Positions 1 through 64,000 of a DNA stretch of 64,000 nucleotides are shown one piece after another. The position numbers and the translations under genes were made by a program. Under the pieces are notes generated by a model. That model saw nothing but the letters and a program-made list of their open reading frames with translations. It was not told the DNA's origin and made no database searches. The stretch's first letter is position 1. Each line of letters begins with the position of its first letter. Source of the DNA: Ignavibacteriales bacterium (GTDB lineage: Bacteria; Bacteroidota; Ignavibacteria; Ignavibacteriales; Melioribacteraceae); assembly GCA_020061355.1 (NCBI GenBank), contig JAGUYK010000040.1, positions 62,001-126,000 on the forward strand, read 5' to 3'.

Positions 1-666
1 TCGCGCTCTGGTAGTTTCATACTGAATCCATGAATTTCCCTTAGGTACAGCTACCTCTCCGCTGATTCCAAAAGGAAGACTTTTGGGATTATTCGTATAG
101 ACTGCAGCACTTTCCCAGTTATCGGAGAATGTATGCTTTGTGGTCATTCTAAAAGTAATATCCTGAGAAATGATGCTAAGCCAGCCGACTCCATTACCGC
201 CAAATCTTTTCTGAAGGTCGTCGCGAATATTAGAAGTAATTAAATCTCCTTCAATTGCTGAGTCACCGTAATGAGCTATCCGGACAGTTTTTGTTTTTGA
301 ATTTTTCAGTGCATCAAAAAAATAAGAAAGCTGTTTGGTGTTTCCGAATAATTGAGTTTTTACACCCTGAAAAGGAGGAAGATTGCTATTATTCTCTCCT
401 GAAATAAAATTCATCATTGCGGCAATTGTATTTGAAAAACCGAACTCTGCAAATGTTATACTTGGTCTGTTTAATTGACGGTTGAATGAATTGTCATTTA
501 TAGACTCGCTGTTCTCGTCGGATTTAATATCTGAGAATATATCAACCGGCATTATACTAAGTCCTGCAATTTCAAATTCGGGTTTGAAAAATGAGATTGC
601 ATAAAGACTAATTATTACCAATGACAAAAGCATTAAAGATTGTCGTATTTTATTTTCAGAGTTCAT
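1..666 (-). CDS. SGNH/GDSL-like hydrolase domain protein, N-terminal part (cut by window edge)
   Basis: Reading the minus strand from an ATG at 666 gives 222 codons with no stop up to the window edge, so the C-terminal end lies outside. Residues 10-27 form a hydrophobic signal or membrane anchor. Residues 133-140 read YGDSAIEG, which fits block I of SGNH hydrolases with Ser136 as the expected nucleophile; the His/Asp block would lie beyond the edge. The gene starts 31 bases after the stop of another SGNH protein on the same strand, so the two probably share a transcript. Such pairs often work in O-acetylation or deacetylation of surface polysaccharides. That role is an inference, because no acyltransferase is visible in the window. 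Confidence 0.7.
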   Translation of the reverse strand, partial: MNSENKIRQSLMLLSLVIISLYAISFFKPEFEIAGLSIMPVDIFSDIKSDENSESINDNSFNRQLNRPSITFAEFGFSNTIAAMMNFISGENNSNLPPFQGVKTQLFGNTKQLSYFFDALKNSKTKTVRIAHYGDSAIEGDLITSNIRDDLQKRFGGNGVGWLSIISQDITFRMTTKHTFSDNWESAAVYTNNPKSLPFGISGEVAVPKGNSWIQYETTRAR

Positions 667-697
667 TTTGGACCTTTTATTGAATTAACTGTAAAAA

Positions 698-1408
698 TTA
701 TAAATTATATTTTTTCAGAACGATTTCAACTTCCTTTACCCAGATGCTGTAGCCGGCTGAATTTAAGTGAACACCATCCCAGGTTAATTCCGGTCGCAGG
801 AAATTGTCTTTTGTTGACATCTTTGAATTAAGGTCAATATAATCGATATTATTTCTTTTTGCATAATCTGATAAAAGTTTGTTCAGCTTATCAACTTCCT
901 TATTTCTTCCGGCGTTAGTTTCGGGAGTGCCTCCCCAGTTTTTACCCCATTCTTTCCCTGCATAAATTGTCGATTGAATTACCGGAATAATATTTTTTGC
1001 TTTCAGCAAGCTGATTACCCTTAAAAAATCAGTGTAAATTTCATCAACCGGCGTCCAGTTATAAACATCGTTCAATCCGCCAAGTATAAAAACAATTTTC
1101 GGTTTGAGCTGGATTGTGGAATTTATTCTTGCATAATACCCCCGAAGAACATCACTTGGAATTCCTCTTCCAACAACATTTGGCCTTCCTAACAACTCAT
1201 TCCAGCTCGCACCCGCAGTTAATGAGTTACCAAACATAATTATGTCCGCTTGGGTCGTCTTATATAAATTAAATAAATCGTTCTGTAAGCTATAAGCGGG
1301 ATTGGTTTTATATCTTAAAGTGTCTTTTGCTTGTTGTGCTGAGGAGTTATTGCTCATCGCAAACAAAAGAATTAGTACTAATAATTGATAATACAAGTTT
1401 CTTACCAT
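698..1408 (-). CDS. Secreted SGNH/GDSL-family hydrolase
   Basis: A 236-residue protein with an N-terminal signal peptide (hydrophobic residues 7-18, likely cleaved near AQQA). It carries the SGNH blocks: block I GNSLTAG with Ser62 as nucleophile, a GGLND block III that supplies the oxyanion Asn, and a C-terminal WDGVHLN block V with Asp211 and His214. This is the usual size of a single-domain esterase or acetylhydrolase acting in the periplasm or at the cell surface. It lies upstream of the second SGNH-like gene on the same strand. The exact substrate (carbohydrate acetyl ester or lipid) cannot be read from the sequence. A 6-bp hairpin (1439-1454) sits in its leader. Confidence 0.85.
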   Translation of the reverse strand: MVRNLYYQLLVLILLFAMSNNSSAQQAKDTLRYKTNPAYSLQNDLFNLYKTTQADIIMFGNSLTAGASWNELLGRPNVVGRGIPSDVLRGYYARINSTIQLKPKIVFILGGLNDVYNWTPVDEIYTDFLRVISLLKAKNIIPVIQSTIYAGKEWGKNWGGTPETNAGRNKEVDKLNKLLSDYAKRNNIDYIDLNSKMSTKDNFLRPELTWDGVHLNSAGYSIWVKEVEIVLKKYNL

Positions 1409-1591
1409 GAGATAAATTCTTTCTTTTTTAAAATTTTTATGCGATTAGTCGCATGCAAAATAAGTTTATTCATTAAAAAATCAAAAGGGATAATAGTTTC
1501 AAAATTGAAGTGAGGGGAAACACACTTTTAATGTAAACCTCATTTAAGAGAGGATATTATCATATATGGAAGGATATCCGAAATAAAAAGA

Positions 1592-3175
1592 TTAAGAATT
1601 TTCCAATTTCTTTTGGTATTCGGCAATACGGAATTTAAGGTTCTTTTCCATTGCAATAAGTTCCGAAATTTTAGCGGTATATTCTTCTTTCTGGGCATCA
1701 ACATTTGCAGTTTCCAGCTTCAGATCCCGCAGTTCATTACGCAGTCTTAATACATTATTACGAAGGTCGTCCAGCTCTTTCTGGTTTTCAATAATTTCCT
1801 GTACTATTCTTTGTTTGTTCTCTTCCAAGTTAGAATAATTTTCACTTCCCTGAGCAAATACGGCGCGGAACTCCTTTTCAATAATTTCTTTTTTACTCTC
1901 AAGATTTTCGGTATCTGAGCGGAGTTGTTGAAAATAAATTTTTTGTTTATTGATTTTATCCTTAAGGGTAGATAGATCTTCGCTCAATTCGCTTTGCTGT
2001 TCTTTCAAATTAGTAATTATCAATTCAGTTGTACTTCGTTCCTTCTGAAGAATTTTTGTTAAACCGCCGTATTCGGCAACCCGGGATGTTTTTTCAAGAA
2101 GTATTTTCTCTTTCGCAGCAGTCTCTTTTTCTTTTTCAAAAATTTCCTGTTTAAGTAAATTCAGCCGGTTCTTGGATGAACTTAATTCCTCGGAAAATTT
2201 CAGCATGGTTTGTGAGAGACTATTTTCTAACTGAAGATGACTTTCTTCAATTTCGAATTTCCTCTTCTCAAGTTCTTCAACCATCTTTTGTTTAAACGAT
2301 ACAGCCTCATTTAAAGTTTCTTCTTCGTTTCTCAATTGTAATATCTTTTCCTGCATTTCACTTTTAACATTTTCAAATTTTCTTACTTCTTCCGTTAACA
2401 AATTCCTCTTTTCGGATAATTGCTTGTTCTCTTCTTCTATTTTCGAAATAGATTCTTTATGATATTTGAATTTATATTCAAACTCATCAAAATCTTTCTG
2501 CCTTTCTCTTATCTCTTCAAGAATTGAATCCCTTTTTAATGAGTAATCTGTAAAGAATTTTTCTTTTTCCGTTAGCTGACCAACTAACGCGGCGATAGCC
2601 GACTCTAGGTTAGATTTAATTTCCTCACTCAGACTTATTTTTTCATCTAGAGTTTTTACAACAGCATTCTTTTTAGACTCTTCAGATTTTAGCTGGCTAA
2701 GTTTTTGTGTAAACTCTTCTTCAGCTTCTTTAATTTTATAAATAGAATCATCAAGATTACCGCTATATTTATTAAGCGCTTCGTGGAGCTTGTCCTCTTC
2801 TTGCTTTAAGAATTCAACACTTTTCTGTAGAGCATTTTGCTGCTCCGTTAGCTTCTCAAGATGTTCTTTCCTTTCCTCGATCTCGTTTGCTAATTCTGCG
2901 GAAAATTTATTGTCGGGTACTAATTCGGCAAGACTGCTTTCAAAAGATTCTTTTTTCGATTTATATTCATCTTCGAGGTTTTTGTTTTCTTTACGTAGAT
3001 GCTCATTCTTCTGTGATAAGTCCAGTAATTCTTTCCTGGAATCTGCGGTTTTTTTGTCAAGCTCTGTAAGACTCTGATGTTTCTGAACAAAAGAATGAAG
3101 AGTGTTCTTAAGCTCGTCGTTTTCTTCAATTAATTTATCAAGCTCACTTTTTCTTTTCGAAGAGAATAACCCCAT
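1592..3175 (-). CDS. Long coiled-coil protein (SMC-like low-complexity helix)
   Basis: About 527 residues, almost entirely charged heptad-like coiled coil rich in Glu, Lys, Leu and Gln, with no signal peptide, ATPase motif or membrane segment. I chose the ATG at 3175 because an AAGGAGA ribosome-binding site lies about eight bases upstream and the protein then begins MGLFSSKRKSELD. An in-frame TTG at 3211 would add 12 residues and has no such site. The MGLFSS-type start is basic and slightly hydrophobic and may touch the membrane. The function is unknown; a cytoplasmic structural or scaffolding role is plausible. Coiled-coil similarity to SMC or myosin proteins should not be read as homology. 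Confidence 0.8.
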   Translation of the reverse strand: MGLFSSKRKSELDKLIEENDELKNTLHSFVQKHQSLTELDKKTADSRKELLDLSQKNEHLRKENKNLEDEYKSKKESFESSLAELVPDNKFSAELANEIEERKEHLEKLTEQQNALQKSVEFLKQEEDKLHEALNKYSGNLDDSIYKIKEAEEEFTQKLSQLKSEESKKNAVVKTLDEKISLSEEIKSNLESAIAALVGQLTEKEKFFTDYSLKRDSILEEIRERQKDFDEFEYKFKYHKESISKIEEENKQLSEKRNLLTEEVRKFENVKSEMQEKILQLRNEEETLNEAVSFKQKMVEELEKRKFEIEESHLQLENSLSQTMLKFSEELSSSKNRLNLLKQEIFEKEKETAAKEKILLEKTSRVAEYGGLTKILQKERSTTELIITNLKEQQSELSEDLSTLKDKINKQKIYFQQLRSDTENLESKKEIIEKEFRAVFAQGSENYSNLEENKQRIVQEIIENQKELDDLRNNVLRLRNELRDLKLETANVDAQKEEYTAKISELIAMEKNLKFRIAEYQKKLENS

Positions 3176-3340
3176 TCTCGCAAGTCTCCTTGACTGGTCT
3201 TTGGGAAACAATTTTTTGAAAAAGAGGAATAATTATAAATGCCATCTCCTCTTTATATGTTTAAGCTTTGCGTTAAAGATAATAAACTTTATTAAAATAA
3301 GCCTCAATTTAATTCTGAACAGACAATTTTTCCGATAACT

Positions 3341-3748
3341 TTAATCGGCATCATTCATTGCTGGGCTCTCATCACGAATAGTCTTTAACGAAATTATGTA
3401 TGTACTAACTCCAACTGCTATAAGAACGAGAATCAATCTGACTATTAATTCTTCGGTAAAAAAATATGCCGAAGAACTAATTGCTAAAAAGAGCATTGTA
3501 ACAGCTATCACTTTCGATTTTAACGGCATACCCCGTTTCTCACGGTAATCTTTAATAAACTTTCCGAATTTAGGGTGATTAATTAACCAGTTATAAAAAC
3601 GCTCTGAACTTCGGGCAAAAGATGCAGCTGCAAGTATAAAAAAGATTGTTGTTGGCATTAGCGGTACGAATATTCCTATAATCCCCAGAGAAACGAAAAT
3701 CCATCCCAAACCGATCAAAAAATATTTATATAATTTTTTCAAATCCAT
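3341..3748 (-). CDS. DUF454 (YbaN-like) inner-membrane protein
   Basis: A 135-residue membrane protein. The N-terminal hydrophobic stretch contains the family signature GIFVPLMPTTIFFILAA (about residues 24-40), followed by a soluble segment with WLINHPKFGKFI and a C-terminal pair of membrane helices. Size and layout match the DUF454/YbaN family, whose biochemical role is unknown. It lies 20 bases upstream of the coordinates of rfbA's stop, on the same strand, so it is the last gene of a possible rfbA-DUF454 unit. No regulatory signal is evident. Confidence 0.85.
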   Translation of the reverse strand: MDLKKLYKYFLIGLGWIFVSLGIIGIFVPLMPTTIFFILAAASFARSSERFYNWLINHPKFGKFIKDYREKRGMPLKSKVIAVTMLFLAISSSAYFFTEELIVRLILVLIAVGVSTYIISLKTIRDESPAMNDAD

Positions 3749-3768
3749 TTCAAACTAACTTTCTCTAT

Positions 3769-4635
3769 TTATAATTCTGATAAAATCTTTTCAAGGTAAT
3801 CTTTATAAAGTGAATTCGGAAGACTTTTAATCAGTCCTCTGAATTGATCATCATTTATAAATCCTTTTAGATATGCAATTTCTTCAAGACAGGCCACTTT
3901 CAATCCCTGTCGATCTTCAATAACACCAAAAAAGTTGGAAGCTTTAAGTAATGCTTCAGGAGTACCGGTATCAAGCCACGCAACTCCTCTTCCAATCTTT
4001 TCAACATGGAGCTGTTCCATGTTAAGATATTTTTTATTTACGTCGGTAATCTCGAGTTCTCCCCGTGCCGAAGGTTTTAGATTCTTGGAAATCTCTACTA
4101 CCCGATTGTCGTAAACATACAAACCCGGGACTGCATAATTCGATTTTGGCTGTTCCGGTTTCTCCTCGATGCTTATTGCCTTTCCGGTTTTATCAAACTC
4201 GACTATTCCGTATCGTTCGGGATCATTTACTTTATATGCAAATATTGTTGCGCCGGAAGTAATATTTTCTATCGATTTGTAAAAGAAATCCAGTTTACCA
4301 TAAAAAATGTTATCCCCTAATATCAAAGAAACATTGTCGCTGCCTAAAAATTTTTCCCCAAGAATAAAAGCCTCGGCTATTCCATTAGGAGCTTTTTGAA
4401 TTTCGTAGCTGAATTTGACTCCGATAGAAGAGCCATCATCAAAAAGTTTTTGGTATAGCGGAATTGTTTCGCTATTGGAAATGATTAATATATCCCTGAT
4501 CCCGGCAAGCATTAAAACCGAAACAGGGTAATAAATTAAGGGTTTATCATAAATTAATGTTAATTGTTTACTATATATTTTTGAGATCGGGTACATTCTT
4601 GAACCCGAACCGCCGGCTAACACTATGCCTTTCAT
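3769..4635 (-). CDS. rfbA: Glucose-1-phosphate thymidylyltransferase
   Basis: A 288-residue nucleotidyltransferase that makes dTDP-glucose from glucose-1-phosphate and dTTP, the first step of dTDP-rhamnose and related sugar pathways. Visible motifs are the N-terminal nucleotide-binding loop LAGGSGSRMYP (residues 6-16), SKQLTLIYDKPLIYYP (22-37) and the metal-site LGDN (106-109). Length and end-to-end similarity fit RmlA/RfbA. The canonical LLP(I/V)YDKP is TLIYDKP here, a mild change. No rfbB, rfbC or rfbD lies nearby, so the rest of the pathway must be elsewhere. The neighbour at 4656 on the same strand is a secreted protein of unknown function. Confidence 0.92.
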   Translation of the reverse strand: MKGIVLAGGSGSRMYPISKIYSKQLTLIYDKPLIYYPVSVLMLAGIRDILIISNSETIPLYQKLFDDGSSIGVKFSYEIQKAPNGIAEAFILGEKFLGSDNVSLILGDNIFYGKLDFFYKSIENITSGATIFAYKVNDPERYGIVEFDKTGKAISIEEKPEQPKSNYAVPGLYVYDNRVVEISKNLKPSARGELEITDVNKKYLNMEQLHVEKIGRGVAWLDTGTPEALLKASNFFGVIEDRQGLKVACLEEIAYLKGFINDDQFRGLIKSLPNSLYKDYLEKILSEL

Positions 4636-4655
4636 TAGCGAAGAGTCCTGATTAA

Positions 4656-5423
4656 TTAATTTTCTACCGAAATATAAGCCGTTTTAATTAATATTTCCTT
4701 TTCATTGTAAAAGTTGATTTTATACTGCCCCGTTCTCACGAACCTGTATTTAAAATATGTATCGTACCAAAAGGAATTTACCTGGTATTTTTTTGTGTCA
4801 ACATACTCTTCATAGTCGGAGTTTGGTGCTTTCTTTCTCCATATCTTGATCATTAATCTTTCGGATCGAAGCGGCATGCTGTTTATAATGTAAATGTAGG
4901 TTTCACCGTCGCTAATTTGCATGGAGATCTTATCTCTTAAATTTTTTGGTTTACCATTCACTATGTTGTCACAAAAAATAATCTTCATATTTGGGAAAGG
5001 ATCAACCGAGGGTTTTGGGGCTTCCCTTTTTTCTTCCGGGTTGATCACTGTGATGGTTGATGTAGCAAGAGTTCTCCTGTTAAAATTGCTGAAGGAAACA
5101 GTATATACTCCATCTTCAGTAAATTTGTGATTATATACCAGCCATTGTTTTCCCCTTGCAGGTCTAAGCAATTTACTCAGGTAATTTTGCTTAAAACGGT
5201 CTCCTGGTTTATCTATTGATAAAAATATAATATTCTGTTCAGAGTTTTTTTCACTGAATGTAAACAGAATAATAAAGGTCTGGTTTATAATAACTTTATT
5301 GTTTATAAACTGATCGATCGGTTCACCACGTTCAGTATACCCTCTGCAAAAAAAAATTTGCTGGGAGTAGAGAATGGTGGAAACAAAAAAAATAATTATG
5401 AATGTGGTTTTAATTTTAGACAT
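4656..5423 (-). CDS. Secreted protein of unknown function
   Basis: A 255-residue protein with a clear signal peptide (hydrophobic residues 7-18, likely cleaved after LYSQ). The mature part is rich in Phe, Tyr and Asn and predicted mostly beta. Two segments look like repeated immunoglobulin-like beta units: the region ending near residue 130, and the C-terminal part with YKINFYNEKEILIKTAYISV. I do not recognise a family. It lies between the orphan gene at 5448 and rfbA, all on the minus strand with short gaps, so it is probably co-transcribed. An envelope or adhesin-accessory role is only a guess. Confidence 0.7.
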   Translation of the reverse strand: MSKIKTTFIIIFFVSTILYSQQIFFCRGYTERGEPIDQFINNKVIINQTFIILFTFSEKNSEQNIIFLSIDKPGDRFKQNYLSKLLRPARGKQWLVYNHKFTEDGVYTVSFSNFNRRTLATSTITVINPEEKREAPKPSVDPFPNMKIIFCDNIVNGKPKNLRDKISMQISDGETYIYIINSMPLRSERLMIKIWRKKAPNSDYEEYVDTKKYQVNSFWYDTYFKYRFVRTGQYKINFYNEKEILIKTAYISVEN

Positions 5424-5447
5424 TGACTAAAATGTTTTAACAAAAAC

Positions 5448-5819
5448 TCAATTATTCCTAAATTCTTTTTCTTCAGGTAAACTAGAAAAGTAATCAATTA
5501 TTGGTTGTAATAAAGATTTGGCTTTTTTATTTGAGAAAGATTGGAATTTTTCTTTCTTATAAATCCTAGCAAGTGATTTAACAGCTTCAGTAATAATAAA
5601 CGAAAGGTTGCTTTCCTGAACAATTAAATCGGAAGGGAGTAAAAATATAGTATCGAAAATGGAAGCTTCTGCAACTTCCAAAAGTTGTTTGTAAGAAAGG
5701 TCTTCCATTCTCGAACCTTTAGATATTATCCCGGCTTTCTGTCTGAACTTAAGTTCAAACTTCATACGCTCTAAAAGAAGAGCAAGCGCGGCTTCAACTG
5801 TTATCCTAATTTCTATCAT
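5448..5819 (-). CDS. Small cytoplasmic protein of unknown function
   Basis: A 123-residue, mainly helical soluble protein with no signal peptide or membrane segment. Its ATG at 5819 follows sucC on the same strand, 44 bases after the sucC stop. That gap contains an imperfect hairpin (5834-5857). Recognisable features are a heptad-like N-terminal helix (residues 6-25) and a Lys-rich C-terminal third. No catalytic motif is visible and I do not recognise the family. Amino-acid use resembles its neighbours, so it looks like a resident gene rather than a chance frame. Confidence 0.6.
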   Translation of the reverse strand: MIEIRITVEAALALLLERMKFELKFRQKAGIISKGSRMEDLSYKQLLEVAEASIFDTIFLLPSDLIVQESNLSFIITEAVKSLARIYKKEKFQSFSNKKAKSLLQPIIDYFSSLPEEKEFRNN

Positions 5820-5833
5820 ATTAATATTTTTTA

Positions 5834-5857
5834 AGAGGCGCGATGTGCAGCGTCTCT
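5834..5857. repeat. Imperfect palindrome (REP-like) between sucC and the next gene
   Basis: The arms AGAGGCGC (5834-5841) and GCGTCTCT (5850-5857) pair over seven of eight bases around an 8-base loop. On the minus strand the hairpin follows the sucC stop, but no T-run follows it, so it is a poor classical terminator. The sequence resembles dispersed GAGACGC/GCGTCTC palindromes seen in many bacterial genomes. It could also stabilise the 3' end of the sucC message. Confidence 0.4.
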
Positions 5858-5863
5858 AAATTG

Positions 5864-7087
5864 TTAAACTACTTCAACTTGTAAAACAGATGTTACTTTA
5901 TGCGCTGCTTCTTGAAGTGATATAGCAACCTCGAAATTCAAGCCGGAATTTTCGAGCATTACTTTTGCTTCTTCAGCATTGGTTCCTTCCAGTCTAACAA
6001 CTATCGGAACTTTAACATGTATTTCATTTACAGCATCAATAACACCCTGTGCTACCCGATCGCATCGGACGATTCCGCCGAAGATATTAATCAGGATTGC
6101 TTTTACATTAGGATCGGCAAGAATAATTTTAAATCCGTTTGCAACGGTTTCTTTATTTGCTCCTCCGCCCACATCGAGAAAGTTCGCCGGTTCACCACCT
6201 GCAAGTTTTATGATATCCATAGTAGCCATTGCTAGTCCGGCACCGTTTACCATACATCCGACGTTACCGTCAAGTTTTATGTAATTCAAGTTATATTTAG
6301 AGGCTTCAATTTCAAGCGGGTCTTCTTCATCAAGATCGCGATAAGCGGAAATCTCGTGATGACGATATAATGCATTATCGTCAAAATTCATTTTTGCATC
6401 GAGAGCAACAACTTTATCGTCGTTCGTTATTATCAATGGATTAATTTCAAGAAGCGAAGCATCTGTTTCTTCATATGCTTTATAAAGTTTCATAATAAAT
6501 GGGATAAAACTCTTAAAAGCATTTCCCTCAAGTCCTAATCCAAATGCAAGTTTGCGAGCCTGGTAAGATTGAATTCCAACAGAAGGTTCAATCCATTCTT
6601 TAATAATTTTTTCCGGAGTCTCTTCTGCGACCTTTTCAATCTCAACTCCGCCTTCAGTAGATGCCATAATAACATTTTTTGATACACTGCGATCTAAAAG
6701 TATTCCAAGGTAAAGTTCTTTTTTATAATCGAGTCCTTCTGTAATAAAAAGTGTTTTAACAACTTTTCCTTCGGGACCGGTTTGATGTGTAACAAGTAAA
6801 TTGCCGATCATTTTTGCGGCATACTCTTTTGCTTTTTCAACAGAAGTTGTGAACTTAACACCACCTTCAAGGATTAATTCCTGTTTATTGTATGGATTGT
6901 ATAATCTTCCTTTACCTCTTCCACCGGCGTGGATCTGAGATTTTACTACAAACTGGTTAATTCCTTTTGATTGAAGTTCTGCAATTGCCGGTTCAAATTC
7001 GTTAATATCTTTTATAGCAATACCATCCTGAATAGGTACACCGTATTTTTTTAGAAGCTCTTTTGCCTGATATTCGTGTATTTTCAT
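5864..7087 (-). CDS. sucC: Succinyl-CoA ligase (ADP-forming) beta subunit
   Basis: A 407-residue ATP-grasp protein, slightly longer than the usual 388. It starts with the family opening MKIHEYQAKELLKKYGVP. The nucleotide-binding QIHAGGRGKGR segment (about residues 51-61), the metal-site EINPL segment (about 214-218) and the C-terminal FLDVGGGANK and INIFGGIVRCD motifs of the CoA-ligase domain are all intact. With SucD it catalyses the substrate-level phosphorylation step of the TCA cycle. No sucD lies next to it, so the alpha subunit must be encoded elsewhere. It heads a minus-strand run that continues into orphan genes and rfbA. Confidence 0.95.
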   Translation of the reverse strand: MKIHEYQAKELLKKYGVPIQDGIAIKDINEFEPAIAELQSKGINQFVVKSQIHAGGRGKGRLYNPYNKQELILEGGVKFTTSVEKAKEYAAKMIGNLLVTHQTGPEGKVVKTLFITEGLDYKKELYLGILLDRSVSKNVIMASTEGGVEIEKVAEETPEKIIKEWIEPSVGIQSYQARKLAFGLGLEGNAFKSFIPFIMKLYKAYEETDASLLEINPLIITNDDKVVALDAKMNFDDNALYRHHEISAYRDLDEEDPLEIEASKYNLNYIKLDGNVGCMVNGAGLAMATMDIIKLAGGEPANFLDVGGGANKETVANGFKIILADPNVKAILINIFGGIVRCDRVAQGVIDAVNEIHVKVPIVVRLEGTNAEEAKVMLENSGLNFEVAISLQEAAHKVTSVLQVEVV

Positions 7088-7230
7088 TGTTTACCTTAAG
7101 AAAATTATCGGGTTAGTTGATAAATGCTGTCAAAAGTTACAGGATTTAGCTATGAGATTCAATTTAGTGAACGATACATTCTATTTTTTTGTTCTGCAAA
7201 TTAACTCATACTTAAAAATTTTATGACATT

Positions 7231-7500
7231 ATGAATAAAAAACAAAAATCGGTACTTATTATTAGCTTAATAATTATTGCTGCGTCGTTTATTATATGGC
7301 TGGCATTTGGGTCAGAAATTTTTACCAAGACTCAGGTACTTGTTGAAACTAAAGATGAATTATTCGGCTGGACTGAAAAGAAATGGGAAAATAAATTTAT
7401 TTGGGGTTTAGATTTGACATTAGTTGTTTCGGGGACTGTGTTCCTGACAGGTAGCTTATTAATGTTTCTCATGAGGAATAAGAAGAAATCAGCAGATTAA
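7231..7500 (+). CDS. Small two-helix membrane protein
   Basis: An 89-residue protein with two membrane helices (about residues 7-26 and 60-80) joined by an aromatic, charged loop containing LFGWTEKKWENKF. The C-terminus is Lys-rich, so the positive-inside rule puts both ends in the cytoplasm and the loop in the periplasm. It lies 31 bases before the YceI-like gene on the same strand and probably shares its message. No family is recognised. The size, membrane pattern and operon position make it a credible gene. Confidence 0.65.
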   Translation: MNKKQKSVLIISLIIIAASFIIWLAFGSEIFTKTQVLVETKDELFGWTEKKWENKFIWGLDLTLVVSGTVFLTGSLLMFLMRNKKKSAD

Positions 7501-7531
7501 TGTTTTACTAACCATTGAAAAAGGTAAGGAT

Positions 7532-8170
7532 ATGAATAAATCGATTAAATCATTTTTCGCTTTTCTGATTCTGGGCTCATCTTTATTTGCACAGGGATTC
7601 ACTGTTAAGGCTACAGGTTCTCAGGTATTTAATTTTGAGGATAAGAATGGCAGAAATCAAGTAACATTTTTTAGTGCAACTCCTTTAGAGGATATTACCG
7701 GTACGGCAAATGGAATCTCCGGAACGGTAACATTTGATGTAGTAAACTTTGCTAAAACTTTGAATGGAAGTCTAATTGTAAAAGTCGCTTCGATGAATTC
7801 CGGAATCGAATTGAGAGATCAACACTTAAAAGGATCTAACTGGCTGAATGCTGATAAATTTCCCGATATTGTTTTTACAATAAAGGAAGTTACGAATGTG
7901 AAGAAATCCGATTCTAATAAATTTGAATTCAAGGTGAAGGGTGACTTCAAAATGCACGGTGTTACAAAGGAAGTTGTTGCAGATGCAGAAGCAACATATC
8001 TTGATGAAAGCGAGCAAACTAAAAAACGTGCCCCGGGAGATCTTCTTGGGATAAGAGCAAAATTCAATGTCAAGCTATCTGAATTTGGTGTCAATAATCA
8101 GTTAGTCGGAAATAAAGTTGCCGAAAATATTGAAGTGAGTGTTAATATAGTCGGCTCGAATAAATACTAA
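7532..8170 (+). CDS. YceI-family secreted lipid-binding-type protein
   Basis: A 212-residue periplasmic protein: signal peptide to about residue 20 (cleavage after LFAQ), then a YceI-like beta-barrel domain. Family marks are GIELRDQHLKGSNWLNADKF, FPDIVFTI and the later FKMHGVTKEV strand pair. YceI proteins form lipocalin-like barrels that bind isoprenoid quinones or other polyprenyl lipids; the ligand here is unknown. An AAAAAGGTAAGGATATG-type ribosome-binding site precedes the ATG. The stop codon lies one base before the MITE-like element, which separates this gene from the convergent LolA-like gene. Confidence 0.88.
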   Translation: MNKSIKSFFAFLILGSSLFAQGFTVKATGSQVFNFEDKNGRNQVTFFSATPLEDITGTANGISGTVTFDVVNFAKTLNGSLIVKVASMNSGIELRDQHLKGSNWLNADKFPDIVFTIKEVTNVKKSDSNKFEFKVKGDFKMHGVTKEVVADAEATYLDESEQTKKRAPGDLLGIRAKFNVKLSEFGVNNQLVGNKVAENIEVSVNIVGSNKY

Positions 8171-8176
8171 TTTTTC

Positions 8177-8308
8177 GTAGAGGTTGTCTCAAAAGTAATC
8201 TTTATTATAGAACAACCCATGGATAACACAGATTTAACTGATCCTCCGGAGGCGGACAAGTTTCCGCAGATTATTTTATTGAACAATTACTTTTGAGACA
8301 GCCCCTAC
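8177..8308. mobile_element. MITE-like insertion with 23-bp inverted ends and 6-bp target duplication
   Basis: The ends 8177-8199 and 8286-8308 are inverted copies matching at 21 of 23 positions; the shared core is TGTCTCAAAAGTAAT. The element is flanked by the direct repeat TTTTTC at 8171-8176 and 8309-8314. It is 132 bp, has no ORF, and contains a palindrome CCTCCGGAGG plus a GCGGA/TCCGC hairpin (about 8242-8268). Size, inverted ends and duplication fit a non-autonomous miniature transposable element. No matching transposase gene lies in the window. Its right end supplies the stop codon of the LolA-like gene. It could also fold into a long stem acting as a terminator between the convergent genes. 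Confidence 0.75.
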
Positions 8309-8997
8309 TTTTTCTCTTCAAAAAAACTATCCGGTATTCCCTTGTTAATTTTGTAATTGGTGTAAGTCATATAAACTTTACCACTCATCGACATATTCTG
8401 CCTTGATCTGTTTCGAGTTTGTTTCTGGTCTTCTTTATCATTCACCATTTCGTCGTGTATCGGCATGTTTCCTAGATTGAAAGAAAATATTACAGAAGAG
8501 GGAAGAGCCGAAGTTTTATTTTCATATGTTAGCTCAACATGAAGTGTTCCCGATTTTTTACCGGTTGTTTCTATTTTGTGAATAACTTTTTGCGTCTGGT
8601 CAATCCACAATGTAGAGAGAATAAGATCTGTTGAGTCACTGTTCGGGATAATTTTGATTACATCCAATTTATGGCTGTTTAAAGTTTCGGTTTTAACGTA
8701 AATGGCTGTGTAATCACCCTGTAAAAATTGTGAAGGAGAAAAGCTAAGGCTCTGTTTTGGAAGCATTGCAAATCCCTTGGAATCAACCTTCACTTTATCG
8801 GGTTGCTTGAAATATAATTTGGCGTTTGTATCGGGAATTTTAACCATGCTGAAATCGAGTTTTATATTAACATCTACTTCATAATCCTGTATCTTATCAA
8901 ACCGGGTTTTAACTTCATTTATAATTTTAATTGGATCTTTTGATTGAGCAAAAGTGAACAAACTTACCACTAACCAGAATAAAACTATTCTTTTCAT
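8305..8997 (-). CDS. LolA-like outer-membrane lipoprotein-sorting protein
   Basis: A 230-residue periplasmic protein with a signal peptide (residues 1-18). The beta-rich mature part is typical of the LolA/LolB superfamily: KIQDYEVDVNIKL near the N-terminus, YFKQPDKVKVDSKGFAMLP, and later TLWIDQTQKVIHKIE. It is the third gene of an ABC ATPase-permease-LolA-like unit, 11 bases after the permease stop. The context suggests it binds a lipid or hydrophobic cargo handled by that exporter (inference). The stop codon TAG (8305-8307) lies inside the MITE-like element; without the insertion the frame would end one codon later. Confidence 0.8.
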   Translation of the reverse strand: MKRIVLFWLVVSLFTFAQSKDPIKIINEVKTRFDKIQDYEVDVNIKLDFSMVKIPDTNAKLYFKQPDKVKVDSKGFAMLPKQSLSFSPSQFLQGDYTAIYVKTETLNSHKLDVIKIIPNSDSTDLILSTLWIDQTQKVIHKIETTGKKSGTLHVELTYENKTSALPSSVIFSFNLGNMPIHDEMVNDKEDQKQTRNRSRQNMSMSGKVYMTYTNYKINKGIPDSFFEEKK

Positions 8998-9008
8998 TTT
9001 CTAATTCC

Positions 9009-9845
9009 TCAGCTAAGGATATCCTTCTTTAAAAATATATATGATGTAATTAAATAGAGGCCGACAATATGACCCCCAAGAACAAGAGCCGATTCAATAA
9101 TATTCGTATAATCAACAGGGTCATGAAAAAACCCATCCCATTGGGTCATATGCGATGTGAAAAAATAGGGAGAAACATCTTTTAAGAAATCAATCGGTAA
9201 AGCCGAAAGAATTAGAAAGATTATTATAACAGCCATTGTTGAAACAATCGGTCCGATTGCGTTTTCAACCATCGATGAAAAGAAATATGAAACAGCAAAC
9301 ACGGTAAACATACTTAACATTGAATATCCATAAGCTCCGGCAAAGCGCCAGAGAATATCATTCGCAGAAAATATTATAAGTTTTCCTCTAAAGGAAACGA
9401 GTTCCCCCGTACCGAAAATTAAACAGCTAACGCCTAAGCTTAAAAAAGCTAACCATGCAAGAAGTAGAAAAACATAAATTAATCCTGCAGAAAATTTTGC
9501 AGATACAACTTTAAATCTTGAAACAGGACGTGTTAAAAGCATCCGATAAGTTCCTGATGTGGCTTCGCTTGCCAGAAGATCTCCTCCGACAAGTACAATA
9601 AGAAACGGAATGTGAATATATAATCCGGTTAAAACTAAATTGGCAACAAGATAACCATTGAATAGGTTGCCAACCATAATAAATGAATCCTGAAAATTGC
9701 GTGTTATCGCTTTTATGTAACCTTCGCCTGTAAAGTAGAGTGCCACCTGAACGATCACAACCAAAACTCCAATTGCAATGAATCCGATATAAGTTCTCCA
9801 CTTCCTGAAAATTTTTTGTAATTCAATCGAAATAAGTGTTATCAT
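9009..9845 (-). CDS. ABC-2-type transporter permease
   Basis: A 278-residue membrane protein with about six helices, beginning MITLISIELQKIFRKWRTYIGF. The conserved ABC-2 segment ASEATSGTYRMLLTRPVSR (about residues 90-109) is the coupling region that contacts the ATPase in NatB/Nos-type exporters. Its start codon overlaps the last four bases of the ATPase gene, which indicates translational coupling and a shared complex. The substrate is not evident. The following LolA-like gene hints at a lipid or lipoprotein-related cargo. Confidence 0.88.
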   Translation of the reverse strand: MITLISIELQKIFRKWRTYIGFIAIGVLVVIVQVALYFTGEGYIKAITRNFQDSFIMVGNLFNGYLVANLVLTGLYIHIPFLIVLVGGDLLASEATSGTYRMLLTRPVSRFKVVSAKFSAGLIYVFLLLAWLAFLSLGVSCLIFGTGELVSFRGKLIIFSANDILWRFAGAYGYSMLSMFTVFAVSYFFSSMVENAIGPIVSTMAVIIIFLILSALPIDFLKDVSPYFFTSHMTQWDGFFHDPVDYTNIIESALVLGGHIVGLYLITSYIFLKKDILS

Positions 9846-10765
9846 TTTCCGTTTCCCTCCGTAATTTTCAGGAAGTAATCTTCAAGAGAACGGACAGGCA
9901 CGACCGCACTAACCGAAAATCCACGTTCAATAAAAAATTTATTTAACACTGCTATCTCGTTTTTCATTAATTCAAATGTAAGTTCTCTATTAGTTGAAGA
10001 GGATAATTTAACCCGCCAGTCAGATTCAGAAATTATCATTTTAGCGTTCTCGATTTTATCAACTTCGAAAGTAACCGAAAGCTTATCTACGCTTAAAAGT
10101 TCGTCAACAGTTCCTTCAACCTGTGCAGAACCATTGTTTATTATGATCATTCGTGAAGTGATTAATTCAACTTCTCTTAAAATATGTGATGAAAGAAAAA
10201 TTGTTTTATTTTTTGATCTACTTAAATAGAGAATCAGATCTCTAATTTCCTTCATTCCCTGAGGATCGAGTCCTGTTGTTGGCTCATCTAAAATTATAAG
10301 TTCCGGGTCGTGAATTAAAGCCTGGGCAATTCCTAATCGTTGTTTCATTCCGTGTGAATATGTTTTCACTTTACTGCCGGCACGTTTCGAAAGTCCTACA
10401 AGCTCCAGCATCTCCATAATTTTCTTTTTTGAAGTGTCCGCACCGGAAAGTTTACCAAGGATTTCTAAATTTTTATAAGCCGAGAGATAAAGGTAAAAAT
10501 CCGGCTTTTCAACAATTGCTCCCACCTTTCTTAGAATTTCTTCACGGTTTTCTTTAATTGATTTGCCGAATATTTTTATAGAACCGGAGGTGGGTTTTAT
10601 AAGCGAAAGAAGCATCCTTATAGTCGTGCTTTTTCCAGCACCGTTGGGACCTAAAAATCCAAACACATCTCCACGGTATACATTCAAGTCTAGATTATTT
10701 ACCGCGACAATGTTTTTGAATTTTTTTGTCAGCCCGCGGACTTCAATTATTTGTTCTGAATCCAA
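9842..10765 (-). CDS. ABC transporter ATP-binding protein
   Basis: A 307-residue ATPase with intact Walker A GPNGAGKST (39-47), signature YSHGMKQR (136-143), Walker B LIILDEP (156-162) and switch His194. The C-terminal ~90 residues form the extra domain typical of CcmA/NatA-like ABC-2 ATPases. The start is a TTG at 10765. No in-frame ATG gives a complete N-terminal beta strand, and no strong ribosome-binding site is visible, so the start is slightly uncertain. It overlaps the permease gene by four bases and heads the three-gene exporter unit. Confidence 0.9.
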   Translation of the reverse strand: MDSEQIIEVRGLTKKFKNIVAVNNLDLNVYRGDVFGFLGPNGAGKSTTIRMLLSLIKPTSGSIKIFGKSIKENREEILRKVGAIVEKPDFYLYLSAYKNLEILGKLSGADTSKKKIMEMLELVGLSKRAGSKVKTYSHGMKQRLGIAQALIHDPELIILDEPTTGLDPQGMKEIRDLILYLSRSKNKTIFLSSHILREVELITSRMIIINNGSAQVEGTVDELLSVDKLSVTFEVDKIENAKMIISESDWRVKLSSSTNRELTFELMKNEIAVLNKFFIERGFSVSAVVPVRSLEDYFLKITEGNGK

Positions 10766-10901
10766 ACAGCCACCATTTTTTTATTTCTTTAGACGACATT
10801 TTAATAGCAATGTTCATTATTCCGGATAAAATTAATAAACTTCTGTCAGTCACGAATTGAAAATTATTCCCCGGTGTAGAAATGCTTATTGAAAATCTGA
10901 T

Positions 10902-12698
10902 TCAACCACTATTAGTTTTTTTCCCAAATGTAGAATCGAGCGGAATATACTTTGTAATTATGAACGAAGGTATGGCTGCTATTAATACCCAGATAAAAAA
11001 GTATTTATAACCGATCGATTCCTGAATCATTCCGCTGAACATTCCCGGGACCATCATGCCAAGCGCCATAAATCCAGTGGCAATTGCATAATGGGAGGTT
11101 TTGTACTCACCATCAGAAATAAATATCATATACATAATATAAGCAGTGAATCCAAAACCGTAACCGAATTGTTCTAGTGCAACGCACACATTAATTAAGA
11201 ATAATGATACTGGTTGAATATATGACATATAAACGTAAACGACGTTTGGGATATTAATTGCAACAAGCATCCACCACAACCATTTTTTTAATCCGCTCTT
11301 AGAAATTAGAATACCGCCTAAGATCCCGCCAAGTATTAAAGCGATCATTCCCACAGTTCCATAAATAAATCCAACTTCCGATGTTGATAGTCCTAATCCA
11401 CCTGAATCGTGCGGATCAAGCATAAAAGGAGAAGCCATTTTAACTAATTGAGATTCACCCAATGTGTATAGTAATAAGAATCCTAGAATTATCAGGATTT
11501 TTTCCTTCTCAAAAAATCTGATGAACGTTAGAAAAAATTCGCTTAAAGGTTTAGCCCTCTGTGAACGGAGTACGGATTTATCTTGAGAAGGTTGCGGTAA
11601 AATAAATCGGTGGTAAATAGAGAAGAGAATAAATAAAAGTGCAATTACACCAAATGTGAATACCCATGCAATCGGAGTTTTTTCTGAATGTGCGAGAAAC
11701 GTCGCTTCTAGATTCTGTTGAACCATTGGATCCAACTGAACAACAACAAATGCCGGTTTATTCCAATTTTTTGAAGTAAACTTTATTGAGCTCCCTTCAA
11801 TTACATTTATTAATGATGAACCTTCGATCTGCTTTAAATCGATTAGATATTCATCACCTTTATCCGGTTGTTTTGATAGGTTAAGTTTAAGAATTGCCAC
11901 ATTACCAACTAATTCTGTTATTGATGAAGTGTCGGAATTGCGTATTACATCCTGTTTAAAACCATTCATAATATTGAATTTGTGGGCAAAATTAATGTAG
12001 AAATCGGCAGCATCTTTAGTAATAGGACGTGTTCCGACTTCCAATACTTGAGGAGAGGCAATCAACTTTAGTTTACCTTCCAAAGCATTGATTACGGAAG
12101 AATCGACCTGAATTGTTTGTTGAAAGAACATTTCAGGTTTTGCAGAAACTTTGAACTCAGCAGGACCGACTGAAAGTGTGCTCTCTAAAAATCCGGCAAG
12201 TATTACTAACAATCCCTGTCCGGCAAACATAGAAATTCTGTAAAATGCACTTCTAATTCCGACAAAAAAGGATTGCTGACTTTCAGATAGTGCAAGCATA
12301 TAAAAACCATCAGCAGCAATGTCATGTGTTGCTGAACTGAAAGCGAGCAGCCAGAAAAAGGCAAGTGTAAATTGAAAAAAATCCGGTATTGGAATCGTAA
12401 ACGCAACTCCGGCCATACCAGCGCCGATTATTAATTGCATTGTGGTAATCCAGAATCGTTTTGTTTTTAGAATATCAACAACAGGGCTCCATAGCGGTTT
12501 TATTACCCATGGCAGATACAACCAGCTTGTATAAAGAGCAATATCAGCATTGGATATTCCAAGACGTTTATACATAATAACCGAAACGGTAATTACAATA
12601 ACAAATGGCAGTCCCTCGGCAAAATATAAAGTTGGAATCCATGACCAGGGATTTACTGTTTTTACTCTCTTTTCCGATAATGATTTCTTAATGATCAT
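10902..12698 (-). CDS. AmpG-like MFS permease with a large periplasmic insert
   Basis: A 598-residue major-facilitator protein. The N-terminal half has the AmpG-like opening FAEGLPFVIVITVSV (about residues 26-40) and LPWVIKPLWSPVVD (62-75). AmpG proteins import muropeptides (anhydro-GlcNAc-MurNAc peptides) for cell-wall recycling. Unlike standard AmpG (about 430-490 residues), residues 172-340 form a soluble loop between the fifth and sixth helices, predicted periplasmic and containing alternating beta segments. The C-terminal half resumes with six more helices. It sits alone, 136 bases upstream of the ABC operon. Its substrate could be muropeptides or another glycan (inference). Confidence 0.82.
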   Translation of the reverse strand: MIIKKSLSEKRVKTVNPWSWIPTLYFAEGLPFVIVITVSVIMYKRLGISNADIALYTSWLYLPWVIKPLWSPVVDILKTKRFWITTMQLIIGAGMAGVAFTIPIPDFFQFTLAFFWLLAFSSATHDIAADGFYMLALSESQQSFFVGIRSAFYRISMFAGQGLLVILAGFLESTLSVGPAEFKVSAKPEMFFQQTIQVDSSVINALEGKLKLIASPQVLEVGTRPITKDAADFYINFAHKFNIMNGFKQDVIRNSDTSSITELVGNVAILKLNLSKQPDKGDEYLIDLKQIEGSSLINVIEGSSIKFTSKNWNKPAFVVVQLDPMVQQNLEATFLAHSEKTPIAWVFTFGVIALLFILFSIYHRFILPQPSQDKSVLRSQRAKPLSEFFLTFIRFFEKEKILIILGFLLLYTLGESQLVKMASPFMLDPHDSGGLGLSTSEVGFIYGTVGMIALILGGILGGILISKSGLKKWLWWMLVAINIPNVVYVYMSYIQPVSLFLINVCVALEQFGYGFGFTAYIMYMIFISDGEYKTSHYAIATGFMALGMMVPGMFSGMIQESIGYKYFFIWVLIAAIPSFIITKYIPLDSTFGKKTNSG

Positions 12699-13001
12699 AA
12701 TTTTTTATGTAGATAAGTTTTCACCCAGTAATGAATCTACTTGTTCATTCTTTATAACTTTTATTGAATCTAAGATAAATAAAATCATTAGAACTATAAA
12801 GATGGCATTTCGTGGCGGGAGTTTTTGATTTTATTCACTTACAATGTAGTAGAATATTTATTGATTTCGATTAGTATTGTTATTAGATTTTACACGGCTG
12901 TCCGATAAATTATTGTCTTCTTCTCTTAAATGAACATGTAACTTATATGGGAAAATAAATTCCCATTTGTGTGTTCTCACCAACAAATTCAGGAGGTTAA
13001 T
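12699..13001. other. Intergenic region with a leader hairpin
   Basis: This 303-base region separates the divergent AmpG-like permease and the YbaK-type gene. The only structure I see is a perfect 7-bp hairpin, ATGGGAA (12947-12953) and TTCCCAT (12960-12966) around an AATAAA loop. It lies in the 5' leader of the YbaK-type gene, about 35 bases before its start. No convincing promoter match was found. Confidence 0.4.
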
Positions 13002-13475
13002 ATGCCTTCAAAAAAATTAAAAGAATTTCTGGACCAGAATAATATTAAGTATGTTACAATCAAACACTCGGTTGCTTACACTGCACAGGAAATAGCCGCA
13101 TCGGCTCATATTAAAGGTAAAGAACTTGCGAAGACAGTGCTTGTTAAGATTAATGGAAAAATGGCTATGTGCGTTTTACCGGCTTCATACAAAGTTGATT
13201 TTGATCAGCTTAAGAAAACAGTGGGGAATGATAATATCCGGCTTGCAAACGAAATGGAGTTCAAAGATAAATTCCCTGAATGTGAGGTTGGAGCGATGCC
13301 CCCATTTGGCAATCTTTACAATTTAGAAGTTTACGTTGCACAAAGCTTAATTGGGGATGAGGAAATTGCATTCAACGCAGGTACACATACTGAATTAATT
13401 CAAATGGCATATAAAGATTTTGAAAATCTTGTTAAACCGAAAATTGTTAAGTTCTCTTTTCCAACTAAATTATAA
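13002..13475 (+). CDS. YbaK/ProX-type aminoacyl-tRNA deacylase
   Basis: A 157-residue single-domain protein of the YbaK/prolyl-tRNA-deacylase family, which hydrolyses mischarged tRNAs such as Ala- or Cys-tRNAPro. The fold is recognisable from HSVAYTAQEIAASAHIKGKELAKTVLVK with the catalytic Lys environment (KELAKTVLVK), LPASYKVD, VGAMPPFG and FNAGTHTELIQM near the end. I chose the ATG at 13002 because a near-perfect AGGAGG lies 5-10 bases upstream; longer in-frame GTG/TTG starts lack this. It stands as a monocistron. The substrate (Pro- or Cys-specific) cannot be decided here. Confidence 0.88.
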   Translation: MPSKKLKEFLDQNNIKYVTIKHSVAYTAQEIAASAHIKGKELAKTVLVKINGKMAMCVLPASYKVDFDQLKKTVGNDNIRLANEMEFKDKFPECEVGAMPPFGNLYNLEVYVAQSLIGDEEIAFNAGTHTELIQMAYKDFENLVKPKIVKFSFPTKL

Positions 13476-13524
13476 TGTGTGGTGTTTGTATTTAAATTAC
13501 AATAAGGACAATTTTATATACATC

Positions 13525-13555
13525 TTGTATGCTTTAGTGAATGTTCATAGATTTG
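13525..13555 (+). promoter_or_regulatory. Bacteroidota-type promoter for the lipocalin-like lipoprotein
   Basis: TTG at 13525-13527 and TAGATTTG at 13548-13555 are separated by exactly 20 bases, fitting the TTG-N20-TAnnTTTG vegetative promoter. It lies 38 bases before the ATG at 13593 and gives a short leader. Confidence 0.5.
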
Positions 13556-13592
13556 GAAAGAATTTTCTAAATTAAATTGTAAAGGAACAATT

Positions 13593-14015
13593 ATGAAATT
13601 ATATAAAGTTTTATCTCTGTTATTGATAACAGTAATATTAATGACCGGTTGTGCGAAGGACGATAATCCAACCTCATCTTCTGGCGATGAACTTGTTGGC
13701 ACCTGGGTAATGACAAAAATAATTTTAACATCTCTCGGAAATACCGAACTTACACCTTCAGCAATTGGCTATAGTGCAACTATCATCATGAAAAGTGATA
13801 GGACGTTCACTGCTAATTACGCCGATTCTGACGGAGCATCAACAGATGCGGGAACGTGGAGCGTAGCTAATGGCAAGTTAAGCTTAAAAAGCAATACAGG
13901 TGAAACACAAGAGATGCCTTACACACTTGTTGGCAATAAACTTACTACTGAGACAACATTGGAAGTGCCGACTTTCGGTCAAATCCCCGTCAAATTAGAG
14001 TTTACAAAACAATAA
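13593..14015 (+). CDS. Lipoprotein with a lipocalin-like domain
   Basis: A 140-residue lipoprotein. The signal peptide ends in the lipobox LMTGC with Cys20 as the lipidation site, followed by a short polar linker (DDNPTSSSGDE). The remainder resembles the small lipocalin-like domains common in Bacteroidota: LVGTWVMTKIIL near the start, FTANYADSDG and DAGTWSVANGKLSL in the middle. Such proteins face the periplasm or cell surface; their ligands are mostly unknown. A good promoter precedes the gene and a strong hairpin follows it, so it is transcribed alone. Confidence 0.8.
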   Translation: MKLYKVLSLLLITVILMTGCAKDDNPTSSSGDELVGTWVMTKIILTSLGNTELTPSAIGYSATIIMKSDRTFTANYADSDGASTDAGTWSVANGKLSLKSNTGETQEMPYTLVGNKLTTETTLEVPTFGQIPVKLEFTKQ

Positions 14016-14024
14016 TAATTTAAT

Positions 14025-14062
14025 TGGACTGTGAATTGAATTTCGGTTCAATTTGCAGTCCA
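14025..14062 (+). terminator. Strong hairpin after the lipocalin-like gene
   Basis: Outer arms TGGACTG (14025-14031) and CAGTCCA (14056-14062) and inner arms AATTGAA (14034-14040) and TTCAATT (14047-14053) form a 14-bp stem with a 2x2 internal mismatch and a TTTCGG loop. It starts ten bases after the stop codon. No T-run follows, so it may stop or protect the transcript rather than act as a textbook terminator. Confidence 0.55.
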
Positions 14063-14175
14063 GTCAGCTTATCCCTTTATTCAATTCAAAGAAAATCTTA
14101 TATTTAATCGTCACCAGTCTTATTTTCAGATTTTCAACACTTAATTTATTTTAGTAAATATTAATAGGAGGCGTT

Positions 14176-14589
14176 ATGAAGAATAAAATCGGAATATGGC
14201 TCGATGGTAAAAAAGCATTAATCCTTAGCATTTCAAACAAAGAAGAAAAATTAATTAAGGTAAGAAGTGATATTGAAAGTAAAGTCCGCTTTTATGGTGA
14301 AACCAAGAAAGTAACCCGAATGGGAAACATGTTTATTGATCCAGAAAAAACAAAGGAACAGAGAAAGTTGCATCAGATGAAAAATTATATCAAAGAGATT
14401 ATAGGTAACTTGAAAGGAGCTTCTGCAATTTATATTACTGGACCGGCTCAAACAAAACTTCTTCTAAGTCAGGAATTGAGTGCAAAGAAATATTTTACCG
14501 ATAAAGTAATTGCCGTTGAAAATTCAGACAGTATGACCGAAAGGCAAATTTGTGCAAAGATCAGAAATTTTTTCGCTGCTATTACATAA
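14176..14589 (+). CDS. Release-factor-like (BaeRF-type) domain protein
   Basis: A 137-residue soluble protein that begins KIGIWLDGKKALILSI, a pattern seen in bacterial proteins related to the eRF1/Pelota central domain. Later segments that fit are a basic linker with a FYGETKKV stretch, a KNYIKEIIGNLKGASAIYITGPAQTK strand-helix-turn, and a C-terminal VIAVENSDSMTERQICAKI. These proteins are thought to act in ribosome rescue or tRNA hydrolysis, but the catalytic glycine motif of release factors is not obvious here. The family call is from memory of sequence patterns. An AGGAGG ribosome-binding site lies just upstream of the ATG. Confidence 0.55.
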   Translation: MKNKIGIWLDGKKALILSISNKEEKLIKVRSDIESKVRFYGETKKVTRMGNMFIDPEKTKEQRKLHQMKNYIKEIIGNLKGASAIYITGPAQTKLLLSQELSAKKYFTDKVIAVENSDSMTERQICAKIRNFFAAIT

Positions 14590-14613
14590 TTAGAAAACAG
14601 GAATAGATTCTAC

Positions 14614-14644
14614 TTGCTAATCATTTTTATTGCCAATAAGTTTC
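14614..14644 (+). promoter_or_regulatory. Putative promoter of the aminotransferase-pckA unit
   Basis: TTG (14614-14616), a 20-base spacer and TAAGTTTC (14637-14644) match the TTG-N20-TAnnTTTG promoter with one mismatch in the last base. It ends 47 bases before the ATG at 14691. Confidence 0.35.
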
Positions 14645-14690
14645 AGTCACCAAAATTCAATCTTTAGTCTATTCTAACAGGAAAAACAAT

Positions 14691-15908
14691 ATGAGTCTAA
14701 GTCAAATTGCAAGAACAATTAAAGCATCACCTACGTTAGCATTGAATGAAAAGGCTGCTATTTTAAGAGATAAAGGAGATCCTGTAATTCATCTTGGTGG
14801 TGGAGAACCGAAAAGCAGAGCTCCCATGGATGCACTTCTGGCAGCAGTAAATTCATTAAATACCGGCGAGATACGTTATGCCCCGGCCGATGGTACACCC
14901 GATTTGAAAAAATCGATCATCCGTTATACGGAAGAATATTATCACAGGAAAGTACACCCGGAAAATATAATTGCTTCCGGTGGTGCGAAGCAGGCAATTA
15001 TGGTCGCCATGCAGGCAATCCTAAATCCACAGGAAGAAATAATTTTTCCGGCTCCATACTGGGTCAGTTATCCGGATATGGCAAGGTTGTGCGGTGCGCT
15101 TCCAGTTCCGGTTCTTCCCGAAGACGGAACCTTTTATCCGCGTCTTAAAGATATTGAACAGAGGGTTGGTAGTTATACGAAAGCTGTTATTATTAATAGT
15201 CCGAATAATCCCACCGGCGCAAAGTATCCTGAAGAATTTATTGCGGATATAGTTAATTACTGTGAAAAGAAAGACCTCTATTTGATAATGGATGATATTT
15301 ACCACCGGCTTGTATTTGATGGTAGAAAACCAATAAGTGCTTATGATTACACAAAAAAATCTGTTGAAGAATCTAAACTGATAATAATAAATGGTGTCTC
15401 AAAGCAGTATGCAATGACAGGTTTCAGAATCGGCTGGGCTGTTGGTAATAAAAAAGTAATTGAAGCGATGGCAAACATTCAAGGGCATCAAACATCAGGT
15501 CCATCTGTTTTATTGCAGAAAGCTGCTGTTGGCGCATTAAACGGAATACAATCCGGAGTGGAAGGACTTCGTGTTACATTAGAGAATAATAGAAATGTTC
15601 TGATCGGCTTGTTAAAATCATTTGAGGGTGTTAAAGTAAATGTGCCTGATGGGACATTTTACTGCTTTGCAGATTTTAATGCTTACGAAAAGGATTCTCA
15701 AAAGCTATCGACTTATCTGATTGATAAAGTAATGGTATTAACGGTACCGGGCAAAGAATTCGGTTTAGATGGACATCTGAGAATAAGCTATTGCGGTACG
15801 ATCAAAGAAATTACAGATGGAATTGAAAGAATGAAATGGGCTCTCGATCCGAATTCACCAAACGAGCTTTATATTGGCGACCGCAAACTAGTGAGGGATT
15901 GGTCATGA
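14691..15908 (+). CDS. Aspartate aminotransferase-like PLP enzyme (class I/II)
   Basis: A 405-residue fold-type I aminotransferase. Key signatures are the N-terminal LGGGEPKSRAP, the substrate-loop SPNNPTGAKYP (with the Asn that contacts PLP), MDDIYHRLVFDG (the Asp that holds the pyridine nitrogen) and NGVSKQYAMTGFRIGW carrying the Schiff-base Lys. Reaction: transfer between glutamate/oxaloacetate and aspartate/2-oxoglutarate or a related pair. The stop codon overlaps the start of pckA (ATGA), so the two are translationally coupled; both use oxaloacetate. A second homologue lies at 18119, so the substrates may differ between the two. Confidence 0.88.
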   Translation: MSLSQIARTIKASPTLALNEKAAILRDKGDPVIHLGGGEPKSRAPMDALLAAVNSLNTGEIRYAPADGTPDLKKSIIRYTEEYYHRKVHPENIIASGGAKQAIMVAMQAILNPQEEIIFPAPYWVSYPDMARLCGALPVPVLPEDGTFYPRLKDIEQRVGSYTKAVIINSPNNPTGAKYPEEFIADIVNYCEKKDLYLIMDDIYHRLVFDGRKPISAYDYTKKSVEESKLIIINGVSKQYAMTGFRIGWAVGNKKVIEAMANIQGHQTSGPSVLLQKAAVGALNGIQSGVEGLRVTLENNRNVLIGLLKSFEGVKVNVPDGTFYCFADFNAYEKDSQKLSTYLIDKVMVLTVPGKEFGLDGHLRISYCGTIKEITDGIERMKWALDPNSPNELYIGDRKLVRDWS

Positions 15909-17551
15909 GTAAATATCTAGAATTTAACACACCGGCAACCAAACAAGCTCAAGAACTTGCTTCGGATTTCCGATTAAAGAACCAGGGATTAACTAACCTT
16001 GATCGAGTATTCTGGAATCTACCTGATGAGGCACTTTATGAGGAAGCAATTTTCCGTAACGAAGCCAAGTTAGTTAAAGGCGGTGCTCTTCTGGTCAATA
16101 CTGGAAAACATACAGCCCGTGCTGCTGCCGATAAATTTGTAGTTCGCGAAGAATCAACACAGAAAGATATCTGGTGGGGAACTTATAACCGTCCGTATGC
16201 TCATGAGAAATGGTCTCAATTGATGGGAAGATTACAGGCATGGGCGCAAGGTGAAGAACTTTTTGTTCAGGATGTTTATGCCGGCGGCGATCCGGATTAT
16301 AAAATGCCAGTTAGAATTGTATGTGAAAAAGCATGGCATTCTTTATTTGTCCGTAATATGTTCATCACTACTAATGATAGAGATGAATTGAAAAAATTTG
16401 TTCCTGAATTTACGGTTATAGCTGTTCCGGGTTTTAAGGTTGATCCGATTACAGATGGCACAAGAACAGATACAGGAATCATTATTAATTTCGATCAGCG
16501 TACTGCAATAATTGCGAATTCTCTATATGGCGGTGAAATTAAAAAAGCGATTTTTACCGTACTGAATTTTTTGCTTACATATCAGGATGTTCTTCCGATG
16601 CACTGTTCCGCAAATGTTGGCGATAGCGGAGATGTGGCATTGTTCTTCGGATTAAGCGGAACGGGGAAGACGACACTTTCAGCAGATCCTAAAAGAAGAT
16701 TGATTGGAGATGATGAACATGGATGGAGTTCACAGGGTGTTTTTAATTTTGAAGGCGGCTGCTATGCAAAAGTAATACGTCTCTCTGCTGAACATGAACC
16801 CCAGATTTATGCAACAACACATCGCTTCGGTACCATTCTCGAAAATGTTGTGTTCGATCCGGTATCCCGAAATATTGATCTTGATGATGATATTATTACA
16901 GAAAACACCCGTTGTTCATATCCAATTGAGTTTATTCCCAATGTAATTGAAGAGGGGTATGTAAGAACGCATCCTAAGAATGTTATTTTTCTAACTTGTG
17001 ATGCATCGGGTGTAATGCCTCCAATTGCACGTTTATCAGCCGAGCAGGCACAATATCATTTCATAAGCGGTTACACTTCAAAAATTGCTGGAACCGAAAT
17101 CGGTTTGGGAATTGAACCACAGATTACTTTCTCCGCCTGCTTCGGCGGTCCTTTTATGGTTCGTCATCCATTCGATTATTCCGAGATGCTAAAGCAAAGA
17201 CTGTTGAAATATGGTGCTACAGTCTGGTTGGTTAATACCGGATGGGTTGGCGGAAGGTTTGGTGTTGGTAAACGTATTAGTATTCGTCATACAAGAAATC
17301 TCCTTAATGCCGCGCTTGATGGTAAACTTGATAAAGTAAAATACCGCAAGGATAAGTTGTTCGGTTTCGAAGTGCCGATGAACTGTCCGGATGTTCCAGA
17401 GGATGTTCTTTATCCCGAAAATTCATGGGGCAATAAAGACGAATACTGGAAAAAGTACGATGCTCTTGCAGCAAGATTTGTAGAAAATTTTAAACTTTTT
17501 GAAAAGGGATGTTCAAAAGAAGTTATTGCTGCCGGACCAAAGAGAATATAA
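15905..17551 (+). CDS. pckA: Phosphoenolpyruvate carboxykinase (ATP)
   Basis: A 548-residue ATP-type PEP carboxykinase, which interconverts oxaloacetate + ATP and PEP + CO2 + ADP. The nucleotide-binding P-loop GLSGTGKTTLSADP and the metal-site IGDDEHGWSSQGVFNFEGG are intact, and the ARYA-type C-terminal segment LVNTGWVGGRFGVGKRISI is present. I chose the ATG at 15905 because it overlaps the upstream stop (ATGA) and is preceded by GTGAGGG. A frame start at 15836 would add 23 residues of low similarity that overlap the aminotransferase. It forms an oxaloacetate-handling pair with the upstream aminotransferase. Confidence 0.95.
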   Translation: MSKYLEFNTPATKQAQELASDFRLKNQGLTNLDRVFWNLPDEALYEEAIFRNEAKLVKGGALLVNTGKHTARAAADKFVVREESTQKDIWWGTYNRPYAHEKWSQLMGRLQAWAQGEELFVQDVYAGGDPDYKMPVRIVCEKAWHSLFVRNMFITTNDRDELKKFVPEFTVIAVPGFKVDPITDGTRTDTGIIINFDQRTAIIANSLYGGEIKKAIFTVLNFLLTYQDVLPMHCSANVGDSGDVALFFGLSGTGKTTLSADPKRRLIGDDEHGWSSQGVFNFEGGCYAKVIRLSAEHEPQIYATTHRFGTILENVVFDPVSRNIDLDDDIITENTRCSYPIEFIPNVIEEGYVRTHPKNVIFLTCDASGVMPPIARLSAEQAQYHFISGYTSKIAGTEIGLGIEPQITFSACFGGPFMVRHPFDYSEMLKQRLLKYGATVWLVNTGWVGGRFGVGKRISIRHTRNLLNAALDGKLDKVKYRKDKLFGFEVPMNCPDVPEDVLYPENSWGNKDEYWKKYDALAARFVENFKLFEKGCSKEVIAAGPKRI

Positions 17552-17568
17552 TCTGTATTGAAACTAAA

Positions 17569-17599
17569 TTAATGGGAGAGTAGTTTTCTCTCCCATTAA
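17569..17599. terminator. Perfect 12-bp hairpin after pckA
   Basis: TTAATGGGAGAG (17569-17580) and CTCTCCCATTAA (17588-17599) pair perfectly around a TAGTTTT loop, 17 bases after the pckA stop. No T-run follows on the plus strand, but such stems often end transcripts. The next gene begins 12 bases later, so some readthrough may reach it. Confidence 0.6.
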
Positions 17600-17610
17600 A
17601 AAGAGATAAT

Positions 17611-18024
17611 ATGAAAAATGTAGCAATAACAAGCATGCTTCTACTGTTTTTTCTTTGTTCATGTAATATTGAAAACTCAGTCAGTCCCGAAATTCCTGAG
17701 TTCGACTATCATCCCACAGTCGGCAATACAATTGAAAAATTCGGGTATGTGAATACTGTAAAAAAATTGTCGTATGAAGATTCGTATAATATAATTGTTG
17801 AATCAAATCAGGTTACAATAGGATTAATAATTGAAGGGTATGAATCAGGATCCGTTCGTGTTGAGGTAATAACAAAAAACGGGTCAACAATTTTTAATAG
17901 AACCGCTCTCTCAAATACCGTCCAGGGTCAAACAATACAGCTCGGTTCCCCGCTAGATAAAGTAAAGATCAAATTTGTCTCCTTCACGGGGATGATTACG
18001 CTTGGTGTTACAACAACAAATTAG
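17611..18024 (+). CDS. Small lipoprotein of unknown function
   Basis: A 137-residue lipoprotein with signal peptide and lipobox LCSC (Cys19). The mature domain is beta-rich, with segments VTIGLIIEGYESGSVRVEVI and VQGQTIQLGSPLDKVKIKF that suggest a small beta sandwich. No family is recognised. It follows pckA directly, separated only by the 12-bp hairpin. A TTAGAAAG/CTTTCTAA hairpin (18021-18047) covers its stop codon and may end its transcript. Confidence 0.7.
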   Translation: MKNVAITSMLLLFFLCSCNIENSVSPEIPEFDYHPTVGNTIEKFGYVNTVKKLSYEDSYNIIVESNQVTIGLIIEGYESGSVRVEVITKNGSTIFNRTALSNTVQGQTIQLGSPLDKVKIKFVSFTGMITLGVTTTN

Positions 18025-18063
18025 AAAGCAGTAATTACACTTTCTAATAAAATCCTCTTACAT

Positions 18064-18071
18064 TATATTTG
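18064..18071 (+). promoter_or_regulatory. Possible -7 element of the second aminotransferase gene
   Basis: TATATTTG fits TAnnTTTG and lies 47 bases before the ATG at 18119. The matching upstream element would be TTTC at 18041-18044 with a 19-base spacer, a weak match. Confidence 0.25.
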
Positions 18072-18118
18072 TCGCTAATCTAATTGTGACAGCTTGCTTT
18101 ATTAAATACTGGAGAAAA

Positions 18119-19312
18119 ATGGCAGTATCAAAAAGAATAAACAGGATTAATTTATCGCAAACAATGAAAGTTGCCCAGGCAGCAAAAGAAATGCAGGCAA
18201 CTGGAGAAGATATTATAGATTTAAGTGTCGGTGAATTAGATTATCCAACACCACCCAATGTTAAAGAGGCAGCCAAAAAAGCGATTGATCAAAACTTTAC
18301 TAAATATACTATAAATGCCGGAATGATCGAGCTTAGAGAAGCCATAGCACAAAAATTAAAAAATGAAAACGGTCTATCTTATTCAACAAACGAAATAATT
18401 GTATCTAATGGCGCTAAACAGGGTTTATTTAATACAATCCAATCAATTGTATATACGGATGACGAAGTTATTTTTTCCTCACCGTATTGGGTCTCTTATC
18501 CGGAAATGGTTTCTCTTGCTCATGGAAATTCGGTAATAATTCCTGCAAAAGAAGAGAATGGTTTTAAGATGACGCCGACGCAGCTTAAAGAAGCAATTTC
18601 ATCTCACACGAAATTGTTGATTCTATGCAATCCCTCCAATCCAACAGGTTCGGTATATACTAAAAAAGAACTTGAAGAAATTGCCGATATTGTAGAACAG
18701 GGTAATTTTTATGTAATTACAGACGAGATCTATGAGAAGATGGTTTATGATCATCATAAATTTATAAGCTTTGCTTCTATGAGTGAAAAAATAAAAGGTA
18801 AGACAATTGTGATTAACGGGCTCTCAAAATCTTATGCAATGACAGGCTGGAGAATTGGTTATGCTGCCGGACCGGAACACATCATTAAAGCAATGAATAA
18901 ACTTCAAAGTCATAGTACATCAAACGCATCCTCGATTTCCCAGGCGGCTGCAATTGAAGCCCTGGCGGGTGATCAAAATTTTATAAAAGAAATGCGGGCT
19001 GAATTCGAACGGAGAAGAGATTTTTTCTATGAGGAGATTACATCAATAGAAGGTATTGCCTGTTATAAACCTGAAGGGGCATTCTATTTATTTCCAAACA
19101 TTTCATCATATTTTCATAAATCGACTGATATATTCCGCATTGAGCATTCGTTTGATCTTGCGATGTATTTATTATATGACGCAAAGTTGGCTGTCGTACC
19201 GGGAAGTGCGTTCGGATCGGAAGGATATTTGAGAATATCTTATGCCGCACCAATTGAAAAATTAAAAGAAGCTACTGAAAGGATCAAGAAGGCTCTGGAA
19301 AAGCTGAATTAA
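18119..19312 (+). CDS. Aspartate aminotransferase (class I, subgroup Ib-like)
   Basis: A 397-residue fold-type I aminotransferase starting at the ATG at 18119, which has a GGAGA ribosome-binding site six bases upstream. A GTG at 18086 would add 11 residues with no support. It carries VGELDYPTPPNVKEAAKKAI near the N-terminus, CNPSNPTGSVYTKKEL, ITDEIYEKMVYDH and NGLSKSYAMTGWRIGYAAGP with the PLP Lys. It closely follows the pattern of bacterial AspC/AspB-type aspartate aminotransferases. Its last four bases overlap the end of convergent aroE. The substrate could also include prephenate or aromatic 2-oxo acids, which would fit aroE next door. Confidence 0.9.
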   Translation: MAVSKRINRINLSQTMKVAQAAKEMQATGEDIIDLSVGELDYPTPPNVKEAAKKAIDQNFTKYTINAGMIELREAIAQKLKNENGLSYSTNEIIVSNGAKQGLFNTIQSIVYTDDEVIFSSPYWVSYPEMVSLAHGNSVIIPAKEENGFKMTPTQLKEAISSHTKLLILCNPSNPTGSVYTKKELEEIADIVEQGNFYVITDEIYEKMVYDHHKFISFASMSEKIKGKTIVINGLSKSYAMTGWRIGYAAGPEHIIKAMNKLQSHSTSNASSISQAAAIEALAGDQNFIKEMRAEFERRRDFFYEEITSIEGIACYKPEGAFYLFPNISSYFHKSTDIFRIEHSFDLAMYLLYDAKLAVVPGSAFGSEGYLRISYAAPIEKLKEATERIKKALEKLN

Positions 19313-20187
19313 TTATTAAGATAAAATTCCAGTGCCCGTAAAACTTTATCTGTTTGCATTTTCTCGCCTGTCCACATTTCAAAAGAGCGGGCACCCTGCT
19401 CAACAAACATACTTAAACCTGTGATTGTTTTTGCTCCCTGCTGTTCGGCTAATTTTAGAAATTTTGTTTTGACCGGTGTGTAAACCACATCAAAAACGAT
19501 TTGATCTTTAACGAATGATTCCGGTATGGTTGTAGCGGAATCATCAATCTCGGGATTCATACCTATAGGAGTTGTATTTACAATTAGTTGAGAATCCTTA
19601 AGAATTTTTACAACATCGGGGGGAACAAGCTGATATGCCTTTATATTATTAAATAACATTTTGGATGCAAAATACTCTTTAAGAGATTCTGCAATCTGTT
19701 CTGTTCTGTTGATAATGTTAATTTTGTCGATTTTAAAATTTCTTATTAGTGCATAAATAACACTACGTGCAGCGCCTCCGGCTCCTATAATTGAAACATT
19801 GGCACCTTGCAAATAATCTTTATAAGGATTCAACGATTCAATGATTCCCAAAACATCGGTATTGTAACCACGCAAAACTCCATCGTCATTTAATACTGTG
19901 TTTACGGAGCCGATCATGCTTGCTTCGTCAGAAATATCTTTAAGCAAAGGAATTATTTTCTCCTTGAGCGGAAGCGTTACATTAAATCCTTTAATACCCA
20001 GAGCAATAATTCCTTTCAATGAATCCCTGAGTGAGTTTAAAGGAACATCAAAAGGGAGATAAATATAATTTAGATTTGATAGTTCGAATGCAATATTATG
20101 CATTAACGGCGAGTAGGAATGCTTAATAGGATGACCGAGTATTCCTACTATCTTCGTGTTATGGTTAAACTTATTTTGTGAATGCAT
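19309..20187 (-). CDS. aroE: Shikimate dehydrogenase
   Basis: A 292-residue enzyme that reduces 3-dehydroshikimate to shikimate with NADPH. Signatures: GHPIKHSYSPLMHN (shikimate-binding Ser/Ser), GFNVTLPLKEKI with the catalytic Lys, SVNTVL and GYNTDVLGI, then the dinucleotide-binding IGAGGAARSVIYAL, and NTTPIGM. Size is normal (usually 270-290). It lies six bases after the TPR gene stop on the same strand. The downstream gene on the opposite strand is an aminotransferase; the two may serve aromatic amino acid synthesis in parallel. Confidence 0.94.
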   Translation of the reverse strand: MHSQNKFNHNTKIVGILGHPIKHSYSPLMHNIAFELSNLNYIYLPFDVPLNSLRDSLKGIIALGIKGFNVTLPLKEKIIPLLKDISDEASMIGSVNTVLNDDGVLRGYNTDVLGIIESLNPYKDYLQGANVSIIGAGGAARSVIYALIRNFKIDKINIINRTEQIAESLKEYFASKMLFNNIKAYQLVPPDVVKILKDSQLIVNTTPIGMNPEIDDSATTIPESFVKDQIVFDVVYTPVKTKFLKLAEQQGAKTITGLSMFVEQGARSFEMWTGEKMQTDKVLRALEFYLNN

Positions 20188-20193
20188 AATTGA

Positions 20194-21618
20194 TCAAGTT
20201 TTATTATCGTCAAGCAATTTGGTAAAAAGTTTAGAAGTTTTAACTTCAGGATAATCCCTTGTAAACTCATTCTTAATATTTGGGTCAAGTTCAAAAGTTT
20301 TCTTTAGACAGTCTATTGCATCTTGAGTCTGGCTGATTAAAAAATTAATTTTTGCTTTCCCATAGTAAGAGTTAGCGTGACTAGGCTTTAGTCTGATACA
20401 CTCATCGAATGCCCTTAGTGAATCAAGCCAGCTTCCCATTTCGAAATACGTTTCTGCTAACTTGTACCATGCGCCGAAGTTATCTTTATTAAGGTCGATT
20501 GCATGTTTAAAACTTATTACGGAGTTCTGAAGTTGACCGAGAGAGTATTCTAAATCTGCTTTAGCAAACCAGGCATCTTCAGGATTGCTGGTCAACGAAA
20601 TAGCTTTATTAAAATCTTTAAGAGCGAGCTGAAATTTTCCAACAGAATCATAACAGTAACCTCTTGCAAGGTAGGCTTCATAGTATTCGGTATCAAGATT
20701 GATTGCTTCGGTGTAACTCTTTATAGCTTGCTGGTAATTTTCTAATTCTTCGTAAGTTTGACCCATGTTGAAGAGTATGGTTTCATCATATGGGTCAATG
20801 TCGTAAGCTTTTTTATATGAATCGAGTGCTTCGCCGAATCTTCCAACTTTAGAATAAGAATAACCGCAATTAAACCATGAGCTTGCAAAATCATCCTTCA
20901 AAGCCATCGAAAGTTCAAAAGCGTTTATAGCTTTATCCCATTCTTCCATACGAAGATGAACAATTCCTTTGTTATACCATCCTGTAAAACTATCGGGTTC
21001 AATTTCCAAGTACATTTCATAAGAATTAAGAGCCGATTTCAATTGATTTGAATTTTCATAACAGTAACCCAGCTCATACCATGCTTCAAGATATTCAGGC
21101 TCCAATTCTGTGGCTATTTTAAGGTATTCAATCGCCTCACTGAATTTTTCTCTCTTCTCATATAGCAATCCGAGATTAAAATAGATTTCTTCGTTGTTCG
21201 GTTCGAATGTTAGTGCTTTTTTTAAAGATTCAATAGCTTCATCAAACATTCCCAAATTATCTTCGGCAATAGAAATGTTGATATATGTTTCAACATCATT
21301 GGGGTTTAGTGATAATGCTTTTTGAAAACACTCATATGCTTGATCGAAGATAAAGGAATTATTTAAGAAGATTCCTTTAAATTGCCAGGCTTCGGCATTA
21401 TAGGGAGTTAATGCAATTATTGCATCTGTGATAAAAAGTCCCTCTTCTACGTAATCATATTCCAGGCAAAGCTGCATCGTATCTTCTATAAATTCAATGT
21501 GGGCTAGTGTTTGTCCCTGATTAATATATTCTTTTGAAGCATTTATTTTTAACTTAATATCCTTTTCATCATAATACTCGTCAAAATCCTCATTTAGATA
21601 ATCTTCGGAAAAACTCAT
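20194..21618 (-). CDS. TPR-repeat cytoplasmic protein
   Basis: A 474-residue protein with about ten tetratricopeptide repeats (from residue 38 to the end) following the A/G-Y/A-x-P pattern, such as AWYELGYCYENSNQLKSALN and AWFAKADLEYSLGQLQNSV. The N-terminal 25 residues are acidic (EDYLNEDFDEYYDEKD). There is no signal peptide, so the protein is cytoplasmic and probably scaffolds other proteins. It precedes aroE in the same unit, but TPR proteins need not share that pathway. Confidence 0.85.
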   Translation of the reverse strand: MSFSEDYLNEDFDEYYDEKDIKLKINASKEYINQGQTLAHIEFIEDTMQLCLEYDYVEEGLFITDAIIALTPYNAEAWQFKGIFLNNSFIFDQAYECFQKALSLNPNDVETYINISIAEDNLGMFDEAIESLKKALTFEPNNEEIYFNLGLLYEKREKFSEAIEYLKIATELEPEYLEAWYELGYCYENSNQLKSALNSYEMYLEIEPDSFTGWYNKGIVHLRMEEWDKAINAFELSMALKDDFASSWFNCGYSYSKVGRFGEALDSYKKAYDIDPYDETILFNMGQTYEELENYQQAIKSYTEAINLDTEYYEAYLARGYCYDSVGKFQLALKDFNKAISLTSNPEDAWFAKADLEYSLGQLQNSVISFKHAIDLNKDNFGAWYKLAETYFEMGSWLDSLRAFDECIRLKPSHANSYYGKAKINFLISQTQDAIDCLKKTFELDPNIKNEFTRDYPEVKTSKLFTKLLDDNKT

Positions 21619-21729
21619 TTATACTCCGTATTAATTCGGGGGAAAATGTATTACTAACGAATGTTAAAATCAAGTTGAATTTGATCTGGATTTTTTGGGT
21701 GTTCTAATTTATACAGAAGCGTCGGATTC

Positions 21730-22929
21730 TTAATTCTTTTTAATCGGGATTTCTTTTACTCCATCGGAAATCTGGTAAACATAAAATTCCGGTTCGTTCT
21801 TAAATTCATTTTGAAACTTTTTTTTAATATTCTTAATAAAACTGTTTGTATTCTCACTTCTTACCAAATGGAATGTCGATCTCCACTGTGAGCAGCTGAT
21901 CATTTTGGAACCGAACACGCCGGGAAGTTTTGAACTTCTTTCTATTAAAAAATCACATTTTGGACAGCTTAATTCGTAATCACTTGAAATACTCCAGTGC
22001 GATTGAGTAATGCATTTCCCGAAATCCTCCATCTTATTTTTTTTAATAAACTTGATTGCTTCTTCAGATCTAATTCTCTCATTAACATTATATAAAATAC
22101 GATTGAAGATTCTTTTTGGAAGCATATGATAATGACGAAGTAGAAAACTTTGTTCAACGTCCCTTAAATTTTTGATTCCCCAAATATAAAGTCTTAATCC
22201 TTTAACCCCGATCTCACATTCTTCAATCCGTTCGTTACAGATATCAGACACAAATTGTATCCGTTCCCCGGTGTTAATAATAACAATATCAAAATTGTGC
22301 TCTTTGCGTGCCAGACTCTTGTGCTCTAATGATCTTAAATCTATATTGAGAAATTTGTTCTCCTTTCCGAATTTAACAGTATAATGATGGGCTATGTTTG
22401 AAATTTTTCCAATGCTAAGTAATTCACACTGTCTAACGTACTCCAGCAAGTCACTATTGTTAAGACCAAGATTTAGTTCTTGATTTAATGCTGTGGCAAA
22501 CCCAACTTCAAGTGATGCCAGAGCGCCAAGACCAAGGCATTCCGGAACCTCAGAGTGAATTACACAATTAAAACCGAATTCCAATTGACAATTGGCTTTT
22601 AACATTCTCAAAAGACATAATTCATTTCTGAACTTGTGCTCATTTAGATTATCAATGTCTGAAATTTGAAAGATAATTGAATTGAGGGAGTTGGCATCTG
22701 TTAAATTTATAGTTTGGTCAGTCCTCTTTTTAATAATTATAGTGACAAATTTATTTAATGCAACTGATAATAAAATTCCACCATTATAATGTGTATGATC
22801 GCCAAGTAGTATCAAGCTTGCAGGTGCGATAATTAAGTGTCCGCCGTTAGGGTCACCATACAATTCTTCGAAAATAGTTTTCGTAGCACTACTTAGTTTT
22901 TTATAAAAAGCAATTTCAGGACTTGTCAT
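21730..22929 (-). CDS. Galactokinase-like GHMP protein, probably inactive
   Basis: A 399-residue protein that aligns with galactokinase along its length but has lost the catalytic positions. The sugar motif reads APASLILLGDHTHYNGG (residues 35-51), so the Arg, Glu and Asp of APGRxxLIGEHTDYN are Ser38, Asp44 and His47. The ATP-loop serines are replaced (GLGALASLE, 133-141). The catalytic base Asp of the GiMDQ segment is His181 in NIAHH. The third motif GGGFGG is replaced by SCSQWRS. The C-terminal PGVFGSKM remnant is kept. This pattern suggests a pseudo-kinase with a binding or regulatory role, not a working galactokinase. It lies 111 bases upstream of the TPR gene. Confidence 0.8.
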   Translation of the reverse strand: MTSPEIAFYKKLSSATKTIFEELYGDPNGGHLIIAPASLILLGDHTHYNGGILLSVALNKFVTIIIKKRTDQTINLTDANSLNSIIFQISDIDNLNEHKFRNELCLLRMLKANCQLEFGFNCVIHSEVPECLGLGALASLEVGFATALNQELNLGLNNSDLLEYVRQCELLSIGKISNIAHHYTVKFGKENKFLNIDLRSLEHKSLARKEHNFDIVIINTGERIQFVSDICNERIEECEIGVKGLRLYIWGIKNLRDVEQSFLLRHYHMLPKRIFNRILYNVNERIRSEEAIKFIKKNKMEDFGKCITQSHWSISSDYELSCPKCDFLIERSSKLPGVFGSKMISCSQWRSTFHLVRSENTNSFIKNIKKKFQNEFKNEPEFYVYQISDGVKEIPIKKN

Positions 22930-23261
22930 AATTATTCCGGCATATTCAATTTCTTAAATGTAGAGCAAAGAATATTATTGTCTTATTAAAATTAATTAAT
23001 AACCGAAGAAGATTCCTGAAATTAAGATTCCGACAATAAATCTTAAACTCTTGTTTGATTTTAAAATAATCCTGCAATTTATTCAGTCTGTTATTTTTAT
23101 CTTGAAATAGGGTGAAGTCTTAATTGGTTATTATATATGGCTCAAAGCATTTCAGTGCACTTTCGTTTTTCATTTCGAGAATCCGATTTTGATTTCTCGG
23201 TAAGTCCATTTTAACTATAATTGCACATTAAAATTTGAACAACAGATAAAAGGGGACAACA
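22930..23261. other. Intergenic region, divergent genes, with one bulged hairpin
   Basis: This 332-base region separates the galactokinase-like gene and the C69 peptidase gene. The only structure seen is CGAGAATC (23176-23183) pairing with GATTTCTCG (23191-23199) with one bulged T, in the leader of the peptidase gene. A 25-codon frame at 23137 was not accepted. No clear promoter match was found. Confidence 0.35.
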
Positions 23262-25085
23262 ATGAAACGATTTTTATTCGTTTTTATACTCTTTGTTTTA
23301 TTAATTAATTACAGTGTAATTGATGCCTGTACTAATTTATTGGTTACAAAAGGTGCCTCCAAAGACGGCTCTACAATGATTACTTACACAGCCGATTCAT
23401 ATAATCTTTATGGAGAACTCTATTATTTCCCCGCAGCAAAGTATCCAAAAGGTGCCGGGTTGGATGTCTATGAATGGGATACCGGAAAATTTCTCGGTCG
23501 GATTAAACAGGTTTCAGAAACATATAATGTTGTAGGCAACATGAATGAATTCCAGGTAGTTATTGGTGAAACTACATTTGGTGGTCGAAGTGAACTTGTG
23601 AATCCCAAGGGAATTATTGACTATGGAAGTCTCATCTATATAACGCTTCAGCGCTCCAAAACTGCTCGTGAAGCTATCAAAGTAATGACTGAACTTGTCG
23701 AGGAATACGGTTATTATAGTTCAGGGGAATCATTCTCGATTGGTGATCCTAATGAGGTCTGGATTCTAGAAATGATCGGTAAATGTCCCGGGGTTAAAGG
23801 TGCTAACTGGGTAGCAATAAAAATTCCTGATGGATACATTTCAGGGCATGCTAACGCTTCGCGTATAACAACTTTTCCGTTAAATGACCCGGCGAATGTT
23901 CTCTATTCGAAAGATGTAATTTCATTTGCTCGGGAAAAGGGTTATTTCGATGGCAAAGATTCAGAGTTCAGTTTTGCTGCAACTTACGATCCATTGAATT
24001 TCGGTTCGGTCCGTTTTTGCGATGCGAGAGTATGGTCTATGTTCAGAAGATGTAATTCGACCATGGAAAAGTATATAGATTATATCCGTGGTGAAAGTTC
24101 GGATAGAATGCCATTGTATATTAAGCCCGATAAAAAATTATCTCTTGAGGATGTAATGGGATTGATGAGGGATCACTATGAAGGAACGGAACTTGATATG
24201 ACAAAAGGATTGGCTGCGGGTCCTTATAATATGCCTGTCCGCTGGCGTCCTTTAACGTGGCAGTATGAGGGTCAGCAATACTTTAACGAGAGACCAATTT
24301 CAACTCCGCAAACCGGATGGTCTTATATAAGTCAGTCCAGATCCTGGTTGCCAAATGAAGTCGGTGGATTATTATGGTTTGGTGTTGATGATACAAAGAT
24401 GACTGTTTATGTTCCGATTTATGCTTCAAATACAAAAACACCTTATAATTTTCAGCAGGGGCTCGGTTCCCTTGCTGAATTTACTTGGGATTCTGCATTC
24501 TGGGTATTCAACTTTGTTGCTAATTACGTTTATCCGAAATATAGTTTGATGGTCGATGACGTATTAAAAGTTCAGCATGAGCTTGAGGGGAAATTTTTAG
24601 CACGGCAGAAAGAGATTGAAGATAAAGCATTAGCACTTTCAAAGATATCAAGAAGAGATGCAATCGAATTTTTGAATAATTATTCTAGTGAAATGGCAGA
24701 CCTTACGATCAAACGGTGGAAAAAATTAGGTGAGCATTTAATTCAAAAATATATTGACGGTGTTGTTAAAAACGAATTTAACAGACCGGTTAATGTTGGA
24801 TACCCCGATGACTTTAGAAGAGCCCTCGTTGAATCGGAAGGAGATAGAATTAGGATGAGAAAACTGCCCGAAGAGCTTGAGGCGGAAGTAAAAGATAATT
24901 TTGCTAAAGCAGAAGTAAGTTTGAAAGAAAAAAATTATCAGCAGGCAAAAAATTACCTTAAGAAAGTTTTGGAATTGAGACCCGGAGATGAGATTGCAAA
25001 ATCAAAATTGGAAAGAGTAAATTTTATTATCGCCGAAATCGAAAAACTTCATCAGGATAAATTTTCGGGTTCATCTTCTCAATAA
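23262..25085 (+). CDS. Secreted C69-family dipeptidase with C-terminal TPR-like tail
   Basis: A 607-residue N-terminal-nucleophile peptidase. After the signal peptide (about residues 1-21) Cys23 in DACTNLLVTKGASKDGS is the likely nucleophile released by autoprocessing, as in dipeptidase A. Other C69 landmarks are SYNLYGELYYFPAA, GETTFGGR and the conserved GEPNEVW-like GDPNEVWILEM. The enzyme would cleave dipeptides in the periplasm. The last ~60 residues contain a TPR-like segment (AEVSLKEKNYQQAKNYLKKVLELRPGDEIA), an unusual extension. A rho-independent terminator (25118-25145) follows. It stands alone. Confidence 0.9.
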   Translation: MKRFLFVFILFVLLINYSVIDACTNLLVTKGASKDGSTMITYTADSYNLYGELYYFPAAKYPKGAGLDVYEWDTGKFLGRIKQVSETYNVVGNMNEFQVVIGETTFGGRSELVNPKGIIDYGSLIYITLQRSKTAREAIKVMTELVEEYGYYSSGESFSIGDPNEVWILEMIGKCPGVKGANWVAIKIPDGYISGHANASRITTFPLNDPANVLYSKDVISFAREKGYFDGKDSEFSFAATYDPLNFGSVRFCDARVWSMFRRCNSTMEKYIDYIRGESSDRMPLYIKPDKKLSLEDVMGLMRDHYEGTELDMTKGLAAGPYNMPVRWRPLTWQYEGQQYFNERPISTPQTGWSYISQSRSWLPNEVGGLLWFGVDDTKMTVYVPIYASNTKTPYNFQQGLGSLAEFTWDSAFWVFNFVANYVYPKYSLMVDDVLKVQHELEGKFLARQKEIEDKALALSKISRRDAIEFLNNYSSEMADLTIKRWKKLGEHLIQKYIDGVVKNEFNRPVNVGYPDDFRRALVESEGDRIRMRKLPEELEAEVKDNFAKAEVSLKEKNYQQAKNYLKKVLELRPGDEIAKSKLERVNFIIAEIEKLHQDKFSGSSSQ

Positions 25086-25117
25086 CTACATTGAATTTTA
25101 AGACCATTATCCAATTG

Positions 25118-25145
25118 AAAAGCCTCAGTAATGAGGCTTTTTTTA
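25118..25145 (+). terminator. Rho-independent terminator after the C69 peptidase gene
   Basis: AAAAGCCTCA and TGAGGCTTTT pair around a GTAA loop, followed by a run of T residues to 25145, 33 bases after the stop codon. This is a textbook intrinsic terminator. Confidence 0.9.
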
Positions 25146-25233
25146 TAAACAATCTCTGGATATTATATTGTAAAAATGTTCTGCCGCAATTAATAGAAAG
25201 TAATACCGTGTAAATGTTTGAAATAGAGTAGAA

Positions 25234-25344
25234 TTATTCTTCCCGCTTTTTGTTCTTAGAAATTAATAACAAAACAATGATCCCCAGAAATGAAGTAAAG
25301 AAGAATAATCCAACCGATGAGTAAACAATTTGTGATAGTGTCAT
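25234..25344 (-). CDS. Candidate 36-residue single-helix membrane peptide
   Basis: A short frame encodes MTLSQIVYSSVGLFFF..., one membrane helix (residues 5-27) and a basic tail KNKKREE. It has an ATG, a purine-rich GAAAGAAAA upstream, and a normal TAA stop. Just before it on the minus strand is a hairpin followed by six T residues (25361-25401), resembling a terminator/attenuator. Small membrane peptides of this size are often accessory subunits, but none is recognised here. It is a prediction from amino-acid pattern only. Confidence 0.4.
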   Translation of the reverse strand: MTLSQIVYSSVGLFFFTSFLGIIVLLLISKNKKREE

Positions 25345-25360
25345 TATTTTCTTTCTTTGT

Positions 25361-25401
25361 TAAAAAATGGGCTGACTCCCAGCCGAGTAAGTCAACCCAT
25401 T
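25361..25401 (-). terminator. Hairpin with T-run on the minus strand, upstream of the small membrane peptide
   Basis: AATGGGCTGACT (25366-25377) and AGTCAACCCATT (25390-25401) pair over 11 of 12 bases. On the minus strand the stem is followed by six T residues, as in an intrinsic terminator. It lies 17 bases before the ATG of the 36-residue frame, so it either ends an upstream minus-strand transcript (possibly a small RNA) or attenuates the peptide gene. Confidence 0.55.
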
Positions 25402-25987
25402 ATGTAATAAAATAAACGACAATCGAACTTATTAAATTTCATAATAAATCAAAAGACGAAAAAGAAATGTGTGATGTAGAGCATAAATATTATGATAAAG
25501 TATTCAGTTGCCTTTGAAATAGTTTTGGAACCGGCTTACTCATGGGACAAATTTCCTCTTAACGAATGCATCTTACAAGAAAAGAAAAAATTCTACAAAA
25601 AAGATTTTTAAGAAATTTGATTTGTTCTAGATGATATCTATTCTCATAATCACTCATAAGTTTCCTTGACTTCATTCTAAATACTAATTATGTTAACACA
25701 GATTAATAGATTATATGCAATGAAAAAAATGGTTCCCGGAACCCTTCTTTCCCGACGGGGTTTGCATGGTTTTATTATTTCAAATGCTAAATGTCCAGAT
25801 CATTTTACTCACCCTTTCTTTATTTCGGGAAATTGTTTTTTCACAATCGGTTACTTTGTATTTATTTATTCTTTAAAGCAAAGTAGAACTGTCGATATTT
25901 TAAAATTGCATCCCATTTTACCTCATAGAAATAGTAACTCAATTTTTAAAGATTATAATTCAGACCTTAATAAAACTTGAGATAAAA
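25402..25987. other. Gene-poor region
   Basis: No convincing gene is seen between the hairpin and the sorting-tail protein gene. A 96-codon plus-strand frame (25690-25980) has low-complexity composition and no family resemblance. A short GGTTC/GAACC hairpin occurs at 25731-25743. The promoter of the gene at 25988 must lie here but was not identified. Confidence 0.4.
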
Positions 25988-28126
25988 GTGAAAAAAATTA
26001 TCCCTACGCTTTGCTATCTTATTGTTTCTTGCATATTGATTTTATCTGAAACTCAAGCACAACTTAACTGGTATTTTCAAAATCCTTTACCGGAAGGGAA
26101 TGCTTTAAATGATGTTCAGTATCTAAACGCTAACACCCTAATTGCTGTGGGTGTTTCGGGTACGATCATCCTTTCAACCGATAATGGAACTACCTGGACA
26201 AGGCAGATAAGTGGAACATCTAAAACTCTTAACGCAGTCTGCTTTTCTGACTTATTTCATGGAGCAGCCGTTGGTGTCGGATCTATTTTACATACGACTA
26301 ATGGTGGCGTTACATGGATTAAATATGCGGATATGGATTATAACATATTTAATGATGTCGATTTTTCTGATAAGGATCATGGAACTGTCGTGGGTATGTC
26401 CGGTCTAATAATGCGCACAAATAACGGTGGGGCAACATGGGTAAAACAGACAAGCAATACTACAAAATGGCTTTACGCCGTTGATTTTGTAGATGAAAAT
26501 ATTGGAACAGCTGTCGGTATGGAAGGGACAATTATTAGAACAACAAATGGAGGCAATACCTGGACTTCACAGAATAGTGGGCTTACCGGTCCAACCGCAA
26601 CGCTGTATACAGTATCGTTTATTAATTCGAATTTGGGAATTGCTGCCGGATCAGGAAATCAAATTCTTAGGACTACTGACGGAGGTAATAATTGGATTGC
26701 AGTTCCAGCTCCTAATTACTCTTCAAACTTTCAGAAATCAATTCTTCTTGATTCTCAAAACGGATACGCTATAAATACCGGTTCAAACTTCATTAAGACC
26801 ACCGATGGTGGACTAACCTGGAGCAACACCTCTTACTTGAGTGGTCCGATTATTAATGATATGGCTTTCTATAATATAGAATCCGGATTTGCGGTTGGAG
26901 CATTTGGATTTGCCAGAACAACAAATAGGGGTGTGTCATGGACTAATCTTTATAGTAATATTGCTAAGAATGAACTTGTTGGATTGCATTTCCCTGATCA
27001 GAATTTAGGATTTATTGTGGGCGGAAATGAAACAATTTTAAAAACAACTAATTGTGGAAGAAACTGGAATCTAATAAAAAAAGGTTCAGTTATTCACTTT
27101 CTACATGTATTCTTTTCTGATTCTGAAAACGGGATTGTTGCAGGAATGGGCGGTGTTATAAGAAGAACAACAAACAGCGGTACGACATGGACCAATTGCA
27201 ATTCGGGGACTTCTGAAAATCTCTGGTGGGTTGACTCTCCCGATGCAAATACTGTATTTATCGCCGGTGAAAACGGTACTATACTAAAATCGATTGATAA
27301 AGGAGTATCATGGAATAAATTAGCTGTTGGTTCAACAATGGGCATTTACTCGCTTAAATTTTTTGACAGGAATATCGGAATTGCTGTCGGGGATTTGGGA
27401 ACAATTTTGAGAACTACTGATGGGGGGGTAAACTGGAATTCTGTATCAAGTGGAACGAATAGTAGACTATGGTCGGTTTCACAGGGTTCACCTACTACTG
27501 CAACAGCAGTTGGTACAGGGGGAACAATTGTTCGGACGACAAATTCAGGAGTTTCCTGGATTAAGCAATTGAGCGGGACAACTATAAATCTAACAGGTGT
27601 TTCTTTTACTAATGAGAATACTGGAGTTGTTGTAGGATCTTTTGTCCCTTCGCCTATTTTAAGAACAACAGATGGAGGGATAACATGGATTGAACAAGCA
27701 ACAATAGCAGGAAATCAATTAAATGCAGTATTCATGTTGAATGAAAACACCGGAGTTGCTGTCGGTGTTGCAGGACTTATTATCGGAACTATTCCGGGGA
27801 ACCCCGTTTCCGTAGATGTTGAGCCGCAAGCTTTTAGCATACCCCAATCGATTTATCTTAGTCAGAATTACCCCAATCCGTTTAATCCTTCTACCACAAT
27901 CAAATTTGCTTTATCTCAAGAATGCATAGTAAAACTTGGAATCTATAATATTCTTGGCGAGAAAGTTGTCGATCTTTTTGAAGGAATAAAGTATCCCGGT
28001 TCGCATTCAGTCGATTGGAATGCACAAAGATTTTCCTCCGGAGTTTATATTTATATGATGGAAGCAGTTCCTGTAAATGGAGAAAGAACATTTCAGGAAG
28101 CTAGAAAGATGATTTTTTTGAAATGA
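25988..28126 (+). CDS. Secreted BNR/YCF48-repeat protein with C-terminal sorting tail
   Basis: A 712-residue secreted protein. After the signal peptide (residues 1-24, SETQA cleavage) it holds about fifteen repeated ~45-residue units with the T-x-(D/N)-G-G-x-(T/N)-W core (for example TTNGGVTWIK and TTDGGVNWNS), as in YCF48/BNR-like beta-propeller proteins. The C-terminal ~85 residues carry SQNYPNPFNPSTTIKF and end in the usual type IX-like sorting domain layout. The start codon is GTG at 25988. The tail predicts export by a T9SS-like system and surface attachment. It stands alone; a 72-base gap separates it from the convergent DUF4954 gene. Confidence 0.88.
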   Translation: MKKIIPTLCYLIVSCILILSETQAQLNWYFQNPLPEGNALNDVQYLNANTLIAVGVSGTIILSTDNGTTWTRQISGTSKTLNAVCFSDLFHGAAVGVGSILHTTNGGVTWIKYADMDYNIFNDVDFSDKDHGTVVGMSGLIMRTNNGGATWVKQTSNTTKWLYAVDFVDENIGTAVGMEGTIIRTTNGGNTWTSQNSGLTGPTATLYTVSFINSNLGIAAGSGNQILRTTDGGNNWIAVPAPNYSSNFQKSILLDSQNGYAINTGSNFIKTTDGGLTWSNTSYLSGPIINDMAFYNIESGFAVGAFGFARTTNRGVSWTNLYSNIAKNELVGLHFPDQNLGFIVGGNETILKTTNCGRNWNLIKKGSVIHFLHVFFSDSENGIVAGMGGVIRRTTNSGTTWTNCNSGTSENLWWVDSPDANTVFIAGENGTILKSIDKGVSWNKLAVGSTMGIYSLKFFDRNIGIAVGDLGTILRTTDGGVNWNSVSSGTNSRLWSVSQGSPTTATAVGTGGTIVRTTNSGVSWIKQLSGTTINLTGVSFTNENTGVVVGSFVPSPILRTTDGGITWIEQATIAGNQLNAVFMLNENTGVAVGVAGLIIGTIPGNPVSVDVEPQAFSIPQSIYLSQNYPNPFNPSTTIKFALSQECIVKLGIYNILGEKVVDLFEGIKYPGSHSVDWNAQRFSSGVYIYMMEAVPVNGERTFQEARKMIFLK

Positions 28127-28198
28127 TAGCAGACTACCAATAATCGTATTGTTTAATTTGATTTACGAGGACAACAATTTTGGATATGTCAATGGAAT

Positions 28199-30091
28199 TT
28201 ACGGCATTAACGCTTTAATCAATCTGTCCGCTATGGCGGTGATTTCATCCGATTCTTTTTTTAACTCAAGAACAAATTTATTTTCTTCATATCTACCACG
28301 CACATTCTGAAAATCTTTATTCCGGGTTTCTTCATCGCCATCAATTCCGAATCCAATTTTGCTTGTCTGATCAAACTCCTTCTCAGCATCTTTCAGGATC
28401 ATATTATTAAGTTTAATCCGGTTATCACGCCAGTCGATAATTATCTGTGAAAGATGTTCTTTTGTCATCTCTTCGATTTTCAGATTAAATCTTTTTTCAA
28501 TAAAATTTGCACACCATGCCCATGAGGAATCGGGATATTTCTTATCGAGCTTGCGGATTTCATCATTCAGTTGGTCGAGTGTTTCTATTTTACCCATTGC
28601 AACAAAATTTAACAATTGATCATAATCATTTTTGCCGATGAACATTCCTGCTGCATCAATCCATTTTTCGCTGTAAAGCGAGTGATCATATTTTAAAACT
28701 TCGCTGAACCTGTCTTCATTCCCGTTAGTCTCTTTCTCAGAAATTTTTTTTAGTAATTCCTCTCCAATGTAAATCTTAATTGCCATTTCATAATACTTGA
28801 TACAGGTCTTCAATAAAAGTCTCTTTATATGCAAACCTTTGTAGGATACATACTCGCGGTCTTTGTCTGACTTCTCTAAAAGTTCTTTCATTCTGTTTGA
28901 ACCTTCAAGGATTTTACCGATGATATAAGGGTTAAGAAGATCGAAATGAAGTATATCATATTTAACAGGATCTTTCCTTTTATCTCTTGCCGGCCATTTT
29001 TGACTATCGCGGCGTGTTCCAACAGTAAATAAGTTCATTGCAGGAGTGAGGAGGCTCTTTCCATTCTCCTCGTTGATGTACGAAAAGGGAAACTCGCCAG
29101 CATCGAAATTAGTGTAGTGTTTTCCGATAACAACACTGAATGGACCCACTCTTGAAGGCCAGAGCATATAGGAGAATGATCCGGTTTTCGATCCGCGCTC
29201 TAAAATCCCCTGGTGTACCGGACCAAGCTTATACATATGGTTGCTCTGGTTTGAACCGCTGCCGGCATTGTAGAATGAGAAGATAGCAGCGATTAAAAGT
29301 GAAGATTTATGATGTGTTACTGTATAAGGACCGGCAAAGATGCTTACAGCTTCTCCATGGAATCCTTCGCTATTGGAAAAGAATGCACAATTCTCTGCAG
29401 AGTATTGTTTCCCGATTTTCACTCCCTGTCCGACAAAACAATTATCAAGCAATGCACCGTCGCTAATTGTAGACCCGGATTGAATAATAAAATCTTTTGC
29501 TATTACTCCAGTACCTATAAAAATTGGATCTTCTATGCAGCTCAGTAATGTTCCTTCTTTTAAACATGAAACCCCTTCCAGCGTCGATGAGTTTTCAATC
29601 CAGACATTTCTTATTACACCGCAATTTTTTATTGATGTGCCTTTACCGATTTTACCAATCTTTGATTTACGGGAATCAGAATAGTTCCGAATAATTGTTT
29701 CAAGTTTTTCAACGAACACCGGATAATGCCGGCATGTAACAAGTAAGTAAGCTATCTGGGATGATAACCGGTCGTAGATCATCAGTTCTCTTCCGCCGCC
29801 TTCGTTGAGTACGCTTATCTTAAGACCATTTCCAAAAGTTGTTTCTCCTTCAACTATCAAGGACGAAATATTTTCGAGTAGAACATCGTTTTCAATTCTG
29901 TAATTAGAGATATTCATCACATTCCTTATCTGAACATTGTTACCAATAAACACTTCGCCACTGAAATTGACATTTTTAATCTGAATAGGAGTGAATTTCT
30001 CTGCTACTTTGATATTGTTCCAATCTGTGGAAGAGCAATTTGTTTTTATAAGAAGATCAATTTCGTCAGGAGTTAATTCTCTGTAACTCAT
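28199..30091 (-). CDS. DUF4954-family left-handed beta-helix protein
   Basis: A 630-residue protein in which residues about 40-330 contain many hexapeptide-like I/L/V-G-x-x-x-x turns (FIGNNVQIRNV, IGKIGKGTSIKNCGVI, FIGTGVIAKDFIIQSG), typical of left-handed parallel beta-helix acyltransferases and nucleotidyltransferases. The rest is helical. It matches the DUF4954 layout common in Bacteroidota, which has no proven reaction. It is the last gene of a run ACP, ADP-forming acyl-CoA ligase, nagB, DUF4954 on one strand. An acyl- or sugar-nucleotide transferase role is an inference from fold and neighbours. Confidence 0.85.
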   Translation of the reverse strand: MSYRELTPDEIDLLIKTNCSSTDWNNIKVAEKFTPIQIKNVNFSGEVFIGNNVQIRNVMNISNYRIENDVLLENISSLIVEGETTFGNGLKISVLNEGGGRELMIYDRLSSQIAYLLVTCRHYPVFVEKLETIIRNYSDSRKSKIGKIGKGTSIKNCGVIRNVWIENSSTLEGVSCLKEGTLLSCIEDPIFIGTGVIAKDFIIQSGSTISDGALLDNCFVGQGVKIGKQYSAENCAFFSNSEGFHGEAVSIFAGPYTVTHHKSSLLIAAIFSFYNAGSGSNQSNHMYKLGPVHQGILERGSKTGSFSYMLWPSRVGPFSVVIGKHYTNFDAGEFPFSYINEENGKSLLTPAMNLFTVGTRRDSQKWPARDKRKDPVKYDILHFDLLNPYIIGKILEGSNRMKELLEKSDKDREYVSYKGLHIKRLLLKTCIKYYEMAIKIYIGEELLKKISEKETNGNEDRFSEVLKYDHSLYSEKWIDAAGMFIGKNDYDQLLNFVAMGKIETLDQLNDEIRKLDKKYPDSSWAWCANFIEKRFNLKIEEMTKEHLSQIIIDWRDNRIKLNNMILKDAEKEFDQTSKIGFGIDGDEETRNKDFQNVRGRYEENKFVLELKKESDEITAIADRLIKALMP

Positions 30092-30168
30092 CTGTTTGTT
30101 CCCTGTAAAATTTATTCATCTAGCCGATATCATAACAAAATAGAATATCAAGCAACAATTAACGGAAA

Positions 30169-30978
30169 TTAAACCACTGGTAAATTGCTAAGCATTTGAC
30201 TTTCGATATCTTTAAAATACTTTACCGTTCCGACTTTTAATTCCAACGTCGATTCTTCATCGCATACAATTACTCCGTGAGGATGAAGCTGTAACATCGA
30301 AACCGTCCACATGTGATTTACCCCTTCTTCAACAGCCATTTTAAGCGCACGTGCTTTACTATACCCGCTGACAATGATCATAACTTCATGAGCATCCATC
30401 ACGGTTCCTACACCTACTGTAAGCGCAGTTTTAGGAACTTTATTTACTTCATTTTCGAAAAAGCGAGCATTTGCAACCCTTGTATCGTATGTTAAAGTTT
30501 TGATGCGTGTTCTTGATGAGAGTGATGAACCCGGTTCGTTGAATGCAATGTGTCCGTCTGCACCGATTCCGCCTAAAAAGAAATCAATTCCTCCGTAGGA
30601 TTTTATTTTTTCTTCATACAAATAACATTCCTTATCCAGGTCTTTTGCATTACCGTTCAAAATATTCACATTTTCCTTAGGAATATCGATATGGCTGAAT
30701 AAATGATGCCACATAAAATAATGATAACTCTGGGGGTGATCTTCAGAGATTTCTACATATTCGTCCATATTAAAAGTAACCACATTCTGAAACGAAACTT
30801 TTCCTTCATTATAAAGAGCAACAAGTTCTTCATATGTTCCGACCGGTGAAGAACCTGTAGGAAGCCCCAATATGTAAGGTCTATCAGGTGTTGGATTTGC
30901 TTGTTTAATTTTGCGAGCAATATAATGTGCCACCCATTTGCTGAGCGATTGATAATTGTCATAAATTAAAATTCTCAT
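30169..30978 (-). CDS. nagB: Glucosamine-6-phosphate deaminase
   Basis: A 269-residue enzyme that converts glucosamine-6-phosphate to fructose-6-phosphate and ammonia. Visible family motifs: [25 protein letters not shown] with the catalytic Asp, and [18 protein letters not shown] containing the His and Glu of the active site. Length matches the single-domain NagB. It starts 24 bases after the acyl-CoA ligase stop and precedes DUF4954 on the same strand, which ties amino-sugar metabolism to an acyl/carrier cassette. No nagA lies nearby. Confidence 0.94.
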
Positions 30979-31002
30979 TTTATTCTCCAGTAGTAAGATT
31001 TA

Positions 31003-33135
31003 TTAAAGCATAATTTTAGTGTCGGCAACAAAAGATCCTTTCCCATCTTCCAGTATTATCAACGGATTGATGTCTAGCTCCTTTATTTGGGGACAATCGA
31101 CTGCCAGTTGCGATAATCTAAGAATGCATTCTTTTAAAGATTTAATATCTCTCGGAATCCTTCCTCTTGCCCCGGAAAGTATTTCGGATGCTTTGGTTTC
31201 TGTGATCAATTTATTAACAGATATATTATCAAGCGGTGCGATCCTGAAGCTTACATCTTTGTAGATCTCAACAAAAATACCGCCGAGCCCGAACATGATA
31301 ACCGGTCCGAACGACGGATCCCGCTTCAATCCTAATATAACCTCTTCACCGGGGGGAATCATCTTTCTTACATAGATCCCTTTTATTCTTGCATCCGGTT
31401 TTAATTTCTTAACATTATCAATTATTCTGTTATAAGCATCGAAGGCTTCTACTTTCGTTTTGATGTCAAGTATTACTCCGCCTAAATCAAACTTGTGAAC
31501 AATATCATCGGACATAATTTTCATTACTAACGGATAACCGAGTTCTTCAGAAATTTTAACAGCTTCGTCCGGCGATGTTGCCAATCCGCTTTTAAGCAAA
31601 GGGAAATTATATGCTTCGAGTATTTTTGCAGCTTCTTCTTCGGGAAGATATTTTTTCCCATGTGCAATTGCCTCATTTAGTATTGAATTTGCTTTTTCAA
31701 TGTCAACATCCTTGAAAGGTTCAACGGGTTCCGGTTTTTCCTCAAGTCTTTTCCCGAATTTATATGTAGCGGCAAATGCTTCCGGCATCGATTCCGGTAA
31801 GATATAATGCGGTATTTTATTTCTTTGGAGAATATCAATTCCGGGAGCTACATCGGCTTCCCCCATAAATGAAGTATAGATCGGTTTGGTAAACAAACTT
31901 GAGATTCGGCTTATTTCGTGTGCAATACTTTCAATCTCGGTCATAGATTGAGGGGTAAGAATAATAAATACCCCGTCTATATTATCATCTTTTAAAACGC
32001 TTGATACCGCAACATTATAACGGTCGGCCCGTGCATCACCAATAACGTCAACGGGATTATTTATGTTCGCAGTTTTCGGAAGGCTCTTCTTTAATATTTC
32101 AGTTGTTTCTGGTTTTAGTTTCGGTAGTTCGAGTCCGCACCGGATAGATGCATCGGTTGTAAGCACGCCCGGTCCTCCGGCATTTGTAATAATTGCAACT
32201 CTTTTTCCTTTTGGTAATGGTTGATATGTAAACGCAATCGCTTTATTGAACATTTCTTCGATATCATCGCAGCGAATTATTCCGGCTTGTTTAAATGCAG
32301 CATCACAGGTCTCATCACTTCCTGCAAGCGATCCAGTGTGTGAAGCAGCCGCCGAAGCACCTGCATGTGTTCGTCCGGATTTAATAGCAAGAACCGGTTT
32401 GCCGGTTTTCTCAATTACTGTCTTTGCAGCTTTTACAAGATCAAGTCCGTCGCTTATCTCTTCAAGGTAAAGAAGAATTACTTTTGTTTTGGGATCATCT
32501 TTCAGGTAATACAGGAGATCAACTTCAGATACATCTGCTTTGTTTCCAATACTTACAAACTTTGAAAACCCGATATGTTTTGCCCTCGCATAATCCAGAA
32601 CAGCTGTGCATAATGCCCCGCTCTGTGAAATAAATCCGATATTTCCTTCTTCAGGCATTTTTCGGGCAAAGGAAGCATCAAGCATTACTGCTGGATCTGT
32701 ATTAATAACACCAAGGCAGTTTGGTCCTATAAAAGAAATCCCGAATTTGTGTGCAATCTCTTTAATCTGTTCTTCTCTCTCAATTCCCTGACCACCAACT
32801 TCCTTAAATCCTGCAGAGATAATTACAGCACCTTTAATTCCTTTTTGTCCGCACTGTTCAAGAGCCATATGCATAACAGAACTCGGATAGACTATAACTG
32901 CAAGGTCAACCGGGTCTTCTATATCAATTACATATTTGTAAGTTTTAATTGAAGAGATATGCCGTTCGCGGGGATTGACGGGATAGACGATCCCTTTAAA
33001 TTGAGCTTTTAGAATATTTGTAAGAATATCCCCCGGAACCGTTCCTTTAACATTGTTAGCTCCGAGAACTGCTATCGACTGTGGATAAAAAATCCTTTCG
33101 ATGTTTTTAATTTTATCGGGAACATCGTTGAGCAT
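31003..33135 (-). CDS. ADP-forming acetate/acyl-CoA ligase, fused alpha-beta
   Basis: A 710-residue NDP-forming acyl-CoA synthetase in the common fused layout: CoA-binding Rossmann domain (FYPQSIAVLGANNVKGTVPG, residues 16-35), the succinyl-CoA-ligase-like domains with the phospho-His segment around ASAAASHTGSLAGSD, then an ATP-grasp domain (EEAAKILEAYNFPLLKSGLA to the end with GREEVILG-like PPGEEVILGLKRDP). It would convert acyl-CoA + ADP + Pi to acid + CoA + ATP, used in fermentation of amino acids or acetate formation. It lies 17 bases after an acyl carrier protein gene on the same strand, an unusual partner. Confidence 0.92.
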   Translation of the reverse strand: MLNDVPDKIKNIERIFYPQSIAVLGANNVKGTVPGDILTNILKAQFKGIVYPVNPRERHISSIKTYKYVIDIEDPVDLAVIVYPSSVMHMALEQCGQKGIKGAVIISAGFKEVGGQGIEREEQIKEIAHKFGISFIGPNCLGVINTDPAVMLDASFARKMPEEGNIGFISQSGALCTAVLDYARAKHIGFSKFVSIGNKADVSEVDLLYYLKDDPKTKVILLYLEEISDGLDLVKAAKTVIEKTGKPVLAIKSGRTHAGASAAASHTGSLAGSDETCDAAFKQAGIIRCDDIEEMFNKAIAFTYQPLPKGKRVAIITNAGGPGVLTTDASIRCGLELPKLKPETTEILKKSLPKTANINNPVDVIGDARADRYNVAVSSVLKDDNIDGVFIILTPQSMTEIESIAHEISRISSLFTKPIYTSFMGEADVAPGIDILQRNKIPHYILPESMPEAFAATYKFGKRLEEKPEPVEPFKDVDIEKANSILNEAIAHGKKYLPEEEAAKILEAYNFPLLKSGLATSPDEAVKISEELGYPLVMKIMSDDIVHKFDLGGVILDIKTKVEAFDAYNRIIDNVKKLKPDARIKGIYVRKMIPPGEEVILGLKRDPSFGPVIMFGLGGIFVEIYKDVSFRIAPLDNISVNKLITETKASEILSGARGRIPRDIKSLKECILRLSQLAVDCPQIKELDINPLIILEDGKGSFVADTKIML

Positions 33136-33152
33136 TATTCCTCCGGATAATT

Positions 33153-33395
33153 TTACTTTATATATTGAGAAATAAATTCGACCGCATCTGAAACAGTTTG
33201 TACTTCTAATGCTTTGTCTTCAGGCAGTTCAACCTGAAACTCTTCTTCGAAGGCAGCAACCAGTTCAACACTCTGTAGGGAATCTGCACCAAGATCAAAT
33301 ATAAAATTAGCATTGTCCGGGATGTCTTCTCCTTTTGTTTTGAGGACCTGCGCAATTACCTTTTTAACACGTTTTTGAACTTCACTTTTATCCAT
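33153..33395 (-). CDS. Acyl carrier protein
   Basis: An 80-residue ACP with the phosphopantetheine site DLGADSLQSVEL; Ser39 is the attachment residue. The usual DSL(D/T) becomes DSLQ. It is acidic and four-helical in pattern. The gene is not flanked by fabD/fabF; instead the next genes are an ADP-forming acyl-CoA ligase, nagB and DUF4954. A ribosome-binding site AAGGA lies upstream. It may be the housekeeping ACP or a specialised carrier; the neighbours favour the latter but do not prove it. Confidence 0.9.
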   Translation of the reverse strand: MDKSEVQKRVKKVIAQVLKTKGEDIPDNANFIFDLGADSLQSVELVAAFEEEFQVELPEDKALEVQTVSDAVEFISQYIK

Positions 33396-33838
33396 AAATA
33401 AATCCTTGTTTGTTTGATATCTATTGTGAGGGATTATTTGCGAGTCATAAGAAGAAACGATTAGTAATAAGATGTTGTATTAATCATTTGTCACATTAAA
33501 TTTATATAACCGCTTAAGTGCTTATTATTATAACATTGAGAAGGAGGAAATCTATTTGCATTTGAATTAACCCCTGGGTGGTAAATCCCAAATCATTTTA
33601 ATAGTAATAAGAAAAGAAATAACAAGAATCAGGAGTACAATTGCAAACTAATCGATTCTATTTAAATACTCAAGAGAATATTTATAATTCGGAAGATATT
33701 GTTCTATTACAAAATGCTATTCGCATTAAATAATAAACATGCCTGGAATTGCTCAAGCTGGTTTGAAGGGAAAGGAATCCTTATCTATAAACAGTAGTAT
33801 TTAACTTGAGTTTAATATTTGGTTCTAAAAAATTAAAA
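33396..33838. other. Intergenic region
   Basis: This 443-base stretch between the ACP gene and the TPR histidine kinase gene holds no strong gene. A 30-codon TTG-initiated plus-strand frame (33641-33733) has an AGGAG site just upstream but is too short and unrecognised to annotate. No terminator or promoter match was found. Confidence 0.4.
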
Positions 33839-35890
33839 TTATTTGGCTGATTGAACAGTAAAGTGGATTTTTGTCCCCTCATTTGCTTCACTCTCTACAA
33901 CAATACTGCTTCCGTGCATTTCAACCATTTCTTTACATAAAAGAAGACCCAAACCGGAACCCGTTTCATTGTCCGTCCCTTTTGTGGAATAATTTTTATC
34001 AATTCTGAAAAGATATTCCTGATCCTCTTTTGGTATACCTACGCCGGTATCAACAACGGTAATTTTTATTGTTTCATCAGCTCTATCTGCTTTTAATTCA
34101 ACCGAACCGCCTGCTTTTGTGAATTTAATTGAGTTGGATAAAAGATTCCGGATGATTGTAAGCAGCATATATTTGTCTGCATGAACATTTATCCGGTCAT
34201 CAATATCGTAGCTGAAATTTATTCCCTTAGTTGAGGAGCTTTTTTTAGCTAAAAAGAGAGTCCCGTGCAATTCAAAAAGTAAATTAATTTTTTCCGGATT
34301 GTATTCGAGTTTACCGGTTTGGATTTTTGCCCACTCCAATAAATTATCGACAAGTTTATACGAGTTATGACTTAATTCTCTCATTCCATTTAAGAGGGAA
34401 ATTCTTTCTTCATCTGTTAATTCGGAATAATTGGTTGATACAAAATCTGCAGAGCTTAATAATCCCTGAAACGGACTCTTGAGGTCGTGTGCAATGATAG
34501 AGAAGAATTTATCTTTTGAAGAAACCACTTCCTTCAGCTCATTGTTCAGCAATTGCAATTCCTCTTTTTGAGCAACTATTTCATCATTCTGTTTGGTAAG
34601 AATTGAATTTACTTTTCTTTTTGTACGGTAAGCTATAATAGCAGTAATTGCAATCCCGGATAGAAGGATTGTAATTATCAAAAGAGAATTTCTGAAATAT
34701 TTCTGTATTGTATTCTCTTTTTGCAATAATATTATTTCCTGCTCTTTTCTTTCATGATCAAATAATTCCTGAAGTTCTGCAACCGCTCTATTTTTATTTT
34801 CACTTAATAATGAATCGTTCTTGGACTTAGCCATCTTTAAATATTCATATCCGCTCTTATAATCTTTCATTTTCACATATAAATCGGAAAGCCTGTTTAG
34901 CGATGCGGCAATTCCTCGCTTATCGCCTAATTGGTTCCTGATCTCCAGTGCCTTCATTAAATAACCAAGGCTTTTTTTATATTCACCCATTGCGGAATAA
35001 GTTAAACCAATACCGGTTAGTGATGATGCCACGCCTCTAACGGAATTAATATCCTTCTTCAATTCGATTGATTTGTTATAATACATTAAAGCATTATCGT
35101 ACTCTCCCAATCTTCTATTAATGATAGCCAGGTTTTCGTAAGATCCGGCTAATCCCGATTTATCGTTTTCCGGAAGTCTGAGTTCAAGGGATTTGTTTAT
35201 ATGATTGATCGCTTTTTCATAATCCTGTTTATAGATATAGATTATTCCCAGATGTTCGTAGGAATTGGCCAGTATCAGATCGTCATCAACGCTTTTAGAA
35301 AACTCAAGTGCCTTTAACGATAACTCTTCAGCTTTCTTAATATCCCGCAATATATAATAGATTATACCAAGATTATTATACGATCTTGCTAAAGCTTTTC
35401 TATCCTTTTCGTTCTCAAGTATTTGAATCGATTGCAGACAATAGTCGATTGCCTTTTCGTATTCTCCGCGAACATTATGAATAAGACTTACTCTATTAAG
35501 TGATTCACCGATTCCAACTTTATCATCTATCGATTTCCGGATCTTATAGGAAAGCTGATAATAATCCATTGCCTGATGATATATACTCCGCGAATGATAA
35601 CTTACCCCTGTCAGGAAAAGAATCATCCCTTCTTCTTGTTTAAAATTGTTATCTCTTGCCAGTTTCAAAGCTTCTTCGCTGTAACTGATACTCTTCTCGG
35701 GTTTGATCTTATTATAGTATTTGATCAGGTCGATATAGGCTTGTAGTTTTGTTTTTAAGTCGGGCGTATTTAATTTTTCCAATAGACTGTCTGTACCGTT
35801 ACCTTTACTTTGAGCAAGTACTTCAGCCGCAACAGGGGATAGATGCAGAATAATCAGTATGATTAGGATAGAATATTTCTTATTGAGCAT
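33839..35890 (-). CDS. TPR-containing membrane sensor histidine kinase
   Basis: A 683-residue protein: signal peptide (1-26), about seven tetratricopeptide repeats (residues ~60-370), a coiled segment, one membrane helix (about 408-428), a linker, then HisKA with FSIIAHDLKSPF (His of the H-box) and an HATPase domain with NLLSNSIKFT (N box), DTGVGIP (G1) and GSGLGLLLCK (G2). The periplasmic TPR sensor would detect a ligand or protein partner, and the kinase passes the signal to a response regulator. No regulator gene lies next to it, so it is an orphan kinase. Confidence 0.92.
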   Translation of the reverse strand: MLNKKYSILIILIILHLSPVAAEVLAQSKGNGTDSLLEKLNTPDLKTKLQAYIDLIKYYNKIKPEKSISYSEEALKLARDNNFKQEEGMILFLTGVSYHSRSIYHQAMDYYQLSYKIRKSIDDKVGIGESLNRVSLIHNVRGEYEKAIDYCLQSIQILENEKDRKALARSYNNLGIIYYILRDIKKAEELSLKALEFSKSVDDDLILANSYEHLGIIYIYKQDYEKAINHINKSLELRLPENDKSGLAGSYENLAIINRRLGEYDNALMYYNKSIELKKDINSVRGVASSLTGIGLTYSAMGEYKKSLGYLMKALEIRNQLGDKRGIAASLNRLSDLYVKMKDYKSGYEYLKMAKSKNDSLLSENKNRAVAELQELFDHERKEQEIILLQKENTIQKYFRNSLLIITILLSGIAITAIIAYRTKRKVNSILTKQNDEIVAQKEELQLLNNELKEVVSSKDKFFSIIAHDLKSPFQGLLSSADFVSTNYSELTDEERISLLNGMRELSHNSYKLVDNLLEWAKIQTGKLEYNPEKINLLFELHGTLFLAKKSSSTKGINFSYDIDDRINVHADKYMLLTIIRNLLSNSIKFTKAGGSVELKADRADETIKITVVDTGVGIPKEDQEYLFRIDKNYSTKGTDNETGSGLGLLLCKEMVEMHGSSIVVESEANEGTKIHFTVQSAK

Positions 35891-36225
35891 AAAATTTTAA
35901 TTCTTTTTTCAAAGCTCTTGATCATATAAAATATTGAATTTTGCCTACCCCTCTGTTGGCTATAACAATTTACCAAGTCATTGTTATATTTTAATTGAGC
36001 AAGCCGTTTGCGAACCATAATTCACAATTCGGAATCCTTGCTATCTATATTATCGGATCTGTTATAATAAAGTTTAGGCTTGAAATTCAAAATTGATCGC
36101 TCTCAAAAAAAATAGGTTTATAGAGCCAATTCAGATTTTTTTGAAGCACTAATTACAAATTCAAGTTAATCTATTTTTTATTGCTTTGTTAAGTATTAAT
36201 TTAAGGTGGATTTTCAGGAGCTAAT
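35891..36225. other. Intergenic region between divergent genes
   Basis: This 335-base AT-rich region separates the histidine kinase and the ChbG-type deacetylase. No gene, hairpin or promoter match stands out. The plus-strand ATG at 36226 is preceded by AGGAGCTAAT, a good ribosome-binding site. Confidence 0.4.
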
Positions 36226-37110
36226 ATGAGATTCTTCCTAGCTGTAATTGTCTTATCTTTTTTTACCAGTATCAATCCGGGACAGGTAAATTCCAATGAA
36301 AAAATCTTATTAATTAGATGCGATGATATCGGTATGTCCCATGCAGTCAATATGGCAGCAAAAGAACTGATTCAAACGGGTCTCGTCTTCTCTGCTTCTG
36401 TAATGTTTCCATGCTCATGGTATCAGGAAGGAGTTGATTTACTTAAAGAACATCCGGAAATTTCGGTCGGAATTCACCTTACACTAAACTCTGAGTGGAA
36501 GAACTACCGGTGGGGACCAGTTGCCGGAAAGGATAAAGTACCATCATTAGTTGATGAACACGGTTATTTCTTTCCATCAAGGGCAACGTTCTTTGCAAAC
36601 AATCCAAAACTTGACGAAGTAGAAACGGAGCTCCGTGCTCAGATTGATAGAGCTATGAAAAGCGGTTTGAAAATTTCTTATGTCGATTACCATATGGGCA
36701 CTGCAGTAGACAAACCGGAGTTGAGAAAAATAGTTGAGAAACTTGCTAGGGAATACAGGTTGGCAATCTCACGCTACTTTGGAGAAATTGATGTGAAGAA
36801 TATGTATTCAGATCCGATCGAATCGAAGAAAGATTCTCTTTATAGTTTACTCAAGAATTTGAATGATGGAATTAATTTACTCGTCTGCCATATCGGCAAG
36901 GATAATGATGAATTAAGCGCAATGATTGATATGAACTCATTCGGTTTAAGTGAAATGAGTAAGCATAGAGAAGCTGAATTGCGGGCACTTATTTCGGCAA
37001 AGAAAGAAAATATTTTTGAGAAATATATGATCCGTTTAATCAACTACAACGATATAATTAAAGAAATCGGTCTTGAAAAAATGAAGTCGCCTGTCGATTC
37101 GGGATATTAA
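36226..37110 (+). CDS. Secreted ChbG/YdjC-family carbohydrate deacetylase
   Basis: A 294-residue protein with a signal peptide (residues 1-18). It has the family's metal ligands: RCDDIGMSHA with Asp33/Asp34, GIHLTLNSE with His84, and YVDYHMGTA with His156. ChbG-type enzymes remove an acetyl group from chito-oligosaccharides; most are cytoplasmic, so export makes this a variant acting outside the membrane. No chitinase or sugar uptake genes lie next to it. It is monocistronic and convergent with the TPR gene, 16 bases away. Confidence 0.85.
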   Translation: MRFFLAVIVLSFFTSINPGQVNSNEKILLIRCDDIGMSHAVNMAAKELIQTGLVFSASVMFPCSWYQEGVDLLKEHPEISVGIHLTLNSEWKNYRWGPVAGKDKVPSLVDEHGYFFPSRATFFANNPKLDEVETELRAQIDRAMKSGLKISYVDYHMGTAVDKPELRKIVEKLAREYRLAISRYFGEIDVKNMYSDPIESKKDSLYSLLKNLNDGINLLVCHIGKDNDELSAMIDMNSFGLSEMSKHREAELRALISAKKENIFEKYMIRLINYNDIIKEIGLEKMKSPVDSGY

Positions 37111-37126
37111 AAAAATTAATGTAAAG

Positions 37127-38065
37127 TTATTTAGAGATCAGCTTGCTGATTATTTGAATCTGCTGATTGGCTTCTTCAAATCTTTTAGCTGCGATTAGTT
37201 CGTCAGCCAGTTTATATCTTGTTTCTATATCGTTTGGATTCCTTTTTAATATCCTGTAATACCGATCGATTGGATATTCATATTCGAAACCTCTCGGATT
37301 CTGCCTGAGATACGGCTGATTTTTAACAATATCCAAACCATCCATCGCTTCCTTAAAAAAGGGTTTAATTTTAAGAGCAGTTTCGAATGCATTCTTAGCT
37401 ATCATGTGTTTAGCAAGCCAGCTTGTAAAATATCCGTACCGGCTCCATAATCGCCAGTCATCCGGATGCCGCTCAACATATTTCTTAAGTATCCTTTCAC
37501 CTTTAGTAATGCTGCCTGAATGAGATAGTATTTCCGTGTAACGAATTATTTCATCGGGAACCGCTTTCTCATCCCGTGCTAAATATTTATCATACCATGA
37601 TTCTGCTTCTTTCCACAATTCCATCGACATATAACATTTACCAATTTCGAGGTAGTTGAAGGGAGTATCAGGGTTGATTGCAATTTCTCTTAAGTGCCCG
37701 TTTATTTTTTTTTCCAGTATCGGGTACCAGATACCTATTAATCTCGAAAGATCCTGCTCATATCCAGCGCGTTTCTTTTTATCCTTAATCTCGAGCGCCA
37801 TTGCTCTTCTGTAATCGAGCCGGGCGTTAAAATACTCTTTTCTGTTTTCGTAGCAGAGTCCTCTCAAATTATACCCTTCAGGATTTTGGGGGATTGCCGA
37901 GATATATTTATTCAACTGGTCGATTGCATCACCGAACCTTCCCGATTCAATATGAGCAAGTGCAGTTTTCTTAAGTGTCCCGGGATCTATTTTTTGCGCT
38001 TGTGCCGCAAGAGGCAAAATGAATGTAGTGCAGAATAGAATTGTTATTAAAACCGATCGCATCAT
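37127..38065 (-). CDS. Periplasmic TPR protein
   Basis: A 312-residue protein with a signal peptide (residues 1-22, LAAQAQ) and tetratricopeptide repeats: ALAHIESGRFGDAIDQLNKYI, AQNPEGYNLRGLCYENRKEYF-type segments and a C-terminal NDIETRYKLADELIAAKRFEEANQQI. There are about five units, with one (residues ~110-130) less regular. It probably acts as a periplasmic scaffold. No operon partner is evident. Confidence 0.8.
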   Translation of the reverse strand: MMRSVLITILFCTTFILPLAAQAQKIDPGTLKKTALAHIESGRFGDAIDQLNKYISAIPQNPEGYNLRGLCYENRKEYFNARLDYRRAMALEIKDKKKRAGYEQDLSRLIGIWYPILEKKINGHLREIAINPDTPFNYLEIGKCYMSMELWKEAESWYDKYLARDEKAVPDEIIRYTEILSHSGSITKGERILKKYVERHPDDWRLWSRYGYFTSWLAKHMIAKNAFETALKIKPFFKEAMDGLDIVKNQPYLRQNPRGFEYEYPIDRYYRILKRNPNDIETRYKLADELIAAKRFEEANQQIQIISKLISK

Positions 38066-38234
38066 TTTATTATTTGAACTAGCTATTGCCGGAACAAAGT
38101 TATTAAAATTCGGCTAATATTATTCTTGAGAATGATTGGCAAAAATAAATCCTAATTGCCCGATGAATCTTCAGAATAATTAATCTCTTTTAGCAACCTT
38201 GAAAAAGCATTCAAATTGAGATATAGGTGTCAGT

Positions 38235-38906
38235 TCAAATTAATTTAAACGCTTCCATACATTCTCTAATAAATTTTCTGGTAAGTTCTAAATCCTTTCT
38301 GCCGTTTGGCGCTTCAATTCCTGTATGAACATCAACGCCTGCAGGTTTGGTTGCAAGTATTGCATTTTTCACATTCGATGGATTCAATCCTCCGGCAATT
38401 ATAACCGGCCTGGTGGAAATTTCGACTAACCGGCGGCTTATTCTCCAATCGTGAGTTTTGCCTGTAGCTCCCGATGCTCCAGTTACTGGGTCGAATGTAT
38501 CGGTAATAAACAGATCCACCCATTGTGATAGTGTATTTACCGTATTCTCGAGTTCCTTCAGATTGTTACCGTGTACTACCAGACTTTTAAGCACTTCAAT
38601 ATCAGGCCGAAGTGCTTTTAATTTTTTTAACTCTTCAATTTCAATATTACCATGTAACTGAACAATCCTAACATTCAGTTTATCACAAAGAGCAATTATT
38701 TCATCGGCATCATCAAGATAGGTTATAAGAACTGCTTTATGAGGAAGCTTAATTTCTTTAATTACTTCAGCGGCTTCATTTTCCGTAAGATCCTCTTTGT
38801 TCACAGGCAGGCGGAGGGGGAATCCTAAATATTCCACACCGAGGTCCATTAACATCCTTGCTTCTTCAATATCAATAATTCCGGCAACCTGAATTATTTT
38901 TTTCAT
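38235..38906 (-). CDS. TrpF-like TIM-barrel protein, catalytic Cys lost
   Basis: A 223-residue homologue of phosphoribosylanthranilate isomerase. I chose the ATG at 38906 (MKKIIQVAGI); an in-frame TTG lies three bases upstream. The barrel is complete, with QLHG, the phosphate-binding GATGKTHDWRISRR, the IAGGLNPSNV loop and GVDVHTGIEAPNGRKD. The acid-catalyst Asp is present in FITDTFDP. However the general-base Cys of the KICG motif is Ala8 here, so it probably does not isomerise phosphoribosylanthranilate. No other trp genes are close. It may act on a related sugar phosphate or be regulatory (inference). Confidence 0.82.
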   Translation of the reverse strand: MKKIIQVAGIIDIEEARMLMDLGVEYLGFPLRLPVNKEDLTENEAAEVIKEIKLPHKAVLITYLDDADEIIALCDKLNVRIVQLHGNIEIEELKKLKALRPDIEVLKSLVVHGNNLKELENTVNTLSQWVDLFITDTFDPVTGASGATGKTHDWRISRRLVEISTRPVIIAGGLNPSNVKNAILATKPAGVDVHTGIEAPNGRKDLELTRKFIRECMEAFKLI

Positions 38907-38947
38907 CAAAGATCTGTTTTGTTTACTCTAATTTATTATTTTTTATT

Positions 38948-39412
38948 ATGATTCATTACATCATTGACGGAAATAATCTGATCGGTAAAATTCCACGGCT
39001 CAAAGAACTTCATTTAAAAAATAAACAGTTGAGCCGCTCTGAACTTGTTGCAATTCTGAATTCATATTTTGCCGGAAAAAAGATCAACCTTACACTTCAC
39101 CTCGATGGTTATAAGAATTTACCATTAAGTCTTTCTAAAGGGAAGATAGTCTATTCCGACAGCCAGACATCCGACGCAAAAATCCGCGATGAAATATCAC
39201 GATTTAAAAATCCGAAACTTATTACGCTTGTCTCTTCCGACCGCAGCTTAACCGATTTTGCCCGCGTTAACAGCTCAACTGTAATCAAGTCCGAAGAATT
39301 TTACGGATTATTGAATAGAAGCAATGATAAGAACGAAGAAATCCGGGCAGTTAAAAATCTTGAATCGGAAAAAGACTATTTTAAAAAAATTTTCGGGACC
39401 AATAACCCCTGA
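38948..39412 (+). CDS. YacP-like NYN-domain ribonuclease
   Basis: A 154-residue PIN/NYN-fold protein. The N-terminal YIIDGNNLIG (Asp7 to Asn10) and the later SSDRSLTDFA (residues ~98-107) are the expected acidic clusters of NYN nucleases, and the middle KGKIVYSDSQTSDAKI fits the family. YacP/Rae1 cleaves mRNA on the ribosome in Bacillus. A hairpin with T-run (39428-39454) follows the stop. It stands alone, divergent from the TrpF-like gene by 41 bases. Confidence 0.8.
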   Translation: MIHYIIDGNNLIGKIPRLKELHLKNKQLSRSELVAILNSYFAGKKINLTLHLDGYKNLPLSLSKGKIVYSDSQTSDAKIRDEISRFKNPKLITLVSSDRSLTDFARVNSSTVIKSEEFYGLLNRSNDKNEEIRAVKNLESEKDYFKKIFGTNNP

Positions 39413-39427
39413 TCTTCATGCAGCTAA

Positions 39428-39454
39428 AGACGATCCAGTTAGACCGTCTCTTTT
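39428..39454 (+). terminator. Rho-independent terminator after the NYN-domain gene
   Basis: AGACGATC and GACCGTCT pair over seven of eight bases around a CAGTTA loop, followed by TCTTTT to 39454. It starts 15 bases after the stop codon. Confidence 0.7.
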
Positions 39455-39467
39455 AAGTTGCATAATT

Positions 39468-42191
39468 CTATTTACCTTTGTATGTAACACCCGTAGTAAT
39501 CCATTCCGGTGCAGGTAAACCTTTACAGTAGTGATCCAGATACTCTTTCATTTTGATTGAATAATCTAGTTTGTTTGGATATTTAACCGGATGATGCTTT
39601 TCACCTCTGTACTGAAGGAATATGCAGTCCTTGCCTAGACGCCGCATCGCTAAATAGATTTCAATACTCTGATACCATGGCACTGCATCGTCTTCATCGC
39701 CGTGCATCAGAAGCAAAGGAGTATTGATTTTATCTGCAAAGAAGACGGGCGAGTTCTCAATATAACTCATAGTTTTTTCCCATAGAGTTCCGCCGATGCG
39801 GCTCTGCGATTTTTCATACTGAAACTGTCTTGCCAATCCGGTTCCCCAGCGGATTCCGCTGTAGGCGCTTGTCATATTCCCGACCGGCGCACCTGCAATT
39901 GCACATGCAAAAAAATCGGTTTGCGTTATTACATGTGCCGATTGATATCCGCTCCACGAATGCCCGTGCAGTCCGAATCCTTTTGGATCAGCCCAGCCGA
40001 GGTCTATTAGCTTCTGGCATCCTGGCAGAATACATTTGGTTGCGGAATAACCCGGACGTTCAATATCAAATTTTATGTCGGGAAGGAAAATGATATAATC
40101 ATTGCTTGCATAGTATGGAAAGTTCGGACGGTGGTTTACAACCATCTCATTGAAGTCGTGAACTCTCTGCGATGAAATTTCATAATAATAGACAAGTACA
40201 GGATAACGTTTCTCCTTCTGAAAATTACCCGGTAGAATTACTACACCCTGAAGCGGTTTGCCGTCCAGACTATTCCACTCAATTAACTGCGAGTTGCCCC
40301 ATGCAAATTGTTCAAGCTGGGAATTGAAGTTAGTCAATCTCTTCGGACTTTCAAAAGAGAGATCGGTGATCCACACATCCGGATATTCGCTGTAAGTTTC
40401 CCTCGAATAGAAGAGTTTATCTGATGAAAGTGCTTTGCCAAGAATTGTAAACTTTTTATTCTCTTCAACAACTTTTTTAACTCCTTTCTTATCTGCTCTC
40501 GCTTTATAAATAGCTGTGAACTTTTCCTTATTATGAAATGCTGAAAGGAATAATTCTTCGTTTCCATCAAAGTATTCCTTTTCCTTATCAAGATCCTGAA
40601 TCCTGAAGCTGTAATTGTTTTTTCTTCCAAAACCATCGGTTATGCACTCAGCGGTTCCATTGTCTGTGTTGAATTTCCAGATATCAAACTTATCATAAAT
40701 CAGAACGGATTTATCATCCTTCAACCATCCTGCAACTCCATAGCCGGAAGGTTCGTCGGGAGTGTCATTATCTTCATCATAAAATGGAACGTTCAGCTTA
40801 TCAGTAAGACAGACAGACGAAAACGTTTTCAGATCTTTCAGATGCCACTGCTTCTCTTTATAGACAACAGCAAATTTTCCCAGAGGTGAAAAAGAATTGC
40901 TTCCTCTAAAATTTTTTTCGACCAGCTTTTTATTGCCATTTTGCAAGTCGATCGAATAGAGATCATAAATATTTCCAATCCAGGTTCTTTCCTTCAGATA
41001 TTCCTTATCAGTAAGGATCAGAGCGATATCCGGATTTTCGTTTCTGATAAGACGCGAGTAATCATCATCAATCAAATAAACGATCTGCTTTCTGTCATAA
41101 TCATATAAAGTCTGGTACGGATTTTTTTCTTTCTGCTTCCATTCGATCTTTTCATTCGATTTTATCAGCGGATCGTTCCAGTGCCATACATCTACTTCCT
41201 TCTTTGTCAATATCGCTTCAAAATCAAACGGGTTCTTTTCTGTAGAATCTTTTTTGACAGCAGGATCTTTTTCTAATGCACGTTTAATGCCGAAGAATAG
41301 CCTGTTTCCATCCTTTGACCAGCTGAGACGGTTCTCAATAGGTACATAATAACCTTCCTTCAAATTTGCTGAACTTGCAATGATGTCGAGTTTCCCGCTA
41401 TCCCACACCTTCAATTCGCAGCTATCTTTCTTCTGATCTTTCTTAAGATAAGTTTTCAGGAATGCAAGTTTGCTATTTCTATTCCAAGTAAGATTTTCAA
41501 TTACAGAATTTTTAGATGTATCGATTGCAATCTGTTTCCTGTTTAAAAGATCCCACAAGAAGAGACCGTTGCTGCTGCGGGAAGTATCGAGAACAGAAAA
41601 TGCGATGTAGTTTGAAAGTGAATCGAATGCAAATGACGAAACGAATTTCAATGTGTCATAAGTTGAATTGAGAAGGTTGCTTATGACAAGGTTAGTCCCG
41701 ACAAATTTTTTTTGTTTTGCATTTTTAGATGTATCTTTCTTTTCAGCATGATTGAATGCGAACCACTTTGAGTTCCGGGCGAACGAAGCAGCTTTTACAT
41801 CTTTCCATTGTTCAATATTTCCGCTTTGAATATTGAGCAATCCTAATCCGGCTAATGGTTTCTCCTTCTCGGCTTTTTCATTCTCAAAGGAATCGGGTTC
41901 AATAAAAGCATAGATAAAATTTTCGTCATTCGAGAATTCCGCGCGTGAACCGTTACGAATTATTTGGTCTTTATGACTGTCAGTTGTTTTTACGATTAGA
42001 TCCCAGTTGCCCCTATCCGGTTTAGCAGCATAAGAGATCAATCTGCCGGTATCGGAGATCTTAAATTCCTTTATCTGCTTGAACTTCATTATATCTTCTA
42101 AAGTTAAAGCCCTTTTCTGCTGGGCCTGAACAAGTGGAATAAGAGTAAAGATTAGAAGGATTGTCAGATTTTTTGTTATTATTCTGTGCAT
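39468..42191 (-). CDS. Secreted S9 prolyl-oligopeptidase-family peptidase
   Basis: A 907-residue exopeptidase: signal peptide (1-23), a beta-propeller-like N-terminal part (to ~660) and a C-terminal alpha/beta-hydrolase domain. The nucleophile Ser745 lies in GHSWSG (usually G-x-S-Y-G-G, so a slight variant). Asp834 lies in HGDEDDAVP and His866 in GEKHHP. It would cleave short peptides in the periplasm. The stop comes 56 bases beyond the NYN gene's stop on the other strand, so the two are convergent. No operon partner is seen. Confidence 0.9.
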   Translation of the reverse strand: MHRIITKNLTILLIFTLIPLVQAQQKRALTLEDIMKFKQIKEFKISDTGRLISYAAKPDRGNWDLIVKTTDSHKDQIIRNGSRAEFSNDENFIYAFIEPDSFENEKAEKEKPLAGLGLLNIQSGNIEQWKDVKAASFARNSKWFAFNHAEKKDTSKNAKQKKFVGTNLVISNLLNSTYDTLKFVSSFAFDSLSNYIAFSVLDTSRSSNGLFLWDLLNRKQIAIDTSKNSVIENLTWNRNSKLAFLKTYLKKDQKKDSCELKVWDSGKLDIIASSANLKEGYYVPIENRLSWSKDGNRLFFGIKRALEKDPAVKKDSTEKNPFDFEAILTKKEVDVWHWNDPLIKSNEKIEWKQKEKNPYQTLYDYDRKQIVYLIDDDYSRLIRNENPDIALILTDKEYLKERTWIGNIYDLYSIDLQNGNKKLVEKNFRGSNSFSPLGKFAVVYKEKQWHLKDLKTFSSVCLTDKLNVPFYDEDNDTPDEPSGYGVAGWLKDDKSVLIYDKFDIWKFNTDNGTAECITDGFGRKNNYSFRIQDLDKEKEYFDGNEELFLSAFHNKEKFTAIYKARADKKGVKKVVEENKKFTILGKALSSDKLFYSRETYSEYPDVWITDLSFESPKRLTNFNSQLEQFAWGNSQLIEWNSLDGKPLQGVVILPGNFQKEKRYPVLVYYYEISSQRVHDFNEMVVNHRPNFPYYASNDYIIFLPDIKFDIERPGYSATKCILPGCQKLIDLGWADPKGFGLHGHSWSGYQSAHVITQTDFFACAIAGAPVGNMTSAYSGIRWGTGLARQFQYEKSQSRIGGTLWEKTMSYIENSPVFFADKINTPLLLMHGDEDDAVPWYQSIEIYLAMRRLGKDCIFLQYRGEKHHPVKYPNKLDYSIKMKEYLDHYCKGLPAPEWITTGVTYKGK

Positions 42192-42433
42192 CGCCCGCTC
42201 GGATTATTAAATAAAATGAAGTGTTTAATTAAAAATAAGAAATGATATGTGCGGATTCCAGAATTATAAATATCTATCTAAACTTTCAGTAATTAGCAAA
42301 ATATTCCACGATCTCTAAGTTGATTCTTTTTTTTAGCAGTCCCATTTTAAAAATACTGAATTACATCTTTAGAGCTGACTGTTTATTGTGCTTTTTAAAT
42401 TCATGATCTTCATGCTCTCACGAAAGATAGCTA

Positions 42434-43000
42434 CTAAAAACCATGTAATGACTTAAATTCCAAATGACCGTGGGGTTCACTGAGAAAATCGCCGTTTCGC
42501 AATCTATAAATATAATTCTCTACTTCATTCAATGATGAGATCCCAAATCCTTTCTTTGCAACATTGCCAACACTAGATTTTGGACTGATCAATTGCCAGT
42601 TCTGTGAATGAAAAAGATTTTCAAAAATTGATTCTGCCTTTGGTAAATAGAACATATCGAAATATTCTATCATTTGATCAAACATACCAGTGATAACAAT
42701 AAGATGTCTAATTGTTGCAAAATCATCAATATCAGTATCCTCACCTTTTGAGGTCAACATATAACAATTTACCTGAGGTAGAATACCGGAGATTTTGCAT
42801 TGTTTTAGAAAATAAAACTGATCTTGCCAGTGACGGATTTCCATTCTGGTAAATTCACAAATCTGAATTGCGTCGTCTATTGTTATAATGATCTTTTTAA
42901 GAAATAGCCGTTCGGTTAAAATAATCTGTGGTGTTTTTCTAATTTCATCAGAGATATAGAGCTTTCCATTACTTCGCTCTATAATTCTCAGCAGCGCCAT
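42434..43000 (-). CDS. Protein of unknown function (orphan)
   Basis: A 188-residue soluble protein with mixed helical and strand pattern, no signal peptide and no recognised motif. Start at ATG 43000, with a good AGGAG ribosome-binding site eight bases upstream. Noted features are RLFLKKIIITIDDAIQIC and the C-terminal NYIYRLRNGDFLSEPHGHLEF. No family is recognised. The site and composition support a real gene. It has no clear operon partners; a weak 74-codon frame upstream (43026-43250) starts with TTG and was not accepted. Confidence 0.55.
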   Translation of the reverse strand: MALLRIIERSNGKLYISDEIRKTPQIILTERLFLKKIIITIDDAIQICEFTRMEIRHWQDQFYFLKQCKISGILPQVNCYMLTSKGEDTDIDDFATIRHLIVITGMFDQMIEYFDMFYLPKAESIFENLFHSQNWQLISPKSSVGNVAKKGFGISSLNEVENYIYRLRNGDFLSEPHGHLEFKSLHGF

Positions 43001-43457
43001 AGCATAGACTCCTAATCAAGTTCTTTTACATTAAATGAATTTTTTCTAAAATGGAATTGTATTGATATATGTAAAAACAATTATTACTGTTTAATAATAC
43101 TAAGGCGAGGAAAGGATTATCTATTTTTTTTTTAAAGCTAATGTTTTTTTGCAATGATATTTTTTTTATTACGGTATCAGGATTAAAATCCTCCGACTGC
43201 TGCACATAAATAATAATATTTTGATAGTAATTCAATATGTAAAGAGACAAGTATTGGCCTATGGTTTTTTAACCGGGGGTGTTTTGTTGGGATAAAAACT
43301 ATTAAGAAGTAGTTTTTGTGTCTCTAGTGATTGCTCTTATCCCATTGCCGAAAGCACAAAGTCCATCGCTCTGTGCGTATAATGTTAAAGAGTTCGTACT
43401 TTGTCGGAATCCTGTCGGTGTGGGTTTTCGCCGGTCAATTTTAAAAAGGCTCAAGGT
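43001..43457. other. Intergenic region before the tRNA terminator
   Basis: This stretch lies between the orphan protein and the terminator of tRNA-Thr. A 74-codon minus-strand frame (43026-43250) starts with TTG, is rich in Ile, Asn and Tyr, and was not accepted. No other gene or clear signal was found. Confidence 0.4.
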
Positions 43458-43488
43458 AAAAAACCCCAAAATCTTTCGATTTCGGGGT
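43458..43488 (-). terminator. Rho-independent terminator of tRNA-Thr
   Basis: On the minus strand CCCCGAAATC and GATTTTGGGG pair around a GAAA tetraloop, followed by six T residues. It starts five bases after the CCA of tRNA-Thr. Confidence 0.9.
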
Positions 43489-43492
43489 CTAT

Positions 43493-43568
43493 TGGAGCTG
43501 GCGGACGGATTTGAACCGCCGACCGGCTGATTACAAATCAGCTGCTCTACCAGCTGAGCTACGCCAGC
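43493..43568 (-). tRNA. tRNA-Thr (anticodon TGT)
   Basis: A 76-nt tRNA with complete cloverleaf on the minus strand: acceptor GCTGGCG/CGCCAGC, D-arm with AGCTGGTAGA, anticodon arm CTGAT-TTTGTAA-ATCAG with anticodon TGT (reads ACA), T-arm GGCGG-TTCGAAT-CCGTC, discriminator T and encoded CCA. It is preceded by a decayed tRNA-Thr copy and a promoter (43674-43705), and followed by a strong terminator. Confidence 0.97.
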
Positions 43569-43582
43569 ATTTGATTTATGTC

Positions 43583-43643
43583 AATTTTTGAACCGCCGAC
43601 CGTCCCGATACAATCGGGATGCTCTGTAAACTGAGCCCCGCAA
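43583..43643 (-). pseudogene. Decayed tRNA-Thr copy upstream of the live tRNA-Thr
   Basis: On the minus strand the sequence has a D-arm-like GCTC/GAGC stem with AGTTTACA, then TCCCG-ATTGTAT-CGGGA, a five-base-pair anticodon arm with TGT at the anticodon position, then CGGTCGGCGGTTC identical to the variable loop and T-arm of the live tRNA-Thr. The T-stem's 3' arm and the acceptor 3' end are gone, so it cannot be a functional tRNA. A CCCCGC/GCGGGG hairpin occupies the 5' acceptor position. Confidence 0.65.
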
Positions 43644-43673
43644 AGCGGGGTCTGCATTTCAAAATTTGAGGCA

Positions 43674-43705
43674 CAAATCTAAAATAAATTAACATTCTAT
43701 GCAAA
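43674..43705 (-). promoter_or_regulatory. Promoter of the tRNA-Thr transcript
   Basis: On the minus strand TTTG, a 20-base spacer and TAGATTTG give a full match to the Bacteroidota promoter. It lies about 30 bases upstream of the decayed tRNA copy, so the transcript begins there and contains both tRNA-like segments. Confidence 0.65.
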
Positions 43706-43741
43706 CTTTTGTAACTTATAACAGATTTTTTTCAGACTATA

Positions 43742-44500
43742 ATGCTTTCTAAAAATCAGCTTAAATATTATTCAAATCTTAATCAGAAGAAATTCCGTAT
43801 GCTGGAACAGAAATTTCTGGTTGAGGGACAGAAGTTAATTATTGAAGCATTAAAAGCTAAACTTCATTGTGAGGTAATACTCACTACAAGCTCATTTAGA
43901 GAAACCAATCTGTCGTTTTTTAAAAATCAGATTATTCAGCATACAGCCATCGAACTGATAAGTCATAATGAACTGGAACGGATCTCCGATACTCAAACAC
44001 CTCAGGGATTGATCAGTGTTTTTGAAATTCCCAAACATAAACCTCTGAATCCGAGCAAAGAGAAACTGATTGTCGCACTCGAATCGATTTCAGATCCCGG
44101 CAATCTCGGTACGATCATTCGATCCTGCGATTGGTTCGGCATCAATTATATTTTTTTAACAACTGACTGCGCGGAAGTCTATAATCCAAAAGTTATAAGG
44201 GCTTCTGCAGGTTCGGCTTTTCATGCTAATGTTATTGAGATCGAAAATTTCTACGAGGAATTGAAGAAGCTGAAGGAAAACAACTTTAAGATTCTCATCG
44301 CCGATCTTAATGGTGAAGAGATCTACGGATTCAAGAGGTCTGAAAAATCTGCTATTGTGTTTTCAAGTGAAGCGCATGGTCCATCCCAGGAACTTATTAA
44401 TATTGCCGATCATATTTTAACAATACCCAAAAAGGGGAAAGCCGAATCTTTGAATGTTGCAAGCGCCGCGGCAGTCTTCCTTTCAGAATTAGCAGTTTAA
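43742..44500 (+). CDS. TrmH/SpoU-family RNA 2'-O-methyltransferase
   Basis: A 252-residue SpoU methyltransferase: an N-terminal substrate-binding domain (LEQKFLVEGQKLIIEAL at residues 21-37) and a C-terminal trefoil-knot domain with motif 1 SDPGNLGTIIRSCDWFG (Asn and catalytic Arg), motif 2 IVFSSEAHGPS and motif 3 IPKKGKAESLNVASAAAV that binds S-adenosylmethionine. It methylates a ribose in rRNA or tRNA; the exact site cannot be read. Motif 2 usually has GxEGxG, so SSEAHGPS is a variant. It is divergent from the tRNA-Thr gene. Confidence 0.9.
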   Translation: MLSKNQLKYYSNLNQKKFRMLEQKFLVEGQKLIIEALKAKLHCEVILTTSSFRETNLSFFKNQIIQHTAIELISHNELERISDTQTPQGLISVFEIPKHKPLNPSKEKLIVALESISDPGNLGTIIRSCDWFGINYIFLTTDCAEVYNPKVIRASAGSAFHANVIEIENFYEELKKLKENNFKILIADLNGEEIYGFKRSEKSAIVFSSEAHGPSQELINIADHILTIPKKGKAESLNVASAAAVFLSELAV

Positions 44501-44537
44501 TAAGACGATCCTGTTTCTTTCTACTGCAAAAGACTTT

Positions 44538-45206
44538 TCAAATAAAAGTTGCTATCTCTTCCAGCTCTTTTCTTTTTATATCAGGGACCTTGGTATCCTC
44601 ATCGGCATATCCCGCTACAAGGATTAGAAACGGTTTCTCATTGTGAGGACGATTTAGAATTGTATTTAAAAAATTCATCGGGCTTGGTGTATGCGTGAGT
44701 GTTGAGAGTCCGGAATTATGAAGCGCGGTTATTAGAATTCCCGTTGCAATACCGACCGATTCTTTTGTGTAGTAATATTTAATGATTTCTCTGGAAGCGG
44801 TTTCTACATATCTCTTTTCAAATATTACGATCAGGTACGGGGCTGTTTCAAGAAACGGTTTACTCTCATCTGTTCCTAAAGGAGCAAGCGCATCAAGCCA
44901 TTCAGCCGGAGCCTTACCGTGATAAAATTCGTGTTCCTCGGCTTCTGCCGCATCGCGGATTTTTTTCTTCAGCTCACTATCGGAAACAACAACAAAATAC
45001 CACGGCTGCATATTCGCACCGCTCGGTGATGCGCCGGCAGCTTTAATGCAGCATTTAATCAAATCAACAGGAACCGCTTTGGAAGAAAATGTTCTGACCG
45101 ACCTTCTCTCTTCTATCAGTTCCGTAAATTTTTCAGCCCGCTCAATCATCTCTTTGCCGGATAATTTAAGGGGATGTTTGTAAGTAGTAAATTTTGGATG
45201 ATTCAT
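44538..45206 (-). CDS. Iodotyrosine deiodinase-like nitroreductase-family flavoprotein
   Basis: A 222-residue FMN enzyme. FMN-binding residues are in RRSVR (34-38) and AGASPSGANMQPWYFVV. The sequence follows iodotyrosine deiodinase over almost its whole length, and the three substrate-lid residues are conserved at the same spacing: Glu91, Tyr95 and Lys116 (Glu157, Tyr161 and Lys182 in the human enzyme). Bacterial homologues with this triad remove halogen from halotyrosines. The C-terminal GYADEDTKVPDIKRKELEEI also matches that family. It lies 32 bases after the PAS kinase gene on the same strand; no operon partner explains it. Confidence 0.85.
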   Translation of the reverse strand: MNHPKFTTYKHPLKLSGKEMIERAEKFTELIEERRSVRTFSSKAVPVDLIKCCIKAAGASPSGANMQPWYFVVVSDSELKKKIRDAAEAEEHEFYHGKAPAEWLDALAPLGTDESKPFLETAPYLIVIFEKRYVETASREIIKYYYTKESVGIATGILITALHNSGLSTLTHTPSPMNFLNTILNRPHNEKPFLILVAGYADEDTKVPDIKRKELEEIATFI

Positions 45207-45238
45207 TGTAACCTCGGAAAGAAAAAATACAGGTATGC

Positions 45239-48070
45239 TTATTTTGAAATAGGGAGTGTAAAAATAAATTTAGAACCGTTACCGGGTTCACTTTCAACTC
45301 TTATCTGACCGCCATGTCTCTCAACAAATTCTTTGCAAAGAACCAGACCAAGTCCCGTACCAGCTTCGTTATCTGTTCCCGCTGTTGTTTGACTTTCATC
45401 AAGGCGGAAAAGTTTTTTGCGTGTATTTTTATCCATGCCTACACCGGTGTCATTCACAATAATTTCAACCATATCGGCTTTTATTTCTGCAGAGACACTT
45501 ACTTTACCGCCTTTAGGTGTAAACTTGATTGCATTGGTAATGAGGTTTCTTAAGATAGTGTTTAACATATCTTCGTCAGCATTAACATGGATGCTGGTAT
45601 CGATATCACCGTTAAGTTCAATTTGTTTCTTCTGAGCAGAACTATTAAGTAATTCTGTGTTTTGAGATACTGAATTCAGAATCGATATTCTTGTGGGATT
45701 AAATTCGATCTTGCCGGTTTGAGCGCGCGACCACTGAAGCAAATTCTGAAGCAGGCTGTGGGATATTTCCGCAGATTTATGCATCTCGCTTATATAATAG
45801 GTTTTCTCGTCATCGGTAAGGTCATTAAAATCACTAAGCAGAAGTTCAGAAAATCCAAGGATTGTTATGAACGGATTTCTAAGATCATGCGCTATAATGG
45901 AGAAGAATTTGTCTTTTGTGGCATTCAGCTGATTCAATTCATCTGCATATTTTTTTATAGCTTCGGCATTTTGCTTTCTTATGATCGCCTGCGTGATCTG
46001 TTCCGATACGAACATAAGGAGCTGTTTCTCATTCTCGCCGTAGGCATTTTCGTTTTCATAATCCTGAACAACCATAACACCAACAACTTTGCCTTTGAGC
46101 TTGAGAGGAACGCCGAGCCAGATTGCCTGCGGTGCTCCGATCAATTCAACTTCGCCCTGTTCTCGTAGTTCAAGATCTTTTTTTGCATCAATCAAAGCAG
46201 CTTCACCTTTTCTTATCACATACTCGGTCATTCCTCTTCCTAATTTTTTAGGCGCCTGCGGCGGGTCGTACTCATCAACAAAATATGGGAAAGTTAGCAG
46301 ATCTTGTTTTTCATCATACAAGGCTATGTAAAAATTCTTAACCGGAAATAGTTCACTAGTTATCTCATGGAGTCTTTTATATAGATTGGTAATGTCTTCG
46401 GAAGTCTGGGCTGCTTCCGATATTTTATAAATTACACTTTGAAGCTTCTCGGCATAAATACGCTCGCTGATGTCTCTGACGGTAGCCTGAATTAATTTTT
46501 TCCCCTGAAGCGTAACTGAATTTAGAGCAACTTCAACATCAATCAACTCCCCATTTTTCTTTTTGTGCTGCCAATAGAAATTCTGTGGTGCAACGGAAAG
46601 AGCAAGTTTAATCTTTTCATTTGCTTTGATCGTAGAATTACTTCCATCGGGCTGAAATTCCGGAGAAAATTCTGCCGGGTGATGTCCTACTAAATCCTCT
46701 TTTTCACAATCGAATAGTTGAAGTGCAGCATTATTGCAGTCTTCAAACAGTTCTGTCATCAGTAGAATTCCGTCGGCGGAATTTTCGAAAAGAACATGGT
46801 ATCGCTCACGTTCCTGAAGAAGGGCTTCCTCTGCCTGTTTCTGTTCAGTAACATCATCATAAATTGCTACAATCTCTCCAGAGGGTAATTTGTAAACATA
46901 ATTTTCAAACCAGCCCTGAATTCTATTATCCTTATAATTCTTTACCGGATATAATTTGGGTATGCCTGTTTTCCAGACGCGTTTCAAAACTTCAAGAAGA
47001 CCAAACTCCTTCATCCCCGGAAATACTGTAAAAATACTTTTGCCTACTACATCTTCCTTTTTAATGTGTAATGAATTCTCGCTTGCCTGGTTAAAATCTT
47101 TGAAAATGAAATCTTCGCCGTCATTTATCACTTCATAAATTGAACAGCCGCTGCTCATATTATTAAATAATTCTTTAAATCTTGTCTCATTTTCTTTAAG
47201 AGCTTTTTCAGTTAGTTTCTGTGCAGTTATATCCCTTGTAATTCCAAATGTGCCGATAATTTCATTGTTCTCATTATAAAGCGGCATTTTGGTTGTGGAG
47301 GCCCATGTGATTGTACCGTTTTTATAAGTCTGCATTTCCTCATGCCCAATTATCGGTTTGCCGGTTCTTATAATCTGCTGTTCGTCATTAAATGCTTTGG
47401 TCGCATGTACCTCATCGAATAAATCAAAATCAGTTTTACCAATTAATTCCTCCGGGTTAACGAATCCGTGTTTTTTGGTTTTATGATAATTTACAATCAG
47501 ATATTTGCTGTCAATATCTTTGAAGTAAATACTATCAGGAATGTTGTGCATCATTACTTTTAGAAGTCTTTCTTCCGAGGCTAATTTCGATTTTATATCT
47601 CTTTGAGCCGAGATATCTTCTGCTATTGCAATAAAATATTTTATTTTTTTCTTTTCATCTTTTATTGCTGTTACACTAACCTTGCCCCAGATTACTTTTC
47701 CGTTTTTATTAATATATCTTTTTTCGACCTGATAGGAATTCCTTTTACCGGCTAAAATTTCCTTAAACATTTTTATACTTGTGTCTTTATCGTGAGGATG
47801 AGAAAGATCTGTGTATTTCATTACGGATAGTTCTTCATTACTGTAACCTAAAGATCTTGTAATGAAGCTGTTTGCCCCAGTAATCTTGCCTGTATTACTG
47901 ATTATTATTATTCCAAGGTTGGCATTTTCGAAGGCAATGTTAAAAAGACTTTCTTTTTCAGAGTCAGTAGGTTCATTTTTAATAGAATCGAATTTTTTCG
48001 ATATAGATTTATACTTCCTTTGCAGCGAGGCGATTTCTTTTAATAACTGAGCTTTTGTTTTCTCTGCCAT
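45239..48070 (-). CDS. Multi-PAS/GAF cytoplasmic sensor histidine kinase
   Basis: A 943-residue kinase without signal peptide or membrane helix: coiled start, four or five PAS domains (from residue ~40; the second and later start with segments such as RLLKVMMHNIPDSIYFKD and YHVLFENSADGILLM), a GAF-like domain (~590-700) and a C-terminal HisKA (FFSIIAHDLRNPF) plus HATPase with NLITNAIKFT, DTGVGMD and GTGLGLVLCK. It would sense a small cytoplasmic ligand or redox state and phosphorylate an unlinked response regulator. Its start lies opposite an inverted-repeat region shared with the DUF1684 gene. Confidence 0.92.
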   Translation of the reverse strand: MAEKTKAQLLKEIASLQRKYKSISKKFDSIKNEPTDSEKESLFNIAFENANLGIIIISNTGKITGANSFITRSLGYSNEELSVMKYTDLSHPHDKDTSIKMFKEILAGKRNSYQVEKRYINKNGKVIWGKVSVTAIKDEKKKIKYFIAIAEDISAQRDIKSKLASEERLLKVMMHNIPDSIYFKDIDSKYLIVNYHKTKKHGFVNPEELIGKTDFDLFDEVHATKAFNDEQQIIRTGKPIIGHEEMQTYKNGTITWASTTKMPLYNENNEIIGTFGITRDITAQKLTEKALKENETRFKELFNNMSSGCSIYEVINDGEDFIFKDFNQASENSLHIKKEDVVGKSIFTVFPGMKEFGLLEVLKRVWKTGIPKLYPVKNYKDNRIQGWFENYVYKLPSGEIVAIYDDVTEQKQAEEALLQERERYHVLFENSADGILLMTELFEDCNNAALQLFDCEKEDLVGHHPAEFSPEFQPDGSNSTIKANEKIKLALSVAPQNFYWQHKKKNGELIDVEVALNSVTLQGKKLIQATVRDISERIYAEKLQSVIYKISEAAQTSEDITNLYKRLHEITSELFPVKNFYIALYDEKQDLLTFPYFVDEYDPPQAPKKLGRGMTEYVIRKGEAALIDAKKDLELREQGEVELIGAPQAIWLGVPLKLKGKVVGVMVVQDYENENAYGENEKQLLMFVSEQITQAIIRKQNAEAIKKYADELNQLNATKDKFFSIIAHDLRNPFITILGFSELLLSDFNDLTDDEKTYYISEMHKSAEISHSLLQNLLQWSRAQTGKIEFNPTRISILNSVSQNTELLNSSAQKKQIELNGDIDTSIHVNADEDMLNTILRNLITNAIKFTPKGGKVSVSAEIKADMVEIIVNDTGVGMDKNTRKKLFRLDESQTTAGTDNEAGTGLGLVLCKEFVERHGGQIRVESEPGNGSKFIFTLPISK

Positions 48071-48159
48071 TTATTACCCAATATTTCAAATAGAATTACA
48101 GTCCTGTTAGTGAATATAAAAAAAATGCATTAGAAATGGTATGTAAAACGATTTTGCTC

Positions 48160-48255
48160 ACACTATGTTGATATCATAGTATAAATTTATCCAATAAGTT
48201 TGAATGCATTATAGTAGTCGTTTTCTCCCAACCATATTTGGAAACAACATAGTGT
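48160..48255. promoter_or_regulatory. Inverted-repeat region between the PAS kinase and DUF1684 genes
   Basis: ACACTATGTTG (48160-48170) and CAACATAGTGT (48245-48255) are perfect 11-bp inverted copies 74 bases apart. A second CATAGT (48175-48180) forms a close 6-bp hairpin with the first copy. Spaced inverted copies between divergent genes suggest a regulator-binding region, but no regulator is identified. Confidence 0.4.
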
Positions 48256-48293
48256 AATCATTATGTTAACGGGTAAAATTTTTGAAAGTAGCT

Positions 48294-49202
48294 ATGAAAC
48301 ATGATCGTTTAATACTATTTCTCCTGATTTCTCTTTTATTGTTTAACTGTACACCGAAATTACAGGAAAAGGGAAGTCCCAATTATATATCAGGTATCAA
48401 AGAATGGCACAAAAAGCGGGTTGAAAATTTAAAGAAGGATAACGGCTGGCTGAACCTTGTGGGACTTTATTGGTTGAATCAAGGAGAAAATAAATTCGGA
48501 TCGGATAAATCCAACGATGTTATATTCCCGGCAGATAAAGCCCCGTTATTCATGGGGTCTTTTTTGCTTCAGGATTCGATTGTGACAATCAAAATTAATG
48601 ATAGTGTTGAAGTGTTACTTGAAAATTGTGAGCAAGTAACCGAAATGGAGTTGAAACATGACCAGCAGAAGGGAACAACCATCCTTGATCATGGCTCATT
48701 AAGATGGAACTTAATTAAGCGCGGAAATCGTTTTGGAATAAGGTTGCGAGACCTTGACGCGGAACTTGTAAAAAATTTCCCTGGCATTGAAACGTTTCCC
48801 GTAAATGATAATTGGAGAATCGAAGCTGAGTTCGAGGAGTATAATCCGCAGAGGGAGATTGAAATACCCACTGTTATCGGGACAATTGAAAAAGAGAAAT
48901 CACCCGGTGCAATTGTTTTTGAAATGGAAGGTATTGAATATAGACTGGATGTTACGGATGCAGGCAAATCCTATTTTGTGATTTTTGCCGACTTAACAAG
49001 TGGAATAGAAACATACGGAGCAGGAAGATTTTTATCTGTTGATAAAGCCGATTCAACCGGGAAAATTTTTATTGATTTTAACAAAGCTTACAATCCGCCC
49101 TGCGTGTTTACAAAATATGCAACATGTCCCTTGCCTCCAAAACAAAACCATATAAAACTTGAGATTACTGCAGGTGAAATGAATTTTGGAGAAGGACATT
49201 AA
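48294..49202 (+). CDS. DUF1684-family lipoprotein
   Basis: A 302-residue lipoprotein (lipobox LLFNC, Cys19). I chose the ATG at 48294 over an upstream in-frame TTG at 48282 because ATG starts a normal Lys-His signal peptide. The DUF1684 body is recognised by NGWLNLVGLYWLNQGENKFGSD near the start, RFGIRLRDLDAELVKNFPGIE in the middle and the C-terminal FIDFNKAYNPPCVFTKYATCPLPPKQN, which is highly conserved in this family. Function is unknown. It sits on its own with an inverted-repeat leader. Confidence 0.85.
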   Translation: MKHDRLILFLLISLLLFNCTPKLQEKGSPNYISGIKEWHKKRVENLKKDNGWLNLVGLYWLNQGENKFGSDKSNDVIFPADKAPLFMGSFLLQDSIVTIKINDSVEVLLENCEQVTEMELKHDQQKGTTILDHGSLRWNLIKRGNRFGIRLRDLDAELVKNFPGIETFPVNDNWRIEAEFEEYNPQREIEIPTVIGTIEKEKSPGAIVFEMEGIEYRLDVTDAGKSYFVIFADLTSGIETYGAGRFLSVDKADSTGKIFIDFNKAYNPPCVFTKYATCPLPPKQNHIKLEITAGEMNFGEGH

Positions 49203-49343
49203 AATAAATTACAATTACTAATGACCAGTGAACAGTTCTTGGTTGATTGAAAGATTGATTTTGGAATTAATAATTTGTTCTTGTGTATTGTTTGTTTCTT
49301 GTTCCTTAATTATTTGGATTTTACAAAAGCTGGTTTTTCTTGA

Positions 49344-50018
49344 ATGAAATTAATGGGCTTTATGGAAATAATAAATTATCTGATCGATCTGTTTATTAAT
49401 CTTGACGATCATCTTCATGAATTAATATTACAATACGGTGCTTACACTTACGGAATTCTCTTCTCTGTGATATTTGCCGAAACAGGATTTGTATTCACAC
49501 CTTTTCTTCCGGGCGATTCTCTCCTTTTTGCAGCCGGAACATTTGCCGCCAAAGGATCATTCGATCCGCATCTTTTATTCCTATTGCTTACTACAGCGGC
49601 AATAATTGGCGATACGGTAAATTACTGGATTGGTCATTATATCGGAATGAAAATCTTTGACCGGTTTCCCAAAATTCTGAAAAGAGAATATTTAGACAGA
49701 ACTCATCAGTTTTATGAAAAGCACGGAGGCAAGACAATAATACTTGCACGCTTTGTTCCGATAGTCAGAACATTCGCACCTTTTGTTGCAGGGGTAGGGA
49801 CAATGAAATATTCAAAGTTTATCTCGTATAATGTAATAGGTGGAATTATCTGGGTAGGCCTCTTTGTTTATGGAGGTTATTTTTTCGGCAATCTCGACTT
49901 TGTAAAAAATAACTTCTCTATTGTAATTATTACAATCATTTTAATTTCGATGCTACCCGGGTTAACCGAATATTGGAGACACAGAAAGACTGCAATTAAA
50001 AACGGAACAGAAAGATAA
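49344..50018 (+). CDS. DedA-family membrane protein
   Basis: A 224-residue membrane protein of the DedA/SNARE-associated family. Landmarks: ETGFVFTPFLPGDSLLFAAG, the conserved GDTVNYWIGHYIG, and ARFVPIVRTFAPFVAGVG, then a C-terminal membrane pair. DedA proteins are linked to lipid flipping (undecaprenyl phosphate or phosphatidylethanolamine) and membrane homeostasis. The start is uncertain: an ATG at 49362 would begin MEIINYLIDLF, which fits the usual DedA N-terminus, while 49344 adds six residues. Neither has a strong ribosome-binding site. Confidence 0.9.
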   Translation: MKLMGFMEIINYLIDLFINLDDHLHELILQYGAYTYGILFSVIFAETGFVFTPFLPGDSLLFAAGTFAAKGSFDPHLLFLLLTTAAIIGDTVNYWIGHYIGMKIFDRFPKILKREYLDRTHQFYEKHGGKTIILARFVPIVRTFAPFVAGVGTMKYSKFISYNVIGGIIWVGLFVYGGYFFGNLDFVKNNFSIVIITIILISMLPGLTEYWRHRKTAIKNGTER

Positions 50019-50027
50019 TTTGAATTT

Positions 50028-51857
50028 CTATTCCAATATATATATTCCGGCTGTTAACGGTTCAATGCTGAGTTTATAATTGTTGTTTATATCCACTCTC
50101 CGGTTGGATAGAATATTTGCAAGAGTTGTCTTTCCTTTGAACTGATGCTTGATAGGATTGAGATCGATTTCAGTTTCCTTTTCGTTACCGTTAATAATTA
50201 TGAAATATTTTTCGTTGCCGCTTTCTCTGAAATAATAATATACATTTGAAACTGGAGGGTAGTGAATCATCTTCCCGATAGTAAATGCATCATGATTTCC
50301 TCTGAGGTGAATTAAACTTTTTAAGAATTCGAAAAAATCATTTTCATAATCTGTTCTGCCGGAACCTTCAAATGCATTTCGTTCGCTGTTGGTAAATCCC
50401 CCCGGAAATGGGGCACGTAATAATCCATGTCCCTTCCCCCCCGTCATCCCAATTTCAGAACCATAAAAGAGTGCCGGAATTCCACGTGTCGTCATCATTA
50501 CTATATAAGCAAGTTTTGCTTTTTTTACATTTCCATCTGCATACAGCATTATTCTTTCCATATCATGATTATCAACAAAAGTTACAAGCTGACTAGGATC
50601 AGTAAATAAAAAGTCCTTTGCAATGACTTTGAAAATGTTATACATGCTGCCTTTCCCTGAGACAAATTCAATTAATGCATCTCTCAAACCGAAATCGGTT
50701 AATGAAGGAAGGTTTGTATTAAATCCCTTTTTAAGAAAGGTGTTCTTCTGATATGAAGCAAGGAAATCACTTTCGCCTGTCCAGACTTCGCCAACAATAT
50801 TTAATGTTGGGAATTCATCAAGTACAACATTAGCCCACCGGGAAATAAATCTTTGATTGTTATAAGGGTGAGTATCTTCGCGTATCCCATCAAGTCCGGA
50901 GTACTCAACCCACCAGATTGTGTTCTGAATAATATAATTCTGAACGTAGGGATTTTCCTGATTCAGGTCTACCATATCATGAACGAACCATCCCTGCTCA
51001 ACATGTTTAATTGTTGAGCTGTCGGCATACAGATCAGTAAATATCATCTTGTGGTGATTAGCCGGTAGGTGGTCTTCTACGGTTCCGTTAATCCAATCTT
51101 TGGTTGGAAGATTTTTCATCCAGGGATGATGATCGCTGAAATGATTTGCAACATGGTCGAGTATAACTTTTATTCTACGCTTATGAGCTTCATTCACATA
51201 TTTTTTATAAAGTTGATTTGAGCCGAACCGCGGGTCAATATTATAAAAGTCGGTTGCCGAATATCCATGATAAGAACGGAAAGTATTATTCTCTACAAGT
51301 GGTGTTGCCCAGATTGCAGTAATTCCCAGATCTTTCAGGTAATCGAGTTTATCGATCATTCCATGAAGATCACCACCAAAGCGCCATTCGTTCGGAATAC
51401 GCTGCATTGAATCTGAATAACCCGAAATCGAATCGTTTGATGTGTCGCCGTTTGCAAAGCGGTCGGGCATTAATAAATAGATAACATCTTTATTTGAAAA
51501 ACCTTGATTCCGTATTCCCTTTTCACGTTGAAGAATTGGATAAACCAGATCAAACTTTTCTTTCTCTTTACTCAACGTTAGTGTGTAATTACCGCCCGGT
51601 AAGTTTTTGGGAATAATTATATCTATAAAAGCATAAGATGCATTTTCGATTTTATGAACTTTCTTAACCTTAATTCTGCTGTCAGAGAATTTTGCTGATA
51701 CACCATTCAGATTTTTTCCGTAAACCATCAATTGAACCTGGTTCCATTTCATTCCCGTCCACCAGTTCGGCGGCTCAACTTTATTAATGATAATATTTTG
51801 TGATATGATCTGTTGTGTAAACAGAATTAAGAATACTAACAGAGAATATTTTTTCAT
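50028..51857 (-). CDS. Secreted GH13 alpha-amylase (neopullulanase/cyclomaltodextrinase-like)
   Basis: A 609-residue starch-active enzyme: signal peptide (1-19), an N-terminal beta domain (~30-110) as in SusA-type neopullulanases, then the GH13 barrel. Conserved parts: MPDRFANGD, WRFGGDLHGMIDKLDYLKDLGITAIW, DHVANH, GLDGIREDTH with nucleophile Asp328, VGEVW with acid/base Glu357, and FVDNHD with Asp432. It would degrade maltodextrins or pullulan in the periplasm. The third gene downstream is a DUF5686 protein, not a SusCD pair, so no full starch locus is present. Confidence 0.92.
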   Translation of the reverse strand: MKKYSLLVFLILFTQQIISQNIIINKVEPPNWWTGMKWNQVQLMVYGKNLNGVSAKFSDSRIKVKKVHKIENASYAFIDIIIPKNLPGGNYTLTLSKEKEKFDLVYPILQREKGIRNQGFSNKDVIYLLMPDRFANGDTSNDSISGYSDSMQRIPNEWRFGGDLHGMIDKLDYLKDLGITAIWATPLVENNTFRSYHGYSATDFYNIDPRFGSNQLYKKYVNEAHKRRIKVILDHVANHFSDHHPWMKNLPTKDWINGTVEDHLPANHHKMIFTDLYADSSTIKHVEQGWFVHDMVDLNQENPYVQNYIIQNTIWWVEYSGLDGIREDTHPYNNQRFISRWANVVLDEFPTLNIVGEVWTGESDFLASYQKNTFLKKGFNTNLPSLTDFGLRDALIEFVSGKGSMYNIFKVIAKDFLFTDPSQLVTFVDNHDMERIMLYADGNVKKAKLAYIVMMTTRGIPALFYGSEIGMTGGKGHGLLRAPFPGGFTNSERNAFEGSGRTDYENDFFEFLKSLIHLRGNHDAFTIGKMIHYPPVSNVYYYFRESGNEKYFIIINGNEKETEIDLNPIKHQFKGKTTLANILSNRRVDINNNYKLSIEPLTAGIYILE

Positions 51858-51899
51858 TATTTCCTCATAAAAATTAATTATAAATATTATCCAAGGTTT

Positions 51900-54302
51900 C
51901 TATAATATAAAAGTATTCAATCCAATTACGAAATCATTTTTGCCTCTGTAATTCAGTCTCCATGTAAATTCAAGCGTAATAGGGAATAAACTCTGACCGA
52001 TACCAAACCCTATTTCATAGAATGGATGTTTGAATTCAGTGAACAGATGGGGTAAAATCGATTTACTCTTATCCGAAATTTGGAGAAGAGCCGCACTAAA
52101 ATGGGTTGTCAATACTAGCTGCCAGTCTTTTAGATAAGGGATTTTAAGAAGCCTGAATAATTCATCGTTCCAGTTATACTGTGCCATCAGAACAACTCCT
52201 ATATCGCCAAATTCTTCGCCTATATTTAAAGTCCTGAATGAAAATGCCTTGCCGCCGCTCTCAATATTACCTGGAAGGGAATACATCATCTGGTACGGAA
52301 CCGGTCCATCAGAATAAATTCCTTTCAATTGAAAATTAAACAGGGTTGACTTGAAAGAGGGTAAATAACCGGAGAGGTTCATTTCGTACATTTTAAAACT
52401 CAAGCTGCTTCTTAATGCGGATTGATCGGAGAAGAGAGCTTTCCCGCTTAGTATTACATTCGCTTCTCCGAAAGAAACCCTTCTTCTATAATACCCGTCC
52501 TCCATATACTTTCTAAAATCGAGTGTGAATTCGGCCGTTATTGCATTAATCTTTGTTTCATAAATAAGTTTATTTGTCCGGTAGGTCTTTGATTTATTAA
52601 GGAGCGAAAAATTCGAATTGCTGTAGGCATTGTTATCGGTACGGTTGATGAATCCTATTCCACCCCGCAGAACGGGAAATATTTCTCCGGTAATTTTTGC
52701 TTCGAAGCCCTTGGTATAATAATAATCTCTGAAATCATATTTGCCGAATATGCTTGTAAGTGTCGATGTCATTTTATCGTATCTGACCGACTCACCGAAT
52801 AAGTCCGTTAGCTTGTTATATGCTCTTAAGCTGAGGGTTGTGGTTCTATAATCTCCAAGGAAATAACTTGCATAGAGATCCGTTTGAAATTTCTTGTCGG
52901 AGAAACCATAAGAAATATTTGTATTCAAATTCAATCTTCTATCCAATTCATTTGTAACCGTAATTCCAAAGTTTAAAGTGTGTCCGGTGATATGCTTAAA
53001 GCTGTAGAGTGATAACGGACCAGAGATAGAATAATGATCCGAGAGATAAATAGTTGATGAAAGAATCGAGAAATCATCCCAGAAGTTTCTTGGTATCGAC
53101 TCCAGGCTATCGATTCTTCTATATGCATCAACCTCTGCGAGAGTATTGGGAATTGTTTGAGTTGATCTCCAAAAAGTAGAATCTTTCTTATCGGCGTCTG
53201 GCATAACTTTAATAATAACCATATCAAAATGGTCGTCATCAATTTGACTGTTTATTTCGTAATTGTAAAAGACAGTGTTCAGCTCAAAACCGAATTTAGC
53301 AATGCCAAGGAAATTGCCTTCAACAAAAACCCTGTAGTCGATCGGCATCACAATGTTGTTATCGAAGGGGATGAACTGCTGGAATATATTGATCACTGAA
53401 AAGAGTCCGCCCGGATTAGCAGCTTTATTCAGGTTCACGTCAAGTTTAATAAGATCGAATGACCCATCGGCAATAAATAATTTACCGTAGAAACCGGGAT
53501 CCGCTTTATCGATCGGTTCAAAGAAGACCTGGAAAACATTCTTATCATCCATTGCCAGAGTATCTTCAATGATATAGTAGTAATATTCAAGTGCGTCATC
53601 TGATATTGGTCCGACTAAAGGCCTGTTAAAGAATTGTATATCATTTGTATAAAAATTCTGGAGCAGCCTGCCACCGGTTAGAATATTTATTGTAGAGGGT
53701 GTATTTGCGGATTGCTTTCTCGCAATTATTTCGTCTTTGTAGTTATCCGGTTTTTTGAAATAACCTATGCTCTCGTTTTCAATGATTCCTGTAATTTTCA
53801 GCGCACCGGTATCTTTTGTTCCTATTGAAATGCCCACGCTTCTATCGGTTGTAGTAATATCTTTTGTTGTCTTTACAAGCCCTTTTGTATAAGCTTTGAA
53901 AATGTAGGAATTGATTTTCTTTTCGCGTTTAATTTTTGCAGCAATTGCTCTTCGGATAATTTCATTTGCAGGATTTTCTCCGGGCAGAACAGTAACCTCT
54001 GGTAATTTTACAGGAATCGGTTCGAGCATTACGCTGATCGATTTATTATTGTCTAATTGAATTCTCACCGTATCGGACTTGTAACCGATAAATGAAGTTA
54101 TGACAGAATAATTTCCCGGCTTAAGCTTAATTTCGAAATTACCTTCGAGGTTTGCTGCTGTTCCAATGGTGGTTCCGCCAATTCTAATGTTTGCAAAACT
54201 TAGTGATTCTCCGGTCGCCCCATCAGAAATATTCCCTTTTACCGAAAACTGTTGAGCAATGGTTATGGAACAAATAAAAAAAATCAGAAATGCCTTCTTC
54301 AT
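51900..54302 (-). CDS. DUF5686 outer-membrane protein with carboxypeptidase-regulatory-like domain
   Basis: An 800-residue protein: signal peptide (1-16), a CarboxypepD_reg-like domain (~20-90: ISDGATGESLSFANIRIGGT, then TSFIGYKSDTVRI), and a long beta-barrel-like part. Such DUF5686 proteins are common in Bacteroidota outer membranes; their transport role is unproven. The end FVIGLNTFIL terminates with an aromatic-rich beta strand as expected for a barrel. It lies 42 bases upstream of the amylase on the same strand and may be co-transcribed with it. Confidence 0.88.
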   Translation of the reverse strand: MKKAFLIFFICSITIAQQFSVKGNISDGATGESLSFANIRIGGTTIGTAANLEGNFEIKLKPGNYSVITSFIGYKSDTVRIQLDNNKSISVMLEPIPVKLPEVTVLPGENPANEIIRRAIAAKIKREKKINSYIFKAYTKGLVKTTKDITTTDRSVGISIGTKDTGALKITGIIENESIGYFKKPDNYKDEIIARKQSANTPSTINILTGGRLLQNFYTNDIQFFNRPLVGPISDDALEYYYYIIEDTLAMDDKNVFQVFFEPIDKADPGFYGKLFIADGSFDLIKLDVNLNKAANPGGLFSVINIFQQFIPFDNNIVMPIDYRVFVEGNFLGIAKFGFELNTVFYNYEINSQIDDDHFDMVIIKVMPDADKKDSTFWRSTQTIPNTLAEVDAYRRIDSLESIPRNFWDDFSILSSTIYLSDHYSISGPLSLYSFKHITGHTLNFGITVTNELDRRLNLNTNISYGFSDKKFQTDLYASYFLGDYRTTTLSLRAYNKLTDLFGESVRYDKMTSTLTSIFGKYDFRDYYYTKGFEAKITGEIFPVLRGGIGFINRTDNNAYSNSNFSLLNKSKTYRTNKLIYETKINAITAEFTLDFRKYMEDGYYRRRVSFGEANVILSGKALFSDQSALRSSLSFKMYEMNLSGYLPSFKSTLFNFQLKGIYSDGPVPYQMMYSLPGNIESGGKAFSFRTLNIGEEFGDIGVVLMAQYNWNDELFRLLKIPYLKDWQLVLTTHFSAALLQISDKSKSILPHLFTEFKHPFYEIGFGIGQSLFPITLEFTWRLNYRGKNDFVIGLNTFIL

Positions 54303-54466
54303 ATCCTCCTTGGAAATTTATTTTTTGAATCAATAAAATAACCTAGTTTAATTCGGAAATTCTTAAGTATCAAAATTTATACCTCTATAATAAGAATAGA
54401 AAAATAAATAATTCAGCAACAAAACTTTTGATTTAGCTATTTTGTTGTACAAGAAAAGAGAATAAT

Positions 54467-55375
54467 ATGAATAAAAAAATAGTCATAACCGGCGCAACAG
54501 GTTTAATAGGCAGACGATTAGCTGATCGGCTTATTAAGGAAAAAAATGAAGTTACAATTGTAAGCCGTTCAATTGAAAAAGCGAGATCGATCATTCCTTC
54601 TGCTTATGAATATGTTAAATGGGATTACAAAAAGGATCCGGCCGATTTTGTTGACGGCAAGGATATTATAATTCATCTTATGGGCGAAAATATTATGGCT
54701 AAGAGATGGACTGAGACACATAAGAAAAATGTATTCGAAAGCAGAATAAAACCTACACAAGTAATAATCAGTGGTATTGAATCGGCGAAATCCAAACCCT
54801 CTCTATTCATTCATTCTTCTGCGATTGGTTTTTACGGTAATACAAATGAGAAAGTAGATGAAGATTCAAAAAGGGGAGAAGGATTTTTAGCAGATGTTGT
54901 TTCAGCATGGGAAGGTGAAGCAACCAGAGTTGAGAAATTTGGAGTGCGCAAGGTGAGTGTCCGGCTTGGAATCGTTTTGGATAAGAAGGACGGGGCGTTA
55001 AAAAAAATGGCACCGCCATTTAAATTATTTATCGGAGGTCCGCTCGGAAGCGGCAAACAGTGGTTCCCGTGGGTTCACATTGATGATGTAGTCGAGATAT
55101 TCAAATTTGCAATTGACAATGCAGAACTTAAAGGTGAAGTTAATGCTGTTGCTCCTGAATCAATCAATATGAAAAACTTTGCTGAAACATTAGGTAAAGT
55201 AATGAGAAGACCTTCCTTATTCAGAGTACCGGAATTTGTATTGAAGATAATTTTAGGTGAATCGGCAGATGCTCTAATCTATGGTGCGAAAGTGCTTCCC
55301 AAAAGATTAATTGGATATGGTTACGAGTTCAGGTATAAAAATATTGAAGCGGCTCTAAAGAGTTTATTCAAATAA
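54467..55375 (+). CDS. TIGR01777-family NAD(P)-binding epimerase
   Basis: A 302-residue short-chain dehydrogenase-like protein. The dinucleotide motif is TGATGLIGRRLADRLI (residues 7-22). The catalytic-type Ser/Tyr pattern appears in SSAIGFYG. The TIGR01777 landmarks WPRWTE-like MAKRWTETHKK, GGPLGSGKQWFPWVHIDD and the C-terminal SLFKVPEFVLKIILGE segment are present. Members act in envelope or cell-division-linked processes but have no fixed substrate. It ends one base before the first pilX-like gene on the other strand. Confidence 0.88.
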   Translation: MNKKIVITGATGLIGRRLADRLIKEKNEVTIVSRSIEKARSIIPSAYEYVKWDYKKDPADFVDGKDIIIHLMGENIMAKRWTETHKKNVFESRIKPTQVIISGIESAKSKPSLFIHSSAIGFYGNTNEKVDEDSKRGEGFLADVVSAWEGEATRVEKFGVRKVSVRLGIVLDKKDGALKKMAPPFKLFIGGPLGSGKQWFPWVHIDDVVEIFKFAIDNAELKGEVNAVAPESINMKNFAETLGKVMRRPSLFRVPEFVLKIILGESADALIYGAKVLPKRLIGYGYEFRYKNIEAALKSLFK

Positions 55376-56599
55376 TCATTCGAACCATGAAACAATTTCA
55401 AATGAGCCGGTACCCGGGAAGAACGGGGGACTTGCAATCATAAATCGATCATCGTAACGATACCTTTTTGAAAAACCATTAATTATAGTTGAGACTCCAC
55501 CTGAAGTACTAAATTGTCCTACTGGTCCCCTGGCATTTTGTATAACACCACCATACAATAAAATTGAGCCAGCAACCGGTCGATTTTGATAATTTTCCGC
55601 CTGAAAAGACCCTGATTCTGAATAGATAGAAGCTTGTACTCTTATATTATTATTGTTTGCGGCATTATCGGTAATTATAATATCATCCTTAGCAACAATA
55701 CCTAACATATCCTGGGAGTTCGGATTAACTTGCGGATCGGTATTATAAAAAAGATCATCATCTAAATATACTTTGCCTCTGCTGGAACCATCCGCTCCAA
55801 TAGTATATTTCCCTTTCACTCTTCCCTTAACACGAAGGTTAGCATTTTCAGCAAAGATGGCACCATTTGGTGCAAAGGTTGAAGCGAGAACATAAGTCCA
55901 GGCTGATGTTGTATTATATCTATACCTTAGACTATCGCCTCTGAATTCAAGATAGACCGTTGATTGTCCTGTAAATTTATATCCGCCGGAAGTAGCTGCA
56001 CTACTAAGATTTGTAACACCGTTGGATGGAATATCGATATGTACACCGGTTTGAAAACCTCCTAAGAATTGCGGTTGTGCACTGTTACTGTGTTTTACAA
56101 GACTTCCATCTAATGTAACTTTACCCATAAAAACCGGTCTATCGGCAACGCGTAGTTGTCCGTTTGTATGCAGTGGACCCCAAACTGTATCTGTTGTAGT
56201 CCACCAGATATTTGCAGATTCACTATGCGAAAAGTAAGCGTACTTGGAAAAGGTGCTGGGTCTAAGTACAATTCGGATTGTGGAAGATAAGTTTCCAAAA
56301 GTACCGGTTGAGGTAAGTTGTTTAATGTTTTGATATGCGTCAAGAGTTGTAAGTGTTGCGGTAATTGTTCCGCCGTCAAAATTATAATTAAATGTTTGAT
56401 CTACTAGAGATCCGTTCAAAAAGAGTTGATTTGTTACAAGGTTAACACCGGTAGCAGCCGTATGATGTGCTTTTGCATCGTAATAGTAATTGATAAAATT
56501 ATCTACAGTAGCAGTAGCCATGCTGTTAAAATTTCTTCCAGCAACCATAAAGATAATGCTGAATCCAAGAACTAATAATATTGTTCCTTTACCACCCAT
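55376..56599 (-). CDS. PilX-like large pseudopilin (cassette A)
   Basis: A 407-residue protein, third gene of cassette A. It starts MGGKGTILLVLGFSIIFMVAG, a membrane anchor (residues 5-20), then a helical segment YYYDAKAHHTAATGVNLVTN and a large beta-rich domain with the FQTGVHIDIPSNGV and FAPNGAIFAENANLRVKG segments. It ends FFPGTGSFEIVSWFE, a tail nearly identical to its paralogue. The N-terminus lacks the prepilin GFTLxE signal. I infer a minor-pilin-like role by position (third in a PilV-PilW-PilX order) and anchor style. The family may correspond to an unnamed Bacteroidota domain; I am not certain which. Confidence 0.65.
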   Translation of the reverse strand: MGGKGTILLVLGFSIIFMVAGRNFNSMATATVDNFINYYYDAKAHHTAATGVNLVTNQLFLNGSLVDQTFNYNFDGGTITATLTTLDAYQNIKQLTSTGTFGNLSSTIRIVLRPSTFSKYAYFSHSESANIWWTTTDTVWGPLHTNGQLRVADRPVFMGKVTLDGSLVKHSNSAQPQFLGGFQTGVHIDIPSNGVTNLSSAATSGGYKFTGQSTVYLEFRGDSLRYRYNTTSAWTYVLASTFAPNGAIFAENANLRVKGRVKGKYTIGADGSSRGKVYLDDDLFYNTDPQVNPNSQDMLGIVAKDDIIITDNAANNNNIRVQASIYSESGSFQAENYQNRPVAGSILLYGGVIQNARGPVGQFSTSGGVSTIINGFSKRYRYDDRFMIASPPFFPGTGSFEIVSWFE

Positions 56600-56608
56600 T
56601 GCGTTCTC

Positions 56609-57238
56609 CTACCTAAGAGAAAAATTTCTTGCCGGTAATCTAACCTGACGCCAAATAACTCTTTTGTCTGCTGCATAATCGTTTCCATAAGCTGCGGGAT
56701 TCTCAACAGCCATATCAATCTGAATCGCAGCAATTCCTAATGGTGGAGAAGAAGGCATTGTTATAATCCTGTTTCCACTAGCGTCGAAATAAGTTAGTTT
56801 GAATTGTGTAATACCTAAGTTAGAACCGCGGGCTGGATTTGAGTTTATTACCCGATACAATAATCGATCGAATGGATTTGGTGTAGCGGTTAAAGAATCG
56901 GTTGAACTTAGATAATAGTGTAATGTATCAACAATTCCGTCACCATAAGTATTAGGAGAGGTAACAATATCCGTTAGAAATGATATTCTGTTCGAATCCG
57001 CATAAATAATAGCTAAAGCGGGATTTGGGATTGCCTGCCAATTTAAACAGTAGCCGATTTTTCTAAAATCATATTCTAAAAGCTTAACCACTTCTACAAG
57101 ATTTTGTTGAACTATCTGTTCACCGCTGTAATGGTAATTATTTTGCACAGCAGAATCATTCATTCGTAATAGAATCATTAATAGCAAGCCGCCGATAATT
57201 GTGGATCCCAATATGTCTAGAAGTACACTAAACCCCAT
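56609..57238 (-). CDS. PilW-like pseudopilin (cassette A)
   Basis: A 209-residue protein, second gene of cassette A, start ATG 57238 four bases after the previous stop. It opens MGFSVLLDILGSTIIGGLLLM, a membrane helix beginning at a GF pair as in cleaved pilins, but with only Met-Gly before it and Asp at position 6 after the Phe instead of Glu at 5. Next comes VEVVKLLEYDFRKIGYC, close to the PilW helix segment (LLxxDLRMAGY). The C-terminus VIWRQVRLPARNFSLR is conserved in the paralogue. Its position between PilV- and PilX-like proteins supports the call. Confidence 0.7.
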   Translation of the reverse strand: MGFSVLLDILGSTIIGGLLLMILLRMNDSAVQNNYHYSGEQIVQQNLVEVVKLLEYDFRKIGYCLNWQAIPNPALAIIYADSNRISFLTDIVTSPNTYGDGIVDTLHYYLSSTDSLTATPNPFDRLLYRVINSNPARGSNLGITQFKLTYFDASGNRIITMPSSPPLGIAAIQIDMAVENPAAYGNDYAADKRVIWRQVRLPARNFSLR

Positions 57239-57241
57239 TTC

Positions 57242-57769
57242 TCACCTGAAATACCAATAACTGTAGATTGTTGACATCCTTATTGTATCCACCATCCCCG
57301 GGCTAACTACTTTTACCATCATTCTTTTATGCCAGGTTCTTTGAGTAGACACATTGTTTGGATTAGTTAATGCAACATAATCCACTCTGCAATAAGTGTT
57401 GAAAATTATTTTTCTATCAGTACCTTCAAATGTTAAAGTATCAAGTTTTGGATTGGTTCTAAAACAATTATAATCGTCAAAATCGTTAAAGCTATCGGGA
57501 TAATTCCTGTTTTCTCCGGTTTCTAATCCAATTACATTAATATTCGTTAATACAGTAAGAGAATTAACAGCTGTTGTATCGGTATTATGATCGAATGCCT
57601 TACCGGTAGCTTTTTCAATTATGGAAGTAGCAAGCGATGTCGCTAATATGCCATAACGATTATCAATCATAGTTGAATTGGTTGTTATTAAGCCCCGGTT
57701 AGTTGTAAGTATAACCATGCTTAAAAGAAAGATTGCACCAATCGTTATTAACATTTGTCCGGTATTCAT
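57242..57769 (-). CDS. PilV-like pseudopilin (cassette A)
   Basis: A 175-residue protein, first gene of cassette A. The N-terminus MNTGQMLITIGAIFLLSMVIL is an unprocessed-looking membrane anchor; then ATSLATSIIEKATGKAFD, a helix that fits PilV/type IV minor-pilin amphipathic helices. The FNDFDDYNCF segment resembles the conserved DDFDDYNG loop of pilins. The C-terminal IYSYWYFR tail is shared with the paralogue. A ribosome-binding site TTGGTAATTA precedes the ATG, the same spacing as in cassette B. Confidence 0.68.
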   Translation of the reverse strand: MNTGQMLITIGAIFLLSMVILTTNRGLITTNSTMIDNRYGILATSLATSIIEKATGKAFDHNTDTTAVNSLTVLTNINVIGLETGENRNYPDSFNDFDDYNCFRTNPKLDTLTFEGTDRKIIFNTYCRVDYVALTNPNNVSTQRTWHKRMMVKVVSPGMVDTIRMSTIYSYWYFR

Positions 57770-57938
57770 TTAATTACCAATTAATCCCGATAAAAGATAA
57801 AGAAAATGTCAACTTATAGCTACTCAGTTAGTGTGCTTAAAATCATGTAAGTAAATTGGGCTGGATAAAAGATCAATTGAAATTTCAGAATTTAAATTTA
57901 GAAGTGCTGATGTAGGTTTGTATTTTCTAATGAAATGA

Positions 57939-59315
57939 CTACTCAAACCAGGAAACCACTTCAAAATTCTGAGTATGAGGGAAATATGGAGGGACTGTTA
58001 ATAAAAAACGTGTATCGTATGTGTGAACAAACTTTAATCCCTTGATCGGTGTACTTCCCGAATATGTTGCGGTTTGCCTCATATCTTTTGCAATTAAACC
58101 ACCAAGAATATTCCAGCGACCCAAATACGCTTGATCGATCAGCCCGTCTTCCGGACCAATATTGCCGGTAAGCGAGAACATCGAGGCATGAGTATTTATA
58201 TCTTTCCCGCGTGTTGTTGCATTATCTTTTATTCTGATGTTACTCTCGGCAATTATCCCCAGCATATCATTTGAAGCTGGTATTGTTCGCGGGTCATCTT
58301 TATAAACAATGTTATCTTCGAAAAAGACCTGACCTGCTCCACTAGTATTCATTTTTGTTGCAACTATTGTAAGTTTTCCGTCGAGAGTTCCTTTGGTATA
58401 AATATTTCCTCTTTCAACATAGATAACACCGCTGGGTGCAAATGTAGTTATAGCAACGGTCTTTGGGGAGCTCCACACACCTCCGTTTATGCTCTGACTG
58501 TAAGTAACGCTTGCATCTGAATTAAAATAGAGCCTTACATCAGTTTTATAGTTATTGCCGGTTGTATCTCTAAAAATCTTGCTTGCATGTGATCTTAATC
58601 CTGTAGTATCATATTGAAGTGGTAAGTCGACACCGGTTTCGAAGCCGCTATAAAATTTTGGATCAGCAGGTGTTCCTTGTTTTTTGAGACCATTCTTCGT
58701 TGTGACCTTTCCCCAAAAAACAGGCGTACCATAAGTAGTTAGTTTGGCATTTACATGGAAAGGACCATTAAAAGTATCACCAGTAGCAGGATAGGCATTC
58801 ATAGAAGAATAAAAATTACCAAACTTTGCAAAGTTGCTTGGTCGTAATTGTACAACAATAGTTTTGGTTAAACCTTGATAAGTACCTTCAGAAATTATGG
58901 TTGCAATTTGGTCGTCAAATCCTCCTCCACCGCATGGACCAAGATAATCACCATGAGCTAAATGGGCATCAACAGCACTTGATGCAATAGTAATGGTGTG
59001 TCCACCATCGAAAGATGGTTTATGGCATAAAGTAACTTTTCCTGTTAGACCTATAATATTATTGCTTACAATTACATTTATTACACCACCGGCAAAACTT
59101 AAATTGGAATATCCCGCTTCCCAATATTTATCAATAAAAATCTGGTTTGCTGCCATGTTGGCGCCAGAGATAGCAATGCTATGAGCAACTGCATCAACAT
59201 AATATTTCACTTCATTATCAACAGCTCGTGTTGAAAGTCCGCTAAAATTTTGTCCTACGACAAGGAAAATAAGACTAAAACCTAAGACCAATAATATTGA
59301 AGCTTTTCCGCCCAT
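57939..59315 (-). CDS. PilX-like large pseudopilin with CHKP module (cassette B)
   Basis: A 458-residue paralogue of the PilX-like protein at 55376. It starts MGGKASILLVLGFSLIFLVVG and ends NFEVVSWFE. Shared domains are the helix VKYYVDAVAHSIAISGANMAANQ and the beta segments FETGVDLPLQYD and FAPSGVIYVERG. Residues about 93-130 form a module absent from cassette A, VTLCHKPSFDGG...HLAHGDYLGPCG, with Cys97 and Cys128, similar to a recurring secreted-protein module (CHKP...AHLAHGD..GPC). It lies downstream of the second PilW-like protein by seven bases. Confidence 0.68.
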   Translation of the reverse strand: MGGKASILLVLGFSLIFLVVGQNFSGLSTRAVDNEVKYYVDAVAHSIAISGANMAANQIFIDKYWEAGYSNLSFAGGVINVIVSNNIIGLTGKVTLCHKPSFDGGHTITIASSAVDAHLAHGDYLGPCGGGGFDDQIATIISEGTYQGLTKTIVVQLRPSNFAKFGNFYSSMNAYPATGDTFNGPFHVNAKLTTYGTPVFWGKVTTKNGLKKQGTPADPKFYSGFETGVDLPLQYDTTGLRSHASKIFRDTTGNNYKTDVRLYFNSDASVTYSQSINGGVWSSPKTVAITTFAPSGVIYVERGNIYTKGTLDGKLTIVATKMNTSGAGQVFFEDNIVYKDDPRTIPASNDMLGIIAESNIRIKDNATTRGKDINTHASMFSLTGNIGPEDGLIDQAYLGRWNILGGLIAKDMRQTATYSGSTPIKGLKFVHTYDTRFLLTVPPYFPHTQNFEVVSWFE

Positions 59316-59322
59316 AATTTTT

Positions 59323-59922
59323 TTACCTGTTTCTAAGATTGCGAGCAGCTAATCTAATCTGCCGCCAGAAAACCGTTGAGTACTCATTATCGTAAGCTAC
59401 CGTGCTTTCTATTTTTATATCAATTTGCATTGTATAGATTGCACTTGTGACAGTTATTGGAAAGGGAAGCTGCTGTCCAAGTGCATTGTAATATGTTAAT
59501 TGAAACTTTGTAACGCCAAGATTTGAACCACCGGGGATTTCGTTGTTTATTACTCTATAAAGCAACCGGTCTCTTGGATTTGGAGTGGCCGTTAAAGAAT
59601 CGGGCGAACCAAGAAAATATCTGAGTGTATCAACATTTTCATCAGCATCTACATCGGTCAAAAACTCAATACTAATTGAATCAGCTGTGAGAATTGCTAG
59701 TGAAGGATCCGGAATTTTTTCCCAATCCTTACAAAAACCGATTTTTCTAAAATCATATTCTAATAATTGTACTACTTCGACAAGGCTTTGCTGAACAATA
59801 AGCTCGCCACCGTAATTATACGTGTTCTTTACTGAAGTATCGTTTAATCTAAGGAGAATTAAAAATAACATTCCTCCTACGATTGTTGAACCTAATATGT
59901 CTATTATAGTACTAAAGCCCAT
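59323..59922 (-). CDS. PilW-like pseudopilin (cassette B)
   Basis: A 199-residue paralogue of the gene at 56609. I chose the ATG at 59922 (MGFSTIIDILGS) because a CAGGT ribosome-binding site lies about eight bases upstream and the spacing matches cassette A. A longer start at 59943 would add MVFQVIF. The helix VEVVQLLEYDFRKIGFC is the PilW-like segment. The C-terminus VFWRQIRLAARNLRNR matches cassette A. Its GF start with a two-residue leader and Asp at position 6 is again non-canonical. Confidence 0.72.
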   Translation of the reverse strand: MGFSTIIDILGSTIVGGMLFLILLRLNDTSVKNTYNYGGELIVQQSLVEVVQLLEYDFRKIGFCKDWEKIPDPSLAILTADSISIEFLTDVDADENVDTLRYFLGSPDSLTATPNPRDRLLYRVINNEIPGGSNLGVTKFQLTYYNALGQQLPFPITVTSAIYTMQIDIKIESTVAYDNEYSTVFWRQIRLAARNLRNR

Positions 59923-59927
59923 AAATA

Positions 59928-60431
59928 TTACCTGAAATACCAATAACTAAAAATTGAATAAAGTTTTATTGTATCAGCCATTGAGGGACTTGTAACAGTT
60001 ACTGTAATTCTTTTATGCCAGGTCTTACTTGTTGCTTCCGCACTAGGATTAGAAGGAGAAATGTACCTCACTTGACAGCTTGCATTGAATACTGCCGATT
60101 GAAAGGTTGCATCACCGGCAGTTGAACGCGAATATCCATTAAAATCATCGAAGTCATTGAAATTTGAATACACCTCGCCGGTCTCCGGACCTAAACTTGT
60201 TATGGCTGTCAAACTTTCTATTGAACTAATCGATGTTGTGTCTGTTGCATTATCAAAGGATTTACTATTAGCTTCCTCAATAATTGATGTGGCAAACGAA
60301 ACTGCTAATACTCCAAATTTTGTGTCGAGCATAACTGAACTTGTACTGAAGAAACTATTGTTAACCCTTAATATCACAAGCGACAACAACATCAACGCAG
60401 CAATTGTTATTAACATCTGTCCGGTATTCAT
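59928..60431 (-). CDS. PilV-like pseudopilin (cassette B)
   Basis: A 167-residue paralogue of the gene at 57242, first gene of cassette B. It starts MNTGQMLITIAALMLLSLVIL and carries ATSIIEEANSKSFD, FNDFDDFNGYSRS and the terminal IFSYWYFR, all shared with cassette A. The two genes differ mainly in the middle. Its stop lies five bases before the start of the PilW-like gene. A 236-base upstream region contains the start of transcription for cassette B; no promoter match was found. Confidence 0.7.
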   Translation of the reverse strand: MNTGQMLITIAALMLLSLVILRVNNSFFSTSSVMLDTKFGVLAVSFATSIIEEANSKSFDNATDTTSISSIESLTAITSLGPETGEVYSNFNDFDDFNGYSRSTAGDATFQSAVFNASCQVRYISPSNPSAEATSKTWHKRITVTVTSPSMADTIKLYSIFSYWYFR

Positions 60432-60667
60432 TTATTTACCAGGAAATTCTAGTATAAAAGAAGAAATTTACACCATGTCTATAATCAAATATTATGCTAT
60501 AAATTAGTAGGTATTTTCAAGCAATTACAACTTTTATTTGCTAACCGGGCAGTAGCATGTAACTGTGACATGTAAAAAAGTAAATACCCGTTTTGTAATA
60601 CCAACCGGCATAAATTTTCTCCTAAAGTTATTATATTGTATTTACAGTTTTACCAAATGGCAGGACT

Positions 60668-61255
60668 ATGGACCCGATTAATCTACTAGTTGCAATAATT
60701 CTTTTTATTTCTATTTCGGCGAATTGGGGCGGTGCCCGTAAAGGATTAAAAACCTCAATTACCAGGGTTATTGATAAGCCTGATACTTTTTTACAAAGGA
60801 CTCCTCCAAATATATCTGCGATTTCACTTATTATAATAATTATTGGCATTTTTGGTATCGGAACATTATCAAATCAAAACGAATCATGGGTTCAAATCGT
60901 TAGAATTATTGGATTAGGCATGTTTGCAGTTTTTTCATGGCTGCAGGTTGTTGCATATAAATCGCTCGGTAATTCATATGCACCAGATATTGTTATTCTG
61001 AAAGATCATAAACTTTTTACCGGTGGAGTCTATAAATTCATTCGTCATCCGCAATATATCTCTCAAGTAATAAGTGATCTTGGCGCTGGTTTGGCTTTAA
61101 TGAGTTACCTGGTTGTGCCGATTGTCTTACTTTTAGAAATCCCGCTTTTTATAATGAGAGCATCTCTAGAGGAAAGGATGCTTGAGAAACATTTTCAGAA
61201 TGAATATGTTGAATACAAAAAGAGAAGCGGCTTTATTTTTCCTTTTATCGGTTAA
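60668..61255 (+). CDS. ICMT-like (isoprenylcysteine carboxylmethyltransferase family) membrane protein
   Basis: A 195-residue membrane protein with four or five helices. The conserved C-terminal region GGVYKFIRHPQYISQVISDLG and LEERMLEKHFQNEYVEYKKRSG is the phospholipid- and AdoMet-binding signature of ICMT/PEMT-like methyltransferases. The start ATG at 60668 has a CAGGAC site six bases upstream. Bacterial members methylate diverse lipids or small molecules, so the substrate is open. It lies six bases before the amidase gene on the same strand and may be co-transcribed with it. Confidence 0.85.
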   Translation: MDPINLLVAIILFISISANWGGARKGLKTSITRVIDKPDTFLQRTPPNISAISLIIIIIGIFGIGTLSNQNESWVQIVRIIGLGMFAVFSWLQVVAYKSLGNSYAPDIVILKDHKLFTGGVYKFIRHPQYISQVISDLGAGLALMSYLVVPIVLLLEIPLFIMRASLEERMLEKHFQNEYVEYKKRSGFIFPFIG

Positions 61256-61261
61256 ATTCAC

Positions 61262-62896
61262 ATGAGAAGTATTTTATTGAGAAATATCTTAATTCTGTTT
61301 ATTGCCCTAACTTCCGCAAGTTATGCACAGCGATTATTAAAAATATCAGTTGATAATAATGGTAAGGAATCGACACTATCATATATTTCAAGAAGCGGAT
61401 CCGCTTTCGTTTCGGGAAAAGAAATTGCATCACTTCTAAGTGCAAATACTTTTTATAATCAGGAAGCAGCTAAACTGGAGATAAAATTTCCCGATTACAC
61501 AATTAAATTAACTGCAAAGAACCAGTTCATAATTCTTACTAGACGCTCAGATAATACGACGAGTATTTATCAGTTACCGATTTCAACATTATTAATCGGC
61601 GAGGATGTCTTTTTGCCCATTACTTATTGCGAGAGCTATTTGAGTTTAGCTTACGGTAAAAAAATCAATTTTAATAATTCTTCTAAAAATCTTACAATTT
61701 TGAGCGAACCGTTTTCACAGGAACAATTCTATGTTAAAGTTGCGCAGCAAATAGAAGCAGAAACGGTTAAAAGCCCTGAGGCTGATAAGAAACCTGCTGA
61801 TAAATCGGTAATATCAAAGTATGATCTCTATGAGCTTAGTATTGAAGATAAATCGAACGGAACATTAATACGATTGAAAACTTCCCGCAAACTTCCGATT
61901 CCACGGCATTCAATAAACAACAAAACATTATATGTTTTCTTTCCTAATGTTTCAGTTTCTCCGGAAATACTGAACGATGTTAAAGGAGCCGGATTGGTTA
62001 AAAGTGTAAAGCGTGTTTCAGTATCACAGAAAAATTACCAGCTGGAATTTTTACTTGATGAGGGCTTTTCGACTTCGGAAGCATTTATGGATATTGAAAG
62101 CAACGACATTATGATTACAATCCATAACAAACTTTTCACTGCCCAGAATCAAACAGGTGTAGAAGTAAAATCTAAATGGCTTTTCGACACAATAGTAATT
62201 GATGCCGGACACGGTGGAAAAGATCCGGGTGCAATCGGCGTTACAGGTGTTAAGGAGAAGGATATCAATCTGAAAATTGCTCTTAAGCTCGGATCACTTC
62301 TCGAAAAAGAATTGCCAGGTGTTAAAGTTATTTATACCCGGAGGACGGATCAGTTCATTGAACTTTACAGGCGGGGTAAAATTGCAAATGAAGCCGGTGG
62401 AAAACTTTTCATTTCGATTCATTGCAATTCGACTGTAAAGAAGAACTCAAACCACCGCGGGTTCGAAGTTTATCTGCTGCGCCCCGGTAAAACCCAGGAT
62501 GCAATTGAAATAGCAGAGTTTGAAAATAGTGTTATTAAATTAGAAGATAATCCCGATCGTTATCAGCAATTAACAGATGAAAATTTTATCCTTGTAAGCA
62601 TGGCGCATTCACAGTATATGCGTTACTCAGAAAGGTTTTCCGATTTATTAAACCAGGAATGGAAAAGAGGTGCTGAGATTCCTTCCCTTGGAGTTAAGCA
62701 AGCCGGATTCTATGTCCTGGTTGGTGCATCCATGCCAAGCGTTTTAATTGAAACGGGCTTTCTATCCAATAGAAGAGATGAAGCTTACCTTAACAGTTTA
62801 AATGGTCAAAACGATATTGCCCGTTCAATTGCTAATTCAGTTAAGAAATACAAGGATTATTATGATAGCGATGTTACAGAGGGAGTAAAAAATTAG
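61262..62896 (+). CDS. N-acetylmuramoyl-L-alanine amidase with AMIN-like domain
   Basis: A 544-residue periplasmic amidase. Layout: signal peptide (1-22), a copper-amine-oxidase-N-like domain (~24-140), a spacer, an AMIN-like domain (~190-300), and an Amidase_3 domain (310-540). The zinc ligands are His317 in DAGHGG, Glu332 in VKEKD and His387 in SIHCN, with the catalytic Glu497 in VLIETGF. It cleaves the MurNAc-L-Ala bond of peptidoglycan, used in cell separation. A compact AMIN domain places it at the division site or outer membrane. It follows the ICMT-like gene. Confidence 0.93.
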   Translation: MRSILLRNILILFIALTSASYAQRLLKISVDNNGKESTLSYISRSGSAFVSGKEIASLLSANTFYNQEAAKLEIKFPDYTIKLTAKNQFIILTRRSDNTTSIYQLPISTLLIGEDVFLPITYCESYLSLAYGKKINFNNSSKNLTILSEPFSQEQFYVKVAQQIEAETVKSPEADKKPADKSVISKYDLYELSIEDKSNGTLIRLKTSRKLPIPRHSINNKTLYVFFPNVSVSPEILNDVKGAGLVKSVKRVSVSQKNYQLEFLLDEGFSTSEAFMDIESNDIMITIHNKLFTAQNQTGVEVKSKWLFDTIVIDAGHGGKDPGAIGVTGVKEKDINLKIALKLGSLLEKELPGVKVIYTRRTDQFIELYRRGKIANEAGGKLFISIHCNSTVKKNSNHRGFEVYLLRPGKTQDAIEIAEFENSVIKLEDNPDRYQQLTDENFILVSMAHSQYMRYSERFSDLLNQEWKRGAEIPSLGVKQAGFYVLVGASMPSVLIETGFLSNRRDEAYLNSLNGQNDIARSIANSVKKYKDYYDSDVTEGVKN

Positions 62897-62980
62897 TATT
62901 TAATTTGTCAAGCATTTGAAAAAATGAAACAGTATCCGGAATTATTAATATTTAATCACCCTGGTAAAAAGTAATCGCAA

Positions 62981-63012
62981 TTTGTTATTCCGAAGTAATC
63001 GGGTTAATTTTG
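62981..63012 (+). promoter_or_regulatory. Promoter of the cytochrome c gene
   Basis: TTTG (62981-62984), a 20-base spacer and TAATTTTG (63005-63012) give a full match to TTTG-N20-TAnnTTTG, 32 bases before the start codon at 63044. An AAGTAATCG direct repeat overlaps the spacer. Confidence 0.6.
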
Positions 63013-63043
63013 TCTCGCAAATTTTAAGGAAAGGTTTTATAAA

Positions 63044-63466
63044 ATGACTAATGCTCAAAAATGGATGTCGGCATTTCTTGCTTTGTTTCTAATCCTATTT
63101 ATAATTGGAAGAGTAACCAAAAAGGATGAACATGTTCCTCATATGATGGATGAGAATTATGTTAGTCAGTCTTCACAGCAGGAGAAACAGGAGTTAGATG
63201 GTCTTTCGTTAGTTAAACAGAATGGATGCCTTACTTGCCACGGACAGGAGTTAGAAGGAACTAAAATGGCACCGGCAATTGTAAGCTTAAAAGAGAATTG
63301 GTCGAGAGACGGACTGATCAATTATTTACGAAATCCATCTTCTTACAGCGGCGATAAGAGATTCCAGGAATATAAACTGAAGTACAAAAATATTGTTATG
63401 CCATCCTATGGTAATATTGATGTTAAAGATTTAGGCAAGATGGCTGACTATCTCCTTACCAAATAA
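63044..63466 (+). CDS. Membrane-anchored mono-haem cytochrome c
   Basis: A 140-residue class I cytochrome c. A membrane helix (about residues 9-22) anchors it to the inner membrane. Haem binds at CLTCH (Cys62, Cys65, His66), and Met119 in IVMPSYG is the likely sixth ligand. It would carry electrons in the periplasm, perhaps to a terminal oxidase. The gene stands alone with its own promoter and a rho-independent terminator. Confidence 0.93.
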   Translation: MTNAQKWMSAFLALFLILFIIGRVTKKDEHVPHMMDENYVSQSSQQEKQELDGLSLVKQNGCLTCHGQELEGTKMAPAIVSLKENWSRDGLINYLRNPSSYSGDKRFQEYKLKYKNIVMPSYGNIDVKDLGKMADYLLTK

Positions 63467-63502
63467 ACTTAAAACAGATTTTAATAATAAATAAAAAGAA
63501 AA

Positions 63503-63530
63503 GCCCCATAGTGAATGGGGCGTTTCTTTT
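63503..63530 (+). terminator. Rho-independent terminator after the cytochrome c gene
   Basis: GCCCCAT and ATGGGGC pair around AGTGA, followed by GTTTCTTTT to 63530. Confidence 0.88.
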
Positions 63531-63576
63531 AGATCTGTAATCTAATTTCTATAAACTGAATACTTTCCGTTTTTCT

Positions 63577-64000
63577 TTATGCTTTTCCTGCACTCCCCAG
63601 GACATTAACAATTTTATGTTTGTAAAGTTCTTTCAATGAATCGCGAGCCGGGCCTAAATATTTCCTCGGGTCAAATTCTGCAGGATTATCAACAAATACT
63701 TTTCTAATCGCCGCAGTCATTGCTAACCGACCATCCGAATCAATGTTAACTTTGCAAACTGCCGAAGCAGCAGCTCTTCTTAATTGATCTTCAGGAATTC
63801 CGACAGCATCTTTTAATTTTCCGCCATTGCTGTTTATTGCTTTAACTAATTCAGCCGGAACGGAAGAAGCGCCATGCAGTACGATAGGGAAGCCAGGAAT
63901 TCGTTTTTCACATTCTTCAAGAATATCAAAGCGGAGAGGAGGAGGAACTAAAATACCATCTGCATTCCGTGTGCATTGTGCAGGAGTAAATTTATTGGCA
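63577..64000 (-). CDS. fba: Class II fructose-bisphosphate aldolase, C-terminal part (cut by window edge)
   Basis: The minus strand reads ...HGASSVPAELVKAINSNGG, KLKDAVGIPEDQLRRAAASA, VCKVNIDSDGRLAMTAAIRK and ends KHKIVNVLGSAGKA, about 141 residues at the C-terminus of class II aldolases. The metal-binding His of the LHGASSVP motif and the NIDSDGR segment are present. The enzyme splits fructose-1,6-bisphosphate in glycolysis and gluconeogenesis and complements pckA in the window. The N-terminal two thirds lie outside the window. Confidence 0.94.
   Translation of the reverse strand, partial: ANKFTPAQCTRNADGILVPPPLRFDILEECEKRIPGFPIVLHGASSVPAELVKAINSNGGKLKDAVGIPEDQLRRAAASAVCKVNIDSDGRLAMTAAIRKVFVDNPAEFDPRKYLGPARDSLKELYKHKIVNVLGSAGKA

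Follow-up and report, generated by a model that had tools for sequence, protein, structure and literature searches.

Can a type IV pilus be assembled from pilins that are made without a leader peptide, in a bacterium in which no prepilin peptidase is detected? The question is raised by two tandem three-gene cassettes of an Ignavibacteriales bacterium, encoded on the minus strand (B, 60431-57939; A, 57769-55376) of the window, by which we mean the whole stretch of 64,000 nucleotides that was analysed (positions 62001-126000 of its contig, in a genome of 3.69 Mb that is 99.88% complete). A section of the recent review PMC10191384 regards prepilin peptidase and leader peptide as core elements of the type IV filament superfamily, and places the peptidase in the ancestral machine.

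Two tandem triplets of minor-pilin-like genes

An earlier note on this DNA had described the cassettes as PilV-, PilW- and PilX-like genes repeated in tandem on one strand, and all six ORFs were found as described (Table 1). Their order is that of the canonical type IVa minor-pilin triplet, and gene 1 was assigned as a putative PilV by this gene order. The A and B copies are paralogous, with identities of 60% for PilW, 51% for PilV and 40% for PilX in the alignments. The tails that the note listed as common to the paralogues were recovered (SYWYFR twice; WRQVRLPARN and WRQIRLAARN; FEIVSWFE and FEVVSWFE), as was its PilW-like segment LLEYDFRKIGYC, which is that of the A copy, the B copy having LLEYDFRKIGFC. 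The FDDYN loop attributed to PilV is present in PilV-A, while PilV-B reads FDDFN instead. An in-frame TAA stop lies directly 5' of the ATG in both PilV-A and PilV-B. For PilW-B, the ORF list opens at an upstream TTG (59943) inside pilV, seven codons before the ATG at 59922; the ATG was taken as the start because it is common to the paralogue and the orthologues, and the TTG is a possible but unlikely true start.

The only Pfam match over its cut-off among the six proteins was DUF4900 (PF16241) in PilX-A, at 31.4 bits against a cut-off of 29.4; PilX-B scored 23.6, below it. An NCBIfam search with the triplet proteins gave nothing meaningful. A phage origin of the triplets was considered and rejected, the best PHROGs match being no better than E 0.08.

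Table 1. Coordinates of the two triplets and the divergent neighbouring gene in the window
Feature	Position	Strand	Length	Start	Remarks
Triplet B gene 1, putative PilV/GspI-like minor pilin	59928..60431	-	167 aa	MNTGQMLITI	ORF and alignment A3
Triplet B gene 2, putative PilW/GspJ-like minor pilin	59323..59922	-	199 aa	MGFSTIIDILG	
Triplet B gene 3, PilX/GspK-position protein	57939..59315	-	458 aa	MGGKASILLVLGFS	DUF4900 below cut-off; alignment A4
Triplet A gene 1, PilV-like	57242..57769	-	175 aa	MNTGQMLITIGAI	ORF and alignment A3
Triplet A gene 2, PilW-like	56609..57238	-	209 aa	MGFSVLLDILGS	60% identical to B copy
Triplet A gene 3, PilX-position protein	55376..56599	-	407 aa	MGGKGTILLVLGFS	DUF4900 over cut-off; alignment A4
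Divergent neighbour, PEMT/ICMT-family membrane methyltransferase	60668..61255	+	195 aa		PF04191 E 3.4e-14; PF04140 E 3.2e-13

Predicted pilin folds of PilW and the major pilin

Foldseek returned no significant match for the models of PilW and of the major pilin. VIA-align was run on the Foldseek candidates, and the pilin result comes from this comparison: the predicted structure of PilW has the GspJ/PilW fold, with T2SS GspJ/XcpW-type chains and the Thermus pilin TTHA1219 as its closest matches, which bears out the minor-pilin likeness claimed in the earlier note. The best VIA-align matches of the major pilin model were T4P pilins, and its predicted fold is also that of a pilin. On these models, the pilin fold is established for PilW and, less strongly, for the major pilin. 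Sequence profiles searched against the PDB gave no match for PilV and one unrelated weak chain for PilX; TTHA1219 came up for the PilW profile at E 0.83, and the Geobacter pilin for the major-pilin profile at E 0.79, but unrelated chains ranked higher in both searches, and these two matches were considered too weak and were not used.

Start sites and absence of a leader

Each family has a conserved start, i.e., MGQQQLL in the major pilin, MNTGQ in PilV, MGFST in PilW and MGGK in PilX. Among 199 major pilins, 197 open with M/V/L-G-x-Q-Q-L/I-L and the other two are cut by the locus end; these two were dropped before counting, as were two of 37 PilV rows (no motif match), three of 37 PilW rows (two cut, one without the motif) and five of 35 PilX rows (three cut, two without the motif). 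No ATG, GTG or TTG was found between the conserved start and the preceding in-frame stop in 186/197 major pilins, 32/35 PilV, 32/34 PilW and 28/30 PilX genes, counts in which the motif filters favour conserved starts and which include the genome's own major pilins and its contig-9 triplet but exclude the six window genes. At most four codons separate the preceding in-frame stop from the start in 125 of the 197 major pilins. The 197 include the same genes reached through two collections; 166 are distinct in DNA, and across these Gly2, Gln4, Gln5 and Leu7 are the same throughout, in spite of varied codons. An SD-like motif was present at -17 to -5 in 135/165 genes, compared to 3-12 of 165 in windows from -25 upstream; at -16 to -4, it was observed 136 times against 38.5 on shuffling. 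The stop and start positions, the constant residues and the SD-like motif together indicate that translation of the major pilin most likely starts at the conserved start. The window's own genes show the same leaderless pattern, with the exception of PilW-B and its upstream TTG.

A class III signal peptide, i.e., a leader ending in Gly or Ala, was not found in these pilins, and PF07963, the profile for canonical prepilins, had no match in the genome. With Met numbered 1, the major pilin and most PilV proteins have Gln as residue 5, and the PilV of one locus (L140) has Glu; in the PilV alignment (A3), M1 is invariant and Q5 is present in at least 90% of sequences. Glu at position 5, which a part of PMC10191384 describes as often but not always present in type IV pilins, is absent from the major pilin. 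In PilW the acidic residue lies mostly at 6 or 8, with D8 in at least 90% of alignment A2; provided that the alignment to 9a1f chain S, which pairs residue 4 with residue 1 at the outset, contains no gap near its beginning, D8 would occupy position 5. Because the pilin families disagree on one register, we make no claim to the exact equivalent of +1.

Prepilin peptidase in the genome, the class and the phylum

Peptidase_A24 was searched with one profile, PF01478, which was positive in 12 of 14 control genomes. It had no match anywhere in the window's 99.88%-complete genome, and the unlinked pilD that the earlier note had proposed to look for was hence not found. In a class sample of 197 genomes, each at least 90% complete, PF01478 was present in eight, all of which also carry the major pilin, and gave no match in 96 of the 104 major-pilin genomes, including six that consist of a single contig (G012, G024, G035, G037, G038 and G136). 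In a phylum sample of 247 genomes, the major-pilin family was found in 87, A24 in 35 and both in ten, leaving 77 of the 87 major-pilin genomes with no PF01478 match. Among 21 tested genomes of the named loci described below, A24 was found in three, including those of L144 and of L130 (Calditrichota), and not in that of L149.

Where A24 is present, it adjoins a different PilB in seven of the eight class genomes; in the remaining one (G089) the contig ends. We examined 13 A24 loci, of which the eight class genomes contributed ten and genomes with named loci three. Canonical prepilins (e.g., GFSLTELM, GFTLIELM, GYTLIETL) were recognised by regular expression at nine of them, and this search found none at L154, L155, L163 and L164; no strong PilB was found at L162 and L164. 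The A24-linked PilBs (11 loci) are 39-43% identical to the pilus PilB and form a separate clade. These loci are an internal control, in which class members that possess the enzyme make normal prepilins.

The proposed pilus machine and its linkage to the triplets

The genome has only two T2SSE matches at E <= 0.001, both on another contig with a secretin adjoining. Thus, as far as tested, the earlier note was right that no secretin, ATPase or prepilin peptidase lies near the triplets, and its suggested search for unlinked pilB and pilQ genes succeeded on that contig. The genome encodes an extension ATPase PilB (PF00437, E 8.9e-103) and a platform protein PilC (PF00482, E 3.8e-27). The operon also carries a PilT-type ATPase (PF00437, E 6.2e-35), which by family and tree position would be the retraction ATPase, and the outer-membrane secretin was matched by PF00263 (E 3.2e-23). 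A 520-aa protein, whose PilM part gave no match, matches PilN in its C-terminal region (E 5.3e-7), which suggests that PilM and PilN are fused; the PilO match was weak (E 0.18), ranking below two unrelated chains.

For comparison among named relatives, 79 loci were kept from the best 80 of 390. Their titles are mainly Ignavibacteria, Melioribacter/Melioribacteraceae and Bacteroidetes bacterium, with a few Chlorobiota and two Calditrichota. PilC is present in 61/79 and PilB in 60/79, several loci being too short to show them. The triplet lies between pilB and pilT in L149 (Calditrichota) and in L144, an untitled MAG that groups with L149 in the PilB tree. Outside the class, triplet matches directly follow pilB in L173, and in L177 three ORFs between pilB and pilT resemble the triplet; these were assigned visually, by location and N-terminal sequence, blast giving no match there. 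In L118, L134, L141 and L143, all three members were detected upstream of the major-pilin gene, encoded on the other strand.

In the class sample the major pilin was found in 104/197 genomes and the PilW family in 106/197, including all 104 (Fisher P 7e-55 over the 197 genomes, relatedness not corrected). The PilW count indicates more than a chance triplet. T2SSE at E < 1e-30 was present in 102 of the 104 major-pilin genomes. The major pilin is unlinked to the operon in L172, L176 and L179, so the operon need not contain the shaft gene. Outside the class the family accounts for 51 of the 87 carriers in the phylum sample, and opens with MGQQQLL in all five outside loci fetched. A tree of 26 pilus-operon PilBs, 11 A24-linked PilBs and six PilTs resolved three separate groups, with support of 100/99 for the A24 group, 100/100 for PilT and 87/75 for the leaderless group (the tool flagged long branches).

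A methyltransferase beside the triplets

The divergent neighbour in Table 1, a PEMT/ICMT-family methyltransferase, lies beside the triplet in seven of 19 short loci (L004-L022) and in three of seven longer triplet loci (L181, L184 and L186); it was not found in L180, which is of the same family, nor in L182, L183 and L185. It is a possible part of the pilus system, which we note as a lead only. That a free-standing membrane methyltransferase might, in one family, take the place of PilD's methylase half is a guess to which we give very little credence.

Discussion

We consider it probable that these genes specify a type IV pilus without prepilin processing, whose pilins would be made at mature length, and that the six window proteins are minor pilins forming its tip complexes. 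The earlier note's suspicion of an unusual, possibly unprocessed assembly system is thus supported, by pilins without a leader in a genome without detectable Peptidase_A24. The start codon would coincide with the mature N-terminus or lie no more than about three residues from it, and the N-terminal hydrophobic helix would carry the pilin into the inner membrane. Methionine aminopeptidase removes Met ahead of a small second residue; in pilins with Gly in that position the initiator Met could be lost in this way, and nothing more would be removed. Judged by gene content, the unlinked PilB and PilC would polymerise the pilins without cleavage, PilMN and PilO would align them, PilQ would provide the exit and PilT would retract the fibre; with several triplets per genome, tandem triplets may supply exchangeable tips on one shaft. 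The filament and its function we infer from the gene content, the PilW and major-pilin folds, the start sites and the absence of A24 by one profile. Prepilin processing, regarded as a step common to all such pili, seems to be absent from a large bacterial group. We lean slightly towards a broader version, in which prepilin processing has been given up entirely by a major branch of the type IV pili (Ignavibacteria, other Bacteroidota and Calditrichota), the start codon setting the N-terminus, methionine aminopeptidase being the sole trimmer and Gln5, in place of Glu, pairing with the uncut N-terminus.

Instead of a surface pilus, the machine might form a pseudopilus for type II-like secretion, or a pilus for DNA uptake. 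The closest matches of the window PilW, GspJ/XcpW-type chains and TTHA1219, point in that direction, as does the 520-aa protein with its C-terminal PilN match, since a PilM-PilN-type fusion presumably resembles GspL. Up to ten major-pilin matches per genome and the T4P pilins as best matches of the major pilin argue for a pilus, however, and the operon includes a PilT-type ATPase, whereas a passage of PMC10191384 has the T2SS arising by loss of PilT; we therefore hold this alternative to be unlikely. Processing could also be cryptic, a very short leader (MG or MNTG) being cut by a non-A24 peptidase: residue 2 of the major pilin is always Gly, residue 4 of PilV is commonly Gly, and Gly or Ala at -1 is given as the rule for SPIII leaders in part of PMC10191384. 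However, PilV also opens with MNTSQ, MNSSQ, MSGSQ and, in an ORF named by eye, MNANQ, placing Ser or Asn at the would-be -1; the Gly of PilW stands at no fixed distance before the helix, and leaders of two to four residues that carry no basic charge would differ from the canonical ones of A24-positive relatives. Such a leader is, in our judgement, distinctly improbable.

That a peptidase is present but was missed, through assembly gaps or divergence, is very unlikely: although two of 14 controls were negative, most genomes are drafts and PF01478 was the only profile, A24 is detectable in the same class where present and is not found in the six single-contig genomes, and pilins without a leader offer A24 nothing to cut. 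Hardly credible is a decayed, non-functional remnant. The pilus is known here from genes, and the authors of the Melioribacter roseus genome judged their gene set probably incomplete (in an excerpt of PMC3534657), but the N-terminus is under constraint, PilC and PilB are kept in many named loci, and the major pilin co-occurs with PilW as above.

The system envisaged here, a pilus built from unprocessed pilins, shares with the type IVa pilus (PilB, PilT, PilC, PilMNO, PilQ, PilVWX) its gene content except PilD, with PilMN and PilO as candidate members, its pilin folds and its triplet order. It differs in that no peptidase was found in 96/104 pilin-bearing class genomes, in having no leaders, in Gln at residue 5 of the major pilin and most PilV proteins, and in that PilM and PilN are apparently one protein. 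By gene content it is a type IV pilus variant rather than a standard member, prepilin processing not being found. Compared to GspI-GspJ-GspK (XcpV-XcpW-XcpX) and TTHA1219, it lacks a leader, has a DUF4900 region in PilX and includes PilT in the machine. The Cytophaga-type T2SS of Bacteroidetes (CHU_3191-CHU_3201) belongs to the same broad bacterial group and has related components. We set aside an identity with it, since it has a Peptidase_A24 gene (CHU_3197, in a section of PMC5553014) and the PilBs linked to A24 group apart from those of the pilus; it is these A24-linked loci that would represent the Cytophaga-type T2SS. Passages of PMC6668835 describe the Bacteroidetes T2SS as divergent, and MSHA pilus loci as lacking a prepilin peptidase gene of their own, although another system in those genomes has one, whereas here none was found genome-wide. 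Parts of PMC7509429 and PMC6060240 cover further related work. No title or abstract on leaderless pilins was found in the literature searched (preprints and most subscription papers lie outside it).

In an excerpt of the 2013 Melioribacter roseus genome paper, pilB, pilC, pilT and pilQ are reported with neither pilA nor pilD (PMC3534657), and the families described here are candidates for the missing pilins of that set. Surveys of pili may miss these bacteria, since pilin finders seek the leader. An Ignavibacteriales MAG has been credited with e-pili on the strength of similarity to Geobacter PilA, so that the pilin reported there is one with a normal leader, and a passage of the same source gives these bacteria a fair abundance in the biofilms of anodes (PMC7399161). 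Should the operon make pili, such biofilm bacteria would carry an unrecognised surface fibre. If the reading is true, cleavage would be dispensable for pilin insertion, extraction and assembly, and comparison would offer a direct test of what the leader and N-methylation are for, which a passage of PMC10191384 calls a mystery.

Variation among putative tip genes and their neighbours

Coordinates of features in the window and in loci from relatives
Feature	Coordinates	Strand	Remark
PEMT/ICMT-family membrane methyltransferase	window:60668-61255	+	Divergent from triplet
DUF4900 matches	window:55376-59315		
PilV of bacterium SM23_31	L140:8177-8662		N-terminus MNTGE
Orphan major pilin, then two ORFs	L179:6206-8346		MGTQQLLLILVG
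Duplicated or rearranged triplet region	L186:6213-11385		
Duplicated or rearranged triplet region	L180:6837-10614		

One of the two PilX-position proteins in the window scored above the Pfam cut-off for the DUF4900 domain. A search of 14 control genomes also gave matches to this domain in two species, Deinobacterium chartae and Thermotoga maritima, with one of the two exceeding the cut-off; in these species the domain may occupy a similar tip position. In the PilV of bacterium SM23_31, Glu replaces the Gln5 of most other PilV proteins, and this protein is a possible intermediate. A regex search of the A24 peptidase loci L163 and L164, from the genomes of L144 and L130, respectively, found no canonical prepilin; the PilB of L163 forms a long branch. 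By eye, the two ORFs behind the orphan major pilin resemble a sigma factor of the ECF type and an anti-sigma protein with a zinc finger.

In several relatives the methyltransferase gene adjoins the triplet, together with epimerase and amidase genes, a grouping that could be simple neighbourhood conservation. The triplet itself varies: one genome of the same family carries a tandem pair as in the window, and one carries the order PilV-PilW-PilX-PilX. Thus, the putative tip cassettes undergo duplication and reshuffling.
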